Shown: positions 1 to 64,000 of the stretch, piece by piece
How positions within the stretch are numbered: the first letter of the stretch is position 1
Layout: the number at the start of each line of letters is the position of its first letter
Source of the DNA: Polaromonas sp.
GTDB taxonomy: Bacteria; Pseudomonadota; Gammaproteobacteria; Burkholderiales; Burkholderiaceae_C
NCBI RefSeq assembly: GCF_029945925.1
Contig: NZ_JAQSDN010000042.1
Location: 1 to 64,000, forward strand
Length of the DNA stretch: 64,000 nucleotides
Direction: 5' to 3'
Notes under the pieces: model-generated
Database searches by the model: none
What the model was told of the DNA's origin: nothing
Seen by the model: only the letters and a program-made list of their open reading frames with translations
Translations under genes and position numbers: made by a program

Positions 1-77
1 TGGTCGGTGTGAAAGGATTCGAACCTTCGACCCCTTGCACCCCATGCAAGTGCGCTACCAGGCTGCGCCACACACCG
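1..77 (-). tRNA. tRNA-Pro (anticodon GGG)
   Basis: On the minus strand the sequence folds as a 77-nt cloverleaf. The acceptor stem is CGGTGTG paired with CACACCG, followed by discriminator A and an encoded CCA at positions 1-3. The anticodon stem CTTGC/GCAAG encloses loop ATGGGGT, which reads GGG, and the T-arm contains GGTTCGAATCC. The first base pair C-G is the usual proline identity feature. It lies just downstream of the MerR-type gene, at the end of the thrS-to-ihfA block. Confidence 0.97.
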
Positions 78-114
78 TCAAGCTTCAAATTATAGCGTGC
101 TTGTTTGGGCTGTT

Positions 115-594
115 TCAGTAAGTGGCACTGAGCAGATCGCGAATTTCGAACAATTCGCGGCGCAGCAGCTGCAGCCTTTGCTGCGCCGCACTGCCATCAG
201 GCAAGGGCGCCATGTCGGACGCGCTGTCTTCAAAGTCCATCGAGTCGCCAAAGTCATCAAGAATCGAGTCGCCGGCTTCCACCACGTCCACACCTTCCAG
301 CATGACTTCACCGTTGCGGCGCTTGTCACGTTCGGTCTGCACGATCTCCTGCAGCTTGTTGCGCGCACCGCTGATGGTGAACCCCTGGTCGTACAGCAGA
401 TCACGTATGCGCCGGATCATCAGCACTTCGTGGTGCTGGTAGTAGCGGCGGTTACCGCGCCTTTTCATCGGGCGCAACTGCGTGAACTCTTGCTCCCAAT
501 AACGGAGCACATGAGGTTTGACGCCACATAAATCGCTGACTTCACCGATCGTGAAGTAGCGCTTGGCGGGAATGGGGGGGAGAGTTTTCTCCAA
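115..594 (-). CDS. MerR-family transcriptional regulator
   Basis: This 159-residue protein has an N-terminal MerR winged helix-turn-helix at about residues 13-80, with the segments YFTIGEVSDLCGVKPHVLRYW and RRYYQHHEVLMIRRI. The rest is a short acidic, helix-forming tail without the cysteine pattern of metal-sensing MerR proteins, so the effector is unknown. The reading frame opens with TTG and has no good Shine-Dalgarno, so the start is uncertain; no ATG lies between it and the HTH. It follows ihfA after about 300 bp and precedes tRNA-Pro. A MerR-like gene beside ihfA is common in beta-proteobacteria, but its target is not evident here. Confidence 0.88.
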   Translation of the reverse strand: MEKTLPPIPAKRYFTIGEVSDLCGVKPHVLRYWEQEFTQLRPMKRRGNRRYYQHHEVLMIRRIRDLLYDQGFTISGARNKLQEIVQTERDKRRNGEVMLEGVDVVEAGDSILDDFGDSMDFEDSASDMAPLPDGSAAQQRLQLLRRELFEIRDLLSATY

Positions 595-891
595 TTAAAT
601 CAATACGCTATGAGGTGAAGCTACAAATCTACTCTAACAGGAAACTTAGTGCAAATAGTTACAAACACCAAAATCGGATGTGTTGTTTAAGCCACAAGCG
701 GTAACGCGACGGCCCCAGCCGGAAAAGTGATGGATAAAGCGTCCAGAGACGCATGTCTGCGCACCGGCGAGGTCAGGGGAAATCAGGTCCCTGGATCGCC
801 ATGTGCATGAAAGAGCCCATTGCCGGGAAGGCGGGTGGCAGCCTGGATCGGGGGACGGGGCTGGCGCCTGAGTTGGCGGCACTGCCGCCCT

Positions 892-1218
892 TCAACCGGG
901 TGCGGTCTGGCCCTGGATCTGCTCTTTGAGTTTGTGGCTGGCGTGAAAAGTCACCACCCGGCGGGCCTGGATGGGGATGGATTCACCGGTACGCGGGTTG
1001 CGACCCGGACGCGGCGCCTTGGTGCGGATCTGGAAATTGCCGAAGCCGGAAATCTTCACATCGTTGCCATCGACCAGGCTGTCCGACACAAGGTCGAAAA
1101 ACGCGTCGATCATGTCCTTGGATTCGCGCTTGTTCAGGCCGATCTGCTCAAACAGCAACTCCGCGAGATGGGCTTTGGTCAGCGCCGGGCTCTCAAGACT
1201 TTCAACGGAAAATTCCAC
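892..1218 (-). CDS. ihfA: Integration host factor subunit alpha
   Basis: IhfA pairs with IhfB to form a sequence-specific DNA-bending protein used in transcription, replication and recombination. The 108-residue product matches the HU/IHF family in length and carries the beta-arm DNA-binding motif [11 protein letters not shown] at about residues 69-79. [19 protein letters not shown] near the N terminus is typical of IhfA. The start is GTG at 1216-1218, supported by GAGGAG six bases upstream. It lies 44 bp after pheT, as in many proteobacteria, and is probably cotranscribed with it. The 297 bp between ihfA and the MerR gene show no further gene. Confidence 0.96.
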
Positions 1219-1262
1219 GACGCGCTCCTCGCTGTTAACTGTTGTTATTGTGTTCCCGGAAC

Positions 1263-3689
1263 CTAGGCACGCAAACGCGCCTGCAGGCTGCTGCCGAGAT
1301 TGTCGAGCACGGCCTTGATCGCCGCCTCAATCTGCTCGTCGGTCAGTGTAGCGTCGTCGCTGCCAAGCACCAAGCGCACGGCCAGACTTTTCTCACCGAG
1401 CTGCATCGCGGCATTGGCCTGTTGCGGCCGGTAGATGTCGAACAGCGTCGCCGATTTGAGCAGGCCATGCGTGTCTGCGCCATGGATGGCAGCCATCAAC
1501 GCCGAATGGGTCACCGCTTCGGCAACAATCACCGCGATGTCACGCTCGACCGGCTGGCGCTTGCTCACCGGCTGGAAGCCGGGCATAGGACGCTGCAGCA
1601 CGGCATCGAGCGCCAGTTCGAAAACAATGGGCGCCTGCGCCAGCTCGTAGCCCTGACGCCACTGCGGATGCAGCTCGCCGACAAAACCAACCTCCACGCC
1701 GTCGATGGCAACGCTGGCGCAACGGCCCGGATGCATGGCCGGGTGGGCCGCAGGTGCAAACACCGGCTGCAACGGCGCCAGCAGGGCCTGCACGTCACCC
1801 TTGACGTCGAAGAAATCCACACCCTTGTCGGACGTGCTCCATTGCAGGGTCTCGCGCGGCCCGTAGGCCAGGCCGGCCACCCGCATCGGCTGGTCAAAAC
1901 CGGCGACGGTGGTGTCGGTATTCTGGCTGCGCGCGTCGCGCAGGAAGACCCGTCCCAGCTCAAACACATTGACGCGACCGGCTTTGCGGTCGAGATTGAA
2001 CTTGAGTACCTGCAACAGCGAGCCGATCAGCGACGAGCGCATCACGCTCATCTGGCTGGCAATCGGGTTCAGCAACTTAATGGGGTTGGGGTTGCCGGCA
2101 AGCTCATGCTCCCAGCGCTCTTCGACAAAACTGAAGTTGATGGTTTCCTGGTAGCCCAGGGCCGCCAGCGCGCGGCGCACGGCAAAGGCACTGCGCCGCG
2201 CCTCCGGACGGATACGCGCGGTGATCGGTGCCAGCGGTGGCGTGGCCGGCAGCTGCTGGTAACCCACCATGCGCACCACCTCCTCGATCAGGTCTTCTTC
2301 GATCTGCAGGTCAAAGCGGTAGCTGGGCGGTGTGACGGTCAGCGTGCCCTCGCCTTCCGCCACGGGCAAGCCCAGGCGCCTGAGCGCATCGGCGCACTGC
2401 GCCTGCGTCAAAGGCATGCCGATGACCTTGGCGGCCCGCACCACACGCAGCGTCACCGGTTCGGCCTTCGGCAGATTGGCCTGCACATCGTCGATGGGGC
2501 CACACACCGTGTCCGGCGTACCGCAGATGTCCAGGATCAGTTGCGTGATGCGTTCGATGTGTTCCACCGTCTGTCCGGGGTCCACGCCACGTTCGAAACG
2601 GTGGCCGGCATCGGTCGAAAAGTTGTAGCGGCGCGAACGCCCGGCAATCGCCTTGGGCCACCAGAACGCGGCCTCGACATAGACATGTTTTGTCTCGTCG
2701 GACACGGCTGTTGCATCGCCGCCCATGATGCCGGCCAGCGACTCCACCTGGCTGTCGTCGGCAATCACGCCGACTTTGTCGTCCACCGTCACCGTGGTGC
2801 CATTGAGCAGCTTGAGCGTTTCGCCGGGTTGGCCCCAGCGCACATCGAGTCCGCCATGGATCTTGTCCAGGTCGAAAATATGCGAGGGCCGGCCCAGCTC
2901 GAACATCACGTAGTTCGAAATATCCACCAGCGCCGTCACGCTGCGCTGGCCGCAGCGCGCGAGCCGGTCCACCATCCACGGCGGGGTGGCAGCTTTTGTA
3001 TTGACGTTGCGCACGATGCGGCCGGAAAAACGGCCACACAGATCAGGCGCGCTGATGCGGACCGGCAACTTGTCCACGCTGGCCACAGCGACCGACGGAA
3101 AAGACGGGCTCACCAGAGGCGCGCCGGTCAGCGCAGCCACTTCACGGGCAATGCCGTACACGCTCAGGCAGTGCGCGAGATTGGGCGTGAGCTTGAGGGT
3201 GAACAGGGTGTCATCGAGTTTCAGGTGTTCGCGGATGTCCTGGCCCACGCGCGCGTCCGGCGCCAACTCGAGCAGTCCGCCATGGTCGTCGGACAGCTTG
3301 AGTTCGCGGGCAGAGCACAACATGCCCTGGCTCTCCACGCCGCGCAGCTTGCCGACCTTGATCAAAAACGGTTTGCCGTCGTCGCCGGACGGCAGTTCGG
3401 CACCGACCAGCGCACACGGCACCTTGATGCCGACACGGGCATTGGGTGCGCCGCAGACGATGTTGAGCAGGGAGTCCTGCCCCACATCAACCTGGCAGAC
3501 GCGCAGGCGGTCGGCATCGGGGTGCTGCACCGCTTCCTTGATCTCGCCGACCACGATGTGGGTAAAGGGCGGCGCCACCGGCTTGAGTTCTTCGACCTCC
3601 AGACCGGCCATGGTCAAGGTCTCGGCCAGGGCCTCGGTGCTCAGCGGCGGATTGCAGAATTCGCGCAACCAGGATTCGGGAAATTGCAT
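1263..3689 (-). CDS. pheT: Phenylalanyl-tRNA synthetase beta subunit
   Basis: PheT is the large subunit of the alpha2-beta2 synthetase that charges tRNA-Phe in the cytoplasm. The 808-residue chain starts [15 protein letters not shown], the standard N terminus. It contains an EMAP-like tRNA-binding region at about residues 40-150, B3/B4 editing and B5 regions in the middle, and an FDX-ACB anticodon-binding domain near the C terminus ([16 protein letters not shown]). A longer in-frame extension to 3770 exists but overlaps pheS and lacks family similarity, so the internal ATG at 3689 was chosen. It begins 19 bp after pheS. Confidence 0.97.
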
Positions 3690-3708
3690 TTTTATAAGGC
3701 CTGATGGG

Positions 3709-4761
3709 TTACTGGAATTGCGACAGAAAGCGCAGGTCACCGTCGAAGAACAGCCGCAGGTCGTTAACACCGTAACGCAGCATGGTCAGCCGGTCCGGAC
3801 CCATGCCGAAAGCAAAACCGATGTAGTGCTCGGGGTCCAGCCCCATGTTGCGCACCACCGTCGGGTGTACCTGGCCGGAACCGGCCACTTCCAGCCAGCG
3901 GCCCGCCAGCGGACCGGTCTGGAACTGGATGTCGATCTCGGCGCTCGGCTCGGTGAAGGGGAAAAAGCTGGGGCGAAAGCGCAGCACCAGATCGTTGGAC
4001 TCAAAGTAGGTGCGACAGAAGTCGGTGAAAACGACTTTCAGGTCCTTGAAGCTGACGTTCTGGCCTATCCACAGGCCCTCGCACTGGTGGAACATCGGCG
4101 AGTGCGTGGCATCACTGTCCACCCGGTAAGTGCGGCCCGGCGCGATCACGCGGATCTCGGGCATCACGCCGCCGGCGTCAATCAGCGCGCGATGTTTCTT
4201 GACATGCTGCACGGCATAACGGACCTGCATCGGACTGGTGTGCGTGCGCAGCAGGTTGGGCGCGGCTTCCGTGCCGCCTTCCACATAAAACGTGTCGTGC
4301 ATGGAACGCGCCGGATGGTCTTCGGGCGTGTTCAGCGCGGTGAAGTTGAACCAGTCGGTTTCAATCTCGGGGCCCTCGGCCACATCGAAGCCCATGGAGC
4401 CGAAAATCGCCTCGATGCGCTCCAGCGTGAGCGACACCGGGTGCAAGCCGCCAGCTGGCCGCTGGCGGCCCGGCAGTGAGACGTCCAGTGCCTCGGCCTT
4501 GAGCTGCACCTGCAGTTCGGCGTCCGCCAGCGCCTGGCGGCGCGCTGTCAGCGCGGCTTCGATGGCCTGCTTGGCCAGGTTGATGGCGGCGCCGCGGGAT
4601 TTTTTCTCTTCCACGGGCAGCGCGGCCAGGCCCTTCATCAGCTCCGTGATGCGGCCGGACTTGCCGAGGAACTGCGCCTTGGCGTTTTCCAGGTCGGCAG
4701 GCGTGACGGCCTGCGCAAAGCTGGTTTTGGCCGAATCCACCAGAACATCGAGTTCGTTCAT
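3709..4761 (-). CDS. pheS: Phenylalanyl-tRNA synthetase alpha subunit
   Basis: PheS is the catalytic class II subunit that forms phenylalanyl-adenylate and transfers Phe to its tRNA. The 350-residue length is normal. An N-terminal coiled-coil arm (about residues 1-85) is followed by the catalytic core with the motif 2 region around [18 protein letters not shown] and the motif 3 stretch [13 protein letters not shown] near the end. The ATG at 4761 has only a weak ribosome-binding site. It is separated from rplT by 147 bp containing an intrinsic terminator, so pheST transcription depends either on readthrough or on a promoter inside that gap. Confidence 0.97.
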
Positions 4762-4817
4762 ATATTTCTTGTCATTAACAAACCAGCCCGGACGCCGCCT
4801 TCGCCTGTCGCCCGGAC

Positions 4818-4854
4818 AAAGAAAAAGGGCCAGAGCCTTTTCAAGCTCTGGCCC
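4818..4854 (-). terminator. Intrinsic terminator or attenuator between rplT and pheS
   Basis: Read on the minus strand, a perfect 10-bp stem GGGCCAGAGC/GCTCTGGCCC with an 8-nt loop is followed at once by a U-tract (TTTTTCTTT). It lies 55 bp after the rplT stop and 57 bp before pheS. I found no phenylalanine-rich leader peptide ahead of it, so a pheM-type attenuator is not supported and a plain or partial terminator is the simpler reading. Confidence 0.8.
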
Positions 4855-4871
4855 CCGTCTTTTGTGCGCAA

Positions 4872-4894
4872 CCAGCTATCAATTCAATAGCTGG
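4872..4894. repeat. Short palindromic repeat (dispersed family), copy 1
   Basis: CCAGCTAT and ATAGCTGG are inverted around a 7-base AT-rich centre. This is the core of a palindrome that recurs across the window (6405, 11640, 13816, 18000, 32973, 38745). It lies just downstream of rplT. The GC-rich tail seen in other copies is not well conserved here. Confidence 0.6.
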
Positions 4895-4908
4895 GTGCCC
4901 CTCAAAAA

Positions 4909-5268
4909 TCAAGCAGCAAGCTTGGCCTTGACCTGCTCCACGATGGCGCCAAAAGCAGCGCTGTCGTGAATCGCCATGTCGGACAGGACCTTGCGGTCGA
5001 TCTCGATGCCGGCTTTTTTCAGGCCGTTGGCAAACTGGCTGTAGGTCATGCCGAATGAGCGGCTGGCAGCGTTGATACGCGCAATCCACAACTGGCGGAA
5101 CACACGTTTTTTGTTACGGCGGTCACGGTAGGCATATTGCCCGGCCTTCATCACCGCTTCTTTGGCGATGCGATAGACATTGCCGCGGCGGCCGCGGAAA
5201 CCTTTTGCAAGGGCTAAAACTTTTTTGTGGCGGGCGCGAGCCGTTACACCACGTTTGACGCGAGGCAT
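4909..5268 (-). CDS. rplT: 50S ribosomal protein L20
   Basis: L20 binds 23S rRNA early in large-subunit assembly and represses its own operon in several bacteria. The 119-residue product starts [20 protein letters not shown], the family signature, and has the usual basic helical N-terminal extension and globular C-terminal half. The ATG is preceded by AGGAGTACTCAC, a strong ribosome-binding site. It lies 25 bp downstream of rpmI, in the conserved infC-rpmI-rplT order. Confidence 0.98.
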
Positions 5269-5293
5269 GTGAGTACTCCTTGTTCGTCGTTAA

Positions 5294-5497
5294 TTAAATG
5301 CCCATGCCGGGCAGCATCTGCGCCATGTGACCCATATTGGTCTCATGGACAGCAACTGCACCACGCAGGTGGCGTTTGTTCTTGGTGGTCTTCTTGGTCA
5401 GGATGTGACGTTTGAAGGCTTGGCCGCGCTTGACGGTACCACCTGGACGAACGCGAAAACGTTTCTTCGCGCTGCTCTTGGTCTTCATTTTGGGCAT
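5294..5497 (-). CDS. rpmI: 50S ribosomal protein L35
   Basis: L35 is a small basic large-subunit protein. The 67-residue product begins [20 protein letters not shown], typical of the family. An in-frame ATG six codons upstream was rejected because AAGGAGC sits at the correct distance before the internal ATG at 5497 and the family starts there. It follows infC after 269 bp of leader-like DNA that holds three tandem small hairpins, and precedes rplT by 25 bp. Confidence 0.97.
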
Positions 5498-5564
5498 GTG
5501 AATGCTCCTTTTCATTTGTGCTCGTGAGGCGCTGCGAACCTTACGCAGACTTGATGGCCCCGAG

Positions 5565-5635
5565 CCACTTGTAGTGGCGAGTGTTTAATTCACCACTTGT
5601 CCGTGGCGAGTTTTAAGTTCACCACTGGCTGGTGG
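5565..5635 (-). repeat. Three tandem hairpin units in the infC-rpmI spacer
   Basis: Small hairpins with CCAC/GTGG stems occur at 5565-5577, 5593-5606 and 5622-5635. They are linked by two near-identical 15-base spacers (CGAGTGTTTAATTCA and CGAGTTTTAAGTTCA), giving a repeat period of 28-29 bases. The block sits in the non-coding spacer between infC and rpmI, which is where L20 autoregulation acts in enterobacteria. Whether these hairpins bind L20 is inference. Confidence 0.7.
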
Positions 5636-5766
5636 CGGGCTTTGACACCTGCCACCTTCGCAAAGGCAGGATTTCCCTGCCTTCACCGGACATGCTTTCG
5701 CATCCCCGAAAAACCTGCCGGTAAAAACACCCGCAGGTTGAACTCCTTGTCGGCGACAGCCCGCCC

Positions 5767-6384
5767 TCAGGCGCCTGTCGGTGCAGCCGGTGCCGCCGGT
5801 GCCGCTTCCGCGGGTGCCGCTGCGGGCTTGGCAGCCACCTTCTTCTTGCCCGGCGCGATCATCATGACCATTTGCCGGCCTTCGAGCTTGGGGAACTGCT
5901 CCACCAGAATCAAATCAGCCAACTCGTCACGGATACGCGCCAGCAGGGCTAGGCCCAGTTCCTGGTGCGTGATTTCGCGACCGCGAAAGCGCAGGGTAAT
6001 CTTGCACTTGTCGCCCTCTTCCAAAAAGCGCTTGATATTGCGCAGTTTGATGTTGTAGTCACCATCGTCGGTGCCAGGCCGGAACTTGATTTCCTTGACC
6101 TCGATCACCTTCTGCTTGGATTTCGCGTCCGCGGCCTTCTTCTGCTCGGCGTACTTGAATTTGCCGTAGTCCATCAATCTGCACACCGGCGGAACCGCCG
6201 TGGGAGATATCTCAACCAGATCCACGTCATGTTCACCGGCGAGGCGCAAGGCTTCCATGATGCTGACAACACCCAGAGGTTCGTTGTCTGGCCCGGTCAG
6301 ACGTACTTCGGGGGCCATGATTTCACGGTTCAAGCGATGCTTGCGTTCTTCGCGGTGGCGGCGGTCACGAAATTCAGTAGCGAT
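5767..6384 (-). CDS. infC: Translation initiation factor IF-3 (ATC start)
   Basis: IF-3 binds the 30S subunit, prevents early 50S joining and proofreads the start codon. Family residues include [20 protein letters not shown] near the N terminus and the linker and C-terminal RNA-binding domain around [20 protein letters not shown]. The usual N-terminal residues [16 protein letters not shown] are encoded upstream of any ATG, GTG or TTG. The frame is closed by TAA only 12 bases upstream of ATC at 6384, and AAAGGA lies 8 bases before that ATC. I therefore start the gene at ATC, giving 205 residues. A downstream TTG at 6333 would lose conserved residues. The C terminus is an Ala/Pro-rich tail. Confidence 0.95.
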
Positions 6385-6398
6385 GGTTCTAATCCTTT
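6382..6398 (-). promoter_or_regulatory. infC ribosome-binding site and ATC start codon
   Basis: Minus-strand AAAGGATT is followed after a short spacer by ATC, the only start-like codon that keeps the full IF-3 N terminus; an in-frame TAA sits four codons upstream. Rare AUU-class starts are the known basis of IF-3 autoregulation in Escherichia coli. An ATC here would work the same way, because IF-3 discriminates against non-canonical starts. Confidence 0.75.
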
Positions 6399-6404
6399 AA
6401 CGTT

Positions 6405-6457
6405 TGCTATAAAAGCTATAGCAGCTTGCGCCCGCCCAACAAGGACGACAGGCCAAA
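6405..6457. repeat. Short palindromic repeat, copy 2
   Basis: TGCTATA and TATAGCA are inverted around five bases, followed by the family tail GCTTGCGCCCGCCCAACAAGG and a GGCC-AAAAT end. It lies in the 96-bp gap between thrS and infC. Confidence 0.7.
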
Positions 6458-6480
6458 ATCATTCACAAATGTGTCAGAAA

Positions 6481-8388
6481 TCAGGCTTTTTGGGTAATGT
6501 CAGAAGCAATTGTTTGCGCAAAGGCTTCGAGTGACATGACGCCAAGGTCTTTATTACCCCGGGCGCGCACGGCAACTGCGCCGGCTTCCTTCTCCTTGTC
6601 ACCTACGACAAGGATGTAAGGCAGCTTTTGCATGGAGTGCTCCCGTATTTTATACGTAATTTTCTCGTTGCGCAGATCAAGATTGACCCTAAGCCCTTGA
6701 TTTTGAAGCCTTTTAGCTATTTCACGACAGTAATCGGCCTGGGCATCGGTGATATTGAGCACCGAAACCTGCACCGGCGCCAGCCAGGTGGGCAGCGCGC
6801 CGGCATGTTCCTCGATCAGAATCCCGATGAATCGCTCCAGGCTGCCGACGATGGCCCGGTGCAGCATCACCGGGCGGTGCCGGGCACCGTCTTCGCCCAC
6901 ATATTCGGCGTCCAGCCGCTCCGGCATCGAAAAATCAACCTGCATGGTGCCGCACTGCCATTGCCGGCCAATCGCATCTTTCAGCGTGTATTCGATTTTG
7001 GGGCCGTAAAACGCGCCGTCGCCGGGTGCGATTTCGAATTCGCAACCGGAGGCGCGCAGGCTTTCCATCAGCGCATTTTCGGCCTTGTCCCAGCTCTCGT
7101 CGGAGCCGATGCGCGCTTCAGGCCGCGTCGCCACCTTGTAGATGATGTTCTTGAAGCCGAAGTCGGTGTAGACCTTCTGCAGCAGGGTCGTGTAGTCGAC
7201 ACATTCCTTGAGGATCTGCTCTTCGGTACAGAAGATGTGGCCGTCGTCCTGGGTGAAGCCGCGCACACGCATGATGCCGTGCAGGCCGCCCGAAGGCTCG
7301 TTGCGGTGGCACTGGCCGAACTCGCCGTAACGCAGCGGCAGGTCGCGGTAGCTCTTGATGCCCTGCTTGAATATCAGGATGTGGCCGGGGCAGTTCATCG
7401 GCTTGAGCGCGTACTCGCGCTTTTCGCTCTCCGTCGTGAACATGTTGTCGCGGTACTTGTCCCAGTGGCCGGTTTTTTCCCACAGCGTCTTGTCAATGAC
7501 CTGCGGGCCCTTGACCTCCTGGTAGCCGTTGTCCTGGTAGACCTTGCGCATGTACTGCTCGACACCCTGCCACACCGTCCAGCCCTTGGGGTGCCAGAAC
7601 ACCAGGCCAGGCGCATGGTCGTCGATGTGGAACAGGTCGAGTTCACGGCCCAGCTTGCGGTGGTCGCGTTTTTCCGCTTCTTCCAGCATCAGCAGGTACT
7701 GCTGCAGCTCGTCCTTGGTCGCCCAGGCCGTGCCGTAGATGCGCTGCAGCATTTCGTTGTGGTGGTCGCCGCGCCAGTAGGCGCCGGCCAGCTTCATGAG
7801 CTTGAAGAACTTCAGCTTGCCGGTGCTGGGCACGTGCGGGCCGCGGCACAGGTCTTCGAACTTGCCCTCGCGGTAGAGCGACACGTCTTCGTTGGCCGGG
7901 ATGCTCGCAATGATCTCGGCCTTGTAGTGCTCGCCCTGCTCCTTGAAATAAGCCACAGCCTCGTCGCGCGGCAACACGCGGCGCGTCACCGGCTCGTCTT
8001 TGGCCGCCAGCTCGGTCATCTTCTTTTCGATGGCCGTCAGGTCTTCCGGCGTGAAGGGGCGTTTGTAGGAAAAATCGTAGAAAAACCCGTTCTCGATCAC
8101 CGGGCCGATGGTGACCTGGGCATCCGGAAACAGCTCCTTGACCGCGTAGGCCAGCAGGTGGGCGGTCGAGTGGCGAATCACCTCCAGGCCTTCCGGGTCC
8201 TTGGCGGTGATGATGGACAGCGGGCTGTCGGCAGAAATCAGGTAGCTCGTGTCCACCACCTTGCCGTTGACCTTGCCGCCCAGCGCAGCCTTGGCCAGGC
8301 CGGCGCCAATGGAGGCGGCGACCTCGGCCACCGTCACGGGCTGGGAAAATTCGCGGATCGAGGCGTCTGGCAGCGTAATTTTGATCAT
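6481..8388 (-). CDS. thrS: Threonyl-tRNA synthetase
   Basis: ThrRS charges tRNA-Thr and hydrolyses mischarged Ser-tRNA. The 635-residue protein has the expected order: TGS domain (about residues 1-61), editing domain with [11 protein letters not shown] at about residue 73, class II catalytic core with the zinc-binding cysteine in MNCPGH and motif 2 around [13 protein letters not shown], then the anticodon-binding domain ([15 protein letters not shown]). The ATG at 8388 is the family start. It is the first gene of the infC-rpmI-rplT-pheST-ihfA series. Its leader contains a hairpin with a U-tract and a small threonine-rich reading frame. Confidence 0.98.
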
Positions 8389-8404
8389 GGTGGGCAGGCT
8401 CTGG

Positions 8405-8434
8405 AAAACAAAAAGCGCGGGAACTGCCGCGCTT
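8405..8434 (-). terminator. Terminator-like hairpin in the thrS leader
   Basis: On the minus strand, AAGCGCGG and CCGCGCTT form an 8-bp stem with a 6-nt loop, followed by TTTTTGTTTT. It ends about 17 bp before the thrS ATG, so it is an attenuator candidate rather than the end of an upstream gene. Confidence 0.6.
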
Positions 8435-8456
8435 GGTAAAGGATGGGGATGGAGGC

Positions 8457-8495
8457 TTGCTATCTATTGAGTAGCTACAAATCACCAAGGGATGC
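8457..8495. repeat. Degenerate short palindromic repeat, copy 3
   Basis: TTGCTAT-CTATTG-AGTAGC followed by an ACCAAGGGATGC tail resembles the dispersed palindrome family, but with imperfect arms. It lies in the thrS leader between the putative leader peptide and the hairpin. Confidence 0.4.
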
Positions 8496-8497
8496 GG

Positions 8498-8551
8498 CTA
8501 GCGCCCGGGGCGACTCCAAACTGGAGGCGTGATCGTAGTTCGCGGTGTCAT
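8498..8551 (-). CDS. Possible thrS leader peptide (threonine-rich, 17 residues)
   Basis: A 17-codon frame reads MTPRTTITPPVWSRPGR and stops at TAG. Four of its first eight codons specify threonine (ACA, ACT, ACG, ACG). An AGGAAGGA element lies about 11 bases upstream of the ATG, a somewhat long spacing. Downstream are a palindrome and a hairpin with a U-tract before thrS. The layout resembles amino-acid attenuation, with threonine codons ahead of a terminator. A frame this short could arise by chance, so this is a hypothesis. Confidence 0.3.
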   Translation of the reverse strand: MTPRTTITPPVWSRPGR

Positions 8552-8619
8552 AACCCGCGCGATCCTTCCTGTTTCCGGTTTGATTGATTGCATGAGGTTA
8601 TTTTACGGCAGCTTCGGGC

Positions 8620-8805
8620 TCAGGCCCCACCCGGCACGCCCGGAGGGGAAAAAGCCAGCCCCAGGCAGCGCGGGCACTCGGTGATGACCGTCTGTTTTTC
8701 GACCTCGAAATCCTCGGTGATGTTTTCACTGTCCATGCGGAGTTCGCCCGTTGCGTTGCAGTCGGGGCAAGGCGTACGGTTGAATCCCATGGTGGCCTCT
8801 GACAT
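8620..8805 (-). CDS. Small CxxC zinc-ribbon-like protein
   Basis: A 61-residue protein carries CPDC near residue 14 and CPRC near residue 47. This paired CxxC arrangement resembles a zinc ribbon or one DnaJ-type zinc module (CPDCNATGEL, CPRCLGLAF). The ATG at 8805 was chosen because GGGAG lies six bases upstream; a second ATG sits five codons later. It follows aceA by 146 bp on the same strand. I do not recognise a named family, and zinc binding is inferred only from the cysteines. Confidence 0.6.
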   Translation of the reverse strand: MSEATMGFNRTPCPDCNATGELRMDSENITEDFEVEKQTVITECPRCLGLAFSPPGVPGGA

Positions 8806-8951
8806 GGCACGCTCCCGGCAGTGTGGGTTCTGGATCAGCCGCACTCTACGCGAAAACCCGGCACATGCCAAAAGGAAAGGCCCGGGCAAGCGCATCGCTT
8901 GGGCCGGGCTACCGGTCGCCTCGCGAGGCAACCGTTATTTCAATGATCCGC

Positions 8952-10271
<1,320 letters not shown>

Positions 10272-10654
10272 GAGGTCACTCCGGAGGTTGAAAAATGGGG
10301 GGTACAAACAGCGCTGCACTATCCATGCCTCTGCCGTTTGCTCTGGCGTCAACTTTAAGTCTTCTACAAGACTTTGTCAGCCTCTTATGTCTTATATAAG
10401 ATAAAATTTATTTTCAATGAAATCAAAGGCTTTTTCATATTATTTCATGATGAGAAAAGTATTTTCTTATATTGAGAAATATTACTGCGCTGCAGCATTT
10501 TGATATTTCGTAATGCGGAATGTTTTTACCGGATCATGAAATTACGAGTTCGGACGGCTCAGCCGTTTTATCGCTGCGGGCGACATGGTGGGGCAGGCAA
10601 GCAGAGTCCACCCACAGACGACCGCAGTCCTCCGTCTACCCTCACCCCGCGACC
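10272..10654. other. Non-coding upstream region of aceA
   Basis: This 383-bp gap holds two related inverted repeats (10357-10402) and then an AT-rich stretch (about 10403-10520) unlike the surrounding GC-rich DNA. The AT-rich part contains a weaker dyad around TTCTTATATTGAGAAA near 10462-10477. The remaining 130 bp toward 10654 show no convincing gene or structure. Confidence 0.7.
10357..10402. promoter_or_regulatory. Paired operator-like inverted repeats upstream of aceA
   Basis: The first site is AAGTCTT-CTAC-AAGACTT (10357-10374), a perfect 7-bp dyad. The second is GTCTT-ATAT-AAGAT (10389-10402). Both share the core GTCTT-N4-AAGAY, and their centres are 30 bp apart, close to three helical turns. 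They lie 86-131 bp upstream of the aceA start. The regulator is unknown. Confidence 0.55.
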
Positions 10655-11089
10655 TCAGGGACGCTGCCGAAGGTGGCCGAGCCAGTCGCCACCGGTGATC
10701 ACCGGTTGGCCCGCCGCGCGGGCCGGGTTGATTTCATAAACCAGGCAATCCAGTTCCACCGCGCCGGACAGCGCCTGCGGCTGGCCCAACTGCACCCTCA
10801 CCGCCTGCTTGCGGTATTCGCCCGTCTGCTGCGGCCAGACCTCCTCGATGGCGTCGAGCTGGCGCTCCAGTTCGGCAGTGATGGCATAGACCTCGCCGGT
10901 CACGCGAGCCGGGCCGCCCAGCACCACGCCCGGGTAAGGCCCCAGATCGTAGAGCACGCCGGCCACGCTGGCCATGCCGACATAGTGCGGCGCCGGGTGC
11001 AGACGCGTGATGTCACGCACACCGCCGCGGCGCAACGTGCCGTACACAAAGACATGGCGGCTGGCGGAAGGCGTCGTCGGTTCAGGCAT
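10655..11089 (-). CDS. Gamma-glutamylcyclotransferase (AIG2/GGCT-like) family protein
   Basis: The 144-residue protein contains the GGCT-fold signature VFVYGTLRRGG at about residues 13-23, where YGTL binds the gamma-glutamyl group. An acidic catalytic-region glutamate lies in the LDAIEEVWPQ stretch. Family members cyclise gamma-glutamyl amines or peptides to 5-oxoproline; the substrate here cannot be told from sequence. The ATG at 11089 (MPEPTTPSASRH) was chosen over an upstream in-frame start that encodes unrelated residues. It stands alone, divergent from the EamA transporter gene. Confidence 0.82.
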   Translation of the reverse strand: MPEPTTPSASRHVFVYGTLRRGGVRDITRLHPAPHYVGMASVAGVLYDLGPYPGVVLGGPARVTGEVYAITAELERQLDAIEEVWPQQTGEYRKQAVRVQLGQPQALSGAVELDCLVYEINPARAAGQPVITGGDWLGHLRQRP

Positions 11090-11226
11090 GAAAGTAAGGC
11101 ATGATTTCGGGCAAGTAGAAAAGTGACCTGGAAGAACAAGCATCCCGGACTCTGCGGCGCACAGCAGCCAACAGCGCTGATGGCGGCCGCAGGAGCCACT
11201 CAACCCTCAACGGAAAACCCGGTGGA

Positions 11227-12147
11227 ATGAACCGCATTGTGGCCTACGCCTGCCTGGCGCTCAGCATGTCCCTGGTCGGCAGTTATGTCGCGCTGTCCAA
11301 ACCACTGGTCGCGGTCTTCCCGGTCTTCCTGCTGGCCTGGCTGCGTTTTGGCATTGGCGGGGCGGCCATGCTGCACTGGCTCAAAAAACCGGCCGGAGAA
11401 GCCCCGATGACGCGGCAGACCCGGCAACTGGTGTTCCTCGAATCCTTTCTCGGCAACTTCCTGTTTTCGATCTGCATGCTGTTCGGTGTGAGCCTGAGCA
11501 GCGCGGTGGCCGCCGGCGTCATCATGGCCGCCATTCCGGCCGCGGTGGCGGTGCTGAGCCGGCTCTTTCTCGGCGAACGCATCCGCCCCCGGGTCGCGCT
11601 GGCCATTGCCTGCGCGGTCTTCGGCATCATGCTGGTGTCGCTATCAAAAACAGAGCTGTCTGCGCAAGCACAGAAAGGGCTGGAGCCCGATTTGACATCA
11701 AGCCGGGTATGGCTGGGCAACCTGCTGCTGGTCGGTGCCGTGCTCTGCGAAGCCGCTTATGCGGTGATCGGCAAAAAACTCACCGGCGCGCTCGGCCCCA
11801 AACGCATCACCGCGCTGATCAATCTCTGGGGCTTTGCGCTGGTGACACCGCTGGGCCTGTGGATGGCCTGGGGTTTTGACTTTGCCGCCGTGGCGCCCGG
11901 CAGCTGGCTGCTGCTGCTGTTTTATGCGCTGGCCGCCAGCGTCTGGACCGTGTGGCTGTGGATGACGGGCCTCAAAGGTGTGCCCGCCAGCCAGGCTGGG
12001 GTGTTCACCGTGATGCTGCCTGTCAGCGCGGCGCTGGTCGGCGTGGGCGTGCTGGGGGAGTCCGTGGGCGCGGCGCAGTTGGCCGCTTTTGCACTCGCGC
12101 TGGCGGGCGTGGCGCTGGCCACCTTGCCGGAGAAAACGCGTCCCTGA
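11227..12147 (+). CDS. EamA/DMT-family transporter
   Basis: The 306-residue protein has about ten predicted membrane helices in two EamA repeats, typical of drug/metabolite exporters of the inner membrane. The first repeat begins VAYACLALSMSLVGSYVALS, and the second includes LLLVGAVLCEAAYAVIGKKL. Substrate is unknown. GGTGGA precedes the ATG at 11227. A copy of the dispersed palindrome is read through in frame at about residues 138-157 (SKTELSAQAQKGLEPD), in the hydrophilic loop between the halves. It converges on the malonyl-CoA synthetase gene. Confidence 0.88.
   Translation: MNRIVAYACLALSMSLVGSYVALSKPLVAVFPVFLLAWLRFGIGGAAMLHWLKKPAGEAPMTRQTRQLVFLESFLGNFLFSICMLFGVSLSSAVAAGVIMAAIPAAVAVLSRLFLGERIRPRVALAIACAVFGIMLVSLSKTELSAQAQKGLEPDLTSSRVWLGNLLLVGAVLCEAAYAVIGKKLTGALGPKRITALINLWGFALVTPLGLWMAWGFDFAAVAPGSWLLLLFYALAASVWTVWLWMTGLKGVPASQAGVFTVMLPVSAALVGVGVLGESVGAAQLAAFALALAGVALATLPEKTRP
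11640..11696. repeat. Short palindromic repeat inside the EamA gene, copy 4
   Basis: GCTATCAAAAACAGAGCTG followed by TCTGCGCAAGC, AAGGGCT and GCCCGATTTGAC matches the family core and tail. It is translated in frame within the transporter's central loop. Confidence 0.65.
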
Positions 12148-12172
12148 GCGCAGCCCGGAGAAGCGTCAGGCG

Positions 12173-13690
12173 TCAGGCAAACAGGGTCTTGTGCTGCTCC
12201 CGCAGCACGTTTTTCTGGACCTTGCCCATGGTGTTGCGCGGCAGCTCGCCGACGATGAAGCAGCGCTTGGGAATCTTGAAGTTGGCAAGCTGCGCCTTGA
12301 GCCGGGCAATGATCTGCTCGGCGTCCAGCTTCGCGCCAAGCTTGGCGATCACGATGGCCACGCCGACTTCGCCGAAGTCCGGGTGCGGCACGCCGACCAC
12401 CGCGCTTTCGGCCACGCCCGGCATGTCGTTGATGTAGCCCTCGATCTCGGCCGGGTAGACGTTGTAGCCGCCGCTGATGATCAGGTCCTTGCTGCGCCCG
12501 ACGATGGTGATGTAGCCGCGCTCGTCGATCTTGCCGACATCGCCGGTCTTGAAATAACCATCGGCGGTGAACTCTTCCTTCGTTTTCTCGGGCATGCGCC
12601 AGTAACCCTTGAAGACGTTGGGGCCCTTGACCTGGATGCCGCCGATCTCGCCGGTGGGCAGCGGCTGGCCGGCATCGTCCTGCACCCGCAGGCTCACGCC
12701 GGGCAAGGCAAAGCCGACGGTTCCGCCGCGCCGTTCGCCTTTGTAGGGGTTGGAGGTCAGCATGGCCGTCTCGCTCATGCCGTAACGTTCGAGAATCGTG
12801 TGGCCGGTACGCTCCTGCCATTCGGTGAAGGTTTCAATCAGCAGTGGTGCGGAGCCCGCGACGAACAGGCGCATGTGGCGGCAGGTTTCGCGGTTCAGCC
12901 CGGGCTCGGCCAGCAGGCGCACATACAGCGTGGGCACGCCCATGAACACCGTGGCCTCGGGCAGCTTCTGCACCACCAGCTTGGGGTCGAACTTCGCCAG
13001 CCAGATCATCTTGCTGCCGTTGATCAGCGCGCCGTGGATGGCCACGAACAGGCCGTGCACGTGGAAGATGGGCAGCGCATGGATCAGCACGTCGCCGGGT
13101 TCCCAGGCCCAGTAGTCCTTGAGCACCAGCGCATTGCTCAGCATGTTGCAGTGCGAGAGCATGGCGCCCTTGCTTCGGCCCGTGGTGCCGCTGGTGTAGA
13201 GGATGGCCGCGAGGTCGTCCGCGCCGCGCTGAACCACCTCGTGCCGGTCGCTGCAATGCGCAGCGCGCTCCAACAGCGAGCCGCTGCGGTCGTCGTCGAG
13301 CGTGAAGACGTTCTGCGTGCCGGCCTTGAAGGCGATCTTGCTGACCCAGCCGAAGTTCTTTGAGCTGCACACCACCACCGAGGGCTCGGCGTTGCCGATG
13401 AAATACTCGATCTCTGCGCTCTGGTAGGCGGTGTTGAGCGGCAGGAACACATAACCGGCCCGCAGCGTGGCCAGGTAGAGCATCATGGCCTCGACTGATT
13501 TTTCAACCTGCACGGCAATACGCGCACCGGCCGGAAGGTCCAGCGATTGCAGCAGGTTGGCCATCATGGCGGTCGAGCGTTCGAGGTCGCGCCAGGAATA
13601 GTTCAGGCCGGTGTCGGTTTCCACCGCCACCGCATCAAGGTCTTCCGGAAAGGCTGCGCGCAGGGCGGCAAACAGGTTGTTGTTTTTCAT
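12173..13690 (-). CDS. matB: Malonyl-CoA synthetase (MatB-like acyl-CoA ligase)
   Basis: MatB activates malonate with ATP and CoA to malonyl-CoA. The 505-residue ANL-family enzyme has the AMP-binding P-loop YTSGTTGRSKG at about residue 165, the core motif ERYGMSETAM, the hinge YFKTGDVG, and the C-terminal catalytic lysine region PRNTMGKVQKN. The segment LPIFHVHGLFVAIHGAL is characteristic of MatB-type ligases. Its cluster, which includes malonyl-CoA decarboxylase and a GntR regulator, supports malonate as substrate. It is the last gene of that cluster, 27 bp after the enoyl-CoA hydratase-like gene. Confidence 0.9.
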   Translation of the reverse strand: MKNNNLFAALRAAFPEDLDAVAVETDTGLNYSWRDLERSTAMMANLLQSLDLPAGARIAVQVEKSVEAMMLYLATLRAGYVFLPLNTAYQSAEIEYFIGNAEPSVVVCSSKNFGWVSKIAFKAGTQNVFTLDDDRSGSLLERAAHCSDRHEVVQRGADDLAAILYTSGTTGRSKGAMLSHCNMLSNALVLKDYWAWEPGDVLIHALPIFHVHGLFVAIHGALINGSKMIWLAKFDPKLVVQKLPEATVFMGVPTLYVRLLAEPGLNRETCRHMRLFVAGSAPLLIETFTEWQERTGHTILERYGMSETAMLTSNPYKGERRGGTVGFALPGVSLRVQDDAGQPLPTGEIGGIQVKGPNVFKGYWRMPEKTKEEFTADGYFKTGDVGKIDERGYITIVGRSKDLIISGGYNVYPAEIEGYINDMPGVAESAVVGVPHPDFGEVGVAIVIAKLGAKLDAEQIIARLKAQLANFKIPKRCFIVGELPRNTMGKVQKNVLREQHKTLFA

Positions 13691-13717
13691 CGCGTGGTTA
13701 CCTGGAAATCGAAAAAG

Positions 13718-14512
13718 TCAGAGGTCGCCGCCCACCGGGAAAAGCGGCGGACGTTTTTCAACAAAGGCCGACACACCTTCGCGGTGTTCGGCGGAGTCGG
13801 CGTAGGCATATGCCGTTGCTATCATATAAGTAGCAGGCTGCGCCCGCCCTTCCTGGGCCAGAGCCCGAAAAGTCTGTTTGTTCAGGCGTGCCGCCGCGGG
13901 TGCCAGCCTGGCCACACGGCCGGCCGTCGCCAGGGCCTGCGCCCCCACCTCGCCGTCCGGCAGCACGCGGTTCAGAAAGCCGCGCTGCAGCAAGGTGGAC
14001 GCATCGAGGACCGCCGCTGCCAGCAGCATCTCGCGCGCCGTCAGCTCGCCCGCGGCGCGCATCACGAGCGCGGCCTCGCGCGGCGCCATTGGAAAACCGA
14101 GCTTGCCGATCGGTGCGCCGAAGGTGGCCGACCCGCCGGCCAGCCGCATGTCGCAACAGCTGGCGATCTCCATGCCCGCGCCCATGCAGGCGCCCTCGAT
14201 CTGCGCCACGATAGGCAGGTCGCAGTCGAGCATGGCCTGCAGGCCGCCCCAGACCTCGTTTTCATGGAAGCTGCGCAGGGCGGCTTCGTCAAAGCGGAAG
14301 TCCGGGTACTCGGCGATGTCGCCGCCCGCACAGAAACTGGCGCCCTCCCCGCGCAGCAGCACACAGCGCACATCGCCGCGCTGCTGCAGGCCGGTGAACA
14401 CCTCGCGCAGCTGCTGCCACATGGCACGCGACATGGCGTTGAGCTTGCCCGGATGGGACAGGGTGACCATGGCGATGGGGCCATCCGTGGCCAGCAGAAC
14501 CTGTCCTGTCAT
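13718..14512 (-). CDS. Enoyl-CoA hydratase/isomerase family protein
   Basis: The 264-residue crotonase-fold protein has the oxyanion-hole segments SFCAGGDIAEY and EGACMGAGMEIASCCD. In the second, the glutamate of the GMEIA region aligns with the usual acid/base position. Its acyl-CoA substrate is unknown; it may be a passenger or a side activity in the malonate cluster. It lies 13 bp after the Bug receptor gene. A dispersed palindrome copy is translated in frame near the C terminus (EGRAQPATYMIATAYAYAD), where the family normally continues the C-terminal helical domain, so tolerance of the insert is notable. Confidence 0.88.
   Translation of the reverse strand: MTGQVLLATDGPIAMVTLSHPGKLNAMSRAMWQQLREVFTGLQQRGDVRCVLLRGEGASFCAGGDIAEYPDFRFDEAALRSFHENEVWGGLQAMLDCDLPIVAQIEGACMGAGMEIASCCDMRLAGGSATFGAPIGKLGFPMAPREAALVMRAAGELTAREMLLAAAVLDASTLLQRGFLNRVLPDGEVGAQALATAGRVARLAPAAARLNKQTFRALAQEGRAQPATYMIATAYAYADSAEHREGVSAFVEKRPPLFPVGGDL
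13816..13866. repeat. Short palindromic repeat inside the crotonase-family gene, copy 5
   Basis: TTGCTATCATATAAGTAGC followed by AGGCTGCGCCCGCCCTTCC and GGGCC has the same core and GC-rich tail as the copies at 6405 and 38743. It is read in frame as part of the C-terminal domain of the protein. Confidence 0.7.
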
Positions 14513-14525
14513 GCAAGTCTTGAGT

Positions 14526-15524
14526 TCAGTCCAGCTTGGCGCCGGACGCCTTCACCACTTGCGCCCATTTCTTGACCTCTGCGCTGATGAAGCTGCCGAA
14601 CTGCGGCCCGGCCAGCCCGGTGAACTCGGCACCCTGGCGCGCCCAGACGGCCTTGGCTTCGTCGGTGGTGCAGGCCTTGCGGATTTCCTCGATCGCGCGC
14701 GCCTGTGCATCGGCCGGCATGCCCTTGGGGCCCCAGACACCGTACCAGGTCGTCACGTTGTACTCGGGCAAGCCCATCTCGGCGGCGCTCGGCACATCGG
14801 GAATCGCCGGGTTGCGCTTGTTGCCCGACACCATCAGCGCCTTGATGCGGCCGCCGGCAATGTGGCTGGCCGATGAACCCAGGCCGTCGAACATCATTTC
14901 GACGTCACCGGCAATCAGGCCCTGCAGGGCCGGGCCGGCGCCGCGGTAGGGAATGTGGGTGATGAAGGTTTTGGTCTGCTGCTTGAACAGCTCACCGGCA
15001 AGGTGGTGGGATGTGCCGGCGCCGGCCGAGCCGTAGTTGAGTTTGGCCGGATTCTTGCGGGCGTACTCGAGGAACTCCTTGAAGCTCGGCACCGGAAGTT
15101 TTTGCGGGTTGACCACGACAACCTGCGGCACGCTGGCCACCAGGATCAGCGGCACCAGGTCTTTTTCGATGTCGTAGTCGAGCTTCGGGTACATGCTGGG
15201 CGCAATGGTGTGGTGCACCGCGCCCATGAACAGGGTGTAGCCGTCGGCTGGCGCCTTGGCGGCAATGCTGGCCCCCAAGGTGCCGCCCGCGCCGCCGCGG
15301 TTGTCAATGATCATCTGCTTACCGGTCAGGCGTGCAAACTGCGCCGACATGGGACGCGCAAACGCATCGGTACCGCCGCCTGCGGGAAAGGGAACAATCA
15401 TGGTCACCGGCTTGGCGGGCCAGCCCGATTGCGCATGGCTGCCCAGGGAGAACGCGGCAACGCCGGCGGCCGCTGCACGCAGCACGTTGCGCCTGGACGC
15501 GTTGATGTCAAAGCTCGATGTCAT
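14526..15524 (-). CDS. Bug-family (TTT) periplasmic solute-binding protein
   Basis: The 332-residue protein is a tripartite tricarboxylate transporter receptor of the Bug family, greatly expanded in beta-proteobacteria. It has a twin-arginine-like export signal (ASRRNVLRAAAAGVAAFSLG), then the hallmark WPAKPVTMIVPFPAGGGTD and the ligand-loop region NRGGAGG. AGGAG precedes the ATG at 15524. No TctA/TctB membrane genes are nearby, which is usual for orphan Bug proteins. Position inside the malonate cluster suggests malonate or a related dicarboxylate as ligand, but this is inference. Confidence 0.92.
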   Translation of the reverse strand: MTSSFDINASRRNVLRAAAAGVAAFSLGSHAQSGWPAKPVTMIVPFPAGGGTDAFARPMSAQFARLTGKQMIIDNRGGAGGTLGASIAAKAPADGYTLFMGAVHHTIAPSMYPKLDYDIEKDLVPLILVASVPQVVVVNPQKLPVPSFKEFLEYARKNPAKLNYGSAGAGTSHHLAGELFKQQTKTFITHIPYRGAGPALQGLIAGDVEMMFDGLGSSASHIAGGRIKALMVSGNKRNPAIPDVPSAAEMGLPEYNVTTWYGVWGPKGMPADAQARAIEEIRKACTTDEAKAVWARQGAEFTGLAGPQFGSFISAEVKKWAQVVKASGAKLD

Positions 15525-15575
15525 GTCGGTCTCCTGTCATTGTTGAACCAAAAAAAAATGAAATGGGTGTCTCGA

Positions 15576-17066
15576 TCAAATATACAAATCTTCGATGTCA
15601 CCCGATACGGGGATTTTCCCCTGTGACAGCAGCGCCCTGTGCTTGTCCAGGCGTTTGAGGTCATAGAGGTAGTTGACCATCAGGCCGCAGGACTGCTTGA
15701 GTCCCTTGGCCGACGGATCGCCCATCCAGTTGAGCCGCTCGATGCGCGCACCGTTGCCCAGGTGAAAACGCGCCACGGCATCGAGCGGCTTGCCGTCGTC
15801 GAGCTCGCGCCCCAGGTAATGCGCCGCGCAACGCAGCAACATGCGGCGCACCGGCGACTTGTCGTCCAGAGACGGCGCATTGTCGGCGGCGGTGAGGAAA
15901 TGCTGCGCGGTGGGGGGTTCAAAGCCGATGGCCCGGCCCAGCGCGGTGCGTTCCTTGTCATCGAGCAGCGCCAGCATCGCGCCGGCATTTTTTCCCAGCC
16001 AGTGACGGAAGCCGGGGATCGGCGAGAGGGTCGCAAAGTGTTTGAGCCTCGGAAATTCGGCACGCAGAGTTTCCACCACGCGCTTGATCAGCGAGTCACC
16101 GAAACTCACGCCGCGCAGGCCCGCCTGCGTGTTGCTGATGGAGTAAAAAATCGCGGTGGTCGCCCTGGCCAGATCCGCCGGTGCGGCCGACTCGTCCAGC
16201 AGCGGCGTGATGCCGGCGGCCATCTCGTCCATCAGGGCCACCTCGACAAAAATCAGCGGCTCGTCAGGCATGCGCGGGTGGAAAAACCCATAACAGCGCC
16301 GGTCGCTGTCGAGCCGGTTTTTCACATCGGCCCAGCTCTTGATGTCGTGCACCGCCTCGTACTTGATCAGCTTTTCGATCAGCGATGCCGGTGAGTCCCA
16401 GCTGATGCGGCGCAGGTCCAGAAAACCCACATCAAACCAGGTCGAAAACATGTACTCCATCTCGACATCGAGCGCCTGCAGCCGCCTGTCCGCCTTGAGG
16501 TAAGGCAACATGTCGGCGCGCATGTCGACCAGAAAACGTATGCCTTCCGGAAACGCGCTGAAGCGCTGCAGCAGACGCCTGCGCGGCGACACCGTGGCGC
16601 GGCGGTAGCGCACTTCCGCTACCGCCTCGTCGGGCGTGCCCACCGCGGCGGCAAACTGCGCTTGCGCCAGCTTGACCTTCTGCGCATCGGCCACAAACTG
16701 CTCGCTCATCAGCAGCCACATGTCGCGCCGCTCGTTCAATGCGGCCCCGGCATACCAGCCGGCCACACCCTTGGCGCGGCGGCCGCCTTCAACTTCGCTG
16801 ACCTGCGGGTCCACGATGGCCTTGAGCTCCTCCAGCGTGCGGCGCAGGACGCGCGGCGACAGCGCCTCCTCCTTTTGCCGCAAGGTGGCCTTCAGGCGTT
16901 CGCGGGTAGAGCGGACTGGCGACGGCGCCTCCGGCGAGGCGACGGACGCTACTTTTTTAGGAGCATCTGGCGCAGGCACCGCGGCGGCTTCAGCCGGTTT
17001 GGAGCTCACTTTTTTCTCGCTTGAAAAGCGCGACACGCTGCGGTTGAGCCAGTCGGCGGCGGTCAT
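15576..17066 (-). CDS. matA: Malonyl-CoA decarboxylase
   Basis: The enzyme decarboxylates malonyl-CoA to acetyl-CoA. The 496-residue protein has the family's N-terminal helical domain followed by the acetyltransferase-like catalytic domain, including FFHPRMPDEPLIFVEVAL, ISNTQAGLRGVSFG and the C-terminal LMVNYLYDLKRLDKHR. The catalytic Ser and His lie in the PIPGF and CAAHYL regions by family analogy. The ATG at 17066 overlaps the GntR stop by 4 bp (ATGA), implying translational coupling; an upstream extension would overlap the regulator throughout. The first 60 residues are an Ala/Pro-rich linker that includes a degenerate dispersed repeat. Confidence 0.94.
   Translation of the reverse strand: MTAADWLNRSVSRFSSEKKVSSKPAEAAAVPAPDAPKKVASVASPEAPSPVRSTRERLKATLRQKEEALSPRVLRRTLEELKAIVDPQVSEVEGGRRAKGVAGWYAGAALNERRDMWLLMSEQFVADAQKVKLAQAQFAAAVGTPDEAVAEVRYRRATVSPRRRLLQRFSAFPEGIRFLVDMRADMLPYLKADRRLQALDVEMEYMFSTWFDVGFLDLRRISWDSPASLIEKLIKYEAVHDIKSWADVKNRLDSDRRCYGFFHPRMPDEPLIFVEVALMDEMAAGITPLLDESAAPADLARATTAIFYSISNTQAGLRGVSFGDSLIKRVVETLRAEFPRLKHFATLSPIPGFRHWLGKNAGAMLALLDDKERTALGRAIGFEPPTAQHFLTAADNAPSLDDKSPVRRMLLRCAAHYLGRELDDGKPLDAVARFHLGNGARIERLNWMGDPSAKGLKQSCGLMVNYLYDLKRLDKHRALLSQGKIPVSGDIEDLYI
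16948..17004. repeat. Degenerate palindromic repeat inside the malonyl-CoA decarboxylase gene, copy 6
   Basis: GCTACTTTTTTAGGAGC with a CTGGCGCAGGC, GGCTTCAGCCGG and TTTGG tail aligns by eye with the copy in murI. It encodes the Ala/Pro-rich N-terminal linker. The arms are imperfect, so this assignment is less sure than the others. Confidence 0.4.
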
Positions 17067-17731
17067 GAGGCCACCCTCGTGCGCTGATGGCGGGCCAGTT
17101 CGCGCAAGGCTTCGCGCTGGCGCGTCAGGTGGGTGCGCATGGCCGCGTCGGCACCTTCGCTGTCGCGGGCCTTGAGCGCGGCAAACACCGCCATGTGCTC
17201 CGACAGGCTTTGCGCCAGCCGCCCGGGCGCATGCAGCTGCTGCGCACGCGCCAGCTTGAGGATCTTGCGCAGGTCGGCAATCGCCGTGGCCAGCCAGCGG
17301 TTGTCGGCCAGCGTGATGATGGCTTCGTGGATCGCGAAATTGGTGTCGTAATACTCGTTGATGCGACCGGCCTTGGCGTGGCCGGCCAGCCGCTCGTGCA
17401 GGGTATCCAGCGCCGCCAGATCGGCGCCGCTCGCATTGCGCGCAGCTTCGTAGGCGCAGCGGCCTTCCAGCAGCGCAATCACCGGAAAGATATCGTCCAG
17501 GTCTTTCTCGGTGACTTCGCTGATGAAGCAGCCGCGCCGCGGCTCGTGGCGCAGCAGCCCCTCCGCCGTCAGCACCTTGAGCGCCTCGCGCAGCGGCGTG
17601 CGGGAAATCTGCAGCCGCTCGCACAGGACCAGCTCGTCCAGAAAACTGCCGGGCGCGTAGGTGCCGTCAAAAATCTGCTCACGCAGGGTGGCAGCCACTT
17701 CCTGGTGCAATGAATTCTGGACGAGTCGCAT
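17063..17731 (-). CDS. GntR-family (FCD/FadR subgroup) regulator of the malonate cluster
   Basis: The 222-residue protein has an N-terminal GntR winged helix (about residues 8-70; RTPLREALKVLTAEGLL is the recognition region). It is followed by an all-helical FCD ligand domain with the metal-binding pattern around NFAIHEAIITLADN and SEHMAVFAALKARD. It is the first gene of the unit and overlaps the decarboxylase by 4 bp, the same arrangement as matR-matA in rhizobia. It probably represses the cluster until malonate or malonyl-CoA is present. AT-rich inverted repeats lie about 120-150 bp upstream. Confidence 0.9.
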   Translation of the reverse strand: MRLVQNSLHQEVAATLREQIFDGTYAPGSFLDELVLCERLQISRTPLREALKVLTAEGLLRHEPRRGCFISEVTEKDLDDIFPVIALLEGRCAYEAARNASGADLAALDTLHERLAGHAKAGRINEYYDTNFAIHEAIITLADNRWLATAIADLRKILKLARAQQLHAPGRLAQSLSEHMAVFAALKARDSEGADAAMRTHLTRQREALRELARHQRTRVAS

Positions 17732-17852
17732 GGTGGTATCCGTTGGTCGTCGTGTGGCGGAGAAGGCCCGGTCGGGTCTGGCGGTTGGCGGTTGGCGGGA
17801 GCCTCGCTTCTGCCGGCCCCTCGTTCCCCCGTTCTTTTTGGCTATCTGATCC

Positions 17853-17881
17853 GTAATTTCCTGTAATTACGCATAATTATG
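17853..17881. promoter_or_regulatory. Candidate GntR operator upstream of the malonate cluster
   Basis: Overlapping dyads occupy this AT-rich patch: GTAATT-N6-AATTAC (17853-17870), TAATTA-CGCA-TAATTA (17864-17879) and the perfect palindrome CATAATTATG (17872-17881). They lie in an otherwise GC-rich 322-bp gap before the regulator. Binding by the adjacent GntR protein is inference. Confidence 0.4.
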
Positions 17882-17999
17882 ATGAGCAAGCCCGTGGAGC
17901 GCAAGCTGCCTCAACGACAAACCAGCAGGTGAAAACCCGTGGTTTCTGCGATGTCAGGAAAGGGAGGCGACCGCTGCCACAAGTGTTTCGGGCCTGAAT

Positions 18000-18041
18000 C
18001 AGCTATCAAAAATATAGCTGCATGCAACCGACCAGCAAGGG
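18000..18041. repeat. Short palindromic repeat, copy 7
   Basis: CAGCTAT and ATAGCTG are inverted around an A-rich centre, followed by a tail with CAGCAAGGGATGCC. It lies just downstream of lgt in the 322-bp gap between the GntR gene and lgt (17732-18053). Apart from this repeat and the operator-like dyads, that gap shows nothing recognisable. Confidence 0.65.
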
Positions 18042-18053
18042 ATGCCACCGTTT

Positions 18054-18860
18054 TCAGGCTCTTCTTTCAGCCCACAACCAGAGCCAGACGCCGGCCGCGA
18101 TCATCGGCAGGCACAGCCACTGGCCCATGCTCATGCCCAGCGCGAGCACGCCGAGGAAGTCATCGGGCTCGCGGAAAAACTCGGCAATGAAACGGAACAC
18201 GCCGTAACCGACGAGAAACGCCGCCGACACCTGTCCGGTCTTGCGCGGCTTGCGTGCATACAGCCACAGTAGCACAAAAAGCAGCAGCCCTTCCAGCAGG
18301 AACTGGTAAACCTGCGAGGGATGGCGCGGCAGCATGGAGCCGCTGTGTTTGAACACCATGCCCCAGGGCAGATCGGGGCTGCTGAAACGGCCCCACAACT
18401 CGCCGTTGATGAAGTTGCCGACCCGCCCTGCCGCCAGCCCGGTGGGCACGCAGGGCGCGACCAGGTCCATCACCTGCAGCCAGGGCTTTTGCCGCGTGCG
18501 GGCAAACCAGACCTGCGAGACCAGCACGCCGATCAGGCCGCCGTGAAAACTCATGCCGCCCTGCCAGACGTAAAAAATTTCAAGCGGATGCGCCAGGTAA
18601 TAACCGGGCTTGTAGAACAGGCAGTAGCCGATGCGCCCGCCCACCACCACCCCCATCACTCCCAGAAAAAGGATGTCCTCGATGTCCTTGCGGCCCCAGG
18701 CGGCCGCCCCGGTCATCGACGCATAGGGTTCATGTCGCAGGCGGCGCAAACCAAGAAACAGGAACAGGCCGAAGGCCGCCAGGTAAGTCAGGCCATACCA
18801 GTGGATGGCCAGCGGCCCCAACTGCAGGGCGACAGGATCGATGGTGGGGTGAATCAGCAT
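18054..18860 (-). CDS. lgt: Phosphatidylglycerol-prolipoprotein diacylglyceryl transferase
   Basis: Lgt attaches diacylglycerol to the lipobox cysteine of prolipoproteins at the inner membrane. The 268-residue protein has about seven membrane helices and the Lgt signature [14 protein letters not shown] near residue 143, plus the conserved [10 protein letters not shown] and [10 protein letters not shown] segments. The ATG at 18860 ([21 protein letters not shown]) matches the family start; an upstream extension would run into the LysR gene. Window lipoproteins that would use it include the two efflux-pump components near 41 and 45 kb. Confidence 0.97.
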
Positions 18861-18909
18861 GCGGCTTATTGTGCCAGTGTGCGCCCGCGGCAGGCGAGGC
18901 GCAGGGCCG

Positions 18910-19824
18910 TCAGTCCGGCAGCGCCGGGGCAAACGCCAGTAGGCGCTGAAGGCAGGGGTTGGCAGCGTCCGCAGGCCAGAACAGGCTGGTCTCGCAGACC
19001 GGCACGGGTCGACCTTTTTTACCCGCCACGCTGCGGTACACCACGCCGGGCCGCTGGAACTGCCGCACACTGTCGGGCACCCAGGCCACACCCAGGCCGG
19101 CCGACACGAGGTTCACGATGGTCTGCATCTGGATGGCCTCCTGCGCCACCTGCGGTGACTGCGCGCCGGCATGGTACATGCCGAAGATCGCGTCATACAG
19201 CGAGGGCAGGATGCGGCGCGGAAAAATCACCAGCGGCAGCGCCAGCACCTCGTCGAGCGCCAGGGACGCCTTCGCAGCCAGCGGATGCTGCTCGGCCAGC
19301 GCCAGCACCAGCGGTTCCCGGGCAATCAGCCGGCGCGTCAGGCCCGGCGGCGCAAAACCCGGGGAATGCAGCATGACTCCGGCGTCGATGTCATGGTGTT
19401 CAAAAGCCTGCAACTGCATGTCGCCGGTGGCCTCGAGCAGTTCCAGATGGACCTGCGGGTCATGTTCGCGAAAAGCCCGCACCCAGGCAGGCAGCAATGA
19501 AAACCCGGCGGTCGATACGAACGCCAGCCGCAGGCGGCCGACTTCACCGGCCGCCGCCGCCCGCGCCTGCTCGGGCAGGGCCTGCGCGCGCGCCAGCAGG
19601 TCCAGCACCTGCGGCAGCAGCGCCACGGCCGCCGCCGTCATGTGCACGCTGCGTTTGGTGCGATCGAACAGCCGCACCGCCAGCAGCTTTTCCAGATGGG
19701 CAATCGCCTGAGTCAGCGGCGGCTGCGTCATGTGCAGGCGCGCCGCGGCACGGCCGAAATGCAGTTCTTCGGCCACAGCCGCAAACTGGCGCCAGAGCCG
19801 GAGTTCAATGGTCGGGGTAGTCAT
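18910..19824 (-). CDS. LysR-family transcriptional regulator
   Basis: The 304-residue protein has an N-terminal LysR HTH (about residues 8-66; [21 protein letters not shown]) and a periplasmic-binding-protein-like effector domain from about residue 95. It is divergent from ilvD across a 121-bp spacer containing an AT-rich patch (about 19825-19862), the usual place for LysR sites. Control of ilvD is the obvious hypothesis. The effector cannot be told from sequence. Confidence 0.9.
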
Positions 19825-19945
19825 ACGCCATACATATTAATGCAACCTGAAAAATATATTGGAGGCGCTTGACGAGGCGGCGCATACTCTGCCTTTTGCC
19901 TCACCTTCCCCTCCTTCCCCACCTTCCCCACCGCAGAGACACCCC

Positions 19946-21655
19946 ATGACACAACAGGACAAAGACAGCGTCGGCGACGCTATCAACCGCCGCAGCAAAA
20001 ACATCACCGAAGGCACCTCGCGCGCACCGAACCGTTCGATGTACTACGCGATGGGTTACGAGGCCGAGGACTTCAAGAAACCCATGGTCGGCGTCGCCAA
20101 CGGGCACAGCACCATCACGCCCTGCAACAGCGGCCTGCAAAAACTCGCCGATGCCGCGATTGACGGCATCGAGGAAGCCGGCGGCAATGCGCAGGTGTTC
20201 GGCACACCGACCATTTCCGACGGCATGGCCATGGGCACCGAGGGCATGAAGTACTCGCTGGTCTCCAGAGAAGTGATCTCCGACTGCATCGAGACCTGCG
20301 TGCAGGGCCAGTGGATGGACGGTGTGCTGGTGATCGGTGGCTGCGACAAGAACATGCCGGGCGGCCTGATGGGCATGTTGCGCGCCAACGTGCCGGCCAT
20401 CTACGTCTATGGCGGCACCATTCTTCCGGGCCACTACAAGGGCAAGGACCTGAACATCGTCAGCGTCTTCGAGGCCGTGGGCGAACACGCGGCCGGCCGC
20501 ATGAGCGACGAGGACCTGCTGCAGATCGAGCGCCGCGCGATTCCCGGCACCGGCAGCTGCGGCGGCATGTACACGGCCAACACCATGTCGTCCGCCTTCG
20601 AGGCGCTGGGCATTTCCCTGCCCTACTCGTCGACCATGGCCAATCCGCACGACGAAAAAATGAACTCGGCCAAAGAGTCGGCCAAGGTGCTGGTCGAAGC
20701 GATACGCAAGAACATCAAGCCGCGCGACATCGTGACCAAAAAGTCCATCGAAAACGCCGTCGCCGTGATCATGGCGACCGGCGGCTCGACCAACGCGGTG
20801 CTGCACTTCCTGGCCATCGCCCATGCCGCCGGCGTGGACTGGACCATCGACGACTTCGAACGCGTGCGCCAGAAAACCCCGGTGCTCTGCGACCTCAAGC
20901 CCAGCGGCCAATACCTCGCGGTGGACCTGCACCAGGCCGGCGGCATTCCGCAGGTCATGAAGATGCTTCTCAAGGCCGGCCTGCTGCATGGCGACTGCCT
21001 GACCATCACCGGCCAGACCATTGCCGAGGTGCTGAAAGACGTGCCCGATGCCCCGCGCGCGGACCAGAAAGTGATTCGCCCCATCGACAAGCCAATGTAC
21101 GCCCAGGGTCACCTGGCCATTCTCAAGGGCAACCTCTCGCCCGAAGGCTGCGTCGCCAAGATCACCGGCCTGAAAAACCCGGTGATGACCGGCCCGGCCC
21201 GCGTGTTTGACGACGAACAGTCAGCGCTCGAGGCCATTCTGGCCGGCAAGATTGTCGCGGGCGACGTGATGGTGCTGCGTTACCTCGGCCCCAAGGGCGG
21301 CCCCGGCATGCCGGAAATGCTGGCACCGACCGGCGCGCTGATAGGCGCGGGCCTGGGCGAAAGCGTGGGCCTGATCACCGACGGCCGATTTTCGGGCGGC
21401 ACCTGGGGCATGGTGGTGGGCCACGTCGCACCGGAAGCGGCCGCCGGCGGCAACATCGCCTTCATCAACGAAGGCGACTCGATCACCATCGACGCCAAAC
21501 AATTGCTGCTGCAACTGAACATCAGCGACGCCGAACTGGCCAAACGCAAGGAGGGCTGGAAAGCACCCCTGCCGCGTTACATCCGCGGCGTGCAGGCCAA
21601 GTTCGCCTTCAACGCCTCCAGCGCCAGCAAGGGCGCGGTACTCGACGACTATTGA
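19946..21655 (+). CDS. ilvD: Dihydroxy-acid dehydratase
   Basis: IlvD dehydrates dihydroxy-isovalerate and dihydroxy-methylvalerate in valine, leucine and isoleucine synthesis. The 569-residue protein carries the three conserved cluster cysteines at about residue 60 (TPCNSG), 133 ([10 protein letters not shown]) and 205 ([12 protein letters not shown]), plus GRFSGGTWG near the C terminus. The start [19 protein letters not shown] at 19946 was chosen over an upstream in-frame ATG preceded by a low-complexity SPPSPPSPP stretch. A strong terminator follows at 21681. Confidence 0.97.
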
Positions 21656-21680
21656 GATCGCAACAGCGCACCGTCTATTA

Positions 21681-21712
21681 AAAAAGCCCCTGCAGGTCTG
21701 CAGGGGCTTTTT
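21681..21712. terminator. Bidirectional intrinsic terminator after ilvD
   Basis: AAAAAGCCCCTGCAG and CTGCAGGGGCTTTTT form a 15-bp perfect inverted repeat, with A- and T-runs on the outside. It can stop ilvD transcripts and also transcripts from the convergent small membrane-protein gene. Confidence 0.9.
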
Positions 21713-21857
21713 ATCGAATCACCCGTAAGAGGAGCGAGCGAAGCAAGCGGGTTCCCCTTCAAGCAGGGGCCGCGGGTCCGGCTCCGCCGGCCCGCAGGCG
21801 CAGCGCCCCCTCGGGGGGCAGAGAGCTACACGCAGTGAGCGAACGTGGGGGCTCTAT

Positions 21858-22097
21858 CTACTTCCTTTTTTTGAGCATCCCCATGGCATCGCGTTGCCGG
21901 TCAATCCGCTCCTTCTTGCGTTTTTCCATTTTTTCCATGGCATTCTTTTCGGTGAGGCCGGACTTGTCCGCCCACCACCACCAGAGCACCGCCAAGCCGA
22001 ACGGCGCCAGCACCACCCACCAGGGCCAGCCCGCCACCGGCGCGACCTCCAGGTACTTCAAGGCAATGCCGACGATGCCCAACAACAGAAAAAACAT
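21858..22097 (-). CDS. Small Trp-rich membrane protein
   Basis: The 79-residue protein begins MFFLLLGIVGIALKYLEV, has a second hydrophobic segment with WPWWVVLAP and VLWWWWADKSG, and ends in a basic coiled tail (EKMEKRKKERIDRQR, MGMLKKRK). This matches the small Trp-rich protein family of beta-proteobacteria, whose function is unknown. AGGAG precedes the ATG at 22097, and a longer frame to 22154 is less well supported. The 140 bp between it and the ilvD terminator are GC-rich intergenic DNA with no gene. Confidence 0.85.
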   Translation of the reverse strand: MFFLLLGIVGIALKYLEVAPVAGWPWWVVLAPFGLAVLWWWWADKSGLTEKNAMEKMEKRKKERIDRQRDAMGMLKKRK

Positions 22098-22211
22098 GGC
22101 TGACTCCTGAAAAACCTGTGGTAACCCTTTGAAAGCAAGGTCAACCCGGCCCACTACAATGACGTTGAACGACTGTAACCGAATCCATAACTCCCCCCAC
22201 GAGGTTTAACG

Positions 22212-22526
22212 ATGAAACGTCTCTGCTTAGTGATTGCTTCCCTGGCCGCAGGTTTTGCCGTGTCCACCCCGGCGCTGGCTGACCTGCAACTGGCGACCGC
22301 CAAAAATTGCATGGCCTGCCATGCCGTGGCGACCAAGCTGGTGGGTCCGTCCTACAAGGATGTGGCAGCCAAATACGCGGGTCAGAAGGACGCCGTTGAC
22401 AAGCTTGCTGTAAAAATCGTCAAGGGCGGTGCTGGCGTGTGGGGCCCTGTGCCCATGCCGGCCAATGCCCAGGTCAATGCCGACGATGCCAAGAAACTGG
22501 CGGCCTGGGTCATGACGCAAAAATAA
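22212..22526 (+). CDS. Periplasmic class I c-type cytochrome (c551/c552-like)
   Basis: The 104-residue precursor has a signal peptide (MKRLCLVIASLAAGFAVSTPALA, cleavage after ALA). The mature 80-residue domain carries the haem-binding CMACH at about residues 33-37 and the distal methionine in PVPMPAN. It acts as a small soluble electron carrier in the periplasm, probably to a terminal oxidase or peroxidase; the partner cannot be told from context. It is monocistronic, with an intrinsic terminator right after the stop. Confidence 0.93.
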   Translation: MKRLCLVIASLAAGFAVSTPALADLQLATAKNCMACHAVATKLVGPSYKDVAAKYAGQKDAVDKLAVKIVKGGAGVWGPVPMPANAQVNADDAKKLAAWVMTQK

Positions 22527-22543
22527 GCCCGGCCCTCCAGCAC

Positions 22544-22574
22544 AAAAAAGCCCGTTGGATCAACGGGCTTTTTT
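22544..22574. terminator. Bidirectional terminator between the cytochrome c gene and acs
   Basis: AAAAAAGCCCGTTG and CAACGGGCTTTTTT form a 14-bp perfect inverted repeat with a 3-nt loop. It ends the cytochrome transcript and can also end leftward transcription from acs. Confidence 0.92.
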
Positions 22575-22603
22575 CATGGGCGAGGCGCTCCTGGCACCGC
22601 CGC

Positions 22604-22644
22604 TTAAAGGTTTTCCGACAACTGATCCAGGATCGCCGGGTTTT
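22604..22644 (-). pseudogene. Fossil acs 3' end, copy A
   Basis: On the minus strand this encodes the last codons of acetyl-CoA synthetase, [12 protein letters not shown] and a TAA stop. It differs from the intact gene's end by one synonymous change (TCG for TCT) and the stop codon. Similarity ends abruptly about 39 bases upstream, so only the tail is present. Confidence 0.75.
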
Positions 22645-22726
22645 GTGGCCACCTCACATCGCTTTGCGATATGAGTGTCCCCCAATCCCGCCACAGCTTC
22701 GCTGACGCGGCTTGCGCCGCCCTCGA

Positions 22727-22767
22727 TCAAAGGTTTTCCGACAGTTGATCGAGGATGGCGGGATTTT
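22727..22767 (-). pseudogene. Fossil acs 3' end, copy B
   Basis: A second tail encodes the same [12 protein letters not shown] followed by TGA, but with several third-position changes relative to copy A and the intact gene (AAT, CCC, GCC, CTC, CAA, CTG), all synonymous. It therefore derives from a diverged functional allele rather than a recent copy. Confidence 0.75.
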
Positions 22768-22821
22768 AGCTACGGCGTGACAAGCCCTGCGGGCAATTGT
22801 CAGCCTGCGCTGAAACCCGGC

Positions 22822-24822
22822 TCAAAGGTTTTCAGACAACTGATCCAGGATCGCCGGGTTTTCCAAAGTCGAGGTGTCCTGGGTGATGGCCTCGCCCTTG
22901 GCGATGCCGCGCAGCAGGCGGCGCATGATTTTCCCGCTGCGGGTTTTCGGCAAGTTGTCACCGAAACGGATGTCTTTCGGCTTGGCAATCGGTCCGATCT
23001 CCTTGCCGACCCAGTCGCGCAACTCTTTCGCAATCGCCTTGGCCTCGTCGCCGGTCGGCCGCGAACGCTTGAGCACCACAAAGGCCACAATCGCTTCGCC
23101 CGTCAGGTCGTCCGGCCGGCCCACCACCGCGGCCTCGGCCACCAGCGCCGAATGCGACACCAGCGCCGACTCGATTTCCATGGTGCCCATGCGGTGGCCG
23201 GAGACGTTGAGCACGTCATCGATGCGGCCGGTGATGCGGAAGTAGCCGCGATCAAGGCTGCGCACCGCGCCGTCGCCGGCCAGGTACATGGTGCCGCCCA
23301 TCTCCTCGGGGAAATAGCTTTTCTTGAAACGCTCGGGATCGTTCCAGATGGTGCGGATCATCGACGGCCAGGGGCGCTTGACCACCAGCATGCCGCCGGA
23401 GCCGTTGGGCACGTCCTTGCCGAGTTCATCGACGATGGCTGCCATGATGCCGGGCAGCGGCAAGGTGCAGCTGCCGGGGACCAGGGGCGTCGCGCCCGGC
23501 AGCGGCGTGATCATATGGCCGCCGGTTTCGGTCTGCCAGAAGGTGTCGACCACCGGACAGCGCTCGCCACCGACGTTTTTGTAGTACCACATCCAGGCTT
23601 CGGGGTTGATGGGTTCGCCCACCGTGCCGAGAATGCGCAGGCTGCTCAGGTCAGAGCGCGCCGGATGGATTTTTTCGTCGGCTTCGGCCGCCTTGATCAG
23701 CGAACGGATCGCGGTCGGCGCGGTGTAGAAAATGCTGACCTTGTGTTTTTCGATCATCTGCCAGAAGCGGCCTGCGTTCGGGAAGGTCGGTATGCCCTCG
23801 AAGATCACCTGGCTCGCCCCAGCCGCCAGCGGGCCGTAAGCCACGTAGGTGTGGCCGGTAATCCAGCCGATGTCGGCCGTGCACCAGAACACATCGGACG
23901 GCTGGATATCGAAGGTCCAGTCCATGGTCAGCTTGGCCCACAGCAGATAACCGCCTGTGCTGTGCTGCACACCCTTGGGTTTGCCGGTCGAGCCGGAGGT
24001 GTAGAGGATGAACAGCGGATGTTCCGCGCCGACAAATTCCGGCTCACAGGTGGCCGGCTGCTTTGACGTGACCTCGTGCATCAGGCTGTCGCGCCCGGCC
24101 ACCATATTGCAGGCCGTGGCCGTGCGCTGGTAGACGATCACGTTCTTGATCGACTCGCAGCCGCCCATGGCGATGCCTTCATCGACGATGGCCTTGAGCG
24201 GCAACTCCTTGCCGCCGCGCAACTGGTAGTTGGCGGTGATCACCGCGACCGCGCCGGCGTCCTGGATGCGCTCCTGCAGGCTCTTGGCGGAGAAGCCGCC
24301 GAACACCACCGAGTGGGTGGCGCCTATGCGCGCGCAGGCCTGCATGGCGACAACGCCCTCCACCGTCATCGGCATGTAGATGATGACGCGGTCGCCCTTT
24401 TTGATGCCCATGGCCTTGAGCGCGTTGGCGAACTGGCAGACCTTGCCGTGTAGTTCCTTGTAGGTGACGTTGGTCACCTTGCCGTCGTCGCTCTCGAAGA
24501 TGATGGCCTTCTTGTTCTCGGTGGCGGTGCCGAGGTGGCGGTCCAGGCAGTTGCAGGAGGCGTTGAGCTCACCGTCGGCAAACCATTTGTAGAACGGCGC
24601 GTTCGACTCGTCCAGTGTCTGGGTGAAGGGCTTCTTCCAGCTCAGGTTCTCGCGCGCCAGCCGGGCCCAGAAACCCTCGAAGTCTTTCTCGGCTTCGGCG
24701 CACAGCGCCTGGTAGGCGTCCATGCCGGAAATGCGGGCGGATTTGGCCAGCTCCGGATTGGGGAAAAAGACCCGATTTTCAACCAGTGTGGATTCGATGG
24801 CGGATGATGAAGGCGCGCTCAT
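22822..24822 (-). CDS. acs: Acetyl-CoA synthetase
   Basis: Acs converts acetate, ATP and CoA to acetyl-CoA via acetyl-AMP. The 666-residue protein has the N-terminal ACS region, the P-loop [11 protein letters not shown] at about residue 275, the adenylate-binding [10 protein letters not shown], the hinge DGYF-equivalent [13 protein letters not shown], and the C-terminal [11 protein letters not shown] with the regulatory, acetylatable lysine at about residue 629. The ATG at 24822 gives the normal length. It is monocistronic, divergent from the YqhA-type gene. Two fossil copies of its own 3' end lie between its stop and the shared terminator. Confidence 0.98.
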
Positions 24823-24967
24823 GGTGATGGTCTCCTGGGTTTATAGTTGAATCGCTGCTAAATGTCATGTTCGGCACTTACAGTGCACTGACGGCGTCTC
24901 TCCCCATTTAACACCAGACTCACCCGCCCGCCTACAATCCGGCAAATCCGTAGAAACCCCAAGCACC

Positions 24968-25576
24968 ATGTCCGAACCCCAACCCATCCCCCCCAAGGCT
25001 TCGCCGTTGCGCCCCATTCCCAACATCATTTTCGCCAGCCGCTGGCTGCAGTTGCCGCTGTACCTGGGGCTCATAGCCGCCCAGGCGGTTTACGTCTTTC
25101 ACTTCTGGGTCGAACTTGTGCATCTGTTGGAGGCGGTCTTTGGCAGCCAGACAGCGCTGCAGGCCCTGGTCACCAGCATAGGTTACAAGTCCGACATCCA
25201 GGTGAGCGAGCTCAACGAAACCATCATCATGCTGGTGGTGCTGGCGCTGATCGACGTCGTCATGATCTCCAACCTGCTGATCATGGTGATCGTGGGCGGC
25301 TACGAGACCTTTGTGAGCCGCATGAACCTCGAAGGCCACAGGGACCAGCCCGAATGGCTCAGCCATGTCAATGCCTCGGTGCTCAAGGTCAAGCTCGCCA
25401 CCGCCATCATCGGCATCAGCTCCATCCACCTGCTCAAGACCTTCATCAACGCCGCCAATTACGATGTGAAGGTGCTGATGTGGCAGACCATCATTCACGT
25501 GGTGTTCCTGCTCAGCGCCCTGGCCATTGCGCTGACGGACAAGCTGATGAGCCGCGCCGAGCCCCCCGCCCACTGA
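24968..25576 (+). CDS. YqhA/UPF0114-family membrane protein
   Basis: The 202-residue protein has about four membrane helices (LPLYLGLIAAQAVYVFHFW, ETIIMLVVLALIDVVMISNLL, KVKLATAIIGISSIHLLKTF, IIHVVFLLSALAIALTD) and the family segment IVGGYETFVSRM. It is similar to Escherichia coli YqhA, whose function is unknown. It lies 21 bp upstream of the CaCA antiporter gene and is probably cotranscribed with it. Confidence 0.88.
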   Translation: MSEPQPIPPKASPLRPIPNIIFASRWLQLPLYLGLIAAQAVYVFHFWVELVHLLEAVFGSQTALQALVTSIGYKSDIQVSELNETIIMLVVLALIDVVMISNLLIMVIVGGYETFVSRMNLEGHRDQPEWLSHVNASVLKVKLATAIIGISSIHLLKTFINAANYDVKVLMWQTIIHVVFLLSALAIALTDKLMSRAEPPAH

Positions 25577-25597
25577 CCCCTCGCACGAAAGCACCGC

Positions 25598-26686
25598 ATG
25601 ACCATCCTGCTGTTCATAGGCGGCCTGATCGGCCTGGTGGCGGGCGCCGAGCTGCTGGTACGCGGCGCATCGAAGCTGGCGCTGTCTTTTGGCATTTCAC
25701 CGTTGGTCGTCGGACTGACCATCGTGGCCTTCGGGACCAGCGCGCCGGAGATGGCGGTTTCCGCCGGCGCGGTCCTCAATGGCCAGACCAACCTGGCCTT
25801 GGGCAACGTGGTCGGCAGCAACATCTTCAACGTGCTGTTCATTCTGGGCCTGTCGGCGCTGGTCACCCCGCTGGTGGTCAACATCCAGCTGATTCGCCAG
25901 GAGGTGCCCATCATGGTAGGCGCCAGCCTGCTCCTGCTGGTCTTTGCCCTGGACAACAGGCTGGGCTTCATCGATGGCGCCATCCTGTTCGCGCTGTTGA
26001 TCTCCTACACCGTGTTCCTGATCATCCAGTCGCGCAAGGAGACACGGGCGGCGCAGGACGAATACGCCGCCGAGCTCCTTCCGGCCCGGCCCGGCGGCTG
26101 GGATGCCAGGCTACCTGTCCAGCTGCTGCTGATCGTCGTCGGGCTTGGCTTGCTGGTGCTGGGGTCTGAATGGCTGGTGAGCGCGTCGGTGGTTTTTGCC
26201 AAAGCCCTGGGCATCAGTGACCTGGTCATCGGCCTGACCATCGTCGCGGCGGGCACGTCCATGCCCGAGGTCGCGACATCGTTGATGGCCGCGATCAAGG
26301 GCGAGCGCGACATCGCCGTCGGCAACGTGGTGGGAAGCTGCACCTTCAACATTCTGGGATGCCTCGGTCTGGCCGCCATGCTCTCGGGCAACCTGGGGCT
26401 GGTCGTGCCCACTGCCCTGCTCAACTTCGACCTCTGGGTCATGATGGCAGTCGCCCTGGCCTGCCTGCCCGTGTTTCTGACCGGCCGCGAAATTGCGCGC
26501 TGGGAAGGTGGCGTGTTCGTCCTTTACTATGTGGCCTATGTCGTTTATCTGGTTCTGGCCAACCAGCAGCACGGTGCGCTGGGCGTATTTTCCATGGCCA
26601 TGATGGGGTTTGTGATTCCCATCACCGTGGTCACGCTGATCGTGGTGCTCATCCGGCGTGCGCCGCCGGCACAAAACCCGCCCTGA
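25598..26686 (+). CDS. Calcium/sodium antiporter (CaCA family, YrbG-like)
   Basis: The 362-residue inner-membrane protein contains the two inverted alpha repeats of cation/Ca2+ exchangers. The first has IVAFGTSAPEMAVSAGA and LALGNVVGSNIFN; the second has IVAAGTSMPEVATSL and IAVGNVVGSCTFN. The acidic residues in these repeats bind the exchanged cations. About ten membrane helices are present. Cation specificity (Na+ or H+ against Ca2+) is inferred from family only. About 170 bp of non-coding DNA separate it from the Mrp operon. Confidence 0.93.
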   Translation: MTILLFIGGLIGLVAGAELLVRGASKLALSFGISPLVVGLTIVAFGTSAPEMAVSAGAVLNGQTNLALGNVVGSNIFNVLFILGLSALVTPLVVNIQLIRQEVPIMVGASLLLLVFALDNRLGFIDGAILFALLISYTVFLIIQSRKETRAAQDEYAAELLPARPGGWDARLPVQLLLIVVGLGLLVLGSEWLVSASVVFAKALGISDLVIGLTIVAAGTSMPEVATSLMAAIKGERDIAVGNVVGSCTFNILGCLGLAAMLSGNLGLVVPTALLNFDLWVMMAVALACLPVFLTGREIARWEGGVFVLYYVAYVVYLVLANQQHGALGVFSMAMMGFVIPITVVTLIVVLIRRAPPAQNPP

Positions 26687-26857
26687 GGCATGGGGGTGAC
26701 CGGCATGCCACCGGGCCGGCACGGTGCGGTGAGCGCAGGGGCTTGAAGCCGCCTGGGAGATGGGCCTGCGGCCGCCACGCCGGGATATTCACACCTCTCG
26801 AAGGGCCAATGCAGATGCAGCCCCTAGAATGCCATTGACACTGAAAAATTAAAAACT

Positions 26858-29722
26858 TTGCTACTGCTGATCATTTTCCTTCCGCTGCTTGTAGGCACTG
26901 TGCTGACAGCCTGGTCCGGCTCAGCCGCACAACCGTCTTCCAGCCAGCGCAGCCGAACCGCCTGGCTGGCAGCCGGCGTCACTGCCACCAGCTTGATCCT
27001 GCTGCTGGCCCAGGCGCCCGCCATCATGGGCGGACAGGCACAAACCAGCTTCACCGCATGGGTGCCCGAGATCGGCCTCAATCTCGGCCTGCGGCTGGAC
27101 GGCCTGTCGCTCATGTTTGCGCTCTTGATCACCGGCATCGGCCTGCTGATCATCTGTTACGCGCATTTCTACCTGGGCAAGGAAGATCCGGTCGGGAAAT
27201 TTTTCAGCACCCTGATGCTGTTCATGGCCGCCATGCTGGGCATTGCGCTGTCGGACAACCTGCTGCTGCTGATCGTGTTCTGGGAACTGACCAGCATTTC
27301 CTCTTTCCTCCTGATCGGTTACTGGAACCACCGCGCCGAGTCGCGCGAAGGAGCGCGCATGGCGCTGGCGCTCACTGGCGGCGGCGGCCTGGCCATGCTG
27401 GGCGGCTTTGTGCTGCTGGGCCAGATGGCCGGCACCTACGAGCTGAGCCAGATGCTGGACCAGGGCGCACGTATCCAGGCCGATAGCCGTTATCCCGCGG
27501 CGCTGATCCTGATTCTGCTCGGCTGCTTCACCAAAAGCGCGCAGTTCCCTTTCCATTTCTGGCTGCCCCAGGCCATGGCAGCACCCACACCGGTGTCGGC
27601 TTACCTGCACTCGGCCACCATGGTCAAGGCCGGCATCTTCCTGATGGCCCGCCTGACCCCCGTGATAGGCGGCACCGAACTTTTCTTCGGCATCGTATCC
27701 GTCACCGGGCTGGTCACAATGGCCTTTGCAGCCTTCATCGCCATTTTCAAGCACGACCTCAAGGCCCTGCTGGCGTATTCAACCATCAGCCACCTGGGGC
27801 TGATCACCTTCCTGATCGGGCTGGGTTCGCCGCTGGCGGCCGTGGCGGCGATGTTTCACATCCTCAACCATGCCAGCTTCAAAGCAGCGCTGTTCATGGT
27901 TGCCGGCATCGTGGACCACGAGACCGGCACGCGGGACATGCGCCTGCTCGGCGGTCTGCGCCACCTCATGCCCTGGACCGCAACGCTGGCCATGGTGGCC
28001 GCCGCCGCCATGGCGGGCGTGCCGCTTTTCAACGGTTTCCTGTCCAAGGAAATGTTCCTGACCGAAACCGTGAGCTTCGCCCAGGCCGGCGGCTGGCGCT
28101 GGCTGGTGCCCGCCGTCGCCACATTGGCCGCGCTGCTCAGCGTGGCCTACTCGGTGCGGCTGGTTCACGACATCTTCTTCAACGGACCAGCACGCGACCT
28201 GCCCCATGCGCATCCGCACGAACCGCCCCTGGGCATGAAAGCCCCGGTGATCCTGCTGGCGGGGATCTGCGTGGCGGTCGGCCTGCTCCCTTCGCTGCTC
28301 CTCGGGCCCATGGTGCTGGTCGCCGCCACCGCCATGCTGGGCACCGCCCCACCCGCCTACCAGCTGGCGATCTGGCACGGCCTGAACCTGCCGCTGCTGC
28401 TGAGCGTGCTGGCGCTGGCCGGCGGCGCCGGCCTGTATTTCATGCTGGCGCGCGGCCGCCTCCTGCACCGCCTGAATTCCGAAAACTGGTTCGGCCTGCT
28501 GACCGGTCTGCATCTGTTTAGCCGCGGCTCGGACCGGCTCTTCAACATCGCCGGCCGCCTCACCGCCAAGCTGGAAACAGCCTCGCTGCAACGCTACATC
28601 GCCTGGATGCTGATCACCACGGTGGCGGTGGCGGCCGTGCCGCTGCTGTCGGGTGAGGCACCCGGTACCGGTTCGCGTGTTTTATTGCCGGTGTCGCTCG
28701 CTGCGCTGGTGGTCTGGGGCCTGCTGCTGCTGGCTTGCGCCTGGCTGGTCCTGTACCACCACCAGCGTTTCCAGTCGGTGGTGGTCGTCGGCGTGGTCGG
28801 TCTGGTGACAGCGCTGGGTTTCGTCAGTTTCTCGGCCCCCGACCTCGCGCTCACACAACTGACCGTGGAAGTGGTTTCCACCGTGCTGCTGCTCATGGGG
28901 CTGGCACTGCTGCCCCGGCATTCTCCGCACGAGTCGTCCACCGGGCGCCGCACGCGCGACGCCGCGCTCGCGCTGTGCGGCGGCGCGGGCATCGCCTGGC
29001 TGGCCTGGGTCATGCTCACACGCGACCACGATTCGATCGCCTGGTACTTCCTCAACCAGTCGGCCATTGCCGGCGGAGGCACCAATGTTGTCAACGTGAT
29101 CCTGGTTGACTTCCGCGGTTACGACACCTTCGGCGAGATCACCGTGCTCGGGATCGCGGCCATCGGTGTGCTGGCGCTGATGGACGGCATGCGAACACGG
29201 CGCCCGGCAACCGATGACCAAGGCCTGGCCTGGACTTTTGCCGCCCAGCCGCTGATGCTGCGCGTGGCTGCACGTGTGGTGCTCCCGCTGGCGCTGGTAG
29301 TCACGCTCTACATCTTCATGCGCGGCCACAACCAGCCCGGCGGAGGCTTCATTGCCGGGCTCATCACCGCCGTGGCACTGGTGCTGCAATACATGGCCAT
29401 GGGCCAGTCGCGCGCCGAGGCCCTGCTGCGGGCCGATGGCGGAAGCCGCTTCGTGCGCTGGATCGGCATGGGCCTGGGCATCGCAGGGCTCACGGGTGTC
29501 GGGGCCTTTGTGTTTGGCCAGCCCTTCCTGACCAGCGCCCATGGCCATCCCCATGTCCCCTTGCTGGGAGACATCCCACTGGCCACCGCCGCGCTGTTTG
29601 ACCTGGGCGTGTACATCACCGTGGTCGGCGCCACGCTGCTGACGCTGTCCACCCTGGGCATGGTCACCCGCGAATCCGGCAGAACCCAGACGCCACGCGC
29701 CACCGGGGGGGACCAGGCATGA
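26858..29722 (+). CDS. mrpA: Mrp/Pha antiporter subunit A fused to subunit B
   Basis: This is the largest subunit of a multi-component Na+(K+)/H+ antiporter related to complex I subunit NuoL. The 954-residue protein has an N-terminal proton-antiport core of about 14 helices (EDPVGKFFSTLMLFMAAMLG, HFWLPQAMAAPTPVSAYLHSA), then MbhD/MbhE-like segments (FRGYDTFGEITVLG). Its C-terminal MrpB domain starts near residue 805 (YIFMRGHNQPGGGFIAGL). The A-B fusion defines the six-gene Pha-type system. The start is TTG at 26858: the frame is closed upstream by TAG and no ATG or GTG fits, yet no clear ribosome-binding site is seen. Its stop overlaps mrpC by 4 bp. Confidence 0.93.
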   Translation: MLLLIIFLPLLVGTVLTAWSGSAAQPSSSQRSRTAWLAAGVTATSLILLLAQAPAIMGGQAQTSFTAWVPEIGLNLGLRLDGLSLMFALLITGIGLLIICYAHFYLGKEDPVGKFFSTLMLFMAAMLGIALSDNLLLLIVFWELTSISSFLLIGYWNHRAESREGARMALALTGGGGLAMLGGFVLLGQMAGTYELSQMLDQGARIQADSRYPAALILILLGCFTKSAQFPFHFWLPQAMAAPTPVSAYLHSATMVKAGIFLMARLTPVIGGTELFFGIVSVTGLVTMAFAAFIAIFKHDLKALLAYSTISHLGLITFLIGLGSPLAAVAAMFHILNHASFKAALFMVAGIVDHETGTRDMRLLGGLRHLMPWTATLAMVAAAAMAGVPLFNGFLSKEMFLTETVSFAQAGGWRWLVPAVATLAALLSVAYSVRLVHDIFFNGPARDLPHAHPHEPPLGMKAPVILLAGICVAVGLLPSLLLGPMVLVAATAMLGTAPPAYQLAIWHGLNLPLLLSVLALAGGAGLYFMLARGRLLHRLNSENWFGLLTGLHLFSRGSDRLFNIAGRLTAKLETASLQRYIAWMLITTVAVAAVPLLSGEAPGTGSRVLLPVSLAALVVWGLLLLACAWLVLYHHQRFQSVVVVGVVGLVTALGFVSFSAPDLALTQLTVEVVSTVLLLMGLALLPRHSPHESSTGRRTRDAALALCGGAGIAWLAWVMLTRDHDSIAWYFLNQSAIAGGGTNVVNVILVDFRGYDTFGEITVLGIAAIGVLALMDGMRTRRPATDDQGLAWTFAAQPLMLRVAARVVLPLALVVTLYIFMRGHNQPGGGFIAGLITAVALVLQYMAMGQSRAEALLRADGGSRFVRWIGMGLGIAGLTGVGAFVFGQPFLTSAHGHPHVPLLGDIPLATAALFDLGVYITVVGATLLTLSTLGMVTRESGRTQTPRATGGDQA

Positions 29723-30084
29723 GCCTCGAGTTTCTGGTGGCCAGCGGCATCGGCGTCGTCACGGCCACAGGCATCTACCTGATCCTGCGCGGGCGCACCT
29801 GGCCAGTGGTGCTGGGCCTGAGTCTGCTGGGTTATGCCGTCAACGTGTTCATCTTCGCCATGGGCCGCCTCTGGCAGGATGCCGCGCCCATTCTGTCGGC
29901 CACGGGGCGCGTCGCCGACCCGCTGCCCCAGGCGCTGGTGCTGACGGCGATCGTGATCGGCTTCGCCACCACGGGCTTTGTGATTGAACTGGCGCTGCGC
30001 AGCCGCCACGAGTCCGGCAGCGACCATGTGGACGGGCACGAGCCCGATCATGGCCCTGGCAAGGCCAGGGACGAGGCGGCATGA
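29719..30084 (+). CDS. mrpC: Mrp/Pha antiporter subunit C
   Basis: The 121-residue NuoK-like subunit has three membrane helices (GIGVVTATGIYLILRG, VVLGLSLLGYAVNVFIFAMG, LPQALVLTAIVIGFATTGFVI). The TGRVADPLPQALVLTAIVIG stretch is conserved in MrpC. The hydrophilic tail is unusually His/Asp-rich (ESGSDHVDGHEPDHGPG). The gene overlaps its neighbours by 4 bp on each side, so the operon is translationally coupled. Confidence 0.95.
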   Translation: MSLEFLVASGIGVVTATGIYLILRGRTWPVVLGLSLLGYAVNVFIFAMGRLWQDAAPILSATGRVADPLPQALVLTAIVIGFATTGFVIELALRSRHESGSDHVDGHEPDHGPGKARDEAA

Positions 30085-31718
30085 CCGACCTGCTGAACGC
30101 GCTGTTTTCCACCCACCTGCCGGTGTTGCCGGTGCTGTTGCCGCTGTTCACGGCCGTGGCCCTGCTGCTCATGGGCGACCAGGGTGGCGAAGCCAGCCAC
30201 GGCGGGCCGCTGCTGCAACGCAGGCGCCTGCTCAGCCTGGTCTCGGTCGTGTTCGGTGCCGTACTGGCCTGGCGCCTCATGACCGAAGCCGCCACAGGAA
30301 CACTGACCGTTTACCCCCTGGGCGGCTGGCCGGCGCCCTTTGGCATCGTGCTGGTCATCGACCGGCTCAGCGCCCTGATGCTGGCCCTGACCTGGACCAT
30401 CGCGGTACCGGTGCTGTGGTACGCCGCCGGTGGCTGGGACACGCACGGCCGCCACTTTCACACCATGTTCCACTTCCTGCTCATGGGGGTGTCGGGCGCT
30501 TTCGTGACGGGCGACCTGTTCAACCTGTTCGTGTTTTTTGAAGTGCTGCTGATTGCTTCCTATGTGCTGCTGGTGCATGGCCAGGGGCGGGAGCGTTTCA
30601 AGGCAGGCGTGCATTATGTCGTGCTCAACCTTGTGGCCTCGGCGCTGTTTCTGGTTGGCCTGGCCATCGTCTACGGCGTGACCGGCACCCTCAACATGGC
30701 TGACCTGGCGCTGCGTGTGGCCCAACTCGGCGCCCCGGAGGCCACCCTGTTCAAGGCCGGGGCCTTGGTGCTGCTGATCGTGTTCGGCCTCAAGGCGGCC
30801 ATCGTGCCGCTCTACCTGTGGCTGCCCGGCACCTATGCCGCAGCCAGCGCACCCGTCGCCGCGATGTTTGCCATCATGACCAAGGTCGGTGTGTACGGCA
30901 TCATCCGCGTGCATGCGGTGATTCTTGGTGAAGGCGCAGGCCACGCCGCGCTGGCCGCCGAGCCCTGGCTGCTGCCGGTCGCGCTGATCACCATGACGCT
31001 CGGCGTGCTGGGCGCGCTGGCGGCGCACAGCCTGACGCGGCTGGTGTCCTACCTCACCGTGGCGTCCGTCGGCACCATCCTGGCCGGTATTGGCCTCTTC
31101 ACCCCGCAGGCCATGTCGGCCGCGCTTTATTACATGGTGCACAGCACGCTGGTGATTGCTGCGCTTTTCCTGCTGGTCGAACTCGTGGCCTCCCAGCGCG
31201 GTGAAGCCGGCGGCCGGCTGCAGCCGGCCACACCCGTGGGACAGCCCGTGCTGCTGGGCTTGATGACCCTGCTGGGTGCGGCCTCCGTCGCTGGCCTGCC
31301 GCCGCTGCCCGGCTTTCTCGGCAAGTTGATGATTCTCGAAAGCTCGGCGCCTACGCCGGCCCACGCGTGGGTCTGGACGGTGGTGCTGGTGGTGAGCTTC
31401 CTGACGCTGATCGGTCTGGCGCGAGCCGGCTCCATCCTGTTCTGGAGCGTGCTGCCGACGCACGGCCTGGCGGTCCGCCCGGGCACCAGCTCGCGCCTCA
31501 CGCTGGCGACGCTGGGCCTGCTGGCGCTCAGCGTGCTGCTTGCCGTGGCGGCCTCCCCGCTCAAGCGGTACACCGACGCCGCAGCCTTGCAGCTGGCCGA
31601 CCGGGCCGCTTACGCCCGGGCCGTGCTGGGCCCGGTCGGCGGGGCAGAGGCCGCCACCACACGGCCCTACCGCGGCGGCGAGGGCGAGGTGCGGCTGCCC
31701 GCAGCGAAAGGCCAGTGA
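30081..31718 (+). CDS. mrpD: Mrp/Pha antiporter subunit D
   Basis: The 545-residue subunit is related to the NuoM/NuoN proton channels of complex I and has about 14 helices. The proton-antiport motif region includes FFEVLLIASYVLLVHGQG and the lysine-bearing GLKAAIVPLYLWLPGTYAAA. MrpA and MrpD together form the ion-translocating modules. It overlaps mrpC by 4 bp and shares one base with mrpE (TGATG). Confidence 0.95.
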   Translation: MTDLLNALFSTHLPVLPVLLPLFTAVALLLMGDQGGEASHGGPLLQRRRLLSLVSVVFGAVLAWRLMTEAATGTLTVYPLGGWPAPFGIVLVIDRLSALMLALTWTIAVPVLWYAAGGWDTHGRHFHTMFHFLLMGVSGAFVTGDLFNLFVFFEVLLIASYVLLVHGQGRERFKAGVHYVVLNLVASALFLVGLAIVYGVTGTLNMADLALRVAQLGAPEATLFKAGALVLLIVFGLKAAIVPLYLWLPGTYAAASAPVAAMFAIMTKVGVYGIIRVHAVILGEGAGHAALAAEPWLLPVALITMTLGVLGALAAHSLTRLVSYLTVASVGTILAGIGLFTPQAMSAALYYMVHSTLVIAALFLLVELVASQRGEAGGRLQPATPVGQPVLLGLMTLLGAASVAGLPPLPGFLGKLMILESSAPTPAHAWVWTVVLVVSFLTLIGLARAGSILFWSVLPTHGLAVRPGTSSRLTLATLGLLALSVLLAVAASPLKRYTDAAALQLADRAAYARAVLGPVGGAEAATTRPYRGGEGEVRLPAAKGQ

Positions 31719-32236
31719 TGAAAAAAGTACCCTGGTTCGCCCACCCCTGGCTGTCCGTGCTGCTGGCCGTCAGCTGGCTGCTGCTGCAACATACGCTGGC
31801 ACCGTTTCACCTGATCTCGGCCGTGCTGATCGGCCTGCTGGTACCGCGCCTGCTGCACAACTTCCTGCCGGTCACAACAACCCTGCGTTTTGCACCTGCA
31901 CTGCGTCTGGCGCTGGTCGTGCTGTGGGACATCGTGGTGTCCAACATCACGGTGGCGCGGCTGGTGCTGGGGCCCCTGTCCAGGCCGCAGCCAGCCTGGG
32001 TCACGGTGCCACTGGCACTGAGCCACCCGACAGCCATCTCCCTGCTGGCCAGCATCATCACCACCACGCCGGGGACGGTCTCCTGCCTGATCGACGAAGA
32101 ACGCAAACACATTCTGGTTCATGCACTCGATTGCAGCGATCCGCTCCAGATGGCGGCCGACATCAAGGCGCGGTACGAAAACCCGCTGCTGGCCATTTTC
32201 GAACCCCGGCCAGACACCCCCGGAGCAAGCCCATGA
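31718..32236 (+). CDS. mrpE: Mrp/Pha antiporter subunit E
   Basis: The 172-residue protein has an N-terminal membrane region (WLSVLLAVSWLLLQHTLAPF and following helices) and a cytosolic domain with the MrpE signature SIITTTPGTVSCLIDEERKH and ILVHALDCSDP. The ATG at 31718 was chosen from the TGATG overlap with mrpD and because the family begins here. MrpE is needed for assembly or full activity of the complex. It overlaps mrpF by 4 bp. Confidence 0.94.
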   Translation: MKKVPWFAHPWLSVLLAVSWLLLQHTLAPFHLISAVLIGLLVPRLLHNFLPVTTTLRFAPALRLALVVLWDIVVSNITVARLVLGPLSRPQPAWVTVPLALSHPTAISLLASIITTTPGTVSCLIDEERKHILVHALDCSDPLQMAADIKARYENPLLAIFEPRPDTPGASP

Positions 32237-32508
32237 GTATCCTGATCCTCGCGCTCAATGTCGCCGTCGGCGCGATCTCCCTGTCCATGGCACTGTGCGC
32301 CTGGCGCCTGATGCGCGGACCCCACATCACCGACCGCATACTGGCCATCGACACGCTCTACCTCAATGCGGTGGCGCTGGTCGTCCTGCTGGGCATCCGC
32401 CTGCAGACGCCCGTGCTGTTTGAGGCGGCCCTGGTCATGGCCATGCTCGGGTTTGCTTCCACCGTGGCGCTGGCGCGTTACCTGACCCGCGGCGACGTGA
32501 TCGAATAA
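32233..32508 (+). CDS. mrpF: Mrp/Pha antiporter subunit F
   Basis: The 91-residue subunit has three helices and the family motif RLMRGPHITDRILAIDTL at about residues 25-42, followed by GFASTVALARYLTRGDVIE. It starts at the ATGA overlap with mrpE and ends 10 bp before mrpG. Confidence 0.94.
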   Translation: MSILILALNVAVGAISLSMALCAWRLMRGPHITDRILAIDTLYLNAVALVVLLGIRLQTPVLFEAALVMAMLGFASTVALARYLTRGDVIE

Positions 32509-32518
32509 GACGAAGGGC

Positions 32519-32872
32519 ATGACCATGGGACTTCATCCTGTCGCTGAATGGCTGGCCGCCTTTTTCCTGCTGGTCGCGGCCTTCTTCTCGCTGGTCGGCG
32601 CGATCGGCCTGGTACGCCTGCCAGACTTTTTCATGCGCCTGCATGCGCCCACCAAGGCTTCCACGCTGGGTGTGGGTGGCGTGCTGCTGGCCAGCATGAT
32701 CCTCGCGGCGGCTCAGGGACGGGCCGGCTTCGCGGAACTGCTGATCACGCTGTTTGTCTTCGTGACCGCGCCGGTGTCGGCCAACATGATGGCGCAGGCA
32801 GCACTGCACCTGCGCCTGCCGGGCAAGGCCCCGGTCCCTGACGACGTGGTGCCCGAGCGCCGTCCGTCCTGA
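32519..32872 (+). CDS. mrpG: Mrp/Pha antiporter subunit G
   Basis: The 117-residue subunit has three helices and the family segment GLVRLPDFFMRLHAPTKAST, then LLITLFVFVTAPVSANMMAQAA. A GAAGGGC element precedes the ATG at 32519; a second ATG two codons later is possible. It is the last gene of the six-gene operon. No strong terminator is evident in the 136 bp before fumC, which is convergent. Confidence 0.94.
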   Translation: MTMGLHPVAEWLAAFFLLVAAFFSLVGAIGLVRLPDFFMRLHAPTKASTLGVGGVLLASMILAAAQGRAGFAELLITLFVFVTAPVSANMMAQAALHLRLPGKAPVPDDVVPERRPS

Positions 32873-32940
32873 GGCTGCGCGGTCGGCGCTGTTGCGCTGG
32901 AAGAAAAGTGACGCCCAACGCTCTGGTTATGTGACAAATC

Positions 32941-32992
32941 GGCCCGTAGCCCTTGTCCTACCTGCGCAGACAGCTATCAATTAGATAGCAAT
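32941..32992. repeat. Short palindromic repeat, copy 8
   Basis: Read on the minus strand, TTGCTATCTAATTGATAGC is followed by TGTCTGCGCAGG and ACAAGGGCTACGGGCC. This is the full core plus tail of the dispersed family. It lies between the convergent mrpG and fumC genes. Confidence 0.75.
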
Positions 32993-33008
32993 TTAGCGGC
33001 TCGGACAC

Positions 33009-34394
33009 TCAAAGCCCGGTCATGCTGCCCGGCACGACCCACTGGTCAAACTGTTCTGCCGTCACATGGCCGGAGGCAATGGCCGCATCGCGCAGGCTGC
33101 TTCCCTCCTTGTGCGCCTTCTTGGCGATGAAAGCCGCCTTGTCGTAACCGATGTGCGGGTTGAGCGCCGTCACCAGCATCAGCGAGCGGTCCACCAGTTC
33201 GGCGATGCGCTCACGATTCGGCTCAATGCCGACAGCGCAGTGGTCGTTGAAACTGACCATGCCGTCGGCCAGCAGGCGCACGCTCTGCAGGAAGTTGTGC
33301 GCGATCATGGGCCGGAACACATTGAGCTCGAAATTGCCCGAGGCGCCGCCCATGTTGATGGCCACGTCGTTGCCGAACACCTGACAGCACAGCATGGTCA
33401 CGGCTTCGCTCTGCGTCGGGTTGACCTTGCCCGGCATGATGGACGAGCCCGGTTCGTTTTCGGGAATCGACAGCTCGCCGATGCCGCTGCGCGGGCCGCT
33501 GGCCAGCCAGCGCACATCGTTGGCAATTTTCATCAGACTGGCGGCCAGGGTCTTGAGCGCGCCGTGCGCATGGACCAGCGCGTCGCAGGAGGCCAGGGCC
33601 TCGAACTTGTTCGGTGCCGTCACAAACGGCAGGCCGGTCAGGCGCGCCAGTTCGGCCGCCGCCTGTTCGGCATACCCCTTGGGCGCGTTCAGGCCGGTGC
33701 CGACGGCCGTGCCGCCCAGCGCCAGCTCGCACAGATGCGGCAAAGCGGCCCTCAGGTGCTGCTGCCCGTGCGCGAGTTGCGCCACGTAGCCCGAGAACTC
33801 CTGGCCCAGCGTCAACGGCGTGGCATCCTGCAGATGGGTGCGGCCTATCTTGACGATGCCGTCAAAATCACGCGCCTTCTGCGCCAGCGTGGCGTGCAGC
33901 TTGTCGATGGCCGGCAGCAGCCGGTGCGTGATGGCATCCACCGCCGCCACATGCATGGCGGTCGGAAACACATCGTTGGACGACTGGCTGCGGTTGACCT
34001 CGTCGTTCGGATGCACCAGCCGGTTTTCGCCGCGCTCACCGCCCAGCAGCACGCTGGCGCGGTTGGCCAGCACCTCGTTGACATTCATGTTGCTCTGCGT
34101 GCCCGAGCCGGTCTGCCAGACCACCAGCGGAAACTCGCCGGCGTGCTGCCCGGCGATCACCTCGTCGGCCGCCGCCATGATGGCCAGCGCCTTCTTGCCG
34201 TCGAGCAGGCCCAGGGCCAGGTTGACGCTGGCCGAAGCCCGCTTGACCTGCGCCAGCGCCCGGATGATCTCGCGCGGCTGCAACTCGCCGGAGATGTCGA
34301 AGTTCTGCAGCGAGCGCTGGGTCTGTGCACCCCAGAGCCTGTCCGCCGGAACCTCCAAAGCGCCGAAAGTATCGCGTTCGATCCGTGTCTTCAT
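33009..34394 (-). CDS. fumC: Class II fumarate hydratase
   Basis: FumC hydrates fumarate to L-malate without an iron-sulfur cluster, so it tolerates oxygen and iron limitation. The 461-residue protein has the fumarase/aspartase signature [15 protein letters not shown] at about residue 318, the N-terminal [21 protein letters not shown], and the [15 protein letters not shown]-like region ([19 protein letters not shown]). A second, unrelated fumarase (class I) lies 2.3 kb away. It is divergent from the histidine kinase, with an FNR-like site in the shared spacer. Confidence 0.97.
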
Positions 34395-34515
34395 GGCTGG
34401 ACTCGCTGCCTTGTCACGTTGTCAATAAACCCCGGCGGCCACTGTACCAAACTTGCGGTTGCCTGCTGGTCCGCTGCGGGAAGACGGTACGTTCTGTGAC
34501 GCTCCCCGTAAAAGC

Positions 34516-34527
34516 TGATCTATATCA
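34516..34527. promoter_or_regulatory. FNR/Anr-like site between fumC and the histidine kinase
   Basis: TGAT-CTAT-ATCA is a perfect dyad, and the wider sequence matches the TTGAT-N4-ATCAA consensus at nine of ten positions (the first base is C). It lies 56 bp upstream of the kinase start and about 122 bp upstream of fumC, so either gene could be controlled. Binding is inferred from the motif only. Confidence 0.4.
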
Positions 34528-34582
34528 AGTCGGCTCCAACAAGTTGCGCAACGGCGCGGCGGAACCCCCCTACGATCCACCC

Positions 34583-36391
34583 ATGTTAAAGCCGCTACAT
34601 CGCGACGGGAAGGGGGGGTTCCGTTTTGGGCTGGCCCCATGGTCAAGCGCGGGGTCCATCCTGGCAGCCGCAATCGCTTTGTGGCTGGCCCTGGTAGCCG
34701 TCACGGCCCTGCTGCTCTGGAACAAGAGGCAGGGCGACATCCAGGACGCCAAGTTGCGGGGGGCCGCGATAACTGCGCTTTTGCAGGCGCACACGGCTAG
34801 CACCCTCAATGCCATCGACAACGCGCTGCTCGATCTGGCCAGAACGCTGGAGCGCGAGCGCCCCGGCCGGCACGACAGGAGATTCCGCGACGAGATGGAC
34901 AGGCGCGTGTCCACCATGCCATATGTGCACGCCCTCTACGTGATCGGCCCCGATGGCGAGATCCAGCACGACAGCAACTATCCCCGCGCACCGGAAGTGT
35001 CTCTTGCCGACCAGCACTACTTTCGGCAGTACCTGCAGGCCGACCCGCCCGAGACGGCTGTGTCGGGGCCCCTCTGGAGCCGCTCCGGCTCGGGCTGGGT
35101 TGTGACCGTGACGCGAAGAATCGGAAGCGGCGCCGGCTTTCGCGGCGTCTCGGTGGCGTCGATCCAGCTCGAGTACTTCTCCAGGCTGTACGAGGAGGTG
35201 GGACTGCGCGAGGAAGGCGACATTCTCCTCTTCCATCGCAACGGGAAACTGCTGGCCCAGTACCCCGGCACGTTCGGGCGGGTGGGCGAGAGCTATGCGC
35301 ACCTGCCCCTGTTCAAAGACTACCTCACGCAAGCGGGTTGGGGCGCAGCCCTGACGCCGGCGGCCGTGGCCTCCTACCCGCGTCTGGTTAACTACGCGGC
35401 GCTGGAAGGTGTGCCCCTGGTGGTCGCGCGGATGCAGAACATGACGAAGCAGCTCGCCGCCTGGCAAACCCTGGCGATTGCCAGCGGCGTCGGCCTGTCG
35501 CTGCTGCTCGCCGCCATCCTCTTCGGGTTGCGCAGGTATATGCACGCGCGGCTGGAGCGCCGGCGCCGGCAGGATCGGATTCTGCAGATGGAGAAAATGG
35601 AAGCCCTGGGGCAGCTCACCGGCAGCCTTGCCCATGACTTCAGGAACATCCTGGGAATCCTGGCGACGAACATCGCGCTCATTCGCAGGCTCGGCACCGG
35701 CGATGCACGCATCCAGGCCGCGCTCGACCGGGCCGTGCGGGCGGTGGACAACGGCGCCGCGATCACCCAGCGGTTGATGTCGTTCGGCCGCAAGCGCCAT
35801 CTCCAGGTCGCGTGCTGGGACCTGAACGCAGCCGTCCCGGCGGTGCTGCCACTGCTGGAGAACGCCGCTGGCAGCCAGTGCAAGGTCGTGTTCGAGCCGG
35901 GGAAGGGATCGCACCTGTGCCGGCTGGACCGGACGCAGCTGGACACGGCGCTGATCAACCTGGTGGTCAACGCCCGCCACGCGATCGAAGGCCAGGGCCT
36001 CATCACCGTGCAAACCAGCAACATCGCCACCAGCGACCTGCACCTGCCGGCCGACGTGCTCCGCAAGCAGTCCGTGTGCGTGACGGTTCGCGACAATGGC
36101 AAAGGCATGACGCAGGAGGTCCGGCAGCACGCGCTGGAACCCTTCTTCACGACCAAGGGGGAAGAAGGGACAGGCCTGGGCTTGGCGCAGGTCTGTGCGT
36201 TCATGCAGCAGCTTGGCGGCGACATCGCCATCGAAAGCCAGGTCGGGGTGGGCACCGCAGTCCATCTCTGTTTTCCCGCCTGCGCACTGGACGCGGAGAG
36301 TGCTGAGGGCGCAGCGCCGCAGTCACAAAACGAAACCCGTGGGAAGCAGCATCCGGCTGCAGGGTGCGGCCCGCACTTGCCTGCAGGGTGA
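34583..36391 (+). CDS. Orphan membrane sensor histidine kinase
   Basis: The 602-residue protein has a first membrane helix at about residues 24-46, a periplasmic sensor region to about 290 resembling a double-Cache domain (STMPYVHALYVIGPDGEIQH), and a second helix at about 297-320. The cytosolic kinase has the phospho-acceptor box GQLTGSLAHDFRNILG with His at about residue 351, an N-box NLVVNARHAI, and ATP-binding G-boxes DNGKGM and GTGLGLAQ. The acceptor box has arginine where most relatives have asparagine (HDFNN). No receiver domain and no response-regulator gene are nearby. The ATG at 34583 has a weak ribosome-binding site. An upstream in-frame extension was rejected because it would overlap fumC. 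Confidence 0.88.
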   Translation: MLKPLHRDGKGGFRFGLAPWSSAGSILAAAIALWLALVAVTALLLWNKRQGDIQDAKLRGAAITALLQAHTASTLNAIDNALLDLARTLERERPGRHDRRFRDEMDRRVSTMPYVHALYVIGPDGEIQHDSNYPRAPEVSLADQHYFRQYLQADPPETAVSGPLWSRSGSGWVVTVTRRIGSGAGFRGVSVASIQLEYFSRLYEEVGLREEGDILLFHRNGKLLAQYPGTFGRVGESYAHLPLFKDYLTQAGWGAALTPAAVASYPRLVNYAALEGVPLVVARMQNMTKQLAAWQTLAIASGVGLSLLLAAILFGLRRYMHARLERRRRQDRILQMEKMEALGQLTGSLAHDFRNILGILATNIALIRRLGTGDARIQAALDRAVRAVDNGAAITQRLMSFGRKRHLQVACWDLNAAVPAVLPLLENAAGSQCKVVFEPGKGSHLCRLDRTQLDTALINLVVNARHAIEGQGLITVQTSNIATSDLHLPADVLRKQSVCVTVRDNGKGMTQEVRQHALEPFFTTKGEEGTGLGLAQVCAFMQQLGGDIAIESQVGVGTAVHLCFPACALDAESAEGAAPQSQNETRGKQHPAAGCGPHLPAG

Positions 36392-36700
36392 CAGCTGCGA
36401 TCACTGCCGACGGGGCCATGGACAATCCGCGCATGCTCGATCCCACGCTCCTGTCGCCACGGCAGACCGCGGTGGAAGTCGGCGCGACGCCAGCCTTTGC
36501 CCTGTGCGGACTGATGGAGGCGGCCCGCAAGCGCCCGGACGCGTCGCGATCGGGCTGTTGACGCTGAAATCACCTGCTTGCCGACCACGGGCACGCCCTG
36601 CGGACAGGGCGAGCCGGAACACCATTTCAGTGGTTTCGTTGCCGCCGTCCGGCGGCGTCTGGGATAATCCGGTGGCCCCCTGCATCACCCTCTCAAGACC
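36392..36700. other. Spacer between the histidine kinase and fumA
   Basis: These 309 bp hold no convincing gene; a 65-codon frame over 36364-36561 has no recognisable similarity or ribosome-binding site. A compact GC hairpin (GCCGCC and GGCGGC, 36641-36656) lies about 45 bp upstream of fumA, with a TAATCC element just after it. Confidence 0.6.
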
Positions 36701-38254
36701 ATGACCACCATCATCCAACAAGCCGACCTCATCGAATCCGTTGCCGCCGCCCTGCAGTTCATCAGCTACTACCACCCGGCCGACTACATTGCCCACCTGG
36801 CGCGCGCCTACGAGCGTGAGCAGAGCCCGGCGGCCAAGGATGCGATTGCGCAGATCCTGACCAACAGCAAGATGAGCGCGACCGGGCATCGCCCGATCTG
36901 CCAGGACACCGGCATCGTCAACGTGTTCCTGAAAGTCGGCATGGACGTGCGCTGGGGCGGCTTCACCGGCAGCCTCGACGACGCCATCAATGAAGGTGTT
37001 CGGCGCGGCTACAACCACCCCGACAACACGCTGCGCGCATCGGTGGTGGCCGACCCGCAGTTCGACCGCAAGAACACGAAAGACAACACGCCGGCGGTGA
37101 TCTTCACCGAGATCGTTCCCGGCAACACGGTGCAAGTCACCGTGGCGGCCAAGGGCGGCGGCAGCGAAAACAAAAGCAAGCTGGCCATGCTCAACCCCGG
37201 CGACTCCATCGTCGACTGGGTGCTCAAGACCGTGCCGACCATGGGCGCCGGCTGGTGCCCGCCCGGCATGCTGGGCATAGGCATTGGCGGCACCGCCGAA
37301 AAAGCCGTGCTGATGGCCAAGGAAAGCCTGATGGACGACCTCGACATGTACGAGCTGCAGGCCAAGGCGGCCTCGGGTGCCGAACTCAGCAAGGTTGAGG
37401 CGCTGCGGCTGGAACTGTTCGAGAAGGTCAACGCACTGGGCATAGGCGCGCAGGGCCTGGGCGGCCTGACCACGGTGCTCGACGTCAAGATCCAGATGTA
37501 CCCGACCCACGCGGCCAGCAAGCCGGTCGCGATGATTCCCAACTGCGCCGCCACGCGCCACGCGCACTTCGTGATGGACGGCAGCGGCCCGGTGTATCTG
37601 GACCCGCCCAGCCTGGACCTGTGGCCCAACGTCAACTGGACGCCCGACTACGTGAAGAGCCAGAAGGTCAACCTCGACACGCTGACCCCCGCCGAGGTGG
37701 CCAGCTGGAAGCCCGGCCAGACCCTGCTGCTGTCCGGCAAGATGCTGACCGGCCGCGACGCCGCGCACAAGCGGATTGCCGACATGCTGGCCAGGGGCGA
37801 AAAGCTGCCGGTGGACTTCACCAACCGCGTGATTTATTACGTGGGCCCGGTGGACCCGGTCGCCGGCGAGGCGGTCGGCCCCGCCGGCCCGACCACGGCC
37901 ACCCGCATGGACGGTTTCACCGAAATGATGTTGTCGCAGACCGGCCTGATCTCCATGATCGGCAAGGCCGAACGCGGCCCGGTCGCGATCGAGGCCATCA
38001 AGAAACACAAAAGCGCCTACCTGATGGCCGTCGGCGGCGCCGCCTACCTCGTCAGCAAGGCCATCAAGAGCGCCACCGTCGTCGGTTTCGCAGACCTCGG
38101 CATGGAAGCGATTTACGAGTTCGACGTGGTCGACATGCCGGTGACCGTGGCGGTGGATTCCGGCGGCACCAGCGCCCACATCACCGGCCCGGCCGAGTGG
38201 CAGAAAAAGATTGCCACGGGCGAGTTCAAGGGCATCGCGGTCGCGGCCGCCTAG
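36701..38254 (+). CDS. fumA: Class I (iron-sulfur) fumarate hydratase
   Basis: This is the oxygen-sensitive 4Fe-4S fumarase. The 517-residue protein fuses the alpha and beta halves of class I fumarases, with cluster-ligand cysteine regions HRPICQDTG (about residue 66), GWCPPGMLG (about 187) and PNCAATRHAHF (about 286). The C-terminal beta domain includes GPTTATRMDGFTEMML. Many Burkholderiales carry both this enzyme and FumC. It is followed 2 bp later by murI, so the two are likely cotranscribed. Confidence 0.95.
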   Translation: MTTIIQQADLIESVAAALQFISYYHPADYIAHLARAYEREQSPAAKDAIAQILTNSKMSATGHRPICQDTGIVNVFLKVGMDVRWGGFTGSLDDAINEGVRRGYNHPDNTLRASVVADPQFDRKNTKDNTPAVIFTEIVPGNTVQVTVAAKGGGSENKSKLAMLNPGDSIVDWVLKTVPTMGAGWCPPGMLGIGIGGTAEKAVLMAKESLMDDLDMYELQAKAASGAELSKVEALRLELFEKVNALGIGAQGLGGLTTVLDVKIQMYPTHAASKPVAMIPNCAATRHAHFVMDGSGPVYLDPPSLDLWPNVNWTPDYVKSQKVNLDTLTPAEVASWKPGQTLLLSGKMLTGRDAAHKRIADMLARGEKLPVDFTNRVIYYVGPVDPVAGEAVGPAGPTTATRMDGFTEMMLSQTGLISMIGKAERGPVAIEAIKKHKSAYLMAVGGAAYLVSKAIKSATVVGFADLGMEAIYEFDVVDMPVTVAVDSGGTSAHITGPAEWQKKIATGEFKGIAVAAA

Positions 38255-38256
38255 TT

Positions 38257-39087
38257 GTGCGTGCAGGGTCTGTCGGAATTTTTGACAGCGGCATCGGCGG
38301 CCTCAGCGTCCTCAAGGCGCTGCGCGCCGAACTGCCGCATGCCAACTTCCTCTACATCGCCGATAGCGGCCACGCACCCTATGGCGAGCGGGACGAGGCC
38401 CATGTGATCGCCCGCTCGCGCGCCCTCACCACGCATCTGCTGGACCAGGGCGTGCAGGCGCTGGTGATCGCCTGCAACACGGCCACGGCGGCGGCCATCG
38501 ACCTGCTGCGCGCCGAGCATCCCCAGTTGCCCATCATTGGGGTGGAGCCGGCCCTCAAGCCCGCAGCTGCGCTCAGCAAGACCCGGCGCATCGGCGTCAT
38601 GGCCACACGCAGCACGTTGGGCAGCAGCCGCTTCCGGGCTTTGCTGGGCAGCCTGGCGACGCAGGCCGAGTTTGTGCTGCAGCCCTGCGACGGCTTGGCC
38701 GACGCGATCGAGCGCGGTGTGGCCAACGCGCAAAACTCTCAAACCGCTACTGAAATAATAGCTGCCTGCGCCCGCCACACAAGGGCCATGGGCCAATTTG
38801 GCTTGAAAGACGGGGAGATCGACACGCTGGTGCTGGGCTGCACGCATTACCCGTTTGCCAGTGCCGTGCTGGGTGAACTGGTCGGGCCCGATGTGCAACT
38901 GGTGGACACCGGCGAGGCGGTAGCCCGGCAAACCCGCCTGCGGCTGGCGGGCGCCGTCCCGCCAGGCGCGGCAGACAGCACGCCGGGGCGGATCAGCCTG
39001 TTCAGCACCGGGCAGGCGGCCCACCTGCAAGCCGCTGCGCAGCGCTGGCTGCAGCTTGACGGCCCCGTCGGAACGCTACACTTTTAA
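38257..39087 (+). CDS. murI: Glutamate racemase
   Basis: MurI makes D-glutamate for peptidoglycan. The 276-residue protein has the N-terminal VGIFDSGIGGLSVLKAL and the two catalytic cysteines in IACNTATA (about residue 76) and LGCTHYPF (about residue 196). The start is GTG at 38257, two bases after the fumA stop; no ATG precedes the conserved FDSGIGG, and no clear ribosome-binding site is seen, so coupling to fumA is likely. A dispersed palindrome copy is translated in frame at about residues 162-182 (TATEIIAACARHTRAMG), between the two catalytic motifs in a variable segment. Confidence 0.93.
   Translation: MRAGSVGIFDSGIGGLSVLKALRAELPHANFLYIADSGHAPYGERDEAHVIARSRALTTHLLDQGVQALVIACNTATAAAIDLLRAEHPQLPIIGVEPALKPAAALSKTRRIGVMATRSTLGSSRFRALLGSLATQAEFVLQPCDGLADAIERGVANAQNSQTATEIIAACARHTRAMGQFGLKDGEIDTLVLGCTHYPFASAVLGELVGPDVQLVDTGEAVARQTRLRLAGAVPPGAADSTPGRISLFSTGQAAHLQAAAQRWLQLDGPVGTLHF
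38743..38803. repeat. Short palindromic repeat inside murI, copy 9
   Basis: CCGCTACTGAAATAATAGC, then TGCCTGCGCCCGCCACACAAGG and GGGCCAATTTGGC, is one of the best preserved copies of the family. It is fully inside the murI reading frame. Confidence 0.75.
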
Positions 39088-39141
39088 GAGCAGTCCGCGC
39101 AGGCTTATCAAGGGCTGGAGGCATAAAACACTCGAAAACCT

Positions 39142-39325
39142 GTAACTACTCAGAACACTGCATGCAGCATGCCTTTCTTGCCCCCTCGCCCTGTGGGAGA
39201 GGGTTGGGGTGAGGGCCAGCAAGCCCCAACTTGCGATAGCTCTCTGCACAGACCGCCAGCCCTCACCCCCGCCCTCTCCCAGGGGGAGAGGGAGTCAAAC
39301 CAGCCCAGACGACCTGAGTAGTTAC
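39142..39325. mobile_element. MITE-like element (184 bp) with terminal inverted repeats and flanking direct repeats
   Basis: Perfect 12-bp terminal inverted repeats GTAACTACTCAG (39142-39153) and CTGAGTAGTTAC (39314-39325) bound the element. It is flanked on both sides by the direct repeat GAAAACCT (39134-39141 and 39326-39333), as expected for a target-site duplication. Inside are two copies of a CCCTC-GGGAGAGGG palindrome in opposite orientation (39183-39215 and 39260-39292), so the whole element can fold on itself. It encodes no protein. No related transposase is in the window. Confidence 0.75.
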
Positions 39326-39382
39326 GAAAACCTGACCTTCGCCCAGCGCCGCCCGCAGTGGCAGCGCGGCCTATGCCGGTCT

Positions 39383-39422
39383 ATTGAGCGTTTCAAAACT
39401 CTGGACAGTCGGAACGCTCAAT
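39383..39422. repeat. Perfect 10-bp inverted repeat with 20-base spacer
   Basis: ATTGAGCGTT (39383-39392) and AACGCTCAAT (39413-39422) are exact reverse complements. The repeat directly abuts the solo GAGAGGG-type palindrome. It may be the end of a second, decayed element or a simple hairpin. Confidence 0.55.
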
Positions 39423-39458
39423 CCCTCACCCCGACCCTCTCCCGGAGGGCGAGGGTGA
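39423..39458. repeat. Solo REP-like palindrome
   Basis: CCCTCACCCCGACCCTCTCC followed by CGGAGGGCGAGGGTGAG is a third copy of the palindrome found twice inside the MITE-like element. Here it lacks the terminal inverted repeats. Very similar GC-rich palindromes are widespread in proteobacterial intergenic DNA. Confidence 0.65.
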
Positions 39459-39506
39459 GAGCAGTCCAGGTCACTGTCGTATCCTTGGAAAAAATCAATA
39501 GGACGG

Positions 39507-40988
39507 TCAGGGCGTGGTGGTGCCCGCTGCTGCCGCAGCCGCCACCGGCTCTTTCCAGCCCCCACCGAGCGTCTTGTACAGCGTGACCTGGTTCTGCAAC
39601 TGCAGCAGCCGCGTCTGCACCACCGCTTGCCTGGCCGCAAACAGGGAGCGCTGTGCGTCCAGCAGGTCGAGCTGGCTGGTTATGCCGTTCTGGTAACGCA
39701 GGTCCGAGAGCTTGAAGCGGGTGGTTTCGGCGCTGGCCTGGGCCTGCTGCGCGCGCAGCTGCTCACCCAGCGTGGCACGGCCGGCCAGCGCGTCGGCCAC
39801 TTCGCGGAACGCGGTCTGAATCGCCTTTTCGTACTGCGCCACCGCAATGTCGCGCCCGACATTGGCCGAGTCCAGCCCGGCGCGGTTGCGACCGGCGTCG
39901 AACAGCGGCAGAAACAGCTGCGGCGCCAGGGTCCAGCCGTAGGTGCCGCTTTCGAACAGCCCCGACAGGTGGTTGCTGACACTGCCAGCCGAAGCCGTCA
40001 GCGAAATGCGCGGGAAAAACGCGGCACGCGCCGCGCCGATGTTGGCATTCGCGGCCAGCAGTTGTTGCTCGGCCTGGCGAATGTCGGGGCGTTTGGTCAG
40101 CAGGTCCGAAGGCAGGCCCGCGGGCACGTCCACCATCAGCGGCGCATCGGCCAGCGCCTGGCCGGCCGGCAGCGCCGCCGCCAGCTCGCCGGTCAGCGGC
40201 TGGCCCAGCAGCAGCGTCAGCAGGTTTTCATTGAGCGCGCGCTGGCGTTGCAGCTGCGCCAGGCTGATGCGGGCCGCCTCGGTCAGCGACTCGGCCTGGC
40301 GCAGGTCCAGCTCGGACGTGGCACCATTGTCAAAACGCAGCTGGCTGAGCTTGAAGGAGTCCTCGCGCGTGGCCAGTGTCTGCTGCGTGATCGTCAGCAG
40401 CTCCTCGGCGGCCAACAGGCTCAGCCAGGTGTTGGCCACCGTCGCGATCAGGCTGATCTGGGTGGTCTTGCGGCCCTCCTCGGTCGCCAGGTACTGCGCC
40501 AGCGCGGCGTCCTTGAGGCTGGCGACGCGGCCGAAGAAATCAATCTCGTACGAGGTCATGGCCAGGCCGGCGGTGTAGACGCTGGAGATGCTGCCATTGC
40601 CGCTGGCATTGGGCTGCCGCGAGCCGGTGGCCGCCGCTCCCACGGTCGGGAACTGGTCGGCGCGCCGGATCTGGAACTGCGCCCGCGCCTGCTCGATGTT
40701 GAGCACCGCGATGCGCAGGTCACGGTTGTTGCGCAGCGCCGCCTCGATCAGCAGCCGCAGCTTGGGATCGCTGAAAAAACTCTGCCACTCGATGTCGGCC
40801 GCCGCGGTGGTCTGCACGGCGGTCGAGGCCGTGGTCGGGGCGACGGCGAGCGAACGTGCGAGACGCAGACCCGGCCAGTCGGTCGCGACCGGGGCCTCGG
40901 GGCGTTCATATTTTGGCGCCATCGAGCAGCCCGCCGCCAGCGCGACTGCGCTCAGCATCAGCACCTGCGTCAGCCGGGTCTTAGTCAT
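39507..40988 (-). CDS. RND efflux outer-membrane factor (OprM/NodT-type lipoprotein)
   Basis: The 493-residue protein is a TolC-like channel subunit. It has a lipoprotein signal with lipobox LAAGCS near residue 19, then two OEP repeats rich in long helices (NRDLRIAVLNIEQARAQFQ, KRPDIRQAEQQLLAANANIG, NGITSQLDLLDAQRSLF). The ATG at 40988 (MTKTRLTQVLML) overlaps the end of the pump gene by 8 bp; a start seven codons upstream is possible. It is the third gene of the efflux operon and completes the tripartite pump across the outer membrane. Confidence 0.95.
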   Translation of the reverse strand: MTKTRLTQVLMLSAVALAAGCSMAPKYERPEAPVATDWPGLRLARSLAVAPTTASTAVQTTAAADIEWQSFFSDPKLRLLIEAALRNNRDLRIAVLNIEQARAQFQIRRADQFPTVGAAATGSRQPNASGNGSISSVYTAGLAMTSYEIDFFGRVASLKDAALAQYLATEEGRKTTQISLIATVANTWLSLLAAEELLTITQQTLATREDSFKLSQLRFDNGATSELDLRQAESLTEAARISLAQLQRQRALNENLLTLLLGQPLTGELAAALPAGQALADAPLMVDVPAGLPSDLLTKRPDIRQAEQQLLAANANIGAARAAFFPRISLTASAGSVSNHLSGLFESGTYGWTLAPQLFLPLFDAGRNRAGLDSANVGRDIAVAQYEKAIQTAFREVADALAGRATLGEQLRAQQAQASAETTRFKLSDLRYQNGITSQLDLLDAQRSLFAARQAVVQTRLLQLQNQVTLYKTLGGGWKEPVAAAAAAGTTTP

Positions 40989-43900
40989 GGGCTTTGCCTT
41001 CATTTCCATCTCCGTCAAAACCAGCCGCCTTGGCGTGGTCGGAATACATTTTTCGCTGCCGCTCGCTGCTTTTGAACAGGCTGCGCACCACGACAAAAAA
41101 GACCGGTACAAAAATCACGGCCAGTGCGGTCCCGGTGATCATGCCGCCGATCACACCAGTGCCGATGGCGCGCTGGCTGGCCGAGCCGGCGCCGGTGGCC
41201 AGCGCCAGCGGCAACACACCCATCATGAAGGCCAGCGAGGTCATCACGATGGGCCGGAACCGCAAGTGGGCGGCGGCCAGCGCCGATTCGATGGCGCTCT
41301 TGCCCTGCGCCTCCAGGTCTTTCGCAAACTCGATGATCAGGATCGCGTTCTTCGCCGACAGGCCGATGATGGTGATCAGGCCGACCTGGAAATACACGTC
41401 GTTCGAGTAGGCGCGCAGCAGCGTGGCCAGCAGCACGCCGAGCACGCCCAGCGGCACCACCATGATCACGGCCAGCGGAATGGTCCAGCTTTCATAAAGT
41501 GCGGCCAGGCACAGGAACACCGCGAGGATGGCAAAGCCGTAGAGAATCAGCGCCCGCGAGCCGGCGAGTTTTTCCTCGCGCGACTGGCCGGTCCACTCGA
41601 AACCAAAGCCGGCGGGCAGCTGGCCGGCCAGCTTTTCCATCTCGGCCATGGCCGCGCCCGAGCTGTAGCCCGGCGCGGCGGCACCCGAAATACGCATCGC
41701 CGGATAACCGTTGTAGCGAATCGTCTGCTGCGCACCGGTCACCCAGCGCGTGCTCGCAAAGGCCGACAGCGGCACCGGCCGGCCCTGGCTGTTGCTCGCA
41801 TTGAGCCGCAACAGATCGTCCGGCTGCATGCGCGCCGGCGCATCGGCCTGCACCACCACGCGCTGCAGGCGGCCCTGGTTGGGGAAGTCGTTCACATAGC
41901 TGGAGCCCAGCGCCGTGGACAGCGTGCTGTTGATCGCGTCGAAGGACACGCCCAGCGCATTGGCCTTGTCGCGGTCAATGTCGATCTGCAATTGCGGACC
42001 GTCTTCCAGGCCGTCCGGGCGCACCTGCGCCAGCACCGGGCTCTTGCCGGCCATGCCCAGCATCTGGTTGCGTGCGTTGACCAGCGCCTCGTGCCCGGCC
42101 CCTGCCCGGTCCTGCAGGCGGAAGGTGAAGCCGCTGGCTGTTCCCAGCTCGGGAATGGGCGGCGGGCTCAGCGGAAAGATGAACGCATCGCGGATGCCGG
42201 ACAAGGCGCCGAAGGCCCGGCCCGCCAGCGCCTCGGCCGACTGGCCGGGACCTGCGCGCTCGGACCAGTCCTTGAGCGTGACAAACGCCAGCGCCGCATT
42301 CTGGCCCTGGCCCGAAAAGCTGAAGCCCAGCACACCGACCATGCTTTGCACTTCGGGCTGCTTGAGGATGTAGGCCTCGACCTGCTGCATGACAGCCAGC
42401 GTCCGGTCCTGGGTCGCACCGGGCGGCAGCTGAACGTTGACCAGCATGGTGCCCTGGTCTTCGCCGGGCAGGAAAGACGTTGGCAGCCGGGTGTAGACCA
42501 CCGCCACCGCGGCGATGATGGCCACGTAGATGATCAGGTAACGCGCAGCCCGCTTGAGCACACGGGCGACCATGCTTTCATACCCCTTGGCGGTGCGTGA
42601 AAAGCTGCGGTTGAACCAGCCGAAAAAGCCGCGCTTTTCGTGGTGGTGGCCCGCTTCCACAGGCTTGAGCAAGGTCGCGCACAGGGCCGGGGTGAGGGAC
42701 AGCGCCATGAAGGCAGAAAAACCGATTGACGCCACCATCACCGCCGAGAACTGGCGATAGATGTTGCCGGTCGAGCCGGCAAAAAAGGCGAGAGGCACAA
42801 ACACCGAAATCAGCACCACGGTCACGCCGATGATGGCGCCCGAGATCTGCCGCATCGCCTTGCGCGTGGCTTCCAGCGGGGACAGCCCCTCCTCGCTCAT
42901 GATGCGCTCGACGTTCTCGACCACCACGATCGCGTCATCCACCACGATGCCGATCACCAGCACCATGCCGAACATGGTCAGCACGTTGATCGAAAAACCC
43001 AGGGCCAGCAGCGTCCCGAATGTTCCCAGCAGCGAAATCGGCACGACGATGGTCGGAATCACGGTGTAGCGCCAGTTCTGCAGGAACAGGAACATCACGA
43101 GAAACACCAGCGCCACGGCTTCAAGCAGCGTCACGGCGACCTGCGAGATCGAGATCTGCACAAACCGCGAGCTGTCGTAGGGAATGGTCCAGCTCACGCC
43201 CTGCGGGAAATACCGCTCCAGCTCGGCCATCTTCTCGCGCACGGCTTTAGCGGACGCCAGGGCGTTGCCGCTGGGCGACAGCTGCAGGCCGATACCGACC
43301 GCCGGCTTGCCATTGAGCCGCGCCGAGGTCGCATAGGCCTGGCCGCCGAGCTCGATGCGCGCCACGTCCTTGAGGCGCACGGCCGAACCGTCGGTGTTGG
43401 CGCGCAGGATGATGTTGCCGAACTGCCCGACATCGGACAGCTGGCCGTTGACCACCACGGTGGCGGCGATGCCCTGGCCCGCCACGTTGGGCAGGTCACC
43501 GATCGTGCCCGACGACACCTGCGCGTTCTGCGCGCGGATGGCGGCGGTGACCTCGGCGGATGACAGGTTGAAGCCCGAGAGCCTGGCCGGATCGATCCAG
43601 ATGCGCATGGCGCGTTCGGAGCCGAACAGCTGGGCCTGGCCGATGCCGGGCAGGCGCTGCAATTCCGGCACGACGTTGCGTGACGCGTAGTCGCCCAGCG
43701 CGATCGGATCGAAGGCCGGGTTGGTCGACGAGAGCATGGTGAACATCAGGAAGTTCGAGCGCGACTTGTCGACACGCACGCCCTGCTGCGTCACGGCCTG
43801 CGGCAGGCGCGGTGTGGCGCGCGACAGGCGGTTCTGCACGTCCACCTGGGCCAGGTCGGCATTGGTGCCGGGCTGGAAACTGATGGTGATGCTGCCGGTG

Positions 43901-44157
43901 CCGTTGGCCTGCGCCACCGACTCCATGTAGATCAGGCCGGGCGAGCCGTTCATCTCGCGCTCGATCACCGACAGCACGCTGTCCTCCAGCGTCTGGGCCG
44001 AGGCGCCGGGGTAGGAGGCATTGATGACAATCGACGGCGGCGCCACCGGCGGGTACTGGGAGATCGGCAGCTGCGTGATGGCCACGCTGCCCATCACGAT
44101 GATGAAAAGCGCGATCACCCAGGCAAAGATAGGCCGATCAATAAAAAACTTGGCCAT
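40981..44157 (-). CDS. RND multidrug efflux pump, inner-membrane permease (AcrB/MexB type, HAE1)
   Basis: The 1058-residue proton-driven pump has 12 membrane helices and two large periplasmic loops. Typical segments are the N-terminal MAKFFIDRPIFAWVIALFI, the proton-relay GIVVDDAIVVVENVERIM at about residue 400, and the C-terminal RFRPIVMTSLAFMMGVLPLA. It closely resembles the AcrB/MexB/TtgB group, which exports hydrophobic drugs and solvents; substrate range cannot be deduced. It begins 12 bp after the membrane-fusion gene. Confidence 0.96.
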   Translation of the reverse strand: MAKFFIDRPIFAWVIALFIIVMGSVAITQLPISQYPPVAPPSIVINASYPGASAQTLEDSVLSVIEREMNGSPGLIYMESVAQANGTGSITISFQPGTNADLAQVDVQNRLSRATPRLPQAVTQQGVRVDKSRSNFLMFTMLSSTNPAFDPIALGDYASRNVVPELQRLPGIGQAQLFGSERAMRIWIDPARLSGFNLSSAEVTAAIRAQNAQVSSGTIGDLPNVAGQGIAATVVVNGQLSDVGQFGNIILRANTDGSAVRLKDVARIELGGQAYATSARLNGKPAVGIGLQLSPSGNALASAKAVREKMAELERYFPQGVSWTIPYDSSRFVQISISQVAVTLLEAVALVFLVMFLFLQNWRYTVIPTIVVPISLLGTFGTLLALGFSINVLTMFGMVLVIGIVVDDAIVVVENVERIMSEEGLSPLEATRKAMRQISGAIIGVTVVLISVFVPLAFFAGSTGNIYRQFSAVMVASIGFSAFMALSLTPALCATLLKPVEAGHHHEKRGFFGWFNRSFSRTAKGYESMVARVLKRAARYLIIYVAIIAAVAVVYTRLPTSFLPGEDQGTMLVNVQLPPGATQDRTLAVMQQVEAYILKQPEVQSMVGVLGFSFSGQGQNAALAFVTLKDWSERAGPGQSAEALAGRAFGALSGIRDAFIFPLSPPPIPELGTASGFTFRLQDRAGAGHEALVNARNQMLGMAGKSPVLAQVRPDGLEDGPQLQIDIDRDKANALGVSFDAINSTLSTALGSSYVNDFPNQGRLQRVVVQADAPARMQPDDLLRLNASNSQGRPVPLSAFASTRWVTGAQQTIRYNGYPAMRISGAAAPGYSSGAAMAEMEKLAGQLPAGFGFEWTGQSREEKLAGSRALILYGFAILAVFLCLAALYESWTIPLAVIMVVPLGVLGVLLATLLRAYSNDVYFQVGLITIIGLSAKNAILIIEFAKDLEAQGKSAIESALAAAHLRFRPIVMTSLAFMMGVLPLALATGAGSASQRAIGTGVIGGMITGTALAVIFVPVFFVVVRSLFKSSERQRKMYSDHAKAAGFDGDGNEGKAHD

Positions 44158-44169
44158 GCAGTGCGCTCC

Positions 44170-45465
44170 TTATTTGGCGGCTGCGGAGGCAGCAGGCGCG
44201 GCGGACGCTGCAACTGGTGCACTTGGTGCCGCCGGCGCGGAGGCAGTTGCGGCGGCCGGCGCTGAAGCCGCACCAGCGGGCGCTGCGCCTGCGGGCTGCC
44301 AGGGCACGGGCTTGACGCTGGCGCCGGGGCGCAGTTTCTGGAAACCGTCGACCATGACCTGCTCGCCGGTTTTCAGCCCCTCGAGGATCACCCACTGGTT
44401 GCCTTTGGCGGAACCGATTTTCACCGGTCGCGGCGAGACCTTGCCTTCGGCATCGACCACCATGACCGTGTCGCCCTGTCCCGAACGCGTGACGGCCTGC
44501 TGCGGCAGGGTCATGGCGTTGGTGGCCTGCGCCTGCTCCAGGCGCACCCGCACGAACAGGCCGGGCAGCAACTGGCCGCTCGGGTTGGGCACCTCGGCGC
44601 GCAGGGTGATCTGACCGGTGGTGGCGTCGACCGTCAGGTCCGAAAACAGCAAGCGGCCGGGACGTGCATACTCCGTGCCGTCCTCGAGCACGATGCGCAC
44701 GCTGGCCGCATCACCGCCGCTGGCGCGCTTGAACTGGCCGCTGTCCATGGCAGCGCGCAGCTTCATCACATCCGAGGCCGACTGCGTGAAGTTGACGTAC
44801 ATGGGGTGGATCTGCTGGATCACCGCGAGCTGGGTTGCGTCGCCCTGCCCGACCAGCGCACCTTCCGTCACCAGGGCGCGACCGATGCGGCCCGAGATCG
44901 GGGCGGTCACCGAGGCATAACCGAGGTTGATGCTGGCGGTCTGCACATTGGCCTTGCCCACGGCCACGTCAGCTTCGGCCTGCTTTTCCGCCGCCACTGC
45001 GTTCGCGAACTCCTGCTTGCTGATGGCGTTGGCCTCCACCAGCGGCTTGTAGCGCTGCGCCAGTGCCGTGGCCTGCGCCAGATTGGCTTCGGCACGGGCC
45101 TGACCGGCTTTGGCGCTGGCCACCGCGGCGGCGTAGGGCGCGGCATCTATGCTGAACAGCGGCTGCCCGGCTTTCACGTCACTGCCTTCACGAAACAGCC
45201 GTTTTTGCAAAATGCCGGCGGCGCGCGCCCGCACCTGCGCCACGCGGGAGGCCTCGAGCCGGCCGGGCAGCTCGGTCACCAGCCCCACATCGCCCTGGGT
45301 CACGGTCACCACCCCCACCTGCGCAGGCGGAGGAGCGGCGGGTGCCTGGCTGGCGCCCTTGCCGCAGCCGGCGAGAAGCAGGGACAACATCGCAAGGGCC
45401 ACCAGCCGCTGATGATGGCTGGAGGGGAGCGCCGCAAAGGGCGGCTTGACGCGGGACATGGGCAT
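44170..45465 (-). CDS. RND efflux membrane-fusion protein (AcrA/MexA type lipoprotein)
   Basis: The 431-residue adaptor has a lipoprotein signal (LSLLLAGCGKG, Cys at about residue 34), a lipoyl/barrel-sandwich domain split by a coiled-coil hairpin (AGQARAEANLAQATALAQR), and the beta-barrel with YVNFTQSASDVMKL. The last 50 residues are an unusual low-complexity Ala/Pro/Ser tail (SAPAAATASAPAAPSAP). AGGA lies five bases before the ATG at 45465. It is the first gene of the operon and is divergent from the TetR-type regulator. Confidence 0.95.
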   Translation of the reverse strand: MPMSRVKPPFAALPSSHHQRLVALAMLSLLLAGCGKGASQAPAAPPPAQVGVVTVTQGDVGLVTELPGRLEASRVAQVRARAAGILQKRLFREGSDVKAGQPLFSIDAAPYAAAVASAKAGQARAEANLAQATALAQRYKPLVEANAISKQEFANAVAAEKQAEADVAVGKANVQTASINLGYASVTAPISGRIGRALVTEGALVGQGDATQLAVIQQIHPMYVNFTQSASDVMKLRAAMDSGQFKRASGGDAASVRIVLEDGTEYARPGRLLFSDLTVDATTGQITLRAEVPNPSGQLLPGLFVRVRLEQAQATNAMTLPQQAVTRSGQGDTVMVVDAEGKVSPRPVKIGSAKGNQWVILEGLKTGEQVMVDGFQKLRPGASVKPVPWQPAGAAPAGAASAPAAATASAPAAPSAPVAASAAPAASAAAK

Positions 45466-45596
45466 GCTGATCCTCGAATTTTCTGGAGTAAAGCGCAAAA
45501 CGTGGGTCCTCGATGGCAACCTTGATGGCAATGGTCACGCGGCCCCATCGGACGAAAGGCAAAAGAGTAAGGGTTTTTGCGAGTGTTATAGTTTAC

Positions 45597-45614
45597 ATAC
45601 ATTTGTGAATGTAT
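45597..45614. promoter_or_regulatory. AcrR/TtgR-type operator in the efflux divergent promoter
   Basis: ATACATT-TGTG-AATGTAT is a perfect 7-bp dyad in an AT-rich patch, 38 bp upstream of the regulator's ATG and 132 bp upstream of the membrane-fusion gene. It closely resembles known operators of TetR-family efflux repressors, so both divergent promoters are probably controlled from it. Confidence 0.65.
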
Positions 45615-45651
45615 AAATCCACCCTCTTAAAAATCTGTTTTCTGGAGAAGC

Positions 45652-46332
45652 ATGGTCCGACGAACCAAAGAAGAAGCCCTGGCCACCCGCCACAAGCTGC
45701 TCGATGCGGCCGAGCACCTGTTCCAGGCGCAGGGCGTCTCGCGCACCAGCTTGCAGGACATCGCCCGGCGGGCAGGGGCGACCCGCGGCGCGGTCTACTG
45801 GCACTTCAAGGACAAGGCCGATCTCTTCAACGCGATGATGGAACGGGTCACCCTGCCCCTGGAACAGTCCTTCCAGAACCAGCTGGGGCAAGAGGAGCAA
45901 GGGGGACAAGAAGAGGCGCCAAGGGGGTACGCCGACCCGCTGGCACGCATTCGCAACGGCGTGGCTGCTGCGCTGCTGCGTATCGCCAGCGACCCGCAGA
46001 CGCGCCGTGTCTTCGAAGTGGCCACCCACAAGGTGGAATATGTCGGCGAGCTCCAGGCGTTGCGGCTGCGTCACCTGAAGAGCCGGAGCGACTTTCTGGC
46101 GCAGGTTGAACGGGGTTTGCAAGCGGCCGCCCGGCACCATGCGCGGGAACTGCCGGTTCCGGCCGCTGCGGCGGCGCAGGGCCTGCATGCCATCATCGAC
46201 GGCCTGATCCAGAGCTGGTTGCTGGAAAGCGCCGACTTCGATCTGGTGTCCCTGGGACGGGACGTGGTGGAGGTCTATCTGCGCGGGCTGGGATTTCCCG
46301 GCACAGGCAAGGACGGGGCGGCTCCGTCTTAG
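45652..46332 (+). CDS. TetR-family efflux repressor (AcrR/TtgR-like)
   Basis: The 226-residue protein begins MVRRTKEEALATRHKLLDAA, typical of AcrR/TtgR/MexR-type TetR regulators. The HTH is at about residues 28-50 (TSLQDIARRAGATRGAVYWHF), followed by the C-terminal ligand domain. A Glu/Gln/Gly-rich stretch at about residues 80-92 (QEEQGGQEEAPRG) looks like a lineage-specific loop insert. It probably represses the divergent pump operon and releases DNA when a pump substrate binds. Its 3' end overlaps the convergent hypothetical gene by 4 bp. Confidence 0.94.
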   Translation: MVRRTKEEALATRHKLLDAAEHLFQAQGVSRTSLQDIARRAGATRGAVYWHFKDKADLFNAMMERVTLPLEQSFQNQLGQEEQGGQEEAPRGYADPLARIRNGVAAALLRIASDPQTRRVFEVATHKVEYVGELQALRLRHLKSRSDFLAQVERGLQAAARHHARELPVPAAAAAQGLHAIIDGLIQSWLLESADFDLVSLGRDVVEVYLRGLGFPGTGKDGAAPS

Positions 46333-46967
46333 TGCAGATGCCGCGGCTTGCGTCCGCCGCCGCCGTGGCCGGAGCCACCTTGGGGGCCACCCATTCCGCG
46401 CGGAGGCCTGCCCAGTTGCATGGAACTGACCAGCGCATCAAAACGCTGCTCGAACAACTTGTCGACAGCGGACACCACATCGCCGAGTTCGGAGGCATCA
46501 AAATGACGCTCCATCAGGCCGATCATGTCCTGCACCAGCAGATCGCGCTGGACCTGCATGATGGCAGCCGGCGTGGGACCGACAAAATACATCGCAAAGT
46601 CGTCCCGGGCCTCTTCGCCGTCGGGCTCCTCATCCTCGTCAAAATCCGCGTCGTAGAAAGTGACCTCGAGGGGCGCACCGCTGGCGGACAGCTCGTTCAG
46701 GGCCATGCAGACCTCGTCGAGCACCTGCCGGAAATCCTCGTCACCGGGAACCGTCCAGCACAGTTGCAGCAGATGCTGGTGGACATCGAAGCGTATGCCG
46801 GGTTCTTCCTCATAGGCGCTGGCGGCACCGTCTGCCAGCGACTTGGCGCCCGCGTATTTCCAGAGCGGCTTCAGGGCTTCCTGCAGTTGCTCAAAGCCGA
46901 CATCCTCACGCAACGGCACTTCGCCGTGGACGTGTATTTCGAAAGGAGGGGTGGTGTAGCGGGCCAT
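46329..46967 (-). CDS. Conserved hypothetical protein with Gly/His-rich tail
   Basis: A 212-residue soluble protein starting MARYTTPPFEIHVHGEVPLRE. It has no signal peptide or membrane helix, is acidic in the middle (DADFDEDEEPDGEEARDD), and ends in a flexible basic tail rich in Gly, Pro and His (MGGPQGGSGHGGGGRKP). I associate it loosely with an uncharacterised family found in Comamonadaceae (possibly DUF6806), without certainty. The ATG at 46967 was preferred over an upstream in-frame start with unrelated residues. Function unknown. Confidence 0.75.
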   Translation of the reverse strand: MARYTTPPFEIHVHGEVPLREDVGFEQLQEALKPLWKYAGAKSLADGAASAYEEEPGIRFDVHQHLLQLCWTVPGDEDFRQVLDEVCMALNELSASGAPLEVTFYDADFDEDEEPDGEEARDDFAMYFVGPTPAAIMQVQRDLLVQDMIGLMERHFDASELGDVVSAVDKLFEQRFDALVSSMQLGRPPRGMGGPQGGSGHGGGGRKPRHLH

Positions 46968-47199
46968 GGAATCTATCTTAACCAGTTGCGGCCCTTGTGA
47001 AGGCCTTTCAATGGCGGTACTTGTCAGGTAGCGCGGCGTGACTCGGCAGGAGGGTGCCAGGACCGAAATTCTGTCCCATGTCGCACGGACAGGCACCACG
47101 CGAAACGCTCATTGTAGGGGGATTCACTCTGACCGTGGGAGCGTTCCCATGCTGGTTTTCAGCCTCTGGTGCTGGACGCAGCGCAGCAATGGCGCACCC

Positions 47200-47205
47200 T
47201 ATAAT
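47200..47205 (+). promoter_or_regulatory. Consensus -10 element of tRNA-Leu
   Basis: TATAAT is perfect and lies 15 bases before the tRNA 5' end. A convincing -35 at the right spacing is not obvious; the nearest match is CTGGAC, which is too far upstream. Confidence 0.6.
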
Positions 47206-47220
47206 CTACAGGGAGAACCC

Positions 47221-47305
47221 GCCCCGATGATGAAATAGGTAGACATACGGGACTTAAAATCCCGGGACGCAAGTCGTGCCGGTTCGATTCCGGCTCGGGG
47301 CACCA
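47221..47305 (+). tRNA. tRNA-Leu (anticodon TAA)
   Basis: The 85-nt cloverleaf has acceptor GCCCCGA paired with TCGGGGC, discriminator A and encoded CCA at 47303-47305. Anticodon stem CGGGA/TCCCG holds loop CTTAAAA, reading TAA, and the long variable arm GGGACGCAAGTCGTG marks a class II tRNA. The T-arm has GGTTCGATTCC. Confidence 0.97.
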
Positions 47306-47439
47306 TTTTCAACCTCCGTTTTCTGGCATTTCCGGCTCCCTGGAACAGTAATTTTCTGCCTCTTTTCAGGATGGCGTGTGAGCCCTCGATCAGCCCAACC
47401 CCAGCCAGCACGGGATGACGGATGTCCGCCTGGGGCGGC

Positions 47440-47740
47440 AAGCCCCTGCACCCTCCTTCCACCACTGGCGATGTCGCTCATCGCCGTCGCGGGCATCACC
47501 ATTGGCTCACTGTTGTTCCACGTTGTGACCGAGATGTTCTCCATCTTCATTGCCACGACGGCCTTGGTTGTTGCACCCCTGTCACGGCATTTCACAAAAA
47601 GCCGTTTGTGGTGTTTGTCGTATCCCTGACTGGCGGGTGCGCCATGGCTGCGTTGCAAACCCATGCGACACCTGCGGGTATCGCTTTGGTTTGCGCCTTG
47701 CCCTGTCTCAAAATTCATCGCTTATATTTATTCCCTCAAG
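47440..47740 (+). pseudogene. Decayed, frameshifted partial copy of the MASE3 sensor N terminus
   Basis: One frame encodes PLAMSLIAVAGITIGSLLFHV, then TEMFSIFIATTALVV and SRHFTKS. These parallel PLVLSAIAVAGTAFSYLFFHV, AELFSIVIASTALIV and SRRFTKN of the intact gene 430 bp downstream. The similarity then continues in a different frame (KPFVVFVVSLTGGCAMAAL against NYLVFVASLIGWCAVVDLL), showing a frameshift near 47600, and fades after about 47740. Nucleotide similarity is also visible around the CCACTGG-CTGTCG start of the match. The rest of the 498-bp gap has no gene. Confidence 0.75.
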
Positions 47741-47803
47741 CAGGCAGCACTGCACTAGTATCCGTGGGGTGACCCCGATAAAAATACAGCCATGAGGTCT
47801 TGA

Positions 47804-49009
47804 ATGCTAGAAAAACCGCCAGTCCTTGCCGAGCTGGGCATCAAAAGCCCGCTCGGTCGAAAGCTCAAAGCCCTGGCAGACGCCTTCTTGCTGCCACTGG
47901 TGCTGTCGGCCATCGCTGTCGCAGGCACCGCGTTCAGCTACCTTTTTTTCCACGTTTTTGCGGAACTGTTTTCCATTGTCATTGCGTCGACGGCGCTGAT
48001 TGTGGTCGCCACATCGCGGCGCTTCACCAAAAACAACTATCTGGTCTTTGTCGCGTCCCTGATTGGCTGGTGCGCCGTCGTGGACCTGCTGCACATGGTC
48101 ACTTACAAGGGCATGACTCTCACGCCTTTCCAAAGCTCCAATACCGCCACCCAATTCTGGGTACTTGCCCGCTCGCTGCAAGCGGCCGGATTGTTGCTTG
48201 CGCCTTACTATCTGCGGCGGGAACTTTCATTTGCGCGCCTGCATGCAGCTCTGGCACTGCTGGTTGGCCTGGGGGTGGCCAGCATCGGCTATGGCTGGTT
48301 TCCCGACTGTTATGTTGAAGGCCAGGGACTGACGGCCTTCAAGATTTACACGGAATACGCCATCATTGTGGTGCTGGCCGCCAGCGGCTGGCGGCTGTGG
48401 CGGAATCGCCAGAGCATGCCCCGCCCCCTTTTATGGGGCATGACAGCGGCCATTTTCACGATGATGCTGTCGGAGTTTGCACTCACGCTGTATGTAGACA
48501 TCAACGCCCCCGCCAATCTGCTCGGCCATGTACTCAAGTTTTTTGCCTACTGGTTCATCTACCTGGCCCTGATTGAAACCACGCTGCGCAAGCCGTTTGA
48601 GATGCTGGCGAGCGCGGCCAACACCTACGACGCCGTCCCCGACCCGACCCTGGTCGTGAGCGCAGACGGCATCATCCTGGAAGCCAATCGTGCCGCAGCC
48701 ATGCTGGTGGGTAGCACAGCAGAACAACTGCGTGGAAGCTCCAGCCACTTGCTGTTTCATGACGCGCAGCTGCCGCAGGAGAAATGCCCCGTCTGTAACG
48801 CCTTGTTGAAATCAAGGGAACGCTTCGTGATGGATATTCTGGTCAAGCATGGCGCGCGAACCATTGAATGCAATGTGGCGCCTCTGCTTGGGCAGCGTGA
48901 ACAAGACCTGTTTGTTCAGTTGCTGCGCGACACGACTGCCCAGAAGGCCGTGGAGGCCGAGCGGGACCGCCTGCTGGAACAACTCCGCCGCCAGCAGGCC
49001 CGCGCTTGA
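47804..49009 (+). CDS. MASE3-PAS membrane sensor without output domain
   Basis: The 401-residue protein has an N-terminal MASE3 membrane sensor of about seven helices (residues 25-270; LFSIVIASTALIVVATSRRF, GWCAVVDLLHMVTYKGM). A PAS domain follows at about residues 280-385 (DAVPDPTLVVSADGIILEANRAAAMLVG), then a short coiled coil (VEAERDRLLEQLRRQQARA) that ends at a stop. MASE3 proteins normally continue into a histidine kinase or GGDEF domain, so this one is either truncated or a sensor acting through a partner. A Cys pair (EKCPVCNAL) lies within the PAS region. It ends 8 bp before the convergent tad operon. Confidence 0.85.
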   Translation: MLEKPPVLAELGIKSPLGRKLKALADAFLLPLVLSAIAVAGTAFSYLFFHVFAELFSIVIASTALIVVATSRRFTKNNYLVFVASLIGWCAVVDLLHMVTYKGMTLTPFQSSNTATQFWVLARSLQAAGLLLAPYYLRRELSFARLHAALALLVGLGVASIGYGWFPDCYVEGQGLTAFKIYTEYAIIVVLAASGWRLWRNRQSMPRPLLWGMTAAIFTMMLSEFALTLYVDINAPANLLGHVLKFFAYWFIYLALIETTLRKPFEMLASAANTYDAVPDPTLVVSADGIILEANRAAAMLVGSTAEQLRGSSSHLLFHDAQLPQEKCPVCNALLKSRERFVMDILVKHGARTIECNVAPLLGQREQDLFVQLLRDTTAQKAVEAERDRLLEQLRRQQARA

Positions 49010-49016
49010 GCCCCGC

Positions 49017-49457
49017 TCATTGGGAAACGGACATTTCCGAGCTGGCCTGCATCTGGACAGGACTCAGCGAAATAATGGACGGCCAGACGAAGACAAACTC
49101 ATAGCTTGCCTGCACGCGAAAAACGGCGCCTGGCGAGCTGCCGGCAGGCCAGGCAGGCAGCACATCGACCACCACGCGCCCGGTATCCAGGCCAACGGCG
49201 TAAAAAAGTACTTTCTGCCGGATATCCTCGAGGCTGGCAGGCGCCGGTGAATCCTGGCCGCGGACCAGCGCAAAACGCGCGCCTTCCCGCGTGGCGTGCA
49301 TGAGGGTGGCGTAACTCCAGACCATGCGGCTCATCTCGATGGAGATAAACACAAACAGCAGCAGGACGGGCAAGACCAACACCAGTTCGACGACAAGGCT
49401 TCCCCCCTGTCTCGCACGGAAGCGTTGGCACAGGCGGGCGGGGTCATGGTGTTGCAT
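49017..49457 (-). CDS. TadE-family pilus assembly protein
   Basis: The 146-residue protein has the TadE-like N terminus RQGGSLVVELVLVLPVLLLFV at about residues 16-36, a prepilin-like hydrophobic segment after a Gly with a conserved Glu. A periplasmic domain follows. It is the last gene of the Tad operon, 12 bp after another TadE-like gene. TadE and TadG are minor components needed for Flp pilus assembly. Confidence 0.82.
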   Translation of the reverse strand: MQHHDPARLCQRFRARQGGSLVVELVLVLPVLLLFVFISIEMSRMVWSYATLMHATREGARFALVRGQDSPAPASLEDIRQKVLFYAVGLDTGRVVVDVLPAWPAGSSPGAVFRVQASYEFVFVWPSIISLSPVQMQASSEMSVSQ

Positions 49458-49469
49458 GGCCAGGCCGCC

Positions 49470-49937
49470 TCAATCCAGGCGAAGCTTGATCCCGGCTTCC
49501 AGGGTCAGGAATTCAGGCCAGCCGGGCGCGCGCCAGCTCAAGGCATGAGGTGTTTGCGCCGTGATGCTCAGGTAAGACCAGGGCCGGGTATCGGCGCCAT
49601 TGCCGCTGCAGACGCCCGAGCCACAATCCACGGTCGACAAGCCGGGACCGGGCGACGCGGGACAGACGCAGCTCTGCGCAATCTCAACCACCACCGGGGT
49701 CGAAACGCTGCCGAGGTTGGCGCGGACCGCGGCCTCAACGGCGGCAAAATCATCGCCCTGCGAAACACCCTGCCCCGCCCATTGGGCGCCGGCGCGGACA
49801 GCCTCCGCCAGGGTGGCTTTGACCGGGACCGCCAGGGTCACGCTGTAAACGCCAACGGCCATCAGGACAAGGACGGGCGCCAGCAGCGCCAGCTCCAGCG
49901 CGACCAGGCCTGATTGGGTTCTGCGCGCTTGCATCAT
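49470..49937 (-). CDS. TadE-like pseudopilin
   Basis: The 155-residue protein starts MMQARRTQSGLVALELALLAP with a prepilin-like GLVALE motif and a single N-terminal membrane helix. The periplasmic part has several cysteines (QSCVCPASPG, STVDCGSGVC). The ATG at 49937 overlaps the TadG stop by 4 bp; an upstream extension was rejected for that reason. It is the second of two TadE-like genes in the operon. Confidence 0.8.
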   Translation of the reverse strand: MMQARRTQSGLVALELALLAPVLVLMAVGVYSVTLAVPVKATLAEAVRAGAQWAGQGVSQGDDFAAVEAAVRANLGSVSTPVVVEIAQSCVCPASPGPGLSTVDCGSGVCSGNGADTRPWSYLSITAQTPHALSWRAPGWPEFLTLEAGIKLRLD

Positions 49938-51205
49938 TCGACCAGGCGCACCATTTGCCGCGTGGCCGGAGCAGCCAGACGATTGGAGAAATTCACCCGA
50001 AGACAGCCCGAAACATGCACGGTGCTGGCGATCAGTGACAGGTGGGGCGACGCACTGTTGGCACACCCGCTGTATGCACCCAGGAATTGCAGCGCCGATT
50101 TCGGCAGATAAATGGCGCCGACCAGGCTGTTGGTCGCCGGCCCGTTGAACATGTGCCAGTAGGTATTCAATGGCACAGAACGTGTTTCAAAAAAAAGAAT
50201 GCCTGCGTAGACCCCGCTGCCTGGCGCCGACAGCCCGGCCACGGTCCCCGCGTTCATCTGGATGCTTCCGTGCTGCAGCAGCTTTGGCGTGCTGGCAAAG
50301 GTGTTGAAGAGGGTCACGCCCTGGCCCTGAATGCGCGTACCGGCCCTGAAAGACAAACCACCCCCATACAGGATGTAAAGCCCGGGCAGCAAGGTGATGT
50401 CGGCACCACTGTTGGCTGTGATGCCGCCGCAATAGGTCCCGGGAGAAAGCGTGACGGCCGTCGCCACCACGAGGCTGGTCGCGATGCAAGTGCCCGGAAT
50501 GGGCTCGGGAAGATCGGTCAGCGGATCGCCGAGCAAGGGAGCGCCCGTCACCGGCGCAGGCGTGACCGCCGCGCCATTGCCCAGACTGACATTGCCGCGA
50601 ACCCGAACGGAGTGCGCCGCGAGCGTCGCGGATTTGGCCAGGGCCAGGGCGTTTGCAGCCAGCGAGTTGACCTGGACATTGCAGTCAGGCGCCTGAATCA
50701 TCGCCGAATTCGACAGCGACATCGCACTCGTGTTGGAACCGGGGTCGATCTGGAAAATACAGGATGATCGGCGCCCGACGGACGTCGCCGTGGCCTGGAC
50801 CCTCGGATTGCCCAAGCCCAGCATGTGCAGGAACAACAGATCCACGTCATGCGCAACCGTCGCTTGCGAGTGCAGGTCGACGCCCATGTAGGCGCCCGAT
50901 GCGGGGGGCGAGGAAATATCGACCGTGGTAGTTGCATCGCCGGTAAACCCATTGGCCGCGGCATCACTCAATCCGGCCGCGACGACGGTGCCGGCCTGCT
51001 CCCTCAGAATCTGGAAAGTGGCGGCCAGGGCCGCCATGTCCGCCGCAGCCTGCACCTGCCGGCGCTGGAGAAACATCTGGCTGGCATCCACCGCCATGCC
51101 GAGCATCAAGAGCATGGCCGGAAGCAACAAAAGAACGATCAACGTCGCCAATCCCCGCTGGCCGCGTGACGCACATCGCCATCGACAGGGTCGCGCCAAG
51201 GTCAT
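49934..51205 (-). CDS. TadG-like pilus assembly protein
   Basis: The 423-residue protein has the Tad-domain N terminus RGQRGLATLIVLLLLPAMLLM and then DASQMFLQRRQVQAAADMAALAA, typical of putative Flp pilus-assembly TadG proteins. The long remainder is a periplasmic, repetitive beta-rich region (NSAMIQAPDCNVQV, GADITLLPGLYIL). It overlaps tadC by 4 bp and the following gene by 4 bp. Confidence 0.85.
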   Translation of the reverse strand: MTLARPCRWRCASRGQRGLATLIVLLLLPAMLLMLGMAVDASQMFLQRRQVQAAADMAALAATFQILREQAGTVVAAGLSDAAANGFTGDATTTVDISSPPASGAYMGVDLHSQATVAHDVDLLFLHMLGLGNPRVQATATSVGRRSSCIFQIDPGSNTSAMSLSNSAMIQAPDCNVQVNSLAANALALAKSATLAAHSVRVRGNVSLGNGAAVTPAPVTGAPLLGDPLTDLPEPIPGTCIATSLVVATAVTLSPGTYCGGITANSGADITLLPGLYILYGGGLSFRAGTRIQGQGVTLFNTFASTPKLLQHGSIQMNAGTVAGLSAPGSGVYAGILFFETRSVPLNTYWHMFNGPATNSLVGAIYLPKSALQFLGAYSGCANSASPHLSLIASTVHVSGCLRVNFSNRLAAPATRQMVRLVE

Positions 51206-52146
51206 CCGCCCGCGCCTGTCTGAAACAGGCTTCTCAGCGACAGAATCGCCGGCCCCATCAGGATGATGAGCAACGCTGGAAGCAGGCAGAAAATCAGAGG
51301 GAACAGCAGCTTGGTCTGAAGTTTTCCGCTCATTTCCTCCGCACGCAAACGCTTGCGGATACGCAACTCGTGCGAATAGGTCTTTAATGTGGTGGCCATG
51401 CTGGTGCCCAGCTTCTCGGATTGAAGCAGGCTGCTCACCAAGGGGGCCATTTCATCCAGATTCAGAAAACGCGGCAGGTCGGCCAAGGCCTGGGTGTGCG
51501 AAGCGCCGGCCTGAATTTTCAGGCTCACGGCCTGGAAAGCATGGTGCAGCAAGGCGCTGTTGTTCTCGAACTCCTGACCCACCCGGTTCAATGCCGCGTC
51601 AAGACTCATGCCAGCTTCGACACAAACACGTATCAGGTCCAGCGCATTGGCGAAATGTATCTGGACGGCTTGTTGTGCCGAATTCGCTATCCGCAGCAAC
51701 AAAAAATAAGGCACAAAAAAAGCCGCGATGCCTGCCCCCGTCATTTTCAGGACAGTCACCGCCGCGTCAGGCGCGAACCCCGGGTCCTGACGCTGCAGGA
51801 GAACAAAGCCGGTCAGCGCAGCGCCCAGCAATGCGCAAGCCAGCCGCAACAACAAAAAATGCCTGGCGTCGTCCGCGTCATAAAACCCCGCAAAAATCAG
51901 TTGGCGGCGTGCACGCGAGGACAGCAAAACCGGCCAGAGGCCCGCGCTGGTTTTCGCTTCAAGCGATGACCTCAAAAGCCCGCCCTCCGGAGCGGGTGAG
52001 TTCAAAGGTGAATACTGCTCTTTCAGATTGCGCAGCCGCTGCTCGGCGGCTTTTGACTGCCACCAGACCAACAGGACATACATCCATGCCGTGCTCGCCA
52101 GAAAACCGAATCCGAGCAAGCCCATGATCAGCCAATCGACAGTCAT
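51202..52146 (-). CDS. tadC: Tad secretion inner-membrane protein TadC
   Basis: The 314-residue protein belongs to the type II secretion F (GspF) family, with a T2SSF domain at about residues 150-290 (ALDLIRVCVEAGMSLDAALNRV, SEKLGTSMATTLKTYSHELR) and membrane helices at both ends. It pairs with TadB as the inner-membrane platform for the Flp pilus. The ATG at 52146 lies 4 bp after tadB; a longer frame would overlap that gene. Confidence 0.9.
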   Translation of the reverse strand: MTVDWLIMGLLGFGFLASTAWMYVLLVWWQSKAAEQRLRNLKEQYSPLNSPAPEGGLLRSSLEAKTSAGLWPVLLSSRARRQLIFAGFYDADDARHFLLLRLACALLGAALTGFVLLQRQDPGFAPDAAVTVLKMTGAGIAAFFVPYFLLLRIANSAQQAVQIHFANALDLIRVCVEAGMSLDAALNRVGQEFENNSALLHHAFQAVSLKIQAGASHTQALADLPRFLNLDEMAPLVSSLLQSEKLGTSMATTLKTYSHELRIRKRLRAEEMSGKLQTKLLFPLIFCLLPALLIILMGPAILSLRSLFQTGAGG

Positions 52147-52150
52147 GGCG

Positions 52151-53122
52151 TCAAGCTCTCGCGTCCGGTTGAACCAGTCGCCAAAGCCAGAAAATACCGG
52201 CAGCTTGCAGCGCCACCCCAATTTTCAGAAGCGTGAGGCCTGACGGGGTGTTCCACAACAGCGAGAGCTGCCCGGGAGACAGGATCAGCATGCCGCCGGC
52301 CACAATGAAAGGCAACACGCCCAGAATCCAGGCGGACAGGCGGGCCTCGGACGACAGCGCATGAATTTTCCCCCGGAGCTCCTGCCTTTCGCGCAAGAGG
52401 GACGCTTGATCGCCCAACAACTGCACCAGGTTTCCTCCGCTCTGATGCTGAATGCGCAGGGCCGTCACAAAAAACTTGAGGTCGGCGCTGGGGCTGCGGC
52501 TGGCCAGATTTTCCAGGGCGCGGTCAATCGACTCCCCGAACTGCAGTTGTTCATGCACGCGATAAAACTCTTCCTGCAGCGGCATGGGCAGTTCGTGCGC
52601 CAAGGCCCCCCAAACAGACGACAAGGCCTGCCCCACCTGCAAGCTTCGAATCATTCCGTCAAGTGCGCCCGGCAACTGGCGCTCGATGGCCTGACAGCGC
52701 CTGGCTCGCAGCCAGAAAAGCCAGCCCAGGGGCATGCTCATGGCGACCAGCCAGGCAAGTCCAAGAAACCAGCCGCGAAGGCCGGACAGCCACAAGATGG
52801 CCTCGCCAAGCGCCGCGCCGATCAAGGTGAACTGCGTCAGTGTTCCGGACGCCAGGTGCAAACCCGCCTGATTGCGCAGTGCGTCCAGTTTCCCAGCCCA
52901 TGAGTTGCGCCGGATCAGCCCCTCCAACAGGGCTTTTCTTGTCTGCCCTCGGCGCAGGAATTGGGGCTGCGACAGATCGGCCTGGGCCGCGCCCTGTTCA
53001 AGGCGACTCATGAAGCGTTGTGCACGCCGGCTTCGGGTCTCCTGCCACAACAGGTAAGCGGCGTACAGCGCGACAAACGTGCAGAAAAACAGCAATACGG
53101 GCAACGCGATTTTCAGATTCAT
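52151..53122 (-). CDS. tadB: Tad secretion inner-membrane protein TadB
   Basis: The 323-residue protein is the second GspF-like platform subunit, with N-terminal helix (ALPVLLFFCTFVALYAAYLL), two central helices and a T2SSF domain at about residues 155-280 (GALDGMIRSLQVGQALSSVW, SADLKFFVTALRIQHQSGGNL). Its ATG at 53122 follows the tadA stop by 1 bp, so the two are tightly coupled. Confidence 0.9.
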   Translation of the reverse strand: MNLKIALPVLLFFCTFVALYAAYLLWQETRSRRAQRFMSRLEQGAAQADLSQPQFLRRGQTRKALLEGLIRRNSWAGKLDALRNQAGLHLASGTLTQFTLIGAALGEAILWLSGLRGWFLGLAWLVAMSMPLGWLFWLRARRCQAIERQLPGALDGMIRSLQVGQALSSVWGALAHELPMPLQEEFYRVHEQLQFGESIDRALENLASRSPSADLKFFVTALRIQHQSGGNLVQLLGDQASLLRERQELRGKIHALSSEARLSAWILGVLPFIVAGGMLILSPGQLSLLWNTPSGLTLLKIGVALQAAGIFWLWRLVQPDARA

Positions 53123-53123
53123 G

Positions 53124-54470
53124 TCATGCGTGATCGTTGACAAAGACATCCGGCGACAACCCGGCCCCACGCATCTGGAGTCGCTCCAGAAACCCGGGAA
53201 TCACGCCGGTGGCCATGAAGTAACCGTTCACGCGTCCATCGGCGGCAAGACCGGTGGGCTGGAACCTGAAGATTTCCTGCATGGTGATGGTTTCGCCCGT
53301 GAGGCCGGTGATCTCCTGGATACTCACGATTTTTCTCTTGCCATCGCTGAGGCGCGCAATCTGGATCACGGCATGAAATGCCGCAACCATCTGCTGCCGC
53401 AGCGGCAGATAGGGCACGTTGAGTCCCGCGAGTGCGACGATATTCTCGAGCCGTATCAGGGCATCGCCGGGTGAGTTCGCATGCACGGTGGTCATCGACC
53501 CTTCATGGCCGGTGTTCATGGCTTGCAGCATGTCTATCACCTCGCTGCCACGGACTTCGCCAACAATGATGCGATCAGGACGCATGCGCAATGCGTTCTG
53601 AAGAAGATCGCGCTGGCTGATTTTCCCCTTGCCTTCGATATTCGGCGGGCGCGTCTCCAGACGAACAACATGCGCTTGCTGCAGTTGCAATTCAGCCGCG
53701 TCCTCAATGGTGATGACGCGTTCCGCTTTGGAGATAAAACTGCTCAAGGCGTTCAACAAGGTTGTCTTGCCACTGCCCGTCCCGCCAGAAATCAGGATGT
53801 TGCACTTGCCCAGCACCATGGCCGTCAGCAATTGCAGCATCTTGGGGTTCAGGGTCCCGTTGTCCAGCAGCGCCTGCATGTCCAGGGGTTTGACGGAAAA
53901 GCGTCGAATCGACAGGACCGGGCCATCGAGCGCCAGCGGTGGAATGATGGCGTTGACCCGGGAACCATCGGGCAGCCTGGCGTCCACCATGGGGCTGGAC
54001 TCATCAATGCGACGACCGACACGCGAGACGATTTTGTCGATGATCTTGAGCAAATGCAGGTCATCGCTGAATTTCACCGGAGTCAACTCAAGCCGTCCCT
54101 GCCTCTCGACATAGACCTCGTGGCAGTTATTCACAAGAATGTCGGACACCGTGGGGTCGGCCAACAGGGGCTCCAGCGGCCCCAGACCCGTCACTTCCTG
54201 CTGTATTTCGACGATCAGACGCTCCCTCTCCTGCTGGGGAAGAATCTGTTTTTCTTCGAGCAGAATGGCTTCAATCACTTCTTTCAGGGAGTGCTTGATC
54301 TGCTCTGGCGAGAGATGCGCCAGGGCGCCCAGATTGAGCTGGTCTAACAGTTTTTCATGGACGGAAGCCCTGAGCCCGTCCCGGTCAAGTGACGAGGCGG
54401 CGGCCGACGCTCCGGGAAGCCTGCCTGGGGCATCCGCGCTCATTCGGCTCAACACATCACGAAGTGTCAT
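53124..54470 (-). CDS. tadA: Tad pilus assembly/secretion ATPase TadA (CpaF)
   Basis: The 448-residue GspE/VirB11-like ATPase powers Flp pilus assembly. It shows the Walker [13 protein letters not shown] at about residue 230, Asp box [10 protein letters not shown], His box [13 protein letters not shown] and Walker B region RIIVGEVRG. The N-terminal segment [20 protein letters not shown] is typical of CpaF. It is the central energy component of the operon. Confidence 0.95.
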
Positions 54471-54503
54471 GGGGTCCTTCCTGAATATCCCGAAGGCATC
54501 AAA

Positions 54504-55676
54504 TCAGGGCTCGAAAATGAATTCGCGAACCCGTTCGAGCAATCCGGGTTCAGCCACAGGCACTGCCAGCAGCGACGCCGCCAGCGCGATCAATGCCCGG
54601 CTGGCAGGGCTCCGTGGGGCCAGCAAAAGAATCGGCTCGCCCGTGGTACCGGCCAGAAGCGCCTTGTCAGCGTCATCGGGAATGCGGAAATAGTTCCTGC
54701 CTTTGAGTTCATGCTCCACGCGTCGCTCCAGATCGCCGAAAAGACCTGCACGGTTGAGCACAACGTGGATTTTCTGACTCGGGTAACCGAGCTGGTTCAA
54801 AAAATGGGATTGCTTGTGCAGGTTGCGCAGGTCGGGAATCTGGGCCTGCATGATCTGCAGGATGTCGTTGGCGTGATCAAGCGCCTTCATGAACAAGGCA
54901 TCTATTTTTTTATCGAGATCGAGAACCACCACATCAAACAGACGCTCGCACTGCCTGAGCAAGCGCTCCAGCTGGTCGGGCTTCAAGCGGGCGGCTTGCT
55001 CCACATCAGCGGGAGACTGGAGCAGGAACAAATTCTTGCCCAGCGGGAAACAGGCGGCCATCAGGTAGGCATCATCGTCCGCCTCCTGCCCGGCCACCGT
55101 CACCACATTAAGGGGATTAAGCATTTCAGTCATCGCAAAAGACGCATCGCCGTATTGCAGATCCAGGTCGACCAGCAGCGTCTTCCTGTTGAACTCGGTG
55201 GCCAGTGCATACGCCAGATTGGTGGCCACAAAGGTGGCGCCGCTACCACCTTTGCAGGGCAATACGGCGATCAGGCGTGCATGACGGTCCTTGCCTTCGT
55301 AGCCATAGTGCTTTTGATCGCATTTTTGCAGAGCATGGAGAAAATCTTCCGGGCGGACCGGCCAGCGCACCACCTCTGCCACCCCGGCATCCATCGCCTT
55401 GATCAGCAACTGGGTGTCGCCATCGCGCCACAAAAGCAGGATCAGTTGGTCCGGATTCTTTTTTACCAGGGCTTGCAGCTCTGTCACATCGGTGGTCTGC
55501 GTAATCAGGTCGTCCAGAATCAGTACATCCACTGCAGGCATGTCACGGGCCGTGGCCGCCCAATGCGCAGCCTCGACAACGCTTGCGGCAAAACTCGTGA
55601 CACGACTGTGCTGGCGAACCAGCGGCTCAAGCGACGCGGCTGAGGACGGATTCGCGGACAAAAGATGGACCCGCAT
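54504..55676 (-). CDS. tadZ: Tad localisation ATPase TadZ (CpaE-like)
   Basis: The 390-residue protein has an N-terminal atypical receiver-like domain (about residues 1-125) and a ParA/MinD-type ATPase domain. The deviant Walker A reads CKGGSGATFVATNLA at about residue 145, with the usual signature lysine but GAT instead of GKT, a variant known in TadZ/CpaE proteins. LLVDLDLQYGDASFAM is the A'-region. TadZ positions the pilus machine at the cell pole. Confidence 0.9.
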   Translation of the reverse strand: MRVHLLSANPSSAASLEPLVRQHSRVTSFAASVVEAAHWAATARDMPAVDVLILDDLITQTTDVTELQALVKKNPDQLILLLWRDGDTQLLIKAMDAGVAEVVRWPVRPEDFLHALQKCDQKHYGYEGKDRHARLIAVLPCKGGSGATFVATNLAYALATEFNRKTLLVDLDLQYGDASFAMTEMLNPLNVVTVAGQEADDDAYLMAACFPLGKNLFLLQSPADVEQAARLKPDQLERLLRQCERLFDVVVLDLDKKIDALFMKALDHANDILQIMQAQIPDLRNLHKQSHFLNQLGYPSQKIHVVLNRAGLFGDLERRVEHELKGRNYFRIPDDADKALLAGTTGEPILLLAPRSPASRALIALAASLLAVPVAEPGLLERVREFIFEP

Positions 55677-55694
55677 AGGCCTGGTCTCTCCTGC

Positions 55695-57020
55695 CTAGGG
55701 CGTTGTCGAAGATGGGGCGGGGACAGCAGGTGAAGGCGTCTTCTCCAGCTTTCCTTCCATCATCAACTCAAAACGCCCAGGCGGCTGGTAGCTGTCGGTC
55801 GGCAAGGCAATGACACGGGTTTCGGGATTGACAAGATGCACCGTCACCACAAAAACCAGTTCACTGCGGTCATTTTGAAAATCACTGCTGCGGAACAAGG
55901 CGCCCAGGATGGGAATCTCTCCAAGCAGAGGGAATTCGGAAACGGAAGCGTTCACATTGTTTTTGATCAGGCCACCGATCGCAAAACTCTGACCATCCTG
56001 CAGTTGCACCGTCGTGGAAGTCCGCCGCGTTGTGATGGTTGGCAACACACTGCTGACTTGCCCATCCGCCTTGATGGTGGTTCCGGTCACGGACAACTCC
56101 GACACCTCCGGTGTGACCTTGAGCTGGATCTGCCCCCCTGGCATCACCGTCGGCAGAAATTTCAGGCCCACACCGTACTCCCGCTCCTGCAGCAAAATGG
56201 CATTGGTGCCCGTCGTGGATGACTGCGGCACGGGAATGAATATTTTCCCCCCTGCCAGGAACGACCCTTCCTGTCCGCTCAGCGCAAGAATCGAAGGCTC
56301 GGCCAGAATCTTGATCAAACCCCTCTTTCGCTCGGCATCCAGGGACAGGCTTGTCCCGCCACTGACGGCCTTGACGACCCCGGAAGCCCCGGTCAGGAAG
56401 TCAGCCAGCAAGGAGATGGGACGCGGCCCGCCCGTTCTTGCGTTGACGTTTGCCCCCAGGCGATCGGAGATCACTTTGGAGACTTCGGCAATCTTGACCT
56501 CCAGAAGAACCTGGGGCACCGAAGCGCTGGTCAGCAAATTGATGATTTTCTTGCTGCCCGTCGATTGCTCCACCATATCGATGGCTTGCTTGATTCTGGC
56601 CGCGTCGGTCAACTGGCCCGACAACACAATGGCGTCGCCCGAAGAAGCCACGCGCAAATTCTGCTCTGACGGCATCCACAGCCTGAAATTGGCCTGCAAT
56701 GCAGAGGTGTCCAGTTCCACCTGAAGATCGATCACTTGCGGTGCGCCGCTGGCCGGCCAGACCGACAAATTCGTGGTCCCGGCCTTCTTGCCCAACAGAT
56801 AGATCTCGCGCCCTTCGAGTGGAATCACGTCCGCCACCTCGGGGTTGCCAACGGACACCCGTCGGTAACTTGCGGGCAAGGTATAGATGGTCGACTTGCC
56901 TGCGACCAGACGCAACTGGCGCGCCTGCACAGGGTCGGCAGGAGTTTGTCCATACCCGACCAGGACAAAGCCCAGCGTCAGGGCACCGGCTATCCATTGG
57001 CGTGCACGTTGAATTCTCAT
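55695..57020 (-). CDS. rcpA: Tad outer-membrane secretin RcpA (CpaC)
   Basis: The 441-residue secretin forms the pilus exit pore. It has a signal peptide, the CpaC-type N domain (RLVAGKSTIYTLPASYRRVS, EIYLLGKKAGTTNLSVW), a BON/N1 segment and the C-terminal secretin core (ILAEPSILALSGQEGSFLAGG, TTVQLQDGQSFAIGGLI). The ATG at 57020 overlaps the cpaB-like gene by 4 bp; an upstream frame would overlap further. Confidence 0.93.
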   Translation of the reverse strand: MRIQRARQWIAGALTLGFVLVGYGQTPADPVQARQLRLVAGKSTIYTLPASYRRVSVGNPEVADVIPLEGREIYLLGKKAGTTNLSVWPASGAPQVIDLQVELDTSALQANFRLWMPSEQNLRVASSGDAIVLSGQLTDAARIKQAIDMVEQSTGSKKIINLLTSASVPQVLLEVKIAEVSKVISDRLGANVNARTGGPRPISLLADFLTGASGVVKAVSGGTSLSLDAERKRGLIKILAEPSILALSGQEGSFLAGGKIFIPVPQSSTTGTNAILLQEREYGVGLKFLPTVMPGGQIQLKVTPEVSELSVTGTTIKADGQVSSVLPTITTRRTSTTVQLQDGQSFAIGGLIKNNVNASVSEFPLLGEIPILGALFRSSDFQNDRSELVFVVTVHLVNPETRVIALPTDSYQPPGRFELMMEGKLEKTPSPAVPAPSSTTP

Positions 57021-57826
57021 GGCGCTGCCTGTTTTTGAAGTCCGCGAATAACCTCTATCGCCGGCTGGGTGGGTGGGGGCGTCCATGGCGCGGAGCGTTC
57101 GCCCGTGCTGTTTGTCGCAGCAACGGGAGACGACGGGATCAGGCTGTCTTTACCCGCCCCCTGAGGATGGGAGCTCAGCAGATCACCCTGGTTGCGCAAT
57201 GCCAGGGTCAGGCTGCCAATGCTGCGCGCCAAATCAAGACGCTCGGCGTCCTGAGGCGACACCTGCAGCGTCACCGCAGTGACGGCACGCCGTGCCGTGT
57301 TCTTCTGGCCTGACGCACTCGCCGGCGCTTGAGGAACAGACAACACCTGAACGTGCTGCAGAACCATTCTGGAAATCGGCTGGTTATTGTCGTCGCGCGT
57401 GGAAAGCAGGATATCCACATAGGCGCCAACCAGGGAATCAGCATCCAGCCCCGCCACGTCATTGACCTTGACAGACACCGCCCGGCTGCCCGGAGAAATG
57501 AGGTCAAACAGCCCCCCTTTGCTACCCAGGGGCCAGAGCTTTCCAGGCAGCAGGAGCTCCCCTGCCACGATGTCCGATCTGACCATCCGTTGCGTGACGT
57601 CTTCAATGGATCGATAGGCGTCCGGTGGCGCCGTGCTGGCCGGCCAGTCCGCCCGCTGAACCTGCCGCGCTTCAATCACGGCGCCCTGGTCCAGATTCTC
57701 CCTGGCCACCACCACGGAAACCATCGACAGGCTCGAGCGGGTTTCAATCACTTTCATCATCAACAGCGTCGCCACAAGACCGACAAGGGCGGAAACCAGC
57801 AAGACTATTTTTTTATTGAGCTGCAT
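57017..57826 (-). CDS. cpaB: Flp pilus assembly protein CpaB (RcpC)
   Basis: The 269-residue protein has an N-terminal membrane anchor (KKIVLLVSALVGLVATLLMM), an SAF-like domain (VVVARENLDQGAVIEARQVQ, VRSDIVAGELLL) and the CpaB region SPGSRAVSVKVNDVAGLD. It is a periplasmic partner of the secretin. It follows flp by 39 bp and overlaps rcpA. Confidence 0.92.
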   Translation of the reverse strand: MQLNKKIVLLVSALVGLVATLLMMKVIETRSSLSMVSVVVARENLDQGAVIEARQVQRADWPASTAPPDAYRSIEDVTQRMVRSDIVAGELLLPGKLWPLGSKGGLFDLISPGSRAVSVKVNDVAGLDADSLVGAYVDILLSTRDDNNQPISRMVLQHVQVLSVPQAPASASGQKNTARRAVTAVTLQVSPQDAERLDLARSIGSLTLALRNQGDLLSSHPQGAGKDSLIPSSPVAATNSTGERSAPWTPPPTQPAIEVIRGLQKQAAP

Positions 57827-57865
57827 CCGACAAAAAGACTGTGAAGACCGTGAGAAAAAATCAGA

Positions 57866-58057
57866 TCATGTGCAGGTGCCGGCAACGATCTTGTTGCACA
57901 GATCTTTGAATCCCGCAGCCAAGCCGGTTTCAAGAGGGGTCACCAGTGTCACCGTGATGATGCCAGCAATGATCACGGCCAAAAGAATGTACTCAATGGT
58001 GGTAATGCCGCGCTGCACTTTAAAAAAAACAGTCTTGGCCTTTTGGAGTTGGTTCAT
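57866..58057 (-). CDS. flp: Flp-type major pilin
   Basis: The 63-residue prepilin has a short basic leader and the Flp core GITTIEYILLAVIIAGIITV, where cleavage after Gly leaves the conserved Glu and Tyr of Flp pilins. A C-terminal Cys pair (DLCNKIVAGTC) may form a disulfide. Of two in-frame ATGs I chose 58057, because the AGGAG is correctly spaced for it and too close to the upstream one at 58063. It is the first gene of the tad operon, preceded by AT-rich DNA and tandem repeats. No prepilin peptidase is encoded in the window. Confidence 0.9.
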   Translation of the reverse strand: MNQLQKAKTVFFKVQRGITTIEYILLAVIIAGIITVTLVTPLETGLAAGFKDLCNKIVAGTCT

Positions 58058-58119
58058 CAACATCTCTCCTGATTGTTAAAAAAAGTATCTTCCATATCAT
58101 GGTACAAAAGAATTAACAA

Positions 58120-58157
58120 TTTCAACTGATCCATGTCATTTCAATTGATCTATGTCA
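58120..58157. promoter_or_regulatory. Tandem 19-bp direct repeats upstream of flp (FNR/CRP-like)
   Basis: TTTCAACTGATCCATGTCA and TTTCAATTGATCTATGTCA are adjacent, identical at 17 of 19 positions, and lie about 60-100 bp upstream of flp. Each contains a TGAT-N4-GTCA core close to the FNR/Anr consensus (8 of 10 matches in the distal copy, 7 in the proximal). They are not part of any gene. Confidence 0.5.
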
Positions 58158-58174
58158 TTTATCGTTACGGGAAC

Positions 58175-58207
58175 AAAAAAAAGCCTCGTCAGTTGCTTTG
58201 ACGAGGC
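58175..58207 (-). terminator. Intrinsic terminator downstream of tRNA-Cys
   Basis: GCCTCGTCA and TGACGAGGC form a 9-bp stem, followed on the minus strand by eight T residues. It ends leftward transcription from tRNA-Cys before the tad promoter region. Confidence 0.88.
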
Positions 58208-58235
58208 CTTCATGATTGAAATCGAATCAATTTTC

Positions 58236-58309
58236 TGGAGGCGCGGGCCGGAGTCGAACCGACCTACTCGGATTTGCAATCCGGTACATAACCGCTTTGT
58301 TACCGCGCC
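58236..58309 (-). tRNA. tRNA-Cys (anticodon GCA)
   Basis: The 74-nt minus-strand cloverleaf has acceptor GGCGCGG paired with CCGCGCC, discriminator T and encoded CCA (58236-58238). The anticodon arm CCGGATTGCAAATCCG reads GCA. The T-arm contains GGTTCGACTCC. U73 is a cysteine identity element. Confidence 0.96.
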
Positions 58310-58378
58310 GTAATCTGTCTGCTTCCAGCAGAACCAACAGGATGATTCTACTGAATCGCTTGTGAACTATCACCAATG

Positions 58379-58411
58379 AAAAAGGACAGCATTTTTAAGT
58401 GCTGCCCTTTT
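58379..58411 (-). terminator. Terminator-like hairpin downstream of tRNA-Gly
   Basis: On the minus strand AAAAGGGCAGCA pairs with TGCTGTCCTTTTT, with one G-U pair, across an A-rich loop and ending in a T-run. It separates tRNA-Gly from tRNA-Cys. Confidence 0.7.
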
Positions 58412-58416
58412 CGAAT

Positions 58417-58492
58417 TGGAGCGGGAGAAGAGTCTCGAACTCTCGACCTCAACCTTGGCAAGGTTGCGCTCTACCAACTGAGCTACTCCCGC
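58417..58492 (-). tRNA. tRNA-Gly (anticodon GCC)
   Basis: The 76-nt minus-strand cloverleaf has acceptor GCGGGAG paired with CTCCCGC, discriminator T and encoded CCA (58417-58419). The anticodon arm CAACCTTGCCAAGGTTG reads GCC, and the T-arm contains GAGTTCGAGACTC. The D-arm AGCTCAGTTGGTAGAGC is standard. Confidence 0.97.
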
Positions 58493-58560
58493 GTTATCAG
58501 CCTCGAATTATAGCGTGATTTTTTGCGCTTTGCGAAGAAACTTGAAAAATTTGCACAGAC

Positions 58561-60990
<2,430 letters not shown>

Positions 60991-61169
60991 ATCAACCCTT
61001 AAAGGTAGGCCTTAAACGAAAACCGTGGCGCCAGGGCGTCCGGGGATTTTCAGTATCGGTGAAAACAGTTATCTCGAAAGTGGGGAACAGCGGCCACTTT
61101 TCAAGCCTGCCGCCCATTTATGGCACTTCAGGCGCCACATTACCGGGGCCCTTCTTCGGCTGGCGCGTC

Positions 61170-62435
61170 TCAGGCCTGCTTGGCGGCTTCACGGTATACA
61201 AGCAGCGGCGGCTTGTTTTCCTCGATCGTCGACTCGTCAACCACCACTTTTTCCACATTACTGGTATTGGGCAGGTCAAACATGGTGTCAATCAGGGACT
61301 GCTCCAGGATCGAGCGCAGGCCGCGCGCGCCGGTTTTGCGGGCCAGCGCCTTGCGGGCAATGGCCTTGAGCGCCGAGGGGCGAATCTCCAGATCGACCCC
61401 TTCCATGGACAGCAGCTTGCTGAACTGCTTGACGACGGCGTTTTTGGGCTCCGTCAGGATCTGCACCAGCGCGTCCTCGGTCAGTTCGGCCAGGGTGGCG
61501 ACCACCGGCATGCGCCCCACGAGTTCGGGGATCAGGCCAAACTTGATCAGGTCTTCCGGCTCCACGTCCTTGAAGGCCTCGGTCAGGCTGCGGGCTTTTT
61601 TGCTCTTCACCGAAGCGCCGAACCCGATGCCGGACGACTCGGTGCGGTTTTCAATGACTTTTTCCAGCCCCGAGAAAGCCCCGCCACAGATAAACAGAAT
61701 GTTGGTGGTGTCAACCTGCAGGAAGTCCTGGTTCGGGTGTTTGCGGCCGCCCTGCGGCGGCACCGAGGCCATGGTGCCCTCGATCAGCTTGAGCAGCGCC
61801 TGCTGCACGCCCTCGCCCGACACGTCGCGCGTGATCGAGGGGTTGTCGGACTTGCGCGAGATCTTGTCGATTTCGTCGATGTAGACAATACCCTGCTGCG
61901 CGCGCTCGACTTCATAGTTGCAGCTCTGCAGCAGCTTCTGGATGATGTTTTCGACGTCTTCGCCGACGTAGCCGGCTTCGGTCAGCGTCGTGGCGTCGGC
62001 CATCACGAAAGGAACGTTGAGCGTACGCGCCAGGGTCTGGGCCAGCAGGGTCTTGCCGGAGCCGGTGGGGCCGATCAGCAGGATATTGCTTTTGGTCAGC
62101 TCCACATCGTCTTTTTTGGCTTTTTCCTTGTGGCGCAGGCGTTTGTAATGGTTGTATACGGCGACGGCCAGCGTGCGCTTGGCCGGTTCCTGGCCGATGA
62201 CGTAGCCGTCCAGTGTGGTCTTGATTTCCAGCGGCGTCGGCAGGTCGCCACGCGTTTCGCGCACATCATCCCCGGCGGGCAGCTCGTCGCGGATGATTTC
62301 GTTGCACAGGTCGATACATTCATCACAGATGAAAACCGATGGCCCTGCAATCAGCTTCTTGACTTCGTGCTGGCTTTTGCCGCAGAAGGAGCAGTACAGG
62401 GTTTTTTCGCTGGAAGAGCCTTTTTTATCGGCCAT
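61170..62435 (-). CDS. clpX: ATP-dependent Clp protease ATP-binding subunit ClpX
   Basis: ClpX is the AAA+ unfoldase that delivers substrates to ClpP. The 421-residue protein has the N-terminal zinc-binding domain (CSFCGKSQ and CDECIDLC, residues 16-41), Walker A GPTGSGKT at about residue 120, Walker B region [10 protein letters not shown], and the ClpP-contact IGF-equivalent [11 protein letters not shown]. It is separated from clpP by a strong terminator, so it probably has its own promoter or is reached by readthrough. Confidence 0.98.
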
Positions 62436-62551
62436 GAATGTAATGCCTTTGGGTGCCCGTAGGACGTGTTAGCTAATGATAACCAAATAAACCTGGCCCC
62501 CACGTTTCGCGGCCCCCGAGGAGGCTTTTTGTCCTGGGGCGGTCCGGGGAC

Positions 62552-62587
62552 AAAAAAACGGCGTTTCCTGTCACAGGAAACGCCGTT
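62552..62587 (-). terminator. Intrinsic terminator between clpP and clpX
   Basis: AACGGCGTTTCCTG and CAGGAAACGCCGTT form a 14-bp perfect stem with a 3-nt loop, followed on the minus strand by a run of seven T residues. It ends most clpP transcription before clpX. Confidence 0.9.
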
Positions 62588-62620
62588 GCTGCAGTGCAAC
62601 TGACGGGAAAGCCCGTGCCT

Positions 62621-63241
62621 TCAGGGGCGCTTGGCAATCACCTGATCCACCACACCATAGGATTTCGCTTCATCGGCAAACATGAAGTAGTCGCGCTCGG
62701 TATCGCGCTCGATTTTCTCAATGGTCTGCCCGGTGTTTTCGGCCAGGATGCGGTTGAGCTGGTCACGCGTCTTGAGGATGTCGCGGGCGTGGATCTCGAT
62801 GTCGGAGGCCTGACCCTGCGCGCCGCCCGAAGGCTGGTGAATCATCACGCGCGAGTTGGGCAGCGAGAAGCGCTTGCCCTTGGCGCCGGCCGCCAGCAAG
62901 AAGGCGCCCATGCTGGCCGCCATGCCCACACACAGGGTGGACACATCGGCCTTGATGAACTGCATGGTGTCGTAAATCGCCATGCCGGCGGTCACGGAAC
63001 CGCCCGGGGAGTTGATGTAGAACGAAATGTCCTTGTCCGGGTTTTCACTTTCGAGGAACAGCAACTGCGCCACCACCAGATTGGCTGTCTGGTCGTTGAC
63101 CGGGCCCACCAGGAAAATAACACGCTCCTTCAGCAGACGCGAATAGATGTCATAGGACCGCTCGCCGCGGCCGGACTGCTCAATCACCATCGGCACCATG
63201 CCGAGGCCCTGGATGTCCTGTGCACTGCTGTAAATGTTCAT
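62621..63241 (-). CDS. clpP: ATP-dependent Clp protease proteolytic subunit ClpP
   Basis: ClpP forms the tetradecameric serine-protease chamber. The 206-residue protein has catalytic Ser110 in GMAASMGAF and His135 in [11 protein letters not shown]. The third catalytic Asp lies in the ERDTERD stretch at about residues 180-184. The ATG at 63241 ([14 protein letters not shown]) has GGAG five bases upstream; a longer in-frame frame to 63304 lacks support. It lies 115 bp after tig. Confidence 0.98.
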
Positions 63242-63356
63242 GTTTTCTCCAAATGTTGGGACTACTTTACCCAAAATAAATGGGGCTTGAAGCCTTCGCC
63301 GCAAGCCCCTGCACCAGAAATCAGCTTGGCGCCGGGCCGGCAGCCCGCCGTACGCT

Positions 63357-64000
63357 TCAGTTCTGCGCCATCAATTCATCAAAAGGCACTGATTTTTCGA
63401 CGATTTTGGCCTTGCCCAGCACAAAATTCGTGACATTGTTTTCAATCACGACGGACTCGACCTCGGCCATGCGTTTTTCGTCGCTGAAGTACCAGCGCAC
63501 CACGTCTTCCGGTTTTTCGTAGCTCGAAGCCAGTTCTTCGACGTGGGCCTTGACCTGTTCGGTCTTGGGAAACAGGTCGTTGGTACGGGTCAGTTCGGCC
63601 ACCACCAGACCCAGGCGCACGCGCTTTTCAGCTTGCGGGCGGAAGATGTCGTCGGGAATCGGCGCCTTGTCGGCGTCCTTGATGCCGCGCTGCTTGAGGT
63701 CGGCGCGTGCGCCTTCGACCATGCGGTCCAGCTCCGACTGCACGATGGCTTGCGGCACATCGAGTTCGGCGTTCGCCAGCAGCGCGTCCATGACGGCGTT
63801 TTTGTTGCGGGCCAGCAGGCGGAACTTGACTTCGCGCTCGAGGTTCTTGCGGATGTCGGCGCGCAGGCCTTCGACGGTGGCGTCAGCGATGCCCAGGGAT
63901 TTGGCCAGGGCTTCGTTGACTTCAGGCAGGTGGGCGGCTTCGATCTTCTTGACGGTGACCATGAAGTCGGCCTGTTTGCCGGCGACATCCTTGCCATGGT
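63357..64000 (-). CDS. tig: Trigger factor, C-terminal part (cut by window edge)
   Basis: Trigger factor is the ribosome-bound chaperone with prolyl isomerase activity. Only its last 214 or so residues are in the window; the gene continues beyond 64000. The visible part includes the end of the PPIase domain ([21 protein letters not shown]) and the C-terminal chaperone arms ([34 protein letters not shown]). The ribosome-binding domain with its GFRKG motif is outside. It is the first gene of the tig-clpP-clpX-lon series. Confidence 0.97.

Follow-up and report, generated by a model that had tools for sequence, protein, structure and literature searches.

The element reported here has three sets of described relatives. 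Elements of the ISBst12 group of the IS66 family carry a single transposase gene, and an active member, ISDge4, has the ends GTGACTACTCAGCA and GTAACTGCTCAGCA and an 8-bp repeat according to part of its published account, a part that also calls the mechanism of IS66 transposases insufficiently characterised (PMC12898284). Bacterial MITEs are short, bear inverted ends and a target duplication, and are thought to be moved in trans; an excerpt of one report describes MITEPsy1 as 100 nt long, with 18-nt ends and a 4-nt duplication, and as probably derived from ISPsy2 (PMC3189936). REP and REPIN sequences, served by RAYT transposases, are abundant small palindromes arranged in inverted pairs.

We characterised a 184-bp element within a stretch of 64,000 nucleotides (the window) from a draft Polaromonas genome. 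It resembles the ISBst12 group, as represented by the ISDge4 passage, in its GTAAC...CAG-type ends and 8-bp duplication, but carries no gene. It shares with MITEPsy1, as excerpted, the short length, inverted ends and target duplication, and differs from it in having 12-bp ends and an 8-bp duplication. Like REPINs it contains an inverted pair of palindromes, but the pair forms the inside of a larger unit bounded by inverted ends and flanked by target duplications. The family is a new example of the known MITE kind, unusual in two respects: its copies favour a particular landing spot, and ends like its own occur in very distant microbes. On sequence evidence we consider it very probable that the element is a MITE that relies for its movement on an ISBst12-type IS66 transposase acting in trans. 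An initial description of the element as undescribed stands within the literature searched, where we did not find the family, and reaches no further than that scope: the exact 12-mer end retrieved only an unrelated fish paper, and among the matches listed for shorter or variant end strings a Deinococcus paper alone concerned an IS, judged by titles.

Structure and genomic setting of the element

A first-pass annotation, made from the sequence alone, had proposed a 184-bp element with perfect inverted ends, direct repeats on either side, and two facing CCCTC-type palindromes inside. Base-for-base comparison bears this out at 39142-39325: the terminal inverted repeats are complementary at 12/12 positions and separated by 160 nt, 8-bp direct repeats (GAAAACCT) lie on both sides, and the palindromes are 85% complementary. 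The further suggestion of a 10-bp direct repeat (39133-39142 and 39325-39334) takes in the first G and last C of the element itself. The window copy fits either length, and we set the duplication at 8 bp because two other copies, L003 (CTACTCCT) and L006 (GATCTTTT), are flanked by perfect octamers. The features of the locus are as follows.

39112-39122, + strand: core GGGCTGGAGGC of another dispersed repeat (the "landing pad"), with 19 nt between its end and the element
39134-39141, unstranded: left target-site duplication GAAAACCT, a single copy at the empty site of G004
39142-39153, + strand: left terminal inverted repeat GTAACTACTCAG, the same in the IS of G093
39154-39313, unstranded: interior of the element, compared with copies in the same genome
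39183-39216, unstranded: first CCCTC-type palindrome, in opposite orientation to the second; palindrome-only matches are numerous in the genome
39259-39292, unstranded: second CCCTC-type palindrome, site of a deletion junction in the relative G033
39314-39325, - strand: right terminal inverted repeat CTGAGTAGTTAC, complementary to the left end
39326-39333, unstranded: right target-site duplication GAAAACCT
39423-39455, unstranded: CCCTC-type palindrome lying beyond the element, the third at this locus; the G033 junction fuses the second palindrome to sequence past this one

The element occupies the gap between two convergent genes, lying between the end of murI, named as glutamate racemase from its match to PF01177 and to 23 PDB sequences, and the end of an outer-membrane efflux gene (PF02321). 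Its 184 bp leave coding room for at most 61 aa, and the sole ORF of at least 80 aa that overlaps it (39209-39586) extends far past it, so that it has the MITE trait of being short and free of a transposase gene. The 200-nt block that includes the duplications folds far more stably than shuffled sequences on both strands (z -8.9 and -6.3). Searches against Rfam returned 29 matches at a permissive threshold, none reaching the gathering score of its family, and we take these as chance matches owing to the strong hairpin of the element.

Dispersed copies and an empty site

The first-pass annotation had named a search for further copies as a check. Interrogation of the same genome (G000; draft, 4.78 Mb in 71 contigs) by BLAST with the 200-bp block gave 106 matches, many of them to the palindromes alone. 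Eleven of these, 78-100% identical, extend over most of the element. A twelfth copy is interrupted by an insert and represented by its two halves (L011 and L014), which brings the near-full copies to 12. The insert in L011/L014 lies in mid-element. With four partial or diverged copies (L013, L015, L016 and L017) these form a set of 16. The three nearest copies are 91-93% identical across the element, and the near-full copies resemble each other right out to their ends. Their number, together with the folding far above that of shuffles, indicates that the block is not a chance arrangement. Flanking octamers of the 12 copies are identical in three, differ at one position in four and at two in two, and differ at four or more in the remaining three, which have no convincing duplication; the duplicated octamers vary from copy to copy. 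Two neighbouring pairs were observed among these loci: L008 and L009 (G000 C18:54882-55289) adjoin and have similar flanks, as if duplicated jointly, and L004 and L011 (G000 C13) lie about 2 kb apart with 29/30 right-flank bases in common. Across the genus, matches at E <= 1e-20 occur in 12/87 genomes, G000 included. A plasmid search with the element found 53 records matching a part of it, none covering 80%.

An unoccupied form of the insertion site was identified among orthologous loci. Of the 87 genus genomes, 79 gave a match to the murI region; 30 loci were retrieved and 13, including that of the window, were compared. Five of the others are close, at about 90% identity, with the gene pair retained. 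In G004 the site reads ...CTCGAAAACCTGAC..., with a single GAAAACCT and no element; G004 has the element at other genomic places. The element is absent from four of the five close loci (G004, G070, G035 and G090). At the fifth, in G033 (L129), it is present but for its right end, and the second palindrome runs directly into sequence past the palindrome at 39423-39455; a deletion between palindromes would be the simplest account. From this comparison, the insertion is common to the window genome and G033 and absent in the four relatives. Both a second copy and an empty-site allele, whose joint lack the first-pass annotation had held to count against its reading, were found. Seven more distant murI loci (L134-L140) show no match to the element; their intergenic gap differs, and they are excluded from the empty-site count.

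These comparisons bear on two other accounts. A transposon-born structure might have been retained for a role between murI and the efflux gene, either as a bidirectional terminator or as an mRNA-stabilising hairpin, as its position between convergent genes and strong folding on both strands would allow; its lack at four of five close orthologous loci, and its truncation at the fifth, make such retention improbable. Alternatively, the unit might amount to a pair of CCCTC palindromes of the REP/REPIN kind, dispersed by a RAYT (Y1) transposase, with the GTAAC ends incidental. BLAST within the genome does find the palindromes at many places without the element ends, and the genome encodes one Y1/RAYT-like (Y1_Tnp) gene. 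RAYT systems are recognised by palindromes beside the RAYT gene, and none of six palindrome half-site motifs was found within about 1.5 kb of this sole Y1_Tnp gene. Moreover, near-full copies are alike to their ends, and Y1 enzymes are not known to make target duplications. The 8-bp duplications and the exact empty site thus refute this account for the whole unit, and we give it scarcely any weight overall; a RAYT route may apply to the spread of the palindromes themselves.

Terminal sequences in common with IS66 elements

The preferred reading, a MITE moved by an IS66-type enzyme, calls on an autonomous partner, and a search for an IS with the same termini had been proposed at the outset. Such an IS, with the same terminal 12 bp, was found as a multicopy 1514-bp element in the congener G093. 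On contig 46 of G093, a single long ORF (476 aa) lies between two ends that face each other across 1514 bp; it matches IS66 models (NCBIfam transpos_IS66, NF033517, E 2.1e-90; Pfam DDE_Tnp_IS66, PF03050, E 3e-46), and further copies are broken at contig ends. Among 11 IS ends in this genome (six left, five right), six pair as identical octamers (AAGATTCT, GCTGATTG and TCTGCATG); the five unpaired ends are the left flank on contig 46 and four others, and the two flanks of the contig 46 IS itself mismatch. MITE copies co-occur with the IS in G093, and the exact 12-mer end is present in 26/87 genus genomes. The element and the G093 IS match in the terminal 12 bp alone, their interiors being unrelated, and the MITE therefore did not arise from that IS by simple internal deletion. 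The G000 draft has no match to PF03050 or to the G093 transposase; a helper in the same genome, a usual but not strictly defining trait, was not found there. A multicopy IS could be missing from this assembly, as it is a draft of 71 contigs.

The element is a MITE on each feature tested, being short and without a gene, with inverted ends, an 8-bp duplication and empty site, and dispersed copies. Assignment to the IS66 family, ISBst12 group, is probable from two traits of an IS66 derivative, the ends in common with an autonomous IS66 element and the 8-bp direct repeats. From sequence comparison we infer movement in trans by an IS66-class enzyme, as follows. The enzyme would be an ISBst12-type IS66 transposase, the product of the one DDE transposase gene of an element located elsewhere. 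After binding the GTAACTACTCAG ends it would integrate the DNA and create an 8-bp duplication, probably with a preference for AT-rich targets. Such an event would have placed the window copy in the gap that separates the convergent murI and efflux genes, and the helper may have been lost from the strain or be absent from its assembly. For this genus the outcome is a small-transposon family in which both filled and empty alleles are seen and for which a class of helper is likely.

Related transposases occur in 220 plasmid records, from which ten loci were fetched out of 40 listed. Eight of these ten have GTAAC...-type ends with an 8/8 duplication (Paraburkholderia, Candidatus Chlorohelix, Nostoc, Planococcus, two Geobacillus, Octadecabacter and Deinococcus), the ends having been chosen by maximal end match plus duplication with GTAAC not imposed; for Candidatus Chlorohelix the ends given tied for the top score. 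No such ends with duplication were found at the Streptomyces and Pseudanabaena loci. Plasmid annotation names one related transposase "IS66-like element ISGka4", and part of another source places ISGka4 under ISLre2, with a 9-bp repeat (PMC8024623); the name conflicts between sources and was kept out of the evidence.

The same ends extend to distant microbes. In genome_contigs, which by its description covers 84,980 species, the exact two-ended pattern occurs at no fewer than 120 loci, where about 0.03 would be expected by chance on our own arithmetic. Interiors of the 120 matches listed fall into 76 families, and a perfect 8-bp duplication flanks 65 of the 120. Names among the 80 matches listed with taxa include Gammaproteobacteria, Bacteroidota, Anaerolineae, Nitrospirae, Firmicutes, Treponema, Acidobacteria and Elusimicrobia, and two archaeal MAGs (Methanosarcinales and Methanosaeta) are among the matches listed; most of these named matches are MAGs, in which binning errors are possible. 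A similar two-ended pattern gave no matches in viral contigs. Interiors matched elsewhere in their host stretches (<=8 kb) in 26/117 cases, three of the 120 being dropped for N runs, compared with 53/580 random segments, which is suggestive of interiors made partly of host repeats. Within six of the cross-phylum elements (L161, L170, L187, L193, L223 and L230) a variant end, GTAACTGCTCAG, is nested. As an exact pattern, one short end sequence detects IS66-type mini-transposons in very distant hosts.

Proximity to a second dispersed repeat

The core GGGCTGGAGGC has 103 exact occurrences in G000, and 30 of 40 fetched loci carry the same repeat upstream; the tail of this pad repeat stays AT-rich for about 18 nt past the core. 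Among the 16 element copies in the genome, 13 have a core-like match (<=3 mismatches), always 16-19 nt away and pointing at the element, with five copies (L008 and the four partial ones) measured at a single end. Of random positions with two flanks, 109/3000 had such a match at 16-19 nt and 577/3000 at 8-30 nt. The 16 copies are not all independent insertions, given the common flanks of L004/L011 and the side-by-side L008/L009.

This link could reflect active targeting of the repeat's tail, or instead an AT preference combined with survival in gene-free DNA. Targeting is favoured by the excess over random positions and by the octamers that differ among copies; it is weakened by the partial non-independence of the copies and by the tail being itself a local AT-rich stretch; perfect duplications among the matches listed in other phyla are also AT-rich (on average 74% AT, against 54% for their loci). 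In relatives the core lies beside nine of 18 copies (6/12, all six in G093, and 3/6), and the two G004 copies in the 12-copy set lack it. None of the 11 G093 IS ends has the core beside it, and five multi-copy families elsewhere have no clearly common flank. We regard active targeting as rather unlikely. The fixed distance to another repeat makes target choice by IS66 transposases directly testable.

A wider history may connect these observations, which we advance tentatively while leaning somewhat against it: ISBst12-type IS66 transposases would have conserved a single 12-bp end, with hardly any change, in bacteria and some archaea; unrelated DNA, partly host repeats, would repeatedly and independently have been made into mini-transposons with those ends; and in this genus the mini-transposon would be directed to a constant position within the tail of another dispersed repeat.

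We do not call the pad repeat a terminator, since folding at the 30 of 40 loci carrying it is barely above that of shuffles (mean z -1.0). An apparent copy of the pad repeat lies within the open murI frame of the window, at 38746-38808, and the one alignment shown, to the solved racemase 3hfr, has gaps near these positions.
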